NCBI GenBank assembly: GCA_021795465.1
Contig: JAJYPK010000021.1
Location: 1-33,604, forward strand
DNA: 33,604 nucleotides
Reading direction: 5' to 3'
Source: Bacillota bacterium
GTDB lineage: Bacteria; Bacillota; Sulfobacillia; Sulfobacillales; Sulfobacillaceae
The notes under the pieces are model-generated. The model worked only from the letters and a program-made list of their open reading frames with translations, made no database searches and was not told where the DNA came from. The position numbers and the translations under genes are program-made. This document shows positions 1 to 33,604 of this stretch, piece after piece (position 1 is the first letter of the stretch; each line of letters opens with the position of its first letter).

Positions 1-649
1 ACGCATCATCGACAAACTTAGGAAATTGTCCGGTGCCCACCATCGATTCGTAGTTGACGAGATAGGGTGGGGCGACTTCCACATATCCAGCAGCCCGCGC
101 ATGATCCAGCATGTAATTGGCCAGTGCCCGGGTCAATCGCGCTCCCGATCCCTTAAACACGGTAAACCGCGCACCCGAAATCTTTCGAGCTCGCTCAAAG
201 TCAAATATTCCGAGCCTTTCTCCCAGATCCCAATGGGGTTGGGCGGGATAGGAAAAGGTCGGAATCTGCCCTTCGCGGTGGATCTCTAAATTATCGTCAG
301 CCGTACTCCCATCGGGGACTTCCGGGAGAGGCGTATTAGGGATAGTGAGGAGAAAGTGCCGCAATTCCTCATCCAGTGGAGTCAGAGAGGCTTCCAAGTC
401 GCGAATACGGTCGCCGACCTCTCGCGTCTTCGCGATCAGTTGGCTGGCGTCTTCGCCGCGCTTCTTTTTCGCCGACACCTGTTCCGAATTTTGGTTGCGC
501 TGAGCCTTTAAGTTCTCGATTTGGCCTAAAATCTCCCGGCGAGTTTCATCTAATTGTCGCACCTTTCCCAAATCGATGGCGACGTGTTTTTTAGCAAGCA
601 AAGTTTCGATTTCTTCCGGATTTTGACGGATCCGTCGAATATCCAGCAT
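1..649 (-). CDS. serS: Serine--tRNA ligase, N-terminal part (cut by window edge)
   Basis: Seryl-tRNA synthetase charges tRNA-Ser with serine in the cytoplasm. About 216 residues are visible, starting MLDIRRIRQNPEEIETLL, the usual SerS opening. Residues about 27-100 form the charged, heptad-like stretch expected for the tRNA-binding coiled-coil arm, and the start of the class II catalytic core follows (ending near YLVNYESMVGTGQFPKF). Catalytic motifs 2 and 3 lie beyond the left edge. The ATG is preceded by GGGGAGGA at a good distance. The gene begins 48 bases after the mtnA stop, with no terminator between them, so both should be on one transcript controlled by the serine T-box upstream of mtnA. 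Identity is secure; only the 3' end is missing. Confidence 0.95.
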   Translation of the reverse strand, partial: MLDIRRIRQNPEEIETLLAKKHVAIDLGKVRQLDETRREILGQIENLKAQRNQNSEQVSAKKKRGEDASQLIAKTREVGDRIRDLEASLTPLDEELRHFLLTIPNTPLPEVPDGSTADDNLEIHREGQIPTFSYPAQPHWDLGERLGIFDFERARKISGARFTVFKGSGARLTRALANYMLDHARAAGYVEVAPPYLVNYESMVGTGQFPKFVDDA

Positions 650-697
650 TCTGATCCTCCCCTAAAAGAATTTGGTGTCGTACCTAGTTCGCCTCAT

Positions 698-1747
698 TCA
701 AGATCCAAGATCTTGGTGGGGATTCGCCAGGGAATGAAGGGACTGTTCCAAAGGTTCGTAAGCCACCCCTCTTTCCGTGATAATCGCGCTAATCAAGAAA
801 TGTGGGGTCACATCAAATGCCGGGTTATAGACTGGCATCGCGTTCGGCGCGATATTCTTCCCTAAGATGCTGCGCACTTCGTCAGGACTTCGTTCTTCAA
901 TCGGAATCTGGTCCCCATGCGGGGTATCCGGGTCAAATGTGGAGATAGGTGCCGCGATATAGAATGGAATCGCATGGTAGCGAGCAAGAACCGCTAATCC
1001 ATAGGTTCCGATTTTATTGGCGGTGTCCCCATTGTGGGCAATCCGGTCCGCACCCACAATCACTGCATCTACTTGCCCCAACGCCATCAGATGGCCGGCC
1101 ATACTATCGGTCACGAGACGAGCTGGAATCCCATCATGATGGAGTTCCCAAGCCGTTAATCGAGCCCCTTGCAACAATGGACGGGTCTCATCCACCAAAA
1201 CTTCCCGGATCCACCCTTTTTGGTGCAATGACCGAACGACACCGAGTGCTGTACCAAATCCCGCCGTCGCCAACGATCCGGTATTACAATGGGTTAAGAT
1301 TCTCACGGGACCCGCGAAAAGTCCCGCACCCCATTCACCCATCAACCGATTATCTTGTTGGTCTCGCATTTTAAGCGTATCGGCCATGGTTCGAAGCCTG
1401 TCTCCCACTTGGTTGGCATCGAGGCCGTTGATTTCGGAAAGCGCCCCATCAATCGCCCAGGCGAGGTTGACCGCGGTCGGTCGCGCATGACGAATTGACT
1501 CGGCAGATTGTCGTAATTGGCCTAAGAAATTCTCCTGGTCATGCAGTCGCTGCGCTTCCAACCAAAGCCCGTATAGTCCGGCGATGCCGATGGCCGGAGC
1601 TCCTCGAATCGCCAGCGTGACAATAGCTTCTCGTACATCACAGCCTGTGGTGCACGTGATCCACTCTACGCTAGCTGGCAGTTTCCGTTGATCCAAAATC
1701 TCGACCACATCACCGACCCGGCGAATCGGTTCAATGTCTGCTGTCAT
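698..1747 (-). CDS. mtnA: S-methyl-5-thioribose-1-phosphate isomerase
   Basis: MtnA isomerises methylthioribose-1-phosphate to methylthioribulose-1-phosphate in the methionine salvage or DHAP-shunt pathways. The 349-residue protein has the family signature with the catalytic cysteine in THCNTGSLATAGFGTALG (Cys154) and the catalytic aspartate in VGADRIAHNGDTANKIGTY (Asp234). It belongs to the eIF2B-like superfamily, but these residues favour MtnA over an eIF2B or ribose-1,5-bisphosphate isomerase paralogue. An upstream ATG at 1816 is open in frame but lies inside the T-box. The ATG at 1747 has GGAGGA seven bases ahead and is preferred. It is the first gene after the T-box and is followed by serS. 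Sharing a serine-tRNA-sensing leader with serS is unusual for a methionine salvage gene. Confidence 0.92.
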   Translation of the reverse strand: MTADIEPIRRVGDVVEILDQRKLPASVEWITCTTGCDVREAIVTLAIRGAPAIGIAGLYGLWLEAQRLHDQENFLGQLRQSAESIRHARPTAVNLAWAIDGALSEINGLDANQVGDRLRTMADTLKMRDQQDNRLMGEWGAGLFAGPVRILTHCNTGSLATAGFGTALGVVRSLHQKGWIREVLVDETRPLLQGARLTAWELHHDGIPARLVTDSMAGHLMALGQVDAVIVGADRIAHNGDTANKIGTYGLAVLARYHAIPFYIAAPISTFDPDTPHGDQIPIEERSPDEVRSILGKNIAPNAMPVYNPAFDVTPHFLISAIITERGVAYEPLEQSLHSLANPHQDLGS

Positions 1748-1761
1748 ATCGATTCCTCCAT

Positions 1762-1975
1762 AAAAAATACCCATCCCTAAAGTAATGGTTAGGGACGAGT
1801 GTTCTCGCGGTGCCACCCTATTTGACGCCTGACGGCGCCCTCTTTAGTAGAGGATAACGGCTCTGTCCGTCGGCAACGGCCGAACTCTCAAGAAGTGGAA
1901 TATCAGAGAGCCATGACTGGGTTTCACCGTAATCCCCAGCTCTCTATACACTGCATCTCTGGATTTCTTCTGTCA
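1762..1975 (-). ncRNA. T-box riboswitch, serine specifier (UCC)
   Basis: On the minus strand the T-box core AGGGTGGCACCGCG is present at 1819-1806. It is followed by a terminator hairpin at about 1799-1770 (TCCCTAA pairing with TTAGGGA, extended by wobble pairs) and a run of six U at 1767-1762. Upstream, Stem I shows perfect arms AGAGAGC/GCTCTCT (1945-1905), with the conserved distal GGTGAAAC segment inside. The base of Stem I is AGAAG pairing with CTTCT. By analogy with the B. subtilis glyQS leader, the specifier is the triplet just before ACUUCUUGAG, which is UCC (1899-1897), a serine codon. Uncharged tRNA-Ser should therefore stabilise the antiterminator and turn on mtnA-serS. The assignment was made by eye; a covariance search was not run. 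Confidence 0.9.
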
Positions 1976-1989
1976 TCAAGTCTTGTGGT

Positions 1990-2021
1990 TTTATATTGAC
2001 GGGTGTCCCCTTGAAAGTCAA
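1990..2021 (-). promoter_or_regulatory. Possible promoter of the T-box mtnA-serS operon
   Basis: On the minus strand a TTGACT -35-like hexamer (2021-2016) is followed by an A/T-rich AATATAAA stretch (about 1997-1990). The exact -10 is unclear: spacers of 17 to 20 bases fit different weak hexamers. The position is right, since the T-box transcript would start about 10-15 bases later. Confidence 0.4.
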
Positions 2022-2077
2022 GGCAACATAACTCATAAAAAAGAACTTAAAAAGGCCTGGGGGAAGGATGCGCAAGC

Positions 2078-2114
2078 CAAAAAGACGAGGGCCCCAGTAT
2101 CAGCGCGGGGGCCC
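2078..2114 (-). terminator. Rho-independent terminator after pdxT
   Basis: On the minus strand GGGCCCC and GGGGCCC arms (2114-2108 and 2095-2089) enclose a short loop, and a run of five T follows a few bases later (2083-2079). It lies about 55 bases after the pdxT stop and should end the gyrA-pdxS-pdxT transcript before the T-box promoter. Confidence 0.75.
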
Positions 2115-2168
2115 ATTAATGTCTTCAAAATCGACTCAATAGCATCTGAGAGGGGTCGGACCTTGCCA

Positions 2169-2744
2169 CTAACGGCGCCGGACTTTATCCAGGAAGTATT
2201 GATGAACCCGAATATCATCCGTCATTTCGGGATGAAACGAACTCGCCAACAATGATCCCTGTTCTGCCATAACGATTTGCCCCCGATAGTACGCCAAGGG
2301 TTTCACCAGGGGTCCGATGCTTTTCACTTGGGGGGCACGAATAAACACGGCAGGAAATGGCTTCCCCGTGATGCCATCGATTTGCAAGCTGGCTTCAAAA
2401 GACGCCACTTGTCTCCCATAGGCATTGCGGTCGGCTACCATGTCCATAACGCTAATCCGGGCCGGCGATTTTCCCACAACTTCTGTCGCCAACAAAATAA
2501 GTCCTGCACAGGTTCCATAGACAGGAAACTCTTCGTCTCGAATCCGGCGCCTAATAACGTCGATAAGCCCTTCTTCTTGCATCAACATGCCGATGGTGGT
2601 GCTTTCCCCTCCGGGAATAATGAGTCCGTCGACCGAATCCAGATCCCCTAACTGCCGTACTTCCATGGCGTCGGCCCCGGCCTTTTTGACATGGAGAAGA
2701 TGTTCGCGGACATCGCCCTGAATCGCTAAGACTCCGATTCGCAT
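2169..2744 (-). CDS. pdxT: Pyridoxal 5'-phosphate synthase glutaminase subunit
   Basis: PdxT hydrolyses glutamine and passes ammonia to PdxS for ribose-5-phosphate-dependent pyridoxal phosphate synthesis. The 191-residue protein is full length. It shows the PGGEST oxyanion strand at about residues 44-49, the nucleophile Cys79 in VYGTCAGLI, and the His171/Glu173 pair in SSFHPEMT, completing a class I glutamine amidotransferase triad. The start lies five bases after the pdxS stop, so the two subunits are translationally close, as expected for a 12+12 complex made in equal amounts. A rho-independent terminator follows. Identity is secure. Confidence 0.96.
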   Translation of the reverse strand: MRIGVLAIQGDVREHLLHVKKAGADAMEVRQLGDLDSVDGLIIPGGESTTIGMLMQEEGLIDVIRRRIRDEEFPVYGTCAGLILLATEVVGKSPARISVMDMVADRNAYGRQVASFEASLQIDGITGKPFPAVFIRAPQVKSIGPLVKPLAYYRGQIVMAEQGSLLASSFHPEMTDDIRVHQYFLDKVRRR

Positions 2745-2749
2745 GAGCC

Positions 2750-3640
2750 CTAGATTCCCCGATCCTGCATGCGATCCTGCGGCAACAACGTCGACATTTC
2801 AAGACCGGGCATGGATTCTCCGATATCTTCGGACACTTCGGCCACAATCTTCGGGTCATTGTAGTGTAATGTCGCCCGAACCACGGCCCGAGCCATTTTT
2901 TCAGGGTTAGAAGATTTGAAAATCCCCGATCCCACGAAGATCCCGTCTGCACCCAGTTGCATCATGAGGGCGGCATCTGATGGAGAAGCCACACCCCCCG
3001 CACTAAAGTTAACGACGGGTAATCGGCCTAGCTCCTTAACCCGTCGAATGAGGTCCAAAGGAGCCCGCAGTTCTTTTGCCAAGTCAGGGAGTTCTACGTC
3101 CGGAGTTGCGACCACATGTCGTATCTGAGCATTCACTTGACGCAAGTGCCGCACCGCTTCCACTACGTTTCCTGTTCCCGGTTCTCCTTTAGTACGGATC
3201 ATCGCCGCACCTTCGGCGATACGCCTTAAGGCTTCGCCTAAGTCCCGAGCTCCACACACAAACGGAACACTGAAATTCCATTTGTCAATGTGGTACTGAT
3301 CATCAGCTGGGGTGAGGACCTCACTTTCATCGATATAGTCGACCTCGAGTGCTTCCAAGACCTGAGCCTCCACAAAATGACCAATCCGAGTTTTGGCCAT
3401 GACCGGAATAGACACCGCTTCCATGATGCTTTTAACGATACGAGGATTGGCCATTCGTGCCACCCCACCGGCAGCACGAATATCTGCGGGCACCCGTTCC
3501 AATGCCATGACGGCCACCGCACCGGCGTGCTCGGCAATTACTGCCTGCTCTGGCGTCGTCACATCCATGATCACGCCGCCCTTTAACATCTCTGCCAACC
3601 CTGATTTAACGGTAAACGTTGCTTGCTTTTTGTCTGCCAT
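2750..3640 (-). CDS. pdxS: Pyridoxal 5'-phosphate synthase lyase subunit
   Basis: PdxS condenses ribose 5-phosphate, glyceraldehyde 3-phosphate and ammonia into pyridoxal 5'-phosphate. The 296-residue beta/alpha-barrel protein has Asp26 (VIMDVTTP), Lys83 ([10 protein letters not shown]), which forms the imine with the pentose, and Lys151 ([10 protein letters not shown]), which handles the later intermediates. The family's very high conservation is evident throughout. The gene follows gyrA by 37 bases and precedes pdxT by five, so it is probably carried on the gyrase transcript or on a promoter within gyrA. AAGGGG lies ahead of the ATG. Confidence 0.97.
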
Positions 3641-3677
3641 GATTATCCCCTTTTCTTCAGGTACTTAGGACCCGTTG

Positions 3678-6128
3678 CTATATCTCGTCCTCTTCATTAT
3701 CAGCGTCTGGGGCCACTAACGTAAAGGCCATGACTTGTTGGGTCCCCTCCAGACGCATAATTGTCACGCCTTGAGATGTCCGACCTTGCCGCGATACGCC
3801 TTCAACGGTCATGCGAATCAACGTTCCTTCGGTAGATATGACCATAAATTGCTCGTTACCGTAAACCGGCGCCAAGCCGACCATCGAGCCCGTCTTGCGC
3901 GTTAAGTGAAGACCAATCACGCCCTGGCCCCCGCGTGCTGTTCGTCGGAACTGTTGAAACGCGGTGCGTTTGCCAAATCCATGTTCGGTGAGAATTAGGA
4001 TTTCCGGTTGGTCGGTGACGACGGCCAGTGAGACCACTTGATCGTCATCCTTAAGCCTAATGCCTCTGACCCCATGCGCGGACCGTCCCATCGATCGTGC
4101 TTCTGTTTCGGAGAAGCGAATCACTTGACCGTTCCGTGTCGCCAACATGATTTCGGCTGACCCCGTGGTGGATTCTACTCCAATCAGTTCATCGCCGTCA
4201 TCGAGACTAATCGCAATGATGCCTCCACCTCGCCACGAGGTGTACTCCGAAAGGGCAGTACGTTTGACGACGCCCTTACGCGTTGCAAAGAACCAATACG
4301 TTTCGGTGGGGTCTTGCGCCAGCGTTTGGACGGCAGCAATACGCTCACCTTGTTCCAATGCAATCAGGTTCGCCACGGAAATGCCCTTGGCTTGACGTCC
4401 AGCTTCGGGAATTTCGTGGACTTTGACCCGGTAGATTCGGCCACGGTTCGTAAAGAAGCATAAATAGGCGTGGGTGGAAGCTACAAACAATTGCCCGATG
4501 AAGTCATCTTCTCGGACTGTCCCTCCGGCCACCCCCCGACCCCCACGTCGCTGAGCCCGATAGACGTTGGTGGCTGAACGTTTAATGTATCCGCGATGCG
4601 TGATGGTGACCACCATGTCCTCTTCAGGAATTAAGTCTTCGTCAGTGATATCGCGTGCCGCTGCTCCAATCATGGTTCGGCGGGCATCTCCGTATTTATT
4701 TTTTATCGCGATGAGGTCGTCCTTAATGATATTGTACACGAGCTGATCATCGGCTAAAATTGCCTGTAATCGGCGGATTTCAGCCTGGATTTCTTGATAT
4801 TCCGCTTCGATCTTTTCCCGTTCTAGCGCCGTCAGGCGCTGCAGGCGCATCTCCAAAATGGCGGTCGCCTGAATCTCTGTGAGTCCGAACCGAGTCATGA
4901 GACCACTTCGCGCCGCGTCTACCGACTCCGCGGCTCGGATCAGTTTGATCACTTCGTCAAGAAATTGCAGGGCAATCCGAAGGCCTTCCAAAATGTGGGC
5001 ACGGGCTTCCGCTTTCGCCAATTCGAAGCGGGTTCGGCGGATAATAACATCTTTGCGATGGGCAATGAAGTAATGGATAATTTCTTTCAGAGACAACACT
5101 AAAGGCCGCCCATCGACCAAGGCCAGTTGGATAATCCCGAAGGTTTGTTGCATAGCGGTGTACTTATAGAGCTGATTCAAGACGACATTGGGTACGGCAT
5201 CGCGTTTGAGATCTACGACAATGCGGACTCCCTCACGATCGGACTCGTCCCGTAAGTCCGCGATTCCCTCAATTTTCCGATCATGGACCAAATCGGCTAT
5301 TTTTTCGATTAATCGTGCCTTATTTACTTGATAGGGAATTTCGCTCACAATGATTCGGCTTCGCGTTCCGGCGCGATCGGCCTCATCAATCTTGGCAATG
5401 GCTCGTATCGTAATGATGCCCCGACCCGTAAGATAGGCCGACTTAATTCCTTCTCGTCCCATGATCATGCCACCGGTCGGAAAATCGGGTCCCGGAATAT
5501 ATTTCATCAGGGTGTCCACGTCTGCATCCGGATGATCAATCAGGTGAATGGCCGCAGTGGCCACCTCGGTCAAGTTATGTGGAGGCATATTGGTAGCCAT
5601 CCCGACCGCAATCCCCGATGATCCGTTAATTAAGAGATTGGGGATCTTGGATGGTAACAATACGGGCTCTTTGGTGGTTTCGTCAAAATTCGGCGCGAAG
5701 TCGACGGTGTCTTTATCGATGTCCGCCAACATTTCCATCGCGATTTGCGACAAGCGGACCTCCGTGTAGCGCATCGCGGCCGGAGCATCTCCATCCATCG
5801 ATCCAAAGTTCCCATGGCCGTCGACTAAGGGATAGCGAATAGAAAAATCTTGGGCCATACGGACCATAGCGTCATACACGGCGGTATCCCCGTGAGGGTG
5901 ATACCGCCCCAATACTTCTCCTACAATCCGTGCTGATTTCTTATGGGGGTGGTTCGGGGTGTTGGCAAGCTGCTGCATCGCATACAATATGCGGCGATGC
6001 ACAGGTTTTAAGCCATCCTTCACATCGGGAAGGGCACGACTCACAATGACGCTCATCGCGTAGTCGATATACGACTTCTTCATCTCATCTTGAATATCAA
6101 TCGGCATCACATGGCCGATATTTGCCAT
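3678..6128 (-). CDS. gyrA: DNA gyrase subunit A
   Basis: GyrA is the DNA-cleaving and DNA-wrapping subunit of gyrase, which introduces negative supercoils. The 816-residue protein has the catalytic Tyr121 in [11 protein letters not shown], the quinolone-resistance-determining helix [17 protein letters not shown], and a C-terminal beta-pinwheel with the GyrA box QRRGGRG near residue 526. That box marks true gyrase rather than topoisomerase IV. The residue matching E. coli Ser83 is Thr82 and that matching Asp87 is Asp86. The C-terminus ends in an acidic tail (DADNEEDEI). The gene follows gyrB by 23 bases in the same operon. Confidence 0.98.
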
Positions 6129-6151
6129 CGTTGTCCAGCCTCGCTTTGTTT

Positions 6152-8080
<1,929 letters not shown>

Positions 8081-8094
8081 TTAAACACGAGATG

Positions 8095-8125
8095 AGACCC
8101 GCACGGGTCTTGTGTTTCCAGTATA
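8095..8125 (-). promoter_or_regulatory. Extended -10 promoter and hairpin leader of gyrB
   Basis: On the minus strand TGATATACT (an extended -10 of form TGnTATACT; hexamer 8125-8120) sits just downstream of the remB stop. No clear -35 lies 17 bases upstream. The predicted transcript would begin near 8113 and quickly form the perfect hairpin AGACCC-GTGC-GGGTCT (8110-8095), flanked by complementary AAACAC and GTGTTT. There is no U-run, so this looks like a 5' stabiliser or protein site rather than a terminator. Confidence 0.4.
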
Positions 8126-8135
8126 TCATAGGAGC

Positions 8136-8396
8136 CTATCCACGCTCCTCAAACTGCTCGTCTAACCGCTCTGCGCGGTGCATTAGTGTGTAGGCAGAAA
8201 TTCCCGATAGGATAATACCCCGCGACGTAATCACCAGGGACTTGGCATCGGCCAGATTGCCCTCCACCTTACCTTCAGAGCGCTGTCGAGCATAAAGCTC
8301 ACGGACATCCTTGGAAGTGTCGAGTAAGTCCTTGCTCAAAATCGCGACGATAGCGTCGGTCGCCACCATTGTGTCCTGTCCTACATGCAAGTACAT
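8136..8396 (-). CDS. remB: RemA/RemB-type regulator (DUF370)
   Basis: The 86-residue protein starts MYLHVGQDTMVATDAIVAIL and contains the DUF370 pattern of a short beta-rich N-terminus followed by KSLVITSRGIILSGISAYTL. In Bacillus the copy between recF and gyrB is yaaB/remB, a regulator linked to extracellular matrix genes together with RemA, a DNA-binding ring-former of the same family. The gene position matches B. subtilis exactly, which supports the RemB name, but RemA and RemB are hard to separate from sequence alone. The protein is slightly longer than the Bacillus form owing to a charged C-terminal tail (AERLDEQFEERG). Confidence 0.8.
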   Translation of the reverse strand: MYLHVGQDTMVATDAIVAILSKDLLDTSKDVRELYARQRSEGKVEGNLADAKSLVITSRGIILSGISAYTLMHRAERLDEQFEERG

Positions 8397-8477
8397 CCTT
8401 TAGCCCCTCTCACATCCTTATTGTACACCACCTCCATGCGAACGCGAAAACCCTATGGGTCCCAGCGTTAACGGTTT

Positions 8478-9023
8478 TTAGGGGTGGTTCGAGAAGTTCT
8501 CGCGTCCTTCACACACACCACAAATGGGGTATTCCACTAACGTAGGGCTGTGGCAAATATGACAGGGATGGTAGCCGGACTCCAGCCACTCCTTGACGGC
8601 TTCTCGATAGCGGTCTCTCGCCTTCTCTAGCGCACGGCCGAGGTCTCTTTCCCCCGCCGTTGATTCGTGAAGATAAAAGCCCCGCTCACCGACATGTTGG
8701 CGTTCTTTTGGTGCAGGAGTAAAGGCTCTGATTGATACGCGCATTCGGATGTCGGTAATCGTCAATGCCGGCGCTAAACGGTCATTCAGTCGACGAATCA
8801 GGTCGGGTTTCATAAATTGCAATTCTTGGCTCCACATTCCGGTCGTGACCGCCAGATGGAGTGTGCCTTGCTGCACTTTCACCAAACGAGAATTGCGCGC
8901 GATGGTGGGTCCCGCAGTATCCGCCCAGACCTGCCCCATGAGTCTCGTTGCGTGAGCGGTCTCCCAGGGATAGTGTTGAAGCATGTCCTCTAGGATGGCC
9001 TGAATAGGTTTCGCCTTGATCAT
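8478..9023 (-). CDS. DciA-like protein (DUF721) with C-terminal zinc ribbon
   Basis: DUF721/DciA proteins are replicative-helicase loaders or operators in many bacteria and often sit beside recF. The N-terminal part (KPIQAILEDML, then VWADTAGPTIARNSRLVKV and LHLAVTTGMWSQELQFMKPDLIRRLN) fits that family well. After a charged linker the C-terminus carries four cysteines, CHIC and CGVC (Cys154, 157, 168, 171 from this start), which should bind one zinc. The ATG at 9023 lies four bases past the recF stop and is chosen on family alignment. An in-frame ATG at 9053 inside recF would add ten residues. Helicase loading is inferred; DnaB is encoded at 28.0-29.4 kb. Confidence 0.75.
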   Translation of the reverse strand: MIKAKPIQAILEDMLQHYPWETAHATRLMGQVWADTAGPTIARNSRLVKVQQGTLHLAVTTGMWSQELQFMKPDLIRRLNDRLAPALTITDIRMRVSIRAFTPAPKERQHVGERGFYLHESTAGERDLGRALEKARDRYREAVKEWLESGYHPCHICHSPTLVEYPICGVCEGRENFSNHP

Positions 9024-9027
9024 GTCT

Positions 9028-10086
9028 TTAATCCCACTGGTGGAATGTGCCATTTTGCACCTGGTAGATGGTGGGATCCAGATGCTCGTAACTGCGCGCT
9101 TCGGTGTCGGTTACGATGGTTTGTTGTCCGTTTTGGCTGATTACCGAGAGCAGTTCTTGCCTTCTTGGCGGATCGAGTTCCGACAAGACATCATCCAAGA
9201 GGATCATTGGTGTTTCTCCCCATTCGTCTTTAATCAATGTATAGGTCGCCAATTTCAAACTCAGCGCCACCGCCCGATGCTGTCCTTGCGAAGCAAACGT
9301 GGCAGCAAGCCTATTCCCTATCTGCAACTCCAGATCATCGCGGTGAGGACCTACGAGCGACACCATTCGTAAACGCTCATCTACTGCGCGTCGCTCCAAA
9401 GCCTCGGCGTACTCGGCTTCAGAATTAATCGGAACCGAACTCCCTCCGTAATGAAGCTCTGCGCCAAGACTATCTCCTTGAGTGATGCGCTCGTGAATTT
9501 GACGGGCGTGATGGATCAGTGGCCTGAGAATCCGAGCTCGTTCTTGCCAGAGATAGAAGCCGTGGGTAATGAGGGCCGGGGTAAAACTCTCGACTGCGCT
9601 CGCCAAACGGGGATCCTTTAACGCACGGTTTCTTTGCAAAAGCGCGTGTTGATATTGGCGTAAGGTCTTAGCGTAGCGAGGATTCAATTGAGATAGTGTC
9701 GAATCTAGAAAGCGGCGTCGATCACTTGGCGAGCCCTTCGAAAGATTGAGGTCGTCAGGTGTAAAGACCACTACCGGTATCTCTCGCCCGCGGTGAATGC
9801 GGCTGCGTGGGGTTCCAACTACCCTATGCTGAAGGCTTTCTGCCGATCCGCTAAGGGACATGGCGGTCGCCGATACCGAAAAAGCCTCTGGGCCGTCAAA
9901 CGGAAACCAATCGTGCTCGGAACCCGAACGGAAGGATCGTCCCTGTAGCACGAGGTGTAAAGCTTCTAAGGCATTGGTCTTGCCTTGCGCATTGTTTCCG
10001 ACCACTAAAGTTAAGTGGGGCGCTAACGGTAAGTGTGCCTCCTGAATGTTCCGAAACTGGTAAATCTCTAGCTGCTCTACGCGCAT
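9028..10086 (-). CDS. recF: DNA replication and repair protein RecF
   Basis: RecF is an SMC-like ATPase that helps load RecA at gaps in damaged DNA. The 352-residue protein begins MRVEQLEIYQFRNIQEAHL and has Walker A GNNAQGKT at residues 30-37, the ABC-type signature region around ALSLKLATYTL, and Walker B MILLDDVLSELD followed by the conserved RRQELL. Length is normal. The ATG is six bases after the dnaN stop with only a weak ribosome site, which suggests translational coupling. The small S4-domain gene yaaA, found between dnaN and recF in Bacillus, is absent. Confidence 0.97.
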   Translation of the reverse strand: MRVEQLEIYQFRNIQEAHLPLAPHLTLVVGNNAQGKTNALEALHLVLQGRSFRSGSEHDWFPFDGPEAFSVSATAMSLSGSAESLQHRVVGTPRSRIHRGREIPVVVFTPDDLNLSKGSPSDRRRFLDSTLSQLNPRYAKTLRQYQHALLQRNRALKDPRLASAVESFTPALITHGFYLWQERARILRPLIHHARQIHERITQGDSLGAELHYGGSSVPINSEAEYAEALERRAVDERLRMVSLVGPHRDDLELQIGNRLAATFASQGQHRAVALSLKLATYTLIKDEWGETPMILLDDVLSELDPPRRQELLSVISQNGQQTIVTDTEARSYEHLDPTIYQVQNGTFHQWD

Positions 10087-10092
10087 CTGAGG

Positions 10093-11205
10093 CTAGACCA
10101 ATTGTCGTAAGGGCAGAACAATATGAAAATATTGTGGGTTATCGGCATCCAAAAGTTTTGCTGCCGACTGTACCCCCGAAAGTTCCATGATGAGATCTTC
10201 GCCGGTTAAAGATTTCAGTGCGTCGAGAATAAAAGTCGAGTTGAATAAGACTTCCATCTCCTGACCCTGGCTATCGCAGTCGAGCTGCTCTTCAGCTTGC
10301 CCCACTTCGGCGGCCGAAGAAGATATTTGTAGCGTTCCCACTTGGTGAGAAAAGCGGACCGAATTAGAGCGGTCCTTAGAGGCGATTAGGTGGGCTCGCT
10401 CCACACTTCCTTTAAGTTCCAAAAGCGGAACCCGAATGTGTATGGGATAAGTTTGAGGAATGACTCGCTGGTATTCAGGGTATTCACCATCCAGAAGGCG
10501 GGAGATAAGGATAGCATCATCGGTTGCCATTCGGACAAAGCCCGGAGCAAAGCTCATCGATACGGGCTGCTGTCCACCAGCTAGTTTCGATCCCTCGAGC
10601 AAGACTTTGGCTGGCAAAATCACTTTAATCTCTGGTCCTCGGTAGTCCGGCAACGCCACCCACGCATGCGATAGGCGACTACCGTCGGTGCTCACCATCA
10701 CCAACTTACCGGCACCGAGTTCCATGTGAATCCCTTTCAAAATCGGTCGGGATTCGTCTTTAGAACAGGAAAACAAAATTTGGCGCGCAAGTTCGGATAA
10801 TACCCCTGCAGGGACGATAGCGGCTTGAGAGTTTCCTTCAATTCCAGGAAATTCCGGGATACGTTCGGTCCCGAATCCATGGATGGTAGTCCTGCTGCGG
10901 CCATACTTGACAACCGTCTTGCCGGTTCCTGTGTCTGATTCAATGTCAACCGTCGCGGTAGGCAAGCGATGGATTAATTCACTAAATGTCGCCCCGGGTA
11001 TTACGACGTAACCCGGTTCTAGTACCATGGCGGGAATTTCTGCCGTTAGGAGACTAAAAAGATCTGTAGTTTGTAGTTGCACAGTATTGTCGGTGGCCAT
11101 GAGTTGTATGCCGCCTAAAATCGGCATGGAATTCTGAGATTGAATGATCCGGCTTACTTGGGATAGAGCGCGAGCGAGTTGATCTTGACTAGCGGTAAAA
11201 TGCAC
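10093..11205 (-). CDS. dnaN: DNA polymerase III subunit beta (sliding clamp)
   Basis: DnaN forms the ring-shaped clamp that tethers the replicative polymerase to DNA. The 370-residue protein has the three-domain clamp pattern, with the typical N-terminus HFTASQDQLARALSQVSRII, SMPILGGIQLMA, SKDESRPILKGIHMEL in the middle domain, and the C-terminal PLRQLV, close to the consensus P-(M/L)-R clamp end. The open frame extends to an ATG at 11247. However, a GTG at 11205 has AGGGAGGC seven bases ahead and starts at the family position, so it is preferred. It is followed at six bases by recF. Confidence 0.97.
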   Translation of the reverse strand: MHFTASQDQLARALSQVSRIIQSQNSMPILGGIQLMATDNTVQLQTTDLFSLLTAEIPAMVLEPGYVVIPGATFSELIHRLPTATVDIESDTGTGKTVVKYGRSRTTIHGFGTERIPEFPGIEGNSQAAIVPAGVLSELARQILFSCSKDESRPILKGIHMELGAGKLVMVSTDGSRLSHAWVALPDYRGPEIKVILPAKVLLEGSKLAGGQQPVSMSFAPGFVRMATDDAILISRLLDGEYPEYQRVIPQTYPIHIRVPLLELKGSVERAHLIASKDRSNSVRFSHQVGTLQISSSAAEVGQAEEQLDCDSQGQEMEVLFNSTFILDALKSLTGEDLIMELSGVQSAAKLLDADNPQYFHIVLPLRQLV

Positions 11206-11259
11206 GAGGAATGCCTCCCTGAAATGATGGATTGATGGGCGGTGCACGAAGTTCGTCTT

Positions 11260-11516
11260 TGTCGTGTCGGGCCTTTATGATGGATATTGGATCATAAAAC
11301 TTTAGTAGTCATAATAAGACCTATGGATAATTTGGATAACTGTGGAAACCTCATACAGCACAACGGATTTGGCTTCGCACAACATCGGGATAACTTTCTG
11401 GGTTATCCCCTGGGCTCAAAGCGTGATTCGACGCCTCTGTGGAAAGTTGTGCATATATCGACAATCGTCCACAGAATGAAGCTTTTTTATCCACTGGTTA
11501 TCCCCCTGGTTTGTCG
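11260..11516. other. Probable downstream half of oriC (dnaA-dnaN intergenic)
   Basis: This stretch between dnaN and dnaA has no gene but several DnaA-box-like 9-mers relative to TTATNCACA. These include TATGGATAA (11322-11330) directly followed by TTTGGATAA (11331-11339), TTATCCACT (11487-11495), TTATCCCCC (11498-11506), two TGTGGAAA-type half matches, and a GTCCACAG. None is a perfect box, but the density is far above background. The arrangement resembles the bipartite B. subtilis origin, where box clusters flank dnaA. Confidence 0.6.
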
Positions 11517-12881
11517 TTACTTCGACCGAATTCGAGTAATAATTGAGTCAATCATACTCGACAACTGCGCGTCTGCATGTCGCTCCCGATTAATTTTTTC
11601 GCAGGCATGCATGACGGTTGTGTGATCGCGACCGCCGAATTCATCCCCAATTTTAGGAAGACTGGCATCGGTAATTTCACGAGCAATGTACATCGCGACT
11701 TGTCTGGGATAGGCAACAGCTCGGGTCCTTTTTTTAGCTTTAAACTCTTCTGTTCGCATTTCGTAATGGCGAGCGACCTCTTCTTGAATTAGTCGAATCG
11801 TGATGGGTTTCGCCACCGTTTTAGGAATGACATCCTTTAAGGCTTCGAGAGCTAATTCTGGCGTAAGTTCTTGGCGCGTCACTGATGCATAGGCCATAAC
11901 GCGAATGAGGGCGCCTTCGAGTTCACGGATGTTGCTATTGATTTGAGTCGCAATGAGCTGCAGGACCTCGTCTGGGACCCAAAGATTTTCGATTTGGGCC
12001 TTTTTCGCCAAAATGGCGGTACGGGTTTCCATGTCGGGTTGCTGCAAGTCGGCGATCAGTCCCCATTCAAAACGGGATCTAAGTCGTTCCTCGAGGGTCG
12101 GGATTTCTTTCGGCGGTCGATCGCTGGTGATCACAATTTGTTTGCGAGCACCGTGAAGTGCCTCAAATGTATGGAAAAATTCTTCTTGGGTGCGTTCTTT
12201 TCCGGCCACAAATTGAATGTCGTCAATCAAAAGGACGTCAATGCCGCGATACCGTTGCCTAAAACTTACCATTTTGTCGTCTCGTATGGCGTTAATGAGC
12301 TCATTGGTAAAGATTTCAGAAGCGACATATAAGACACGCGCATTGGGTGACAATTTTAAGACATGGTGACCGATGGCGTGCATTAAGTGAGTTTTACCCA
12401 AACCTACTCCGCCATACAAGAACAATGGGTTATACGCGCGTGAAGGCATCTCGGCTACTGCTTGACAGGCTGCGTGCGCAAATCGATTTGAAGGACCAAC
12501 AACGAAGGCTTCAAACACATAGCGGGGATTTAATCGCGTGAGATATTCGCTAGGTTCTGTCGGTGCATTGCCGGTTTCCCGGAGTTTAGTTGGATGATGT
12601 TCGGGGGAAGCTGGGATCGGTAAAGGTTTTGCGACAATGTCGAGACGAATGTCGATGGGTCGTCCGGCAATTTTAGAGACAACGTCCCGGAGTAGGCCGA
12701 CGTACCGCGTGGCGATGATTTGTCGAACAAACTCGGTGGGAACGGCGAGAGAAAGCTCGTCGTCGTCCATAGTTCGCGGTGAGACGCTACGAACCCAGGT
12801 TTCGAAGCTAGGGGTGGACAGCTCACCCTTCAGCCGTTCTACAACCTCCGTCCAAAGGGTGTCCAGGCCGACTTCAAGCAT
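11517..12881 (-). CDS. dnaA: Chromosomal replication initiator protein DnaA
   Basis: DnaA binds DnaA boxes at oriC, melts DNA and recruits helicase. The 454-residue protein has domain I (LWTEVVERLKGELSTPSFETWV), a short variable linker, the AAA+ core with Walker A GGVGLGKTHLMHAIG (about residues 155-169) and Walker B VLLIDDIQFVAGKERTQEEFF, and the C-terminal helix-turn-helix with the DnaA signature GGRDHTTVMHACEKI. The ATG has AGGAGG eight bases ahead. A good promoter lies 126 bases upstream, and DnaA boxes lie in the leader, so autoregulation is likely. Confidence 0.98.
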   Translation of the reverse strand: MLEVGLDTLWTEVVERLKGELSTPSFETWVRSVSPRTMDDDELSLAVPTEFVRQIIATRYVGLLRDVVSKIAGRPIDIRLDIVAKPLPIPASPEHHPTKLRETGNAPTEPSEYLTRLNPRYVFEAFVVGPSNRFAHAACQAVAEMPSRAYNPLFLYGGVGLGKTHLMHAIGHHVLKLSPNARVLYVASEIFTNELINAIRDDKMVSFRQRYRGIDVLLIDDIQFVAGKERTQEEFFHTFEALHGARKQIVITSDRPPKEIPTLEERLRSRFEWGLIADLQQPDMETRTAILAKKAQIENLWVPDEVLQLIATQINSNIRELEGALIRVMAYASVTRQELTPELALEALKDVIPKTVAKPITIRLIQEEVARHYEMRTEEFKAKKRTRAVAYPRQVAMYIAREITDASLPKIGDEFGGRDHTTVMHACEKINRERHADAQLSSMIDSIITRIRSK

Positions 12882-12911
12882 GAAAACGCCTCCTAATTTA
12901 AAGAACCTTTA

Positions 12912-12943
12912 CTATTCACAAGAAATCCACAAAGATATCCACA
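12912..12943 (+). promoter_or_regulatory. Three tandem DnaA-box-like sites, upstream half of oriC
   Basis: Three same-orientation 9-mers, CTATTCACA (12912-12920), AAATCCACA (12923-12931) and ATATCCACA (12935-12943), lie 11-12 bases apart, one helical turn. The first and third differ from TTATNCACA at one base and the second at two. They lie in the dnaA leader, downstream of its promoter. An A/T-rich stretch with T-runs at about 13048-13070 could be the unwinding element. Confidence 0.6.
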
Positions 12944-13006
12944 ACCTGTTGATATCTTGTCATAAAATAACGATGGCCCCGCGCAATGCCGCGGAGGCGT
13001 GGACTC

Positions 13007-13035
13007 ATGATAGCAAATTGGACAGGGTCTCTCAA
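13007..13035 (-). promoter_or_regulatory. dnaA: dnaA promoter
   Basis: On the minus strand TTGAGA (13035-13030), a 17-base spacer and TATCAT (13012-13007) form a good housekeeping-type promoter reading toward dnaA. The leader is about 120 bases and contains the tandem DnaA-box-like sites. Confidence 0.65.
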
Positions 13036-13182
13036 TTGATAACAGAGGTTTTTTTGGATAAATTTTTTATGCCAACTCATGTCAAATATTCACGATTTGT
13101 CACCAACTTGGCATTTAAAAAAGTCTGGGTTTATTCGGAATGAAGAGAGCAATCATTAGTGTTCAATGGGGAGGTTTGATGC

Positions 13183-13563
13183 GTGGATGAAGAGTGGCAA
13201 GATCTCATCGACCCGATTGAGATAACTGCAGTGGCAGGTCTCTTCGATGGAGATAACCGGGAGCCGTTAAGCAGATCTCTTTACAATCACCCTGCTGTTG
13301 CCGTACGGAGCGAAGCTAGACTCTCTTGGGATGTACCGTGGTCTTGGTATCCGAGGAATCTTCCTCATTGGGGGTTAGGATTACCCGGAGAGCGACCCCG
13401 TTTATGGTTTGCGGGGCGTCCCAGAGGTCTGGAATGGGATACATTCACCGAGATGGTGGTCGCGCTGAGTCGTGGACGTCGGATCGTTTCTCCGCTCGTG
13501 CAAGAGGCTCTCGGCAGGCAGAAAGAGTCAATTAGCTTGGCTGTGCTTACGGTTCCAACCTGA
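13183..13563 (+). CDS. Uncharacterised protein, possibly truncated by in-frame TGA
   Basis: A 126-residue ORF begins with GTG eight bases after a strong GGGGAGG ribosome site and diverges from dnaA. The product is soluble, rich in tryptophan and proline (WDVPWSWYPRNLPHWGLGLPGERPRLWF), and I do not recognise a family. The same frame stays open for 68 further codons after the TGA at 13561-13563, ending at 13770. The original gene may therefore have encoded about 195 residues and now be broken, or the TGA may be read through. Its position between the origin and rpmH is unusual, since Bacillus has no gene there. Confidence 0.55.
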   Translation: MDEEWQDLIDPIEITAVAGLFDGDNREPLSRSLYNHPAVAVRSEARLSWDVPWSWYPRNLPHWGLGLPGERPRLWFAGRPRGLEWDTFTEMVVALSRGRRIVSPLVQEALGRQKESISLAVLTVPT

Positions 13564-13770
13564 CCCCGATGTAGCCAGACCGTGCGTGTGGCTCATGGGA
13601 TGGCGTTGGCCAGCGGCCTCATTACTAGTGTGGTGGTGATGGTAGAGCAGGAACCAGATTTAAGTGACAAGTTAAATCTTCAGACCGTACCGGTAACCTT
13701 TTTAGGGCAGTCACGGCTTGACGGACCTCAAAATGAGTGGATTCTCGCTCAACGGCTTAGGTTAAGGTAA
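13564..13770 (+). pseudogene. In-frame continuation after TGA of the preceding ORF
   Basis: This stretch continues the frame of the 13183 ORF after a single TGA. It has plausible coding composition (for example VPVTFLGQSRLDG and PQNEWILAQRLRLR) but no ribosome site of its own ahead of the GTG at 13582. I read it as the severed C-terminal part of one gene. Independent translation or a chance open frame remain possible. Confidence 0.35.
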
Positions 13771-13800
13771 ACCGCGCTGCTAGCGAGTGCGCGCATGTTC

Positions 13801-13829
13801 TTGACCACGGTATGCGCGGTGGCTATAAT
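13801..13829 (+). promoter_or_regulatory. rpmH operon promoter
   Basis: TTGACC (13801-13806), exactly 17 bases and a perfect TATAAT (13824-13829) form a near-consensus housekeeping promoter. It would start transcription about 30 bases before the rpmH start codon and drive rpmH-rnpA-yidD-yidC-rsmG. Confidence 0.85.
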
Positions 13830-13868
13830 AAAGCCACATTTGCGTAGAAGGCGGGAGGTGACTGACCA

Positions 13869-14003
13869 GTGAAGAGGACATTTCAACCTAATCGCCGCCA
13901 TCGTGCCAAGGTCCACGGATTTCGTAATCGAATGAGTACGCGTGCTGGCCGCGCGGTGCTAAAGCGTCGACGTAGCCGCGGGCGTAAGCGCCTCAGCGTG
14001 TAG
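13869..14003 (+). CDS. rpmH: 50S ribosomal protein L34
   Basis: L34 is a small, very basic protein of the large ribosomal subunit. The 44-residue product [20 protein letters not shown] onward, ending in a run of Arg/Lys and RKRLSV, matches L34 along its full length. It uses a GTG start with GGGAGGTG nine bases upstream and follows a near-consensus promoter. It heads the classic rpmH-rnpA-yidD-yidC cluster; rnpA begins 15 bases later. Confidence 0.96.
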
Positions 14004-14018
14004 GAGAAACTGCGGGCG

Positions 14019-14357
14019 ATGCAACGACATTTGCGATTGAAGAAGCGAACGGAATTCGGTCGTGTATTTAGAGAAGGGCATACCGTTGGGGACCGCTATA
14101 TGGTCCTTTTCATTGTGTCTGCAGGGAATGAGGCTACACGATTCGGGTTTGCGGCGCAACGTTCTGCGGGGTCGGCGGTCAAGAGAAACCGAATTCGACG
14201 CCGTTTGAGAGCGTTGGTCGCGACGTTCGAAGAGAGAATCCAGCCGTGCGGGCAGGTAGTGCTGTTGGGAAAGACAACGATGTTGACAGCATCTTGGGAG
14301 ACCTTGTTGCGGTCTGCAAATCGTCTTTTAACTAAAGCAGGATGTCTTAAACGGTAG
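14019..14357 (+). CDS. rnpA: Ribonuclease P protein component
   Basis: RnpA binds the RNase P RNA and helps it trim tRNA 5' leaders. The 112-residue basic protein opens MQRHLRLKKRTEFGRVFREG and carries the RNA-binding signature SAVKRNRIRRRLRA (the RNR motif), as in all RnpA proteins. Length is normal. The ATG is 15 bases after the rpmH stop, with TAGGAG somewhat far upstream, so coupling to rpmH is likely. A 51-base gap with repeated TTAGGTG units precedes yidD. Confidence 0.95.
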   Translation: MQRHLRLKKRTEFGRVFREGHTVGDRYMVLFIVSAGNEATRFGFAAQRSAGSAVKRNRIRRRLRALVATFEERIQPCGQVVLLGKTTMLTASWETLLRSANRLLTKAGCLKR

Positions 14358-14408
14358 CAAATTTGTTGGACTTAGGTGCTTTAGGTGATTAGGTAAGGTA
14401 GGTTTGTC

Positions 14409-14618
14409 ATGAAACGGATCATGGTGGGGTTAATTCGAGGGTACCAAAAATATATATCTCCTATGACCCGTCCATCATGCCGATATATCCCGACCTGTTC
14501 TCAGTATGCGGTCGAGGCGATCACCAAGTACGGAGTCGGTAAAGGGGGATGGATGGCGATGCGCCGAATTCTTCGGTGCCATCCATTGCATTCCGGGGGA
14601 TATGATCCGGTTCCTTAA
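14409..14618 (+). CDS. yidD: Membrane protein insertion efficiency factor
   Basis: YidD is a small membrane-associated protein that assists YidC-dependent insertion. The 69-residue product has the full family pattern: an amphipathic N-terminus [12 protein letters not shown], the cysteine motif [16 protein letters not shown], then [24 protein letters not shown], the typical end. It lies between rnpA and yidC as in most bacteria. Confidence 0.95.
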
Positions 14619-14639
14619 AAGCGGTGAGGAGGCAGATTC

Positions 14640-15314
14640 ATGGGCGGTCTTTGGAGCGGCTTTTTAGACATCATTCGCGTGGGATTTCAAACGTTTACTC
14701 ATGTTGCCGGAGGGAACTATGTCTTCGGGATCATCTTGTTAACGCTTGCGGTGCGAATTGTGTTGTTGCCACTCGGGGTCGTGCAAGCACGATCCATGCA
14801 AAAGATGGCGAAAGTAGGTCCGCGGCAGCGCGAATTGCAAAAGCAACATAAAGGGAAGCCTCAGGTATTGCAAGCGGAAATGGCGAAGTTATACAAAGAA
14901 GAAGGGGTGAACCCAGCGGCGGGATGTTTGCCGCTGTTACTGCAAATTCCGGTAATGTATGGCTTGTTTGATGTGCTTCGTAGCTTTCATTATGTGGGTC
15001 ATCATGGCCTATGGTTATGGCAAAATCTATCGGTACCGGATTCCACCTATGTGTTGCCCATCCTAGTAGCCGCCAGTACGTTTTTTATGCAGAAACAAAC
15101 CATGGCCATGACACCACCGCAACCCGGTATGGAAGCCAGTCAAAAGATGATGCTGTGGATGATGCCCATCATCTTTGGGTATGTGGCATCGAATTTTCCC
15201 GCCGGGTTGTCGATTTACTATGTGGTCTCCAACTTGTTCCAAGTAGTTCAGACTACATTATTGCTGCGTAAGCCCATGAATGGTGCTGCGGGAGGCGCTC
15301 CGGCTAAAAGCTGA
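14640..15314 (+). CDS. yidC: Membrane protein insertase YidC
   Basis: YidC inserts and folds inner-membrane proteins, alone or with Sec. The 224-residue protein is of the short Gram-positive type (SpoIIIJ-like). The first core membrane helix carries the essential Arg39 in ILLTLAVRIVLLPL, followed by the cytoplasmic hairpin (about residues 50-90), AAGCLPLLLQIPVMYGLFDVL, and two further helices ending in NLFQVVQTTLLL. No lipobox cysteine or clear signal peptide is visible, unlike B. subtilis SpoIIIJ. The ATG follows GAGGAGG-type sequence. The jag/khpB gene that usually follows is absent, and rsmG comes next. Confidence 0.94.
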   Translation: MGGLWSGFLDIIRVGFQTFTHVAGGNYVFGIILLTLAVRIVLLPLGVVQARSMQKMAKVGPRQRELQKQHKGKPQVLQAEMAKLYKEEGVNPAAGCLPLLLQIPVMYGLFDVLRSFHYVGHHGLWLWQNLSVPDSTYVLPILVAASTFFMQKQTMAMTPPQPGMEASQKMMLWMMPIIFGYVASNFPAGLSIYYVVSNLFQVVQTTLLLRKPMNGAAGGAPAKS

Positions 15315-15341
15315 TTCGGATCTAATTAAGGGCGGCTAACT

Positions 15342-16019
15342 ATGATAGATCGAGACATTTTGGAGGCATTGCGCGACTGGGGACTCGACACCGACACGAT
15401 TGAATACCTTAGAGTCTATGCGGAGTTGGTAGAGCGTGCACCCATCAATCTGACCGCATTTTCCCCGAGAGAATTTTGGCGAAAGGGCGTTCTTGACGCC
15501 CTTTCGTGGTTGCCCTTGATAGACGCTAATGAACCCAATGACGCGATTTCGGCGGTGGACATCGGATCAGGGTCTGGATTGCCAGGAATGGTCCTAGCGA
15601 TCGTAAGACCTCGTTGGTTGTGGACGTTGGTCGATAGTCGCAATAAACGAGTAGATTTTTTACGAGGCGTGGTAGAACGGCTCGGATTAACTAATGTATC
15701 CGTGGTGTGTGAGCGAGCGGAAATGTGGCCTCGAGTCGACCCCACGGCTTTGGCGGAGTTTGACGTCGTAACAGCACGGGCTGTAGCGCGCGTCATGATT
15801 GCGATAGAATTGACCGTGCCGCTGGCACGGTTGGGAGGAACCGTCATCATTCCTTTGGGTGAGTCGGGTTATCAAGAATTGGAGCGCAACGGGGCGTTTG
15901 TTGGGAGGTTGGGGGGCGCGGTGCAGCCGCTTGATCGTCCCTGGGTTGCTAGGATCAGAAAGGTGTCCTCGACTCCGACCGAATTCCCACGGCAGGGGTC
16001 TAAATTGGGACGACTTTAA
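15342..16019 (+). CDS. rsmG: 16S rRNA (guanine(527)-N(7))-methyltransferase
   Basis: RsmG methylates G527 of 16S rRNA with S-adenosylmethionine; loss gives low-level streptomycin resistance in other bacteria. The 225-residue protein has the N-terminal helical part with the family's NLTAF (here APINLTAFSPREFW), the SAM-binding VDIGSGSGLPGMVLAI at about residues 67-82, VDSRNKRVDFLRGVVERLGL, and the late VTARAVA motif. It normally sits after mnmE and mnmG in Firmicutes; here it directly follows yidC. A perfect 10-bp hairpin lies inside the coding region (15480-15506). Confidence 0.94.
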   Translation: MIDRDILEALRDWGLDTDTIEYLRVYAELVERAPINLTAFSPREFWRKGVLDALSWLPLIDANEPNDAISAVDIGSGSGLPGMVLAIVRPRWLWTLVDSRNKRVDFLRGVVERLGLTNVSVVCERAEMWPRVDPTALAEFDVVTARAVARVMIAIELTVPLARLGGTVIIPLGESGYQELERNGAFVGRLGGAVQPLDRPWVARIRKVSSTPTEFPRQGSKLGRL

Positions 16020-16434
16020 CGGCCTCTTTTCAACATAAGATGCCCTCTGATTGGTGGCCTACCGGGTTGTTTCGGTGTTTGGATTTCGACATAGGGCGCT
16101 TTAGGTGTTCGCCATTTCAACGCCTACACTGTAGCCGGTTCCGACCAATGCGTCAGGTGGCGGGGCCCTGCATTAGTACCCTTCGGTCTCCAGTATTTAC
16201 TAATTAACAAATTCTTGGCTTCCCCTAGACCCTCCAGTGCGGTGGTGTCTCGCATTTCCTAAGGTTGTACGAGACTTCGCATCGCGCCGTTCGACCGGGG
16301 TGACGGCGGGGAGCATCTTTTTAGGGGGGGCCTAAGCAACCGTCGAGTGTACGCTGCGTACAGCATTTCGTGTTGGTTCAGGATGGTTGCCTAATGATAT
16401 AATGGACAGAAACCAGCACAAGGAGGACGCCGCC
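16020..16434. other. Gene-free decayed region, possible transposon remnant
   Basis: No convincing gene is visible over about 415 bases, and base use is uneven compared with the flanks. Notable items are the palindrome TGTACGC-T-GCGTACA (16348-16362) and a minus-strand open stretch of about 43 codons that resembles no family I know. An extended -10 promoter follows at 16395-16403. The palindrome beside a TnpB fragment would fit the subterminal hairpin of an IS200/IS605-type end, but this is only an inference. Confidence 0.35.
16395..16403 (+). promoter_or_regulatory. Extended -10 promoter ahead of TnpB fragment
   Basis: TGATATAAT contains a perfect TATAAT (16398-16403) with the TGn extension. 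A weak TTGGTT lies 19 bases upstream. It precedes a good ribosome site and GTG start, so the fragment may still be expressed. Confidence 0.5.
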
Positions 16435-16767
16435 GTGCTTGATGGTTTTCGGTTTCGGCGTTACCCGAATCACGAACAAGAACAGGTTTTCCTCCGCTGG
16501 ATTGGTAGCCGACCATTGATGTATCAGGCCACGGCGCAAGCAGATCGCTATGACTGCGATTGTCCGCACCGGGTGGTCCGCAGAGTGTGGGAAAAGATCC
16601 CGGTCGATCACCCATGCAGCCGGTTTATTTCCGAGAACACTGCCCTTCTTAAGCAGGTGCCGTCACCGACGGTTCGGGGGGACATGCTTTCAGGCTGGCA
16701 CCAAGCAACTTTCCCATCGATATCGTCTCGTATGTGGCCCATCGCACGCATTCTATCCCCGCCTTGA
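16435..16767 (+). pseudogene. TnpB (IS200/IS605-type) N-terminal fragment
   Basis: From a GTG with AAGGAGG eight bases upstream, the frame encodes about 110 residues beginning LDGFRFRRYPNHEQEQVFL. This matches the opening of OrfB/TnpB proteins (consensus like FRLYPTxEQ, then an aromatic/Trp-Gly-type segment). A second matching stretch, ALLKQVPSPTVRGDMLSGWHQA, fits the conserved W-L-K-x-V-P-S-x-x-x-x-x-A-L region. After that the frame diverges and stops. The RuvC catalytic residues and the zinc ribbon are absent, so no nuclease activity is expected. A different frame downstream (16683-16943) stays open and could be a further degraded piece. Assignment is by eye and moderate. Confidence 0.5.
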
Positions 16768-17042
16768 TCCACATTGCTGTTGACGACGGTTGCCCATGGT
16801 GGCTGTCGTTTGCGGGGGCGGATGAATGGTCGATCGAAGTTTTACCTGGACAACCCAAACGGGGCAGCTCACAAAGTCACAGTAATGGTTCCTGGGCACG
16901 TCTGAAGGTTGGTATACTGAGGATGTCACAAAGAGGTTGTTAAGAGTCTTGTGTGCCTAAAACGACTCAAGAACTCCTTAAGTGATAAGGTAACAAGACA
17001 GACCGACGTGAGTTTACGTCAAGCAGGGGGACGAATAAATCG
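16768..17042. other. Decayed DNA and structured leader before parA
   Basis: No confident gene. A +3 frame is open to 16943 but has no family I recognise. A TATACT (16913-16918) preceded by weak -35 matches may be the parA promoter. The following 100 bases contain complementary segments GTCTTGT and ACAAGAC, and a small GACGT/ACGTC hairpin just before the parA ribosome site. Confidence 0.3.
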
Positions 17043-17804
17043 ATGGGTCAGGTTATAGCGGTAGCCAACCAGAAAGGTGGCGTGGGCAAGACAACGACCG
17101 TGATTAATTTATCCGCTTACCTCGCCGATGCCGGGAAACGGGTGTTAGCCGTCGACATCGATCCCCAGGGTAATACGACAACGGGCCTGGGGGTGGACAA
17201 ATCCCTGATGGAACAGTCGGTATACGATGCATTGTTAGGTGAAGGCGATATCATGGACGCGCTCGTCCCAACCGACGTGGTTGGGCTGCACTTGATTCCA
17301 GCCACTCTGGATCTGGCCGGTGCAGAAGTGGAATTGGCACACAAAGCGCACCGAGAGACCTTGCTTAAAGATCGTTTGATGAAAATTCGGGAGCGATACG
17401 ATTTTGTCTTTATAGATTGCCCGCCATCCCTTGGCCTCTTGACCATTAATGCGCTGACGGCAGCCGACTCGGTGATCATTCCCATTCAATGTGAGTTTTT
17501 TGCTTTGGAAGGCCTCTCCCAGTTGTTGGCCACCATTGATCTGGTCCAACAACGATTAAACCCGGTCTTGCGATTGCAGGGGGTCGTGCTGACGATGTTC
17601 GATGGACGCACTAACCTAGCGACCCAGGTGGCGGAAGAGGTACGTAATCATTTTACGAACAAAGTCTATCGTTCCGTAATTCCGCGCACGGTGCGGTTAT
17701 CGGAAGCTCCCAGTCATGGACTTCCCATCATGCGTTATGACGCCAAATCGAGAGGCGCGGAAGGGTACCGCCTATTGGCGGAGGAGGTAATCGAGAATGG
17801 CTAA
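17043..17804 (+). CDS. parA: Chromosome partitioning ATPase ParA/Soj
   Basis: ParA is the deviant-Walker ATPase that works with ParB-parS in origin segregation; in Bacillus (Soj) it also regulates DnaA. The 253-residue protein opens with the signature-bearing deviant Walker A KGGVGKTT at residues 11-18, followed by VDIDPQGNTTTGLGV, the DCPPSLGLLTINAL motif and PIQCEFFALEGL. It lacks an N-terminal helix-turn-helix, so it is the chromosomal (type Ib-like) form. AGGGGGAC lies ahead of the ATG. parB overlaps its end by 8 bases, giving coupled translation. Confidence 0.97.
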   Translation: MGQVIAVANQKGGVGKTTTVINLSAYLADAGKRVLAVDIDPQGNTTTGLGVDKSLMEQSVYDALLGEGDIMDALVPTDVVGLHLIPATLDLAGAEVELAHKAHRETLLKDRLMKIRERYDFVFIDCPPSLGLLTINALTAADSVIIPIQCEFFALEGLSQLLATIDLVQQRLNPVLRLQGVVLTMFDGRTNLATQVAEEVRNHFTNKVYRSVIPRTVRLSEAPSHGLPIMRYDAKSRGAEGYRLLAEEVIENG

Positions 17805-18696
17805 ATCACGAGGGTTGGGGCGAGGGCTAGCCTCGTTGATTCCGGAAAACAGCAAGATGTCGGAATCGCTGTCTACGGACAACCAGGTAGAATTAGAACT
17901 CATCGATCCTAATCCCTTTCAACCACGACGCCACTTTGATCCCGAAGCGCTTGCTGAATTGAGTCAATCGATTAAAGCGATGGGAGTCTTGCAACCGATA
18001 CTGGTGCGTCCATGGGGAGACCGTTTTCAATTAGTGTCCGGTGAACGCCGGGTACGCGCAGCGCGTTTGGTCGGCCTAGAAAGAATTCCTGCGGTGGTGC
18101 GTGACGTGAGTGACCACGAGGCCATGGAAATGGCCCTGGTCGAAAACCTGCAACGGGCTGATTTGAACCCCGTCGAAGTGGCCAAAGGATATCAAAAGCT
18201 GCAGCAGGAACTGGGGTGGACTCAGGAACAAATTGGCGATCGAGTCGGCAAGAGTCGACCACACATCACGAACCATCTACGAATCCTGGGATTGGACGAA
18301 GAAATACAAGGCTGGATTGCGATGGGAGATCTCACTCTTGCGCACGCCAAGGCCGTGCTAGCGATCGTTCCACCAGCACAAAAATTATTGTCCCAGCGGG
18401 CACGGGATGAACAGTGGACGGTTAAACGACTAGAAGCCGAGATTGAGAAATTTAAGGAAGGTAAGGGGCTCTCAGTGACTTCCACAGAATCGACTGGATC
18501 GAACCCCGATGTTCATCTTCGCTCGGCAGAAACAAGCTTGCGACGTGTGCTGGGAACGAAAGTCGTATTGCGCGGCGATGGAGCGAAGGGTCGGATTGAG
18601 ATTCCCTATCGTAGTGTGGATGAACTAGAGCGCATCATAGAGTTGTTGCAACATGATCCACGCGATCCCGGCTCTAACCCGGATTTTGTGGTATAA
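17797..18696 (+). CDS. parB: Chromosome partitioning protein ParB/Spo0J
   Basis: ParB binds parS, uses CTP to clamp and slide on DNA, and loads condensin near the origin. The 299-residue protein has the N-terminal ParA-stimulating peptide MAKSRGLGRGLASLIPE, the CTP-binding motif GERRVRAAR at residues 82-90, ENLQRADLNPVEVA (about 116-129), and a helix-turn-helix with GKSRPHITNHLRIL nearly identical to Spo0J. A C-terminal dimerisation domain ends at HDPRDPGSNPDFVV. It overlaps parA by 8 bases. Two parS-like sites follow immediately. Confidence 0.97.
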   Translation: MAKSRGLGRGLASLIPENSKMSESLSTDNQVELELIDPNPFQPRRHFDPEALAELSQSIKAMGVLQPILVRPWGDRFQLVSGERRVRAARLVGLERIPAVVRDVSDHEAMEMALVENLQRADLNPVEVAKGYQKLQQELGWTQEQIGDRVGKSRPHITNHLRILGLDEEIQGWIAMGDLTLAHAKAVLAIVPPAQKLLSQRARDEQWTVKRLEAEIEKFKEGKGLSVTSTESTGSNPDVHLRSAETSLRRVLGTKVVLRGDGAKGRIEIPYRSVDELERIIELLQHDPRDPGSNPDFVV

Positions 18697-18700
18697 ACGC

Positions 18701-18736
18701 CACCCATCAATGTTCCGCGAGGAACATTGATGGGTG
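18701..18736. promoter_or_regulatory. parS-like site inside a 36-bp perfect palindrome
   Basis: TGTTCCGCGAGGAACA (18711-18726) resembles parS (TGTTNCACGTGAAACA / TGTTCCACGTGGAACA). It lies at the centre of a longer inverted repeat whose 16-base arms, CACCCATCAATGTTCC and its complement, flank GCGA. The site begins 14 bases after the parB stop. The extended arms could also fold as a transcript hairpin after parB, though no U-run follows. Confidence 0.65.
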
Positions 18737-18752
18737 GGATGACGGGAAGGGG

Positions 18753-18768
18753 CGTTCCTCGCGGAACA
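18753..18768. promoter_or_regulatory. Second parS-like site, inverted orientation
   Basis: CGTTCCTCGCGGAACA is the reverse complement of the first site with one changed end base. It lies 42 bases from the first and ends on the A of the next gene's start codon, so ParB binding could also affect that gene. Confidence 0.6.
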
Positions 18769-19469
18769 TGAACCACTTGGTTGGCGTTATATTTAATGGG
18801 ATTGGCATAATTGTAGGGTCGGTGATTGGTATTGTATGGGGGCGCCGACTACACCCAAGTTTTCGAGAACAGGCATTGCGCCTGATTGGGGTCATTGTGA
18901 TTCTGATTGGATTCAAAATGGCATGGTTTCTACCGGACCCGGTAAACACATTGCTCTCGTTGGTCATAGGTGGATGGCTTGGATCGGTTGCTCAGTTAGA
19001 GATGCGATTGGAACGGTTTGGGCACTGGGCAGAGGCCCGCGTTAAACGCCAAGGATTTGCCAAGGGCTTTATCGCGGCGACGCTGATCTTTAATGTAGGA
19101 GCGATGGCCATATTGGGTGCAATTCAAGAGGGAATGACGGGTCGGTATACCATTCTTGCAACCAAGGCTGTGTTGGATGGCACGACCGCTATGCTTCTGA
19201 CTTCGGTTGTTGGTTGGGGGGTCGTGGTAGCCGCCATTCCCACCGTGATCTATGAGGGGAGTCTAAGCCTACTAGCCCACGGCGTGGCTCAGATCCTGCA
19301 CGGTGCTCCAATGCAAGATGCTACCGTGGTGGGTGGACTGATGATCGCTGCGATTGGTGTCAATTTTATCTTGGATCGTACGGTGATTAAAATTGCGGAC
19401 CTCCTGCCGGCTCTGGTGGTGTCGGCAGTACTTGGTTGGTTAAAATTAAACGGATGGGCGTTTTTGTGA
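18768..19469 (+). CDS. DUF554 family membrane protein
   Basis: The 233-residue hydrophobic protein has about six to seven membrane segments, starting NHLVGVIFNGIGIIVGSVIG. It carries the DUF554 features, including VIVILIGFKMAW, a glycine-rich VIGGWLGS after the second helix, and FIAATLIFNVGAMAILGAIQEG with the conserved F-x-x-A-T-L-x-x-x-x-G-A-M pattern. The function of the family is unknown; a transport role is sometimes suggested. The ATG overlaps a parS-like site, and GGAAGGGG lies about 15 bases upstream, which is rather far. DUF4446 follows at 16 bases. Confidence 0.85.
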   Translation: MNHLVGVIFNGIGIIVGSVIGIVWGRRLHPSFREQALRLIGVIVILIGFKMAWFLPDPVNTLLSLVIGGWLGSVAQLEMRLERFGHWAEARVKRQGFAKGFIAATLIFNVGAMAILGAIQEGMTGRYTILATKAVLDGTTAMLLTSVVGWGVVVAAIPTVIYEGSLSLLAHGVAQILHGAPMQDATVVGGLMIAAIGVNFILDRTVIKIADLLPALVVSAVLGWLKLNGWAFL

Positions 19470-19485
19470 TTGGAGGCCGTGATTG

Positions 19486-20019
19486 ATGTCGATGTTGTTG
19501 TCTCTGCCAGTGATTTGGGTATCGTTGGGTTCCGGGGTGATGGGGTTGATCGCCCTGGTTCTTGCAGTGGTGGCGATGAGTCGTGCTACAAGGTGGAAGC
19601 GTCGCTACATGCAAATGTTTGGTGATACGGGTCAAACCGTGGAAGAAGTGATGATGGAATCGAAAAATCAGGCGCAAACCGCGTCTCAGACAGTGCAAGA
19701 TATGCAGCATCGCGTCGAACAGTTGGAATCTCGGCAGCACCGCAACTTCGATAGACTGGGCATGGTCCGATTTAATCCGTTCGGCGATACCGGCGCGGAT
19801 TTGTCGTTTTCTTTGGCGGTACTTAATGACATGGGTGACGGCTGGGTTATGACAAGCCTTTGGGGTCGCGAGGAAGTGCGCGTGTACGCCAAGCCAATAG
19901 AAGCCAAGGACAGTCGCTATGCGTTAAGCCAAGAAGAGCGACAGGCAATAGATATGGCTCATTCATCCCGCCAACGGTCACGAGGAGAGGCTTCTAGTAA
20001 CCGCTCCCGCGATAAATGA
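19486..20019 (+). CDS. DUF4446 family protein
   Basis: The 177-residue protein has one N-terminal membrane helix (about residues 7-30), a coiled-coil segment (about residues 45-85, with heptad-like QTASQTVQDMQHRVEQLESR), and the DUF4446 hallmark MVRFNPFGDTGADLSFSLAVLN followed by TSLWGREEVRVYAKPI. The family is found beside parAB in many spore-forming Firmicutes; its role is unknown. GGAGG lies nine bases before the ATG at 19486; a TTG three bases earlier is also possible. Its 3' end overlaps the opposing yyaC by 42 bases. Confidence 0.85.
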   Translation: MSMLLSLPVIWVSLGSGVMGLIALVLAVVAMSRATRWKRRYMQMFGDTGQTVEEVMMESKNQAQTASQTVQDMQHRVEQLESRQHRNFDRLGMVRFNPFGDTGADLSFSLAVLNDMGDGWVMTSLWGREEVRVYAKPIEAKDSRYALSQEERQAIDMAHSSRQRSRGEASSNRSRDK

Positions 20020-20541
20020 CGCCATTTGCATAACCAGAAACAATCGAGTATTTTGTAGCACAAAATACTCCATAAAGCCGCTAACATTGACCGTTCCGGT
20101 TAAGTGGTAGGCTCCTAAGGGAGGGAGCTGTTTATTGACTCCGGCCCCTGGTTTGAGGGGCCCGGGGCCGATAACGATACTACCCACATCATTCAGTTTA
20201 CCCAAAGAGGCGTCTATGGCGAGGACGCGCCGCTGATTCAAATCTGGATGGTGCTTTAAGAGGATCTGTAAATTGGCCGCGTGGACGGGCCGTTCCATCA
20301 CTCCCCACACGGGGATGGATGTTATGCGGTGGTGTAGTTCGCTTCCGACCAGCGGGCCGAGGGAGTCCCCGGTAGAACGGTCAGTTCCTATGCATAAGAT
20401 GCCTTCGGGAGCCCCTTCATGACGCCATAGCCAACGCAGGGCTTGCACTGCAGGGCGTAAGGCATCCGGGCCCTCCGTTGTAAACCTTCCTTCCGTGCCC
20501 TGGGCCTGCACCCCAGGAATAGGCGCTAATGATTCTCCCAA
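19978..20541 (-). CDS. yyaC: Spore protease YyaC (DUF1256)
   Basis: YyaC is a sporulation-associated protein of the DUF1256 family, structurally like germination protease GPR-type hydrogenase-maturation folds. The 187-residue product shows ILCIGTDRSTGDSLGPLVG, ALDASLG-like AIDASLGKLNDVGSIVIG, GAYHLTGTVNVSGFMEYFVLQNTRL, all conserved in the family. It uses a TTG start six bases after GGAGGGG. It is the only complete gene on the minus strand between parB and the aldolase, and its 3' end runs into DUF4446. In B. subtilis yyaC is also next to spo0J. It supports a spore-forming lineage. Confidence 0.92.
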   Translation of the reverse strand: MGESLAPIPGVQAQGTEGRFTTEGPDALRPAVQALRWLWRHEGAPEGILCIGTDRSTGDSLGPLVGSELHHRITSIPVWGVMERPVHAANLQILLKHHPDLNQRRVLAIDASLGKLNDVGSIVIGPGPLKPGAGVNKQLPPLGAYHLTGTVNVSGFMEYFVLQNTRLFLVMQMASFIAGAVTRSLSS

Positions 20542-20623
20542 TGACTACCCCTCCGATTATCTGCTACGACTATTTTACCCGACTTGCGGCATAGAAGTAC
20601 CACAGATCACAAGGGGGTACACG

Positions 20624-21598
20624 ATGATGCGGTGGATTAGAGTCGGGTTGACGTACACAGGGGCGATCGCAGGGGCAGGATTTAGTAGTGGCCAGGAAAT
20701 TTATCAGTTTTTCTCTCGGTATAAGTCGTGGGGTACCATAGGAATCTTGGTGGCGGGTTTGCTGTTTTACGTGATAGGGTGGCGGGCTTTAGAGCAGGGG
20801 CGACGAGGTGTCGTGGCGGCTTCATCACCGAAAGGGATGTACGGAGGCACCCGGGAGGGAGTCACCCTGGCTTTTTTAGTTACGGGGCTTGGCGTGGTCG
20901 TCGCAGGAGGTGGGGCAACCGTGCACCAATTGGTGGGGGTCCCGACCTGGGTCGGGAGTAGCATTACCCTGATGTTGATTTTATTGGTCGTGTTTTTTGG
21001 GGTGCAACTCATGATGTTGGTGAACACGATCGTTGTGCCCTATTCGATGCTGTTGACTCTGGTGGTGGCATGGATCTATGTTCCTCGAGGAACATCATGG
21101 GCCAAGACTTCTCTCGTAACGCCTCATGGATGGCCTTTGTCAGCGTTGTTATATGTGTCGTATAATATCTTCACGGCAATTTTGGTATTGTTCGCGGTAG
21201 GGGGGTCCCTGCCCTCGCGACGAGATACAGGACGGGCGGCTTTACTTGGGGCGATTCTGTTGACCGCGATGGCACTGTTGGAACATCGGGTGTTACTGGG
21301 ACTGCCGACGGTAGGCGATTTACCGTTGCTAGAAGCCGCGAGGCACATTCATTCGACGCTGGGACTCTTGTTTGGAATCAGCTTGTGGACAGCACTCTTC
21401 ACAACCGGGATTGCGGAAGCGTTTGCGTTCGTAGACCGCGTTGGGCGCCGTTGGGGCGTGGGGTTAATCGGCACCCTCCCTTTGTCGTTTTGCGGTTTTC
21501 AGGGAATGGTGGCGATGTTGTATCCGTTGATGGGCGGCGTGGCCTCACTGATATGGGTACCGTTGTTGAAGTCAGATCAAGACCAAAATTTGCTATAG
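20624..21598 (+). CDS. YkvI-like membrane transporter
   Basis: The 324-residue protein has about ten membrane segments and resembles the YkvI family, a branch of the amino-acid/sodium symporter (LeuT-like) clan. The first helix has the typical GLTYTGAIAGAGFSSGQEIYQFF, with the broken-helix GAGFSSGQE motif that usually binds substrate or ion. The substrate is unknown. AAGGGGG lies six bases before the ATG. A third parS-like site (21079-21094) is embedded within the coding sequence. It diverges from yyaC. Confidence 0.8.
   Translation: MMRWIRVGLTYTGAIAGAGFSSGQEIYQFFSRYKSWGTIGILVAGLLFYVIGWRALEQGRRGVVAASSPKGMYGGTREGVTLAFLVTGLGVVVAGGGATVHQLVGVPTWVGSSITLMLILLVVFFGVQLMMLVNTIVVPYSMLLTLVVAWIYVPRGTSWAKTSLVTPHGWPLSALLYVSYNIFTAILVLFAVGGSLPSRRDTGRAALLGAILLTAMALLEHRVLLGLPTVGDLPLLEAARHIHSTLGLLFGISLWTALFTTGIAEAFAFVDRVGRRWGVGLIGTLPLSFCGFQGMVAMLYPLMGGVASLIWVPLLKSDQDQNLL
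21079..21094. promoter_or_regulatory. Third parS-like site, perfect palindrome
   Basis: TGTTCCTCGAGGAACA is a perfect 16-bp palindrome inside the YkvI-like gene, about 2.3 kb from the parB-proximal pair. It shares the TGTTCC/GGAACA arms with them and has CTCGAG where the usual parS has CACGTG. Confidence 0.6.
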
Positions 21599-21639
21599 GT
21601 GGCGTGGTTTTGGAAACGTGGGACATTAGAGGGCAAAAA

Positions 21640-22203
21640 ATGCTTATGGATGGTACACAAGCCTGGCAGTCTGGGCATCGTGACCAGGCGATGAGTATTT
21701 TTCAAGAAGTGGTCGACCAGTATCCGGAGCGGCCAGAAGGATATAACAAGATTGGAGTAATTTATGCGCAAACGGCTGAATTAGATACGGCCGAGCGCTA
21801 TTTTATCACGGCTCTCACCAAAGATCGGGCTCATGCACCGTCGTTGACGAATTTGGGGAATATTTATTTGGAACGCGGAGAACTAGAAAATGCAATTCAA
21901 CACTATACGCTCGCCTTGGTGTCGGACCCAAATTACGCACCGGCTCATCGTAACCTGTCTGTGGCATACCGCAAGCAAGGCCATCTCAATCGCTCGGTTA
22001 CGCATCTTAAACGATCGCAACGCTTGGAAACGCAGCGGCAACGGGAAGACTTTCGCACCGAACGTGCGTTACGGACGGGTCACGCCCCTCCCCGACCAAA
22101 GGCGGAAACTGGTAGAAGGTTTTCTTTCTCGTCGCGAAACATTTGGTGGATCCTGATCCTTGCCGCGGCTGTGTACCTCACCGTGAAAGCTGGTCATTTG
22201 TGA
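21640..22203 (+). CDS. Tetratricopeptide-repeat protein with C-terminal membrane anchor
   Basis: The 187-residue protein holds about four TPR units: GTQAWQSGHRDQAMSIFQEV, GYNKIGVIYAQTAELDTAER, LTNLGNIYLERGELENAIQH and AHRNLSVAYRKQGHLNRSVT. These are followed by a basic linker and a single C-terminal helix WWILILAAAVYLTVKAGHL. It is probably a tail-anchored scaffold for protein-protein contacts at the membrane; partners are unknown. The ATG at 21640 has GAGGG nearby. An upstream GTG at 21604 would add 12 residues. The stop overlaps the next start (TGATG). Confidence 0.75.
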   Translation: MLMDGTQAWQSGHRDQAMSIFQEVVDQYPERPEGYNKIGVIYAQTAELDTAERYFITALTKDRAHAPSLTNLGNIYLERGELENAIQHYTLALVSDPNYAPAHRNLSVAYRKQGHLNRSVTHLKRSQRLETQRQREDFRTERALRTGHAPPRPKAETGRRFSFSSRNIWWILILAAAVYLTVKAGHL

Positions 22204-22559
22204 TGCGCCATTGGTACGTAATCTTGGGGGTCGTTCTGGCCGTTTTGCTTCCGGTGTTGGTCGCACTAAATGTTTCACTTTTCGTTAACAAGTTGCCCCC
22301 GATGATGGCCTATCCCGTCGCCTTTGGGTTCGTCACGTTGGCTGGCCAGGCAGGCTTGTTGGTGGCACGGTTGGACAAAGGGCACCAGGCGGCTCCCGTG
22401 GCGCGCGACGTGTTTATTGCTATCACCGCTGGTTTCGGTGCGTACTGGGCGACGCGCCTTATGATTCTCCGCGGAGGGGCGGGAACCGACCCGGCCCTAT
22501 TGGCGTTAGCGTGTACCTATCTTCTTATGGTGTGGCGGGCACCTTCTCGCCGGCGTTGA
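22203..22559 (+). CDS. Small multi-pass membrane protein, unknown
   Basis: The 118-residue protein has about four hydrophobic segments (ILGVVLAVLLPVLVALNV, PVAFGFVTLAGQAGLLVA, VFIAITAGFGAYWATRLMIL and ALLALACTYLLMVW) and a basic C-terminus. No family is recognised. Its ATG overlaps the TPR gene's stop by one base, a coupled arrangement, and cvpA follows 51 bases later. Confidence 0.65.
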   Translation: MRHWYVILGVVLAVLLPVLVALNVSLFVNKLPPMMAYPVAFGFVTLAGQAGLLVARLDKGHQAAPVARDVFIAITAGFGAYWATRLMILRGGAGTDPALLALACTYLLMVWRAPSRRR

Positions 22560-22610
22560 ATAGCTGATGCGATCCATCGGTTGAAAATATGCTTTAAAGG
22601 AGTCGTTGCG

Positions 22611-23177
22611 ATGGACTGGATTGACCTCGTCGTAATCGCATATATCGTAATCGGGGCCTTCAGTGGCCTTCGACGGGGATTGATACTCGTGCTATTTAGC
22701 CTGGCGGGATATGTGGTGGGCGTGGCTCTTGCGGCCCATTATCAAAAATACGCCACCACGATCCTTATGTCCTCGTTGCCCATCGGAAAGTGGGTGGCAC
22801 ACATGCTGCCAGCCCCGGCGACTCATGTTCCCGGGGCTCACCAGGATGCGCTCCACCTCGCCCACGTGATTATTGGGATCTTGGTGTTCCTCCTAATTAT
22901 TGGCCTCGCCGAATTCGTCGGGAGAATAATTGGAGAGGTGATAACTCGAGTCATTGGAACCTTCAAGGTGACCGGCATGCTTAACAAAGTGGGTGGAGGC
23001 TTAGCGGGACTTTTTGAGCACGGTTTGGTGGTCGGAATTGTCGCCACGATTGTCCTTGCCCTCCCGATGATTTCCCATAGCGCGTTTTCCCATGCGCTTC
23101 ACAAGGCACCGCTGGCTATGATGTTTGTCGGGTGGTTTGGTCACATCAGTCGATTGGGTGGGGGTTTCATGCTATGA
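22611..23177 (+). CDS. CvpA family membrane protein
   Basis: The 188-residue protein starts MDWIDLVVIAYIVIGAFSGLRRGLILVLFSLAGYVVG, the standard CvpA opening (DxxxxxxxxxxxxGxxxGxxR). It continues with three more membrane helices, with HVIIGILVFLLIIGLAEFVGRIIG in the middle. CvpA was named from colicin V production in E. coli and is linked to envelope stress; its molecular role is unknown. AAAGGAG lies eight bases before the ATG at 22611. The 3' end overlaps the MscS gene by four bases (ATGA), so the two should be translated together. Confidence 0.85.
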   Translation: MDWIDLVVIAYIVIGAFSGLRRGLILVLFSLAGYVVGVALAAHYQKYATTILMSSLPIGKWVAHMLPAPATHVPGAHQDALHLAHVIIGILVFLLIIGLAEFVGRIIGEVITRVIGTFKVTGMLNKVGGGLAGLFEHGLVVGIVATIVLALPMISHSAFSHALHKAPLAMMFVGWFGHISRLGGGFML

Positions 23178-23992
23178 AACATATCTTAGGCAATTATTGG
23201 ACCGGACACTTAGTGGAGACCGTTCTCATTTTGGTCTCGGCAGCGCTAACAGTGCGTTTCTTTCAAGCATTGTTATCTCGGGCAGAGAAGCGTGACACAC
23301 GTCGTGGTCTTCCCCCGCGGCGCGCTACCATTTATCGACTTATGGCTTCTATCATGCGTTATGTGGTTGATTTCATTGCGATCGTGATGATTCTTTCGGG
23401 ATTTCATATCCAAACGGCATCAATCGTCGCAAGTGCTGGGATCTTAGGTTTGGCGGTGAGTTTTGGTGCCCAAGGTCTGGTTCAAGATGTGGTGACAGGA
23501 ATTTTTTTGCTGTATGAAGACCAATTCGCTGTCGGCGAACAGGTCACATTCCCTAATCTCACCCTCTCGGGAACCGTGCGTGAGGTAGGCATTCGGATTA
23601 CGCGCCTGGCGGGAACTACTGGGGAATTGGTGATTGTCCCCAATCGATTGATCCTAGAAGTTCAAAATCACTCACGTGGGACCAGTAGTGTATCGATTTT
23701 AGTACCAATTTCTCCCGAGGAAGACCCAGAGCGCGTCAATAAATCCTTGGAACGAGCCGTGACGGCAGCCCAAGCGGATGGAGTTTCTGGTGCCACGGTC
23801 ACGGGTGTAACCGCATTTGCTAGCGCTCAAATCTCATGGACCGTGTCGGCCCCCGCAACCGTCGATAATCAGGGAGCTTACGACAGGCTGCTTCGTAAGA
23901 AAATCACCCAAGCCCTCTATGAAGACGGGATCACGTTGGCCGGCATGGCACAGAAAGGAACTGCTCATGGAACGGCCCCAGTATCATCTTAA
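23174..23992 (+). CDS. Small-conductance mechanosensitive channel (MscS family)
   Basis: MscS channels open under membrane tension to release solutes during hypo-osmotic shock. The 272-residue protein has membrane helices near residues 7-30 and 55-80, then the pore-lining helix ASIVASAGILGLAVSFGAQGLVQDVVTGIFLLYEDQFAVGE. This shows the Gly/Ala packing and the family's conserved region, followed by the cytoplasmic beta domain (GTVREVGIRITRL and VIVPNRLI). It overlaps cvpA at its start and DUF951 at its end by 26 bases. Bacillus carries an MscS-like gene (ykuT/yhdY) elsewhere. Confidence 0.9.
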   Translation: MKHILGNYWTGHLVETVLILVSAALTVRFFQALLSRAEKRDTRRGLPPRRATIYRLMASIMRYVVDFIAIVMILSGFHIQTASIVASAGILGLAVSFGAQGLVQDVVTGIFLLYEDQFAVGEQVTFPNLTLSGTVREVGIRITRLAGTTGELVIVPNRLILEVQNHSRGTSSVSILVPISPEEDPERVNKSLERAVTAAQADGVSGATVTGVTAFASAQISWTVSAPATVDNQGAYDRLLRKKITQALYEDGITLAGMAQKGTAHGTAPVSS

Positions 23993-24167
23993 TGATATCG
24001 TGGAGCTTAAGAAACCTCACCCGTGTGGGAGTAAAGTGTGGATCATTACCCGGACTGGCATTGACTTTGCTCTGAAGTGCCGAGGATGTAACCATCGTAT
24101 TATGCTTACCCGTAAAGACTTCGAACGTTCTGTGAAGCGGGTTATTATCGAAGAGACTCCGTCGTAG
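23967..24167 (+). CDS. DUF951 family small protein
   Basis: The 66-residue protein MERPQYHLNDIVELKKPHPC has the DUF951 core: a beta-rich N-terminus, HPCGSKVWII and LKCRGCNHRIMLTRKDFERSVKRVI. Cys20, Cys38 and Cys41 suggest a metal site. The family commonly lies before rpsF near the origin in Firmicutes; function is unknown, although nucleic-acid binding is plausible from the basic charge. Its start lies inside the MscS gene. Confidence 0.88.
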   Translation: MERPQYHLNDIVELKKPHPCGSKVWIITRTGIDFALKCRGCNHRIMLTRKDFERSVKRVIIEETPS

Positions 24168-24221
24168 CAGTTTTGTTGCGGACGACCGGGGTCCGTGAAG
24201 CCCTCACCCACAACCCTCGAA

Positions 24222-24250
24222 TTGTCACGGATGGGTAGACCTGTTATACT
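24222..24250 (+). promoter_or_regulatory. rpsF operon promoter
   Basis: TTGTCA (24222-24227), exactly 17 bases and TATACT (24245-24250) form a good housekeeping promoter. The start would lie near 24258, giving a leader of about 85 bases before rpsF. Confidence 0.75.
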
Positions 24251-24265
24251 GTTTGATGTATGGGA

Positions 24266-24332
24266 TGTTCCCACACCACCCTGCTCCGGTGAAATACGGA
24301 GCCCCCACACCCGTGGGTGACCGTGGAGGAGG
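24266..24332 (+). promoter_or_regulatory. Putative S6:S18 autoregulatory leader
   Basis: The leader folds by eye into a CTCCG/CGGAG hairpin inside a longer stem pairing CCAC and CACCC (about 24270-24281) with GGGTG and GTGG (about 24314-24327). A bulged ACC follows GGGTG, giving ACCG beside the ribosome site. This resembles the S6:S18-binding leaders of rpsF operons, whose bulged CCG mimics the rRNA site. Confirmation needs a covariance search. Confidence 0.4.
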
Positions 24333-24341
24333 TGAAAAGTA

Positions 24342-24653
24342 TTGGCTCACTATGAGCTCATGTATATTTTGAAGCCGGACCTTGGAGAAGAACAAGTCGC
24401 CGCTGATATTGAGCGTTACAACCAAACCATCCAACAGCAAAATGGCATCGTAGAAAAGACTGAGAAATGGGGACGTCGTAAGCTATCCTATGAAATTGAT
24501 GGGTACGGCGAAGGATTTTACATGGTTGTCACGTTTACTGGCGAAGGCGAAATCGGTAACGAATTAACCCGTGTGTTGAAGATCCATGATGACGTCATAC
24601 GGTCTATTGTGGTCCGTATTGATGACGTTGAAGAAAAAAACCAGAATAGCTAG
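24342..24653 (+). CDS. rpsF: 30S ribosomal protein S6
   Basis: S6 pairs with S18 on the platform of the small subunit. The 103-residue protein begins AHYELMYILKPDLGEEQ and has the conserved KWGRRKLSYEIDGYGEGFYM and the RNA-contacting VLKIHDDVIRSIVVR. The start is a TTG seven bases after GGAGGAGGTG; no ATG is available at the family position. The ssb gene follows at 15 bases and rpsR after that, the standard operon. Confidence 0.95.
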   Translation: MAHYELMYILKPDLGEEQVAADIERYNQTIQQQNGIVEKTEKWGRRKLSYEIDGYGEGFYMVVTFTGEGEIGNELTRVLKIHDDVIRSIVVRIDDVEEKNQNS

Positions 24654-24668
24654 CCGGGGGAGGACATT

Positions 24669-25055
24669 ATGTTAAATCGCATTATCCTCATTGGTCGTTT
24701 AACTAGGGACCCCGAATTGCGCTACACACCCCAAGGGGTTCCAGTTGCTTCGTTTTCGCTCGCGGTGGACCGTCCGTTTGCGAACCAACAAGGGCAACGC
24801 GAAGCAGATTTCATTGACTGTGTGGCGTGGCGCAAGTTAGGCGAAACGGTCGGTAATCACCTTACAAAAGGTCGTTTAGTGGCAGTCGAAGGACGACTTC
24901 AAGTGCGCAGTTACGAAGCCCAGGATGGGACAAAAAGAAGAGTCTCTGAAGTGGTCGCTGATAACGTGCGGTTTTTGGACCGGCCCCGTGAAGGACAACC
25001 TCAGGATACACCCATGAGCGATGATGTAGCCCTCCCTGACGACTTGCCCTTTTAA
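24669..25055 (+). CDS. ssb: Single-stranded DNA-binding protein
   Basis: SSB coats single-stranded DNA in replication and repair. The 128-residue protein has the OB fold ([41 protein letters not shown] and [21 protein letters not shown]) and a short acidic tail ending DDLPF, the partner-binding tip. The linker is much shorter than in B. subtilis SsbA. It sits between rpsF and rpsR as usual, with GGGGGAGG ahead of the ATG. Confidence 0.96.
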
Positions 25056-25070
25056 GAGAGGAGGTCATTG

Positions 25071-25301
25071 ATGCGTAAGGAACGCGGGCGTCGACCCAAG
25101 AAGAAAGTTTGTGCGTTTTGTGTCGATAAAGTGCACCAAGTGGATTTTAAAGAAGCAACCCGATTGCGCCGTTTTATCACAGAACGTGGTAAGATTTTAC
25201 CACGGAGAATTTCTGGAAACTGCGCAAAGCATCAGCGGCAGTTGACGGTTGCCATTAAGCGATCCAGGACGATGGCGCTTTTGCCTTTTAGTATTGAATA
25301 G
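25071..25301 (+). CDS. rpsR: 30S ribosomal protein S18
   Basis: S18 binds S6 and 16S rRNA. The 76-residue basic protein has the S18 core [41 protein letters not shown]. It keeps Cys14, Cys17, Cys51 and His54, the zinc-binding (C+) form rather than the zinc-free paralogue. The ATG is six bases after GAGAGGAGG. A TTG three bases earlier is in frame but less likely. A terminator follows closely. Confidence 0.95.
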
Positions 25302-25303
25302 AC

Positions 25304-25337
25304 ATCAAGAGCACGCCCCGCGTGCTCTTTGATTTTA
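25304..25337 (+). terminator. Rho-independent terminator after rpsR
   Basis: Arms AAGAGCACG (25307-25315) and CGTGCTCTT (25321-25329) enclose CCCCG, followed by TGATTTT. It lies just after the rpsR stop and ends the rpsF-ssb-rpsR transcript. Confidence 0.85.
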
Positions 25338-25629
25338 AAATTGAGGGGTGGATGCACGTGGATTTTCACCACACGTCCGGCCTTTCCCGAAAACTGATGG
25401 TCGTCGATTGGCTAAAATCGGCTTTATCGTGGTGTGAACGCCGAGAGACTTGGCCTAGCAGTGCAGTCCGCCCTTGTAGAAGCGATTAGTGAGCATGCCC
25501 TCTAAAGCTTGATAGACAGAAAAGACCAGTCATCCAACAATTCCGATTGTTGCAACCACTGCCCCCTTGCTGGTGCATCCATACCGTAGGGGTAGGGCCA
25601 GGGAAAACACTACACGAAGGAGATTACTT
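25338..25629 (+). other. Gap before rplI: hairpin and a doubtful small ORF
   Basis: About 290 bases separate the terminator from rplI. A 45-codon ORF (25352-25489) beginning MHVDFHHTSGLSRKLMVVDW has GAGGGG ahead of it but matches no family I know. Downstream is a perfect hairpin CAACAAT-TCCG-ATTGTTG (25537-25554) with no U-run. In Bacillus the gdpP (yybT) gene precedes rplI; no trace of it is visible here. Confidence 0.35.
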
Positions 25630-26070
25630 ATGCGAGTTATCTTGCTTCACGATGTTCAGGGAACCGGGAAAACGGGAGATGTGCTTGAGGTTAAGGACGG
25701 GTATGGGAGAAACTACCTGATTCCGCGAGGATTAGCCAGCGAAGCAACGGCAGCTAAAGAACGCGAGGTTGCCGATCAGAAAGCCAGAGATAAGAAACGT
25801 ATCGAAAAAGAACGCGCCGAGATGGTGCAACTGGCCACGAACCTTAAAGATCGCGTTGTTGAGATTAAGGCCCGGGTTGGTGAAGGAGGACGACTGTTTG
25901 GAGCCGTCACCAACGCGGATGTCGCGAAGGCACTAGGATCTTTGGGATTTAAGATTGACCGCAAAAAAATTTCGTTGGACCCCCTAAAGCACATGGGGCA
26001 AGCGGCGGCACGGGTGCACCTCTATCCGGGGATTGAAACCGATATTACGGTGCAGGTGGTTGCCGAATAG
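25630..26070 (+). CDS. rplI: 50S ribosomal protein L9
   Basis: L9 stabilises the base of the L1 stalk and affects reading-frame maintenance. The 146-residue protein has the N-terminal RNA-binding domain MRVILLHDVQGTGKTGDVLEVKDGYGRNYLIPRGLA, a long charged connecting helix (about residues 40-75) and the C-terminal domain with GEGGRLFGAVTNADVAKAL and DITVQVV. AGGAG precedes the ATG by seven bases. The lon-like gene follows 44 bases later. Confidence 0.96.
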   Translation: MRVILLHDVQGTGKTGDVLEVKDGYGRNYLIPRGLASEATAAKEREVADQKARDKKRIEKERAEMVQLATNLKDRVVEIKARVGEGGRLFGAVTNADVAKALGSLGFKIDRKKISLDPLKHMGQAAARVHLYPGIETDITVQVVAE

Positions 26071-26114
26071 CGACGGATCATGATGTGGTGGCACGTTTGA
26101 AGAGGGGGAAAACA

Positions 26115-28019
26115 GTGGCGGACGAGTTGGAAGATAAGAAACCGAAACCCCGCGCGACAGCACGGCGTCGGCGAGCAGAGGAATCCACTATCATTCGTCG
26201 CGTGGATGCGTTACAAGAAATCATTATGCAGATATATGGGCCTGAACGGCTGATTCTGCGAGCGGGAAAACTCCAAGCCTTAAAACTCCTTCGCTCGCAA
26301 CAGGTGGAGCAGCGTGTCCTGGCGTTGCAGAAACTTATCCAGGAAGACCCGGCTTTGGTCTCGGTTCCCGAACCCCGGGCAATACCGGGGATTTTGGATA
26401 AATTGGAAGATGAATTAGCGGATCTCTTGGCGCGCCGTACGTTGGAAGATGACTTGGAAAAGCGTATCGCCGAGAAAATGCAAGATCGTCATGAAGAATA
26501 TGTGCGGGATATTCGTAATCAGATCCTGAAAGAGGATACTGGGCCAGAAACACCGGAAACCTTAGAAAAGCTGGAAAAACTCACAAAACTCAATGAAGGT
26601 GGACTCGCCGAGTCGGCTCTGGAAATCATGCGTCCGCAAACTTTGGACCAGGTGGTGGGCCAGGAGCCGGCCATCCAAGGGTTATTGGCCAAGCTTGCGT
26701 CGCCGTATCCTCAGCATGTTTTGCTTTATGGTCCGCCCGGTGTGGGGAAGACCACGGTGGCCCGGCTGGTGTTAGCCGTCGCCCGTAGGCTCAATCAAAG
26801 CCCCTTTGGAGAGGAGGCACCTTTCGTCGAGACGGACGGGACCACGATGCGCTGGGATCCTCGCGAAGTGACCAATCCTCTTCTCGGCTCCGTTCACGAT
26901 CCGATATATCAGGGAGCACGCCGGGATCTCGCCGAGAGCGGGATCCCAGAGCCGAAGACCGGGCTGGTGACGGAAAGCCATGGTGGGGTTCTCTTCATCG
27001 ATGAAATTGGAGAAATGGACCCCGTTCTCCAAAATAAGTTGTTGAAAGTCCTGGAGGATAAACGGGTGCGTTTCGACTCCCCTTATTACGACCCGCATGA
27101 TCCCAATGTTCCTCAGTACGTGCATAAGCTGTTCCAAGAAGGGGCTCCCGCCGACTTCGTGCTCATTGGGGCTACGACCCGAAGCCCCGAGGATATTTCG
27201 CCCGCACTCCGTTCGCGGTGCGCGGAAATCTATTTTGAGCCACTGACACCGGCAGAAGTGAGCCGTATCGCCGATAGTGCTGCAGAGCGCCTCGGTGTCA
27301 CCATGGAATCCGGCGCATCAAACTTGGTAACGCGTTACACCCTGGAAGGAAGGCGTGCGGTCAGTCTTGTCGCCGATGCGTTTTCGGTCGCGTTTCTACA
27401 AGCTGGTACGCGTCCGGATGTTATTAAAACATCCATCATGCAGCAGGTGGTCAGCCGCTCGCGGTTATCACCGGTCAACGCACCGGTCATTCTCACGCCC
27501 ACCGTTGGACGTTCTTTAGGCCTAGCGGTGGCGGGATATCAGGGACTGGTCTTGGAGATCGAAGCGGCCGTGTTCCCGGCGGCTGAAGTGGGTCGTGGGC
27601 AATGGCGCTTTAATCAAACCGCCGGCAATATGGCCAAAGACTCGGTATTTAATGCCGGGGCGGTACTACGCCGGTTGACGGGTCGGGATTTAACCCAATA
27701 TGATGTTCATGTCAACGTGGTGGGGGGCGGCAACATCGATGGACCGTCTGCAGGTGTGGCGATTTTCACCGCCGTGTACAGCGCGCTTACAGGGACTCCG
27801 GTGCGCGCGGACTCGGCTATGACGGGCGAACTGTCGTTATCGGGTCGTGTCAAGCCGGTTGGGGGCATTCCGGAAAAGATCTTCGGCGCTCGCCAGTTGG
27901 GGATTCCACGGGTATTGGTGCCAGAAGATAATCAGGCCGACGTGCCGGTCCTGGTCGATGGACCAGAGATTTTTCTGATTTCCACTGTGGAGCAGTTACT
28001 GACTGAGGTGTTGGTGTGA
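26115..28019 (+). CDS. lonC: Lon-family ATP-dependent protease, spore LonC type
   Basis: The 634-residue protein joins a long charged, partly coiled N-terminal region (about 1-165), an AAA+ domain and a C-terminal Lon protease domain. Walker A is GPPGVGKTT (about 206-214) and Walker B GGVLFIDEIGEMD. The protease domain has GPSAGVAIF with catalytic Ser545 and GGIPEKIFGA with Lys588, spaced 43 residues as in other Lon proteases. This layout without the classical Lon N-domain fits the family restricted to endospore formers (distinct from LonA and LonB). The GTG at 26115 with AGGGGG ahead is preferred over 26085. It overlaps dnaB by four bases. Confidence 0.85.
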   Translation: MADELEDKKPKPRATARRRRAEESTIIRRVDALQEIIMQIYGPERLILRAGKLQALKLLRSQQVEQRVLALQKLIQEDPALVSVPEPRAIPGILDKLEDELADLLARRTLEDDLEKRIAEKMQDRHEEYVRDIRNQILKEDTGPETPETLEKLEKLTKLNEGGLAESALEIMRPQTLDQVVGQEPAIQGLLAKLASPYPQHVLLYGPPGVGKTTVARLVLAVARRLNQSPFGEEAPFVETDGTTMRWDPREVTNPLLGSVHDPIYQGARRDLAESGIPEPKTGLVTESHGGVLFIDEIGEMDPVLQNKLLKVLEDKRVRFDSPYYDPHDPNVPQYVHKLFQEGAPADFVLIGATTRSPEDISPALRSRCAEIYFEPLTPAEVSRIADSAAERLGVTMESGASNLVTRYTLEGRRAVSLVADAFSVAFLQAGTRPDVIKTSIMQQVVSRSRLSPVNAPVILTPTVGRSLGLAVAGYQGLVLEIEAAVFPAAEVGRGQWRFNQTAGNMAKDSVFNAGAVLRRLTGRDLTQYDVHVNVVGGGNIDGPSAGVAIFTAVYSALTGTPVRADSAMTGELSLSGRVKPVGGIPEKIFGARQLGIPRVLVPEDNQADVPVLVDGPEIFLISTVEQLLTEVLV

Positions 28020-29356
28020 GCGTAGATTTGGGACGAATGCCGCCCCATAGTCCAGATGCAGAAATGTCGGTGGTCGGTGCGATGCTAATCGAACCCGATG
28101 CCGTGGCGTTGGCGGTAGAAAATATCACTACCGAGGATTTCTACCATGAAAACCATCGGTTAGTTTTTGATGCCATGGTGAGCTTATTTAATCAGGGCAA
28201 AGCCGTCGACGTGGTGATGACGGGTGAGGAACTTCGTGGACGAAACCAGTTGGAGGTCGTGGGCGGCATCCCTTACCTCATGGAACTGGCTTCCTTGGTG
28301 CCGACAGCAGCACACGTGGAGCATTACGCACGTATGGTCAAGGAATCAAGTCTCTTGCGTCAAATTATCGCGGTGTCGACCCGCCTGGTCACGGAGGCTT
28401 ACCATGGCGAATCCACGCCACGCGATCTCTTGGATCGGGCACAAAAGGATCTCTTTTCGCTGGCCCAAGGAGGTCATCGCGATTTTGTTCGTCTCCATCA
28501 GGTGCTCTTAGATACCTTCAATCGCCTCGAACAGTTGTATGCGAACAAAGGGAAGTTAGTCGGCTTGCCCACGGGGTTTCCTGATTTGGATCGCATGACG
28601 GCAGGTCTACAAAAGTCCGACTTAATCATTGTAGCCGCACGCCCATCCATGGGGAAAACCATGTTGTGTCTCAATCTCGCACGCCACGTGGCCCTTTATG
28701 ACCAAGTGCCCGTGGCCATTTTCAGCTTGGAGATGTCCCGAGAGCAACTAGCCTTGCGGCTTTTAAGTGCAGAGGCCGAACTCTCAGGCCAACGGCTCCG
28801 TACCGGAGAATTAGACGACGACATGTGGGCAACGCTGAGTAACGCGTTGGGGCGCCTCGGCGAAGCCCCCATTTTCATCGATGATACCCCGGGCGTATCG
28901 GCGTTAGAGGTCCGTGCCAAAGCCCGGCAGTTAAAGGCACAATTTGACATTGGGCTGGTCATTATCGACTATATGCAACTCATGGCCGGACGGCGTGCAG
29001 AGAATCGGCAGCAAGAAATATCGGACATTTCGCGCTCCTTAAAGGCACTGGCACGCGAATTAGATGTGCCGGTGGTAGCGCTTTCCCAGCTCTCTCGAGC
29101 CGTGGAAAGCCGAACGGACAAACGACCGATGTTGTCTGACTTACGAGAATCTGGGGCTATCGAACAAGATGCAGACATAGTCGCGTTTCTATATCGGGAA
29201 GACTATTATACAAAGGAGTCTCAAAACCCAGATGTGACTGAGCTCATTGTGGCCAAACAAAGGAATGGCCCCACAGGCACCGTCAACTTACTTTTCAAAA
29301 AGGACATTGGGAAGTTCTTAAGTACAACACCGATGCAGCAAAATTACCCAGGTTGA
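28016..29356 (+). CDS. dnaB: Replicative DNA helicase
   Basis: DnaB (DnaC in Bacillus naming) is the hexameric helicase that unwinds DNA at the fork. The 446-residue protein has the N-terminal primase-binding helical domain (SPDAEMSVVGAMLIEP and ENHRLVFDAM), a linker, and the RecA-like core with Walker A ARPSMGKT at about 208-215, FSLEMSREQLALRLL, and Walker B VIIDYMQLM. It ends with LSRAVESRTDKRPMLSDLRESGAIEQDAD and NGPTG. No intein is present. Its GTG start overlaps the lonC stop (GTGA). Confidence 0.97.
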   Translation: MSVDLGRMPPHSPDAEMSVVGAMLIEPDAVALAVENITTEDFYHENHRLVFDAMVSLFNQGKAVDVVMTGEELRGRNQLEVVGGIPYLMELASLVPTAAHVEHYARMVKESSLLRQIIAVSTRLVTEAYHGESTPRDLLDRAQKDLFSLAQGGHRDFVRLHQVLLDTFNRLEQLYANKGKLVGLPTGFPDLDRMTAGLQKSDLIIVAARPSMGKTMLCLNLARHVALYDQVPVAIFSLEMSREQLALRLLSAEAELSGQRLRTGELDDDMWATLSNALGRLGEAPIFIDDTPGVSALEVRAKARQLKAQFDIGLVIIDYMQLMAGRRAENRQQEISDISRSLKALARELDVPVVALSQLSRAVESRTDKRPMLSDLRESGAIEQDADIVAFLYREDYYTKESQNPDVTELIVAKQRNGPTGTVNLLFKKDIGKFLSTTPMQQNYPG

Positions 29357-29375
29357 GTGAAGGGGCGAGGCAAAG

Positions 29376-30659
29376 ATGTCAGCAGTAGTGGTCGTAGGAA
29401 CTCAATGGGGTGATGAGGGAAAGGGTAAAGTCATTGATTTTCTTGCCCGGGAAGCAGATATGGTGGTCCGCCACCAAGGAGGCAACAACGCTGGACATAC
29501 GGTGGTAGTCGGTGAAGAGGAGTATAAGCTCCATCTCATCCCATCCGGTATCCTCTATGGGGACAAGCTGTGCGTCATTGCGGCAGGTGTCGTGGTGGAT
29601 CCCAGGGTTTTGTTCGAAGAAATCGATTACTTAGAACGACGCGGGATCAAGACGGATCGGTTGCGAATTTCCTCTCAAGCCCATCTGATTATGCCGTATC
29701 ATGCTCGGATGGATGCCCTATCCGAAGATCGCCTGGGGGTTCACAAGCTTGGAACGACGCTTCGGGGAATCGGGCCTGCCTATATGGATAAGGCCGCCCG
29801 TGTCGGTTTAAGAGTGGGGGATCTATTGCAACCAGAATTTTTCGCGGTCCGTCTAAAGCGAGTTCTGGATGAAAAAAATCGCCTCTTTGCTCGCGCGTAT
29901 GATGCCGAAGGATTTGATTTTGACGAGGTCCTTCAAACCTATTTGGCCTATGGGGAGCAAATGCGTCCTTATGTGGCGAACACCTCGGTGGTTATAAACC
30001 AGGCGATTGACGAGGGAGAGCGGGTATTATTTGAGGGAGCGCAGGGGACCATGTTGGATATTGATCATGGCACTTTTCCCTTTGTAACCTCATCCCACCC
30101 GGTCGCAGGCGGTGCCTGCATCGGGGCCGGGGTCGGACCTACGAAAATCGACCAGGTTTACGGCGTTGTCAAAGCGTATACCAGTCGGGTCGGGGATGGT
30201 CCGTTTCCTACGGAGCTCTTAAACTCGGTAGGAAGTGACATCCGAGACCGCGGCCACGAATACGGCACCACGACTGGTCGGCCCCGACGGATTGGCTGGT
30301 TGGACTCGGTGGTCCTCCGCCAAGCAGCGCGGGTTAACGGGTTAACGGGCATTGCGGTCACCCGTCTCGATGTTCTCGACGGCCTTGCTGAACTGAAAAT
30401 TGCCGTCGCGTATCGGTATCGAGGCGAAATCATTCATGAATTCCCTGACAGTGCCGAAATGCTTGACTTGGTGGAACCGGAATATGAGACCTTGCCGGGA
30501 TGGACGCAGTCGATTAATCAGGCGCGGCGTCTCGAAGATCTGCCGAAAGAAGCGCGGGCTTATTTGGATCGGATCAGTGAATTGACGGGGACTTCCCTGG
30601 TGTTGGTGTCCGTGGGTCGAGAGCGAACCAACACGATTCCCTTGAAGGAACTGTATTAG
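29376..30659 (+). CDS. purA: Adenylosuccinate synthetase
   Basis: PurA makes adenylosuccinate from IMP, GTP and aspartate, the first committed step to AMP. The 427-residue protein has the GTP-binding [17 protein letters not shown] with catalytic Asp13, the NNAGHTVV loop with His41, [20 protein letters not shown] for IMP binding, and the C-terminal GRERTNTI. Length is normal. It follows dnaB by 20 bases, as in Bacillus. Confidence 0.98.
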
Positions 30660-30675
30660 GAGTCAGGAATTAACC

Positions 30676-30704
30676 TTGACCACAGGATGTGGGGATGCTA
30701 CAGT
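30676..30704 (+). promoter_or_regulatory. tRNA-Gly promoter
   Basis: TTGACC (30676-30681), 17 bases and TACAGT (30699-30704), with a TGn extension ahead of the -10, lie directly before tRNA-Gly. Confidence 0.65.
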
Positions 30705-30713
30705 AAGGTGCAT

Positions 30714-30789
30714 GCGGAAGTAGTTCAGTTGGTAGAATGTCGGCTTCCCAAGCCGAAGGTCGCGGGTTCGAATCCCGTCTTCCGCTCCA
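30714..30789 (+). tRNA. tRNA-Gly (anticodon CCC)
   Basis: A 76-base cloverleaf with acceptor arms GCGGAAG and CTTCCGC, D-arm GTTC-AGTTGGTA-GAAT, anticodon arm CGGC-TTCCCAA-GCCG with anticodon CCC reading GGG, T-arm GCGGG-TTCGAAT-CCCGT and encoded CCA. It lies alone, between purA and the aldolase. Confidence 0.95.
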
Positions 30790-30827
30790 CTTTCCTCACA
30801 ATCCCCTACTAAGGGGGGAGTATTTTT

Positions 30828-31469
30828 ATGCGAGAGACTCTACTGGCCATAGCTCACCAATTTTCTCAGGACCAACTATCCCCGGGTACCACGGGCAATC
30901 TTAGTGTGCGTGACGAAGATGGGCGATCTTTTTGGATAACGCCGTCGGGCATTCCATTCGCCTCTCTGTCCCTAGATGATTTGGTCCGGGTCGATGTAGA
31001 AAGCACGCGGGTCATCGACGGAACGCGCGCCCCTTCCACCGAGGTGCCGCTACATAGTATGACGTATCAGCGCCGCACCGATGTTCACGCGATTGTTCAT
31101 GCGCATTCACTCTATGCGACCATCTTTTCCACCCTTAATCGTCCCGTGAAGGCGGTCCATTACCAGTTAGCTCGGGTTGGAGATGAGGTGCCTTTGGCCG
31201 ACTATGCAACGTACGGGAGTAAAGAATTGGCTAATCAGGCAACCAACGCGCTTGGAAATGGTGGCGCGGTGCTGTTGAAAAATCATGGTTTGATGACGGT
31301 GGCCGCCACTTTGAGTGAGGCATATCAGTACGCGCTAGATGTGGAGTGGGTCGCCAAACTCTACTTTATGGCGCTTCAAATTGGGGAGCCGGACGTGCTA
31401 ACCCATGATGAAATGGCGCGTGTTCGGCGTGAACTTGACCACTATGGCCAATCTTCCGTTACACCGTAG
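30828..31469 (+). CDS. Class II aldolase/adducin family protein
   Basis: The 213-residue protein belongs to the zinc-dependent sugar-phosphate aldolase/epimerase family (FucA, AraD and relatives). It keeps the phosphate-binding GTTGNLSV and TPSG segments, the catalytic Glu72 and metal ligands His91, His93 (HAHS) and His153 (LKNHG), all matching L-fuculose-phosphate aldolase positions. The exact substrate cannot be told from sequence; candidates are fuculose-, ribulose-, methylthioribulose- or 5-deoxyribulose-1-phosphate. GGGGGGAG lies ahead of the ATG. Its neighbours give no pathway clue, but mtnA is in the same window. Confidence 0.85.
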   Translation: MRETLLAIAHQFSQDQLSPGTTGNLSVRDEDGRSFWITPSGIPFASLSLDDLVRVDVESTRVIDGTRAPSTEVPLHSMTYQRRTDVHAIVHAHSLYATIFSTLNRPVKAVHYQLARVGDEVPLADYATYGSKELANQATNALGNGGAVLLKNHGLMTVAATLSEAYQYALDVEWVAKLYFMALQIGEPDVLTHDEMARVRRELDHYGQSSVTP

Positions 31470-31507
31470 TTGGAGCCGTATGCAAACGTGCGATTTCCCG
31501 TCCTGGC

Positions 31508-31939
31508 TTAGGCTGTCAGACGAAGCCTCCGCCATCGAGCCAGATGGAATACCAAGATTCCTACCAGGGCGTATAACGCACCGCTCCATAGGGTGATTAA
31601 AAAGGGCCACCACCAGGTAAATACATCCAATCGGAATATCCGAGCACCGAGGCTTCCATAGGCACCAAATGCCAGGGCTAGATTTGTGCTGGTTCCTGGC
31701 CAATGTAATACGATTTGGCTGGTGAGTGCTCCAATAACCCCCGCGATCCCGCCTATCCATAGAATGTCCCTGTCCCGGGTCGTAATTGTCGCAGCCAAGA
31801 ATAAAAGCCGGATGGTCATCAAGAATGCGCAAAAGTGGAGCATGGCGAGTGCCGATGCCGAAAGACCTACGCTCCATAGGAGCATCGGTAGGGACAATAT
31901 TAGGCTTGCCATACTCGTTATCACCGACAGTACCCGCAT
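31508..31939 (-). CDS. Small multi-pass membrane protein, unknown
   Basis: The 143-residue protein has about five hydrophobic segments, including VITSMASLILSLPMLLWSV, LAMLHFCAFLMTIRLLFLA, ILWIGGIAGVIGAL and FLITLWSGALYALVGILVF, and a basic C-terminal RWRRLRLTA. No family is recognised. The ATG at 31939 has GAGGG eight bases upstream; an ATG at 31954 adds five residues. It faces the aldolase gene tail to tail and diverges from the next gene. Confidence 0.6.
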   Translation of the reverse strand: MRVLSVITSMASLILSLPMLLWSVGLSASALAMLHFCAFLMTIRLLFLAATITTRDRDILWIGGIAGVIGALTSQIVLHWPGTSTNLALAFGAYGSLGARIFRLDVFTWWWPFLITLWSGALYALVGILVFHLARWRRLRLTA

Positions 31940-32057
31940 GGACTCATCCCTCATTTTTTCTGGGACATGTATCGATTATATGGGCGATCGTCGTCCCCTA
32001 TTCCATAGTCTAACTGTCCAAATGACACATAAACCTTCCAAGAGGAGGGGACAATCT

Positions 32058-32453
32058 ATGATGAGGCGAGTAGTCCTTTTGGCATCTTCGGTCATGATGT
32101 TGGTCGGCCTAGTGATTCTTACCTGGAGTTTTCGTGACTTACCATTGGATGAGCGTCCCGGATGGATGGCGTGGCAGATGATTTTGTGGCCGATTGTGGC
32201 CCTGGGTCTTCCCGAAGTCTGGCGCCTACGCGGGTATGCGAAACGTGGTTGGAAAATTCGGGTAGACCGCTATAAATTGCTGGTCCATGCGATTCCAGCT
32301 TTTCTCGTTGCCGTCCTACCGGCGGGAGCCCTAACCACATGGTTGGGATCCGACAGCTTCTTTTCCCTTCTGGATTTTCCAACCGCTAAAGTGATGGCGG
32401 CGCTTTGGTTAGCATATGCGCTGTGGTCATGCTGGGAGGTACATCTACCATGA
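32058..32453 (+). CDS. Small membrane protein upstream of L,D-transpeptidase
   Basis: The 131-residue protein has three to four hydrophobic segments (LLASSVMMLVGLVILTWSF, WQMILWPIVALGLPEVW, HAIPAFLVAVLPAGALTTWL and MAALWLAYALWSCW). A strong GAGGAGGGG lies seven bases before the ATG. The family is unknown to me. Its stop overlaps the following L,D-transpeptidase start (ATGA), so the two are co-translated and may work together at the envelope. Confidence 0.65.
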   Translation: MMRRVVLLASSVMMLVGLVILTWSFRDLPLDERPGWMAWQMILWPIVALGLPEVWRLRGYAKRGWKIRVDRYKLLVHAIPAFLVAVLPAGALTTWLGSDSFFSLLDFPTAKVMAALWLAYALWSCWEVHLP

Positions 32454-33166
32454 CCGCGTGGTGCCGTCGATACACGCTACTTTTTTTAGCAGTGGCCATA
32501 GCGTCATTCGCGATGGTGTTTTTTGTTCATCAAAAGCCGTCTGTGGCCACGACGCGGACACGCATTGTCATCAATGTATTAAAACGCCGCCTATCTCTCT
32601 ATGTGGCGGGTAAACGGTTCTCGACGTATCCCGTGGCGATCGGAAATCCTTGGACACCAAGTCCGCGTGGTGAATTCGTTGTTACTCAAAAATCGATATG
32701 GGGCGATGGTTTTGGAACGCGTTGGATGCGGATTTCAACACCGTGGGGTATCTATGGAATTCATGGCACCAATCGGCCATGGTCGGTGGGAACGGTCGCG
32801 TCTCATGGCTGTTTTAGAATGCTGAACCGAGACGTGGAACAAGTCTATGCGTTGGTCTCTGTGGGTACGCCGGTCACCATTGAGGGCATTACACCGTATG
32901 TGAAAATTCGACGCGAGTTAAGACCCGGCAATATCGGTCAAGACGTTGTGGAACTACAACGACTTTTACGTTTGGCTCATGTGTATTCGGGTCCTCTAGA
33001 AGGTATTTACAATGGACCGGTCACTCAAGCGGTGGAAAAGTTCGACGTGATGGTCAAAGAACCTGTGACCGGGATTGCTACACTAAAAACGACCGCATTG
33101 TTGCAACGCTTAACCAATCAGAATACGTTGCAACCAGGATACATCAATCGGGTATACCCCCAATAA
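32450..33166 (+). CDS. L,D-transpeptidase with peptidoglycan-binding domain
   Basis: L,D-transpeptidases (YkuD family) form 3-3 peptidoglycan cross-links or attach proteins to the wall outside the membrane. The 238-residue protein has an N-terminal membrane anchor or signal (about residues 9-27) and a YkuD domain with His105 (IYGIHGTNRPW) and the catalytic motif SHGCFRM with Cys121. It ends with a peptidoglycan-binding-1 repeat region (about 160-222, GNIGQDVVELQRLL and GIYNGPVTQAVEKF). In spore formers such enzymes are often found in the spore coat or cortex. It overlaps its upstream membrane partner by four bases. Confidence 0.9.
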   Translation: MTAWCRRYTLLFLAVAIASFAMVFFVHQKPSVATTRTRIVINVLKRRLSLYVAGKRFSTYPVAIGNPWTPSPRGEFVVTQKSIWGDGFGTRWMRISTPWGIYGIHGTNRPWSVGTVASHGCFRMLNRDVEQVYALVSVGTPVTIEGITPYVKIRRELRPGNIGQDVVELQRLLRLAHVYSGPLEGIYNGPVTQAVEKFDVMVKEPVTGIATLKTTALLQRLTNQNTLQPGYINRVYPQ

Positions 33167-33221
33167 GGTCCTTAACCATACATGCAAGAAAGATTTGACA
33201 GCCGACAAACGTTGTTAACGG

Positions 33222-33250
33222 TTGAGTCTGGGACGTGTGCGTAGTATAAT
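33222..33250 (+). promoter_or_regulatory. tRNA-Thr promoter
   Basis: TTGAGT (33222-33227), 17 bases and a perfect TATAAT (33245-33250) lie 12 bases before tRNA-Thr. Confidence 0.75.
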
Positions 33251-33262
33251 AGTTTGTGCATT

Positions 33263-33338
<76 letters not shown>

Positions 33339-33346
33339 TAACATTT

Positions 33347-33376
33347 GAAGCCCAGAGCCAATCTCGGGGCTTTTTT
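33347..33376 (+). terminator. Rho-independent terminator after tRNA-Thr
   Basis: AAGCCC (33348-33353) pairs with GGGCTT, with an inner GAG/CTC pair across one mismatch, and runs into six T. It lies nine bases after the tRNA. Confidence 0.8.
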
Positions 33377-33536
33377 ATTTGCCTTGCCACCCCCATTAGG
33401 CGTTCCATCAACAAATCCATCAACATTAACCGAGCGAGCCGTAGAAATTTATGCCCATTCGCGACCGCGCTAGACACAAAAAACCCGATCCCTATTGCCG
33501 TTGTTTTAATGGAGCAACCGGGAAGACGTTGAAGGA

Positions 33537-33604
33537 TTAAGCGTGCTTGACCCATTTTTCGGCGGCAGCGACCAAGCCTTCCCGAGCAATCTGCGAGAGA
33601 TCGG
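33537..33604 (-). CDS. C-terminal end of an unidentified gene (cut by window edge)
   Basis: On the minus strand the frame from the right edge to a TAA at 33537-33539 encodes about 21 residues, DLSQIAREGLVAAAEKWVKH and a final Ala. It has clear amphipathic-helix composition, unlike the noncoding stretch to its left. The protein cannot be named from this tail. Confidence 0.4.
   Translation of the reverse strand, partial: DLSQIAREGLVAAAEKWVKHA

Follow-up and report, generated by a model that had tools for sequence, protein, structure and literature searches.

T-boxes normally control genes whose products make, import or charge the amino acid that is sensed. At least 29 of 34 Firmicutes genomes retain T-box control of the group of ligase genes to which serS belongs (PMC2494555). 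A serine T-box is also reported before serine biosynthesis genes in Paenibacillus polymyxa (PMC8002221). MtnA in turn is known from the DHAP shunt for 5'-deoxynucleosides, which consists of MtnP (or MtnK), MtnA and Ald2 and returns DHAP (PMC10986504, PMC6302742). T-box control is not mentioned in these two papers on the shunt.

The locus analyzed here lies in a window of 33,604 nucleotides (the whole stretch of DNA under analysis) and carries a predicted serine T-box in front of mtnA and serS. It shares with the Firmicutes leaders of serS a UCC-type specifier, a UGGC sequence for G73, a terminator/antiterminator pair and a downstream serS, but here mtnA comes first, and related families add mtnP, an aldolase or serA. 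With the leader reported in P. polymyxa and with a second T-box of the same genome (contig C235), it has in common the tRNA sensed, the UCC/UGGC combination and transcriptional control, whereas those two leaders precede an aminotransferase and serA rather than mtnA and serS. The difference from the DHAP shunt lies in the control, since MtnR and CRP are reported to regulate the cluster described in E. coli (PMC12632272). What is new is thus the predicted regulon, a serine T-box over a gene for salvage of SAM by-products, conserved over the family and part of the class. The literature searched, with thin coverage of subscription journals, held no report of a T-box before mtnA.

That a serine T-box switches mtnA and serS together by transcription attenuation is the best explanation of the locus and, in our view, very probably correct. 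Leader, specifier, discriminator match, terminator/antiterminator, gene order and conservation are based on sequence and comparison; from them we infer the response to serine starvation, the co-transcription and a physiological reason. The features of the locus are as follows.

2079..2114, minus strand: probable terminator of pdxS-pdxT (GC-rich inverted repeat and T run, read from the sequence)
1993..2021, minus strand: candidate sigma-70 type promoter, TTGACT (2021-2016), 17 nt, CAATAT (1998-1993), from comparison
1788..1985, minus strand: T-box leader with Stem I, Stem II/III region and antiterminator with the T-box sequence (RF00230 match)
1967..1971, minus strand: 5' strand of the basal Stem I helix, AGAAG, pairing with 1895-1891 (compensated variation among 19 leaders)
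1897..1899, minus strand: predicted specifier triplet UCC (Ser; tRNA-Ser anticodon GGA), followed by A1896 (invariant UCC plus A or G in 19 of 19 leaders)
1891..1895, minus strand: 3' strand of the basal Stem I helix, CUUCU (comparison of 19 leaders)
1809..1815, minus strand: T-box bulge UGGCACC (from sequence), its UGGC complementary to the GCCA 3' end of tRNA-Ser (G73)
1762..1800, minus strand: intrinsic terminator, 12 bp, U6 (terminator scan; hairpin 1800-1769, U6 run 1767-1762)
698..1747, minus strand: mtnA, S-methyl-5-thioribose-1-phosphate isomerase, 349 aa (TIGR00512, NF004326)
2..649, minus strand: serS, seryl-tRNA synthetase, N-terminal 216 aa (TIGR00414, E 2e-52; incomplete, cut by the contig end)

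The original prediction had proposed a covariance search with the Rfam T-box model as a check. Run permissively, this search returned a full-length match to RF00230 (model positions 1-219 of 219) at 1985-1788 on the minus strand, with 92.2 bits and an E-value of 7.3e-21. The score is 0.8 bits below the curated Rfam cut-off of 93, and therefore the leader is absent from a default Rfam scan of the window, which reported two tRNAs only and no T-box. A whole-genome search recovered the same leader at E 1.0e-20, as one of 13 T-boxes in total. Folding of the leader strand was 3.6 sd below dinucleotide shuffles. The antiterminator reads AGGG-UGGCACC-GCGAG...CUCGUCCCU, and the segment CUCGUCCC is common to antiterminator and terminator, so that the two hairpins are mutually exclusive; their predicted folding energies are -16.8 kcal/mol (terminator) versus -10.1 kcal/mol (antiterminator hairpin). 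A full-model match, a UGGNACC bulge and an antiterminator overlapping the terminator place the leader, at sequence level, among the transcriptional class I T-boxes. The T-box core, terminator and Stem I noted originally were thus recovered as the RF00230 match, the U6 terminator and a covarying basal helix. T-box and terminator together occupy 1985-1762 on the minus strand; the extent first given, 1762-1975, had the correct 3' end, and the 5' end lies ten bases further out.

The candidate promoter before the leader has a poor -10 element (3 of 6 positions matching the consensus) and was not reported by a consensus promoter scan. Each of the 19 related leaders, however, has a TTGACT/TTGACA box some 200 nt upstream of the core. 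Further upstream, the inverted repeat at 2114-2079, not reported by the terminator scan, probably separates pdxS-pdxT from the T-box unit. Taken as a whole, the RNA itself is predicted to be an ordinary serine T-box with attenuation of the usual kind. Transcription would start just upstream of the leader. With tRNA-Ser(GGA) in the charged state, formation of the terminator (1800-1762) would be expected, and mtnA and serS would stay low. Uncharged tRNA-Ser(GGA) would pair with UCC in Stem I through its anticodon and with the UGGC bulge through its free GCCA end; the antiterminator would then form, and both genes would be transcribed.

The first gene after the leader was assigned to mtnA, as originally proposed, by equivalog matches to TIGR00512 (425.7 bits, cut-off 279) and NF004326 (426.7 bits, cut-off 271), from which isomerase activity is predicted. 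It starts with ATG at 1747, preceded by a Shine-Dalgarno sequence GGAGG at 1759-1755. The gap to the co-directional serS measures 48 nt, and nine related genomes show an overlap of 8 or 14 nt between the two genes; because of this close spacing and overlap they are almost certainly co-transcribed. A T-box or promoter of its own for serS, which would speak against joint control, was looked for: permissive scanning of 1600-2200 gave no second T-box, none was found elsewhere on the whole contig, and the promoter and terminator scan recognised neither element between mtnA and serS. Joint control of the two genes by a serine-type T-box, the central claim of the original prediction, is thus supported by the aligned UCC, the UGGC-G73 match and the co-directional, often overlapping genes. 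The missing part of serS was traced to contig C141, which starts with an overlapping serS stretch and carries the C-terminal part, followed by tRNA-Ser(UGA) (1035-1119), tRNA-Ser(GCU) and tRNA-Arg. The first bases of this contig (L073), TCCGATCT, stand directly before the serS sequence that overlaps the window start and resemble a sequencing-adapter remnant, which would be a likely explanation for the contig ending within serS.

Gene order and T-box were compared in related genomes, another check proposed at the outset. Among the genomes searched, 34 belong to the family; mtnA adjoins serS in 26 of them, and a T-box core with UCC precedes mtnA in 19 of those 26. The commonest order is pdxS-pdxT-[T-box]-mtnA-serS-tRNA-Ser(UGA). 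The same kind of locus occurs in 'Bacillota bacterium isolate DBS1-3.bin87' (JAJYHT010000023.1, L092). A scan of named genomes for mtnA yielded nine loci. Among them, mtnA of Sulfobacillus benefaciens (L093) is 63% identical, a hint that the family is Sulfobacillaceae; its contig begins inside mtnA, which leaves the leader region outside the sequence, and serS was not found on this piece.

Of 19 genomes outside the family, 11 have mtnA next to serS, and these represent 11 different families of the class (G042, G043, G045, G048, G049, G050, G053, G054, G057, G058 and G059). Their operons vary in content: (i) T-box-mtnP-mtnA-serS-tRNA-Ser in G049, G053, G054 and G058; (ii) T-box-class II aldolase-mtnA-serS in G050; (iii) a T-box before a 210-aa protein (no family assigned), mtnA and serS in G059; (iv) a T-box motif alone, without an Rfam match, before mtnA-serS in G042; (v) serA-mtnP-aldolase-mtnA-serS in G043 and (vi) pdxS-pdxT-aldolase-mtnA-serS in G048, both with no T-box seen on the sequence pieces examined, the aldolase of G048 being identified by eye from a translated gap. 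In G057 (L127, 429-5700), a single T-box precedes aminotransferase-serA-mtnA-serS-tRNA-Ser, such that the serine-synthesis and mtnA-serS operons are fused and synthesis, charging and mtnA stand in one operon. The set can be read as a record of stepwise evolutionary change in the gene content of a T-box operon.

A further 84 genomes with both mtnA and serS, drawn evenly from the phylum and including three from the same class, showed no adjacency of the two when coordinates were compared by eye. A phylum-wide habit of pairing was therefore rejected. Presence in the family and in 11 other families, together with absence from these 84 genomes, indicates an ancient pairing, characteristic of part of the class. 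Two explanations had been offered originally for the position of mtnA, its insertion between leader and serS or a link between serine/one-carbon supply and thioribose salvage. A recent insertion is rejected by the occurrence of the pair in 26 family genomes and 11 further families; the link, for its part, is something we infer from the content of the operons.

The strongest alternative to such a link is that mtnA is a passenger, i.e. that the T-box serves serS and induction of mtnA is physiologically meaningless. In Firmicutes it is usual for serS to be preceded by a serine T-box (PMC2494555), the T-box of G047 directly precedes serS, and in seven genomes in which mtnA stands elsewhere (G009, G017, G034-G036, G040 and G041) no T-box motif was seen before it. 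We give this explanation slightly better than an even chance. However, the pair has been retained in the family as well as in 11 others, and the variable genes of the operons come either from a single pathway (mtnP, class II aldolase, mtnA) or from serine synthesis (serA, aminotransferase), which is beyond the expectation for accidental neighbors. In addition, mtnP-mtnA of G060 adjoin tRNA-Ser genes even without serS. In that genome (L135, 2919-5072), mtnP-mtnA are followed by tRNA-Ser(UGA) and tRNA-Ser(GCU), with no T-box seen; its serS is located elsewhere and divergent.

That mtnP, serA and a class II aldolase recur in the T-box operons favors, without proving, a functional link between serine supply and thioribose salvage. 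One-carbon units and cysteine derive from serine and feed methionine; DHAP is a precursor of 3-phosphoglycerate and thus of serine. The most likely reason for joint control would be that serine shortage also limits methionine, so that recycling or disposal of SAM by-products by MtnA would be raised alongside SerS. A stronger version, in which the serine T-box regulon of the class was purposely extended to this salvage or disposal (mtnP, aldolase, mtnA), we put forward tentatively and regard as rather unlikely; serine starvation would then signal a short supply of methionine, one-carbon units and carbon, and MTA or 5'-deoxyadenosine would be recycled to DHAP plus a methylthio or aldehyde product. 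A conserved serine T-box with mtnA first, and with serA, mtnP or an aldolase in sister operons, makes the connection between tRNA-Ser charging and SAM by-products testable.

Gene content of the genome bears on which pathway MtnA would serve. It contains mtnP (contig C46) and two class II aldolases, one in the window and one on contig C133, neither of which reaches the equivalog cut-off for a particular substrate; the match to ARD is weak and sub-threshold, with no clear ARD gene. Together these fit the shunt better than classical aerobic methionine salvage. The aldolase in the window (30828-31469, plus strand) is of the fuculose-/ribulose-1-phosphate type and lies just after tRNA-Gly(CCC) (30714-30789); it is a candidate for the step after MtnA. 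Likeness to the DHAP shunt is greatest in G043, where mtnP, class II aldolase and mtnA occur together, and partial in G048 and G050, the aldolases being assigned by family only.

Several family members (G004, G006, G007, G014 and G016) have mtnA-serS without a recognisable T-box, and control of the pair by a T-box is therefore not universal in the family. In G016 (L136, 2900-3250), mtnA-serS lack both pdxS-pdxT and the T-box in front of them; the sequence found in their place looks, by eye, like the 3' portion of a group II intron, and Rfam reported nothing there. In genus g7, the gap before mtnA has kept the terminator, with cores reading UGAUAUU (L035) and UGGUACU-ACGAG (L036) and no Rfam match; the T-box of L035 thus appears decayed and the core of L036 altered. 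L035, where UGAUAUU replaces UGGNACC, provides a precedent for reading the leader in the window as a decayed, non-switching T-box of which only the terminator functions, but this is highly improbable, as every core part is intact here: UGGCACC, antiterminator, terminator, a K-turn-like GAUGA and the specifier.

For the specifier triplet, the Rfam alignment of the single sequence was ambiguous between UUC and UCC. We therefore searched 19 family leaders for a triplet separated by one base from the helix at the foot of Stem I, the position also used by the placement rule of TBDB (PMC7778990). In 19 of 19 leaders, UCC followed by A or G stands directly before this helix, which varies with compensation (AGAAG/CUUCU, GAAGG/CCUUC, AAGGAAAG/CUUUCCUU and CGAGAAG/CUUCUCG); for L027 the script picked a second nearby UCCG, and the UCCG at -81 fits equally. 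With UCC(A/G) beside a covarying helix throughout, the frame question is settled by comparison in favor of UCC as the predicted specifier. The alignment of specifier loops suggested in the original prediction thus gave no non-serine codon and upheld the UCC first read there. A phenylalanine specifier (UUC), which also falls near the specifier columns in the Rfam alignment, is exceedingly improbable and was rejected by the comparison of relatives, since only UCC is kept in 19 of 19, the UUC frame reads AUC, GUC or UUC among them, tRNA-Phe with A73 is unable to pair with UGGC, and the downstream gene is serS.

The discriminator base agrees with serine. Both annotated tRNA-Ser genes of the genome, (UGA) and (GCU), end in GCCA, i.e. 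have G73, to which the UGGC bulge is complementary; its tRNA-Phe has A73. A UGGC bulge was found in only 2 of the 12 T-boxes of the genome with a recovered core, namely in the mtnA leader and on contig C235. The latter has a UCC-A specifier and lies upstream of a class V aminotransferase gene, then a phosphoglycerate dehydrogenase-like gene (serA, named for its resemblance to PGDH proteins from related operons). The cognate tRNA-Ser(GGA) was not found in the draft genome. Its pattern was matched in 18 of the 21 genomes searched (18 of 20 relatives), and therefore an assembly gap is the simplest and likely reading. A relative of the same genus has tRNA-Ser(GGA) with G73, and the tRNA-Ser(GGA) genes of relatives end in GCCA. 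In genus g5 and in G001, the bulge reads UGGU, requiring a G-U wobble with G73. Another variant of the bulge occurs in the genome itself, where the T-box before an ileS-like gene (L002, contig C66) has UGGA, versus UGGU in most others.
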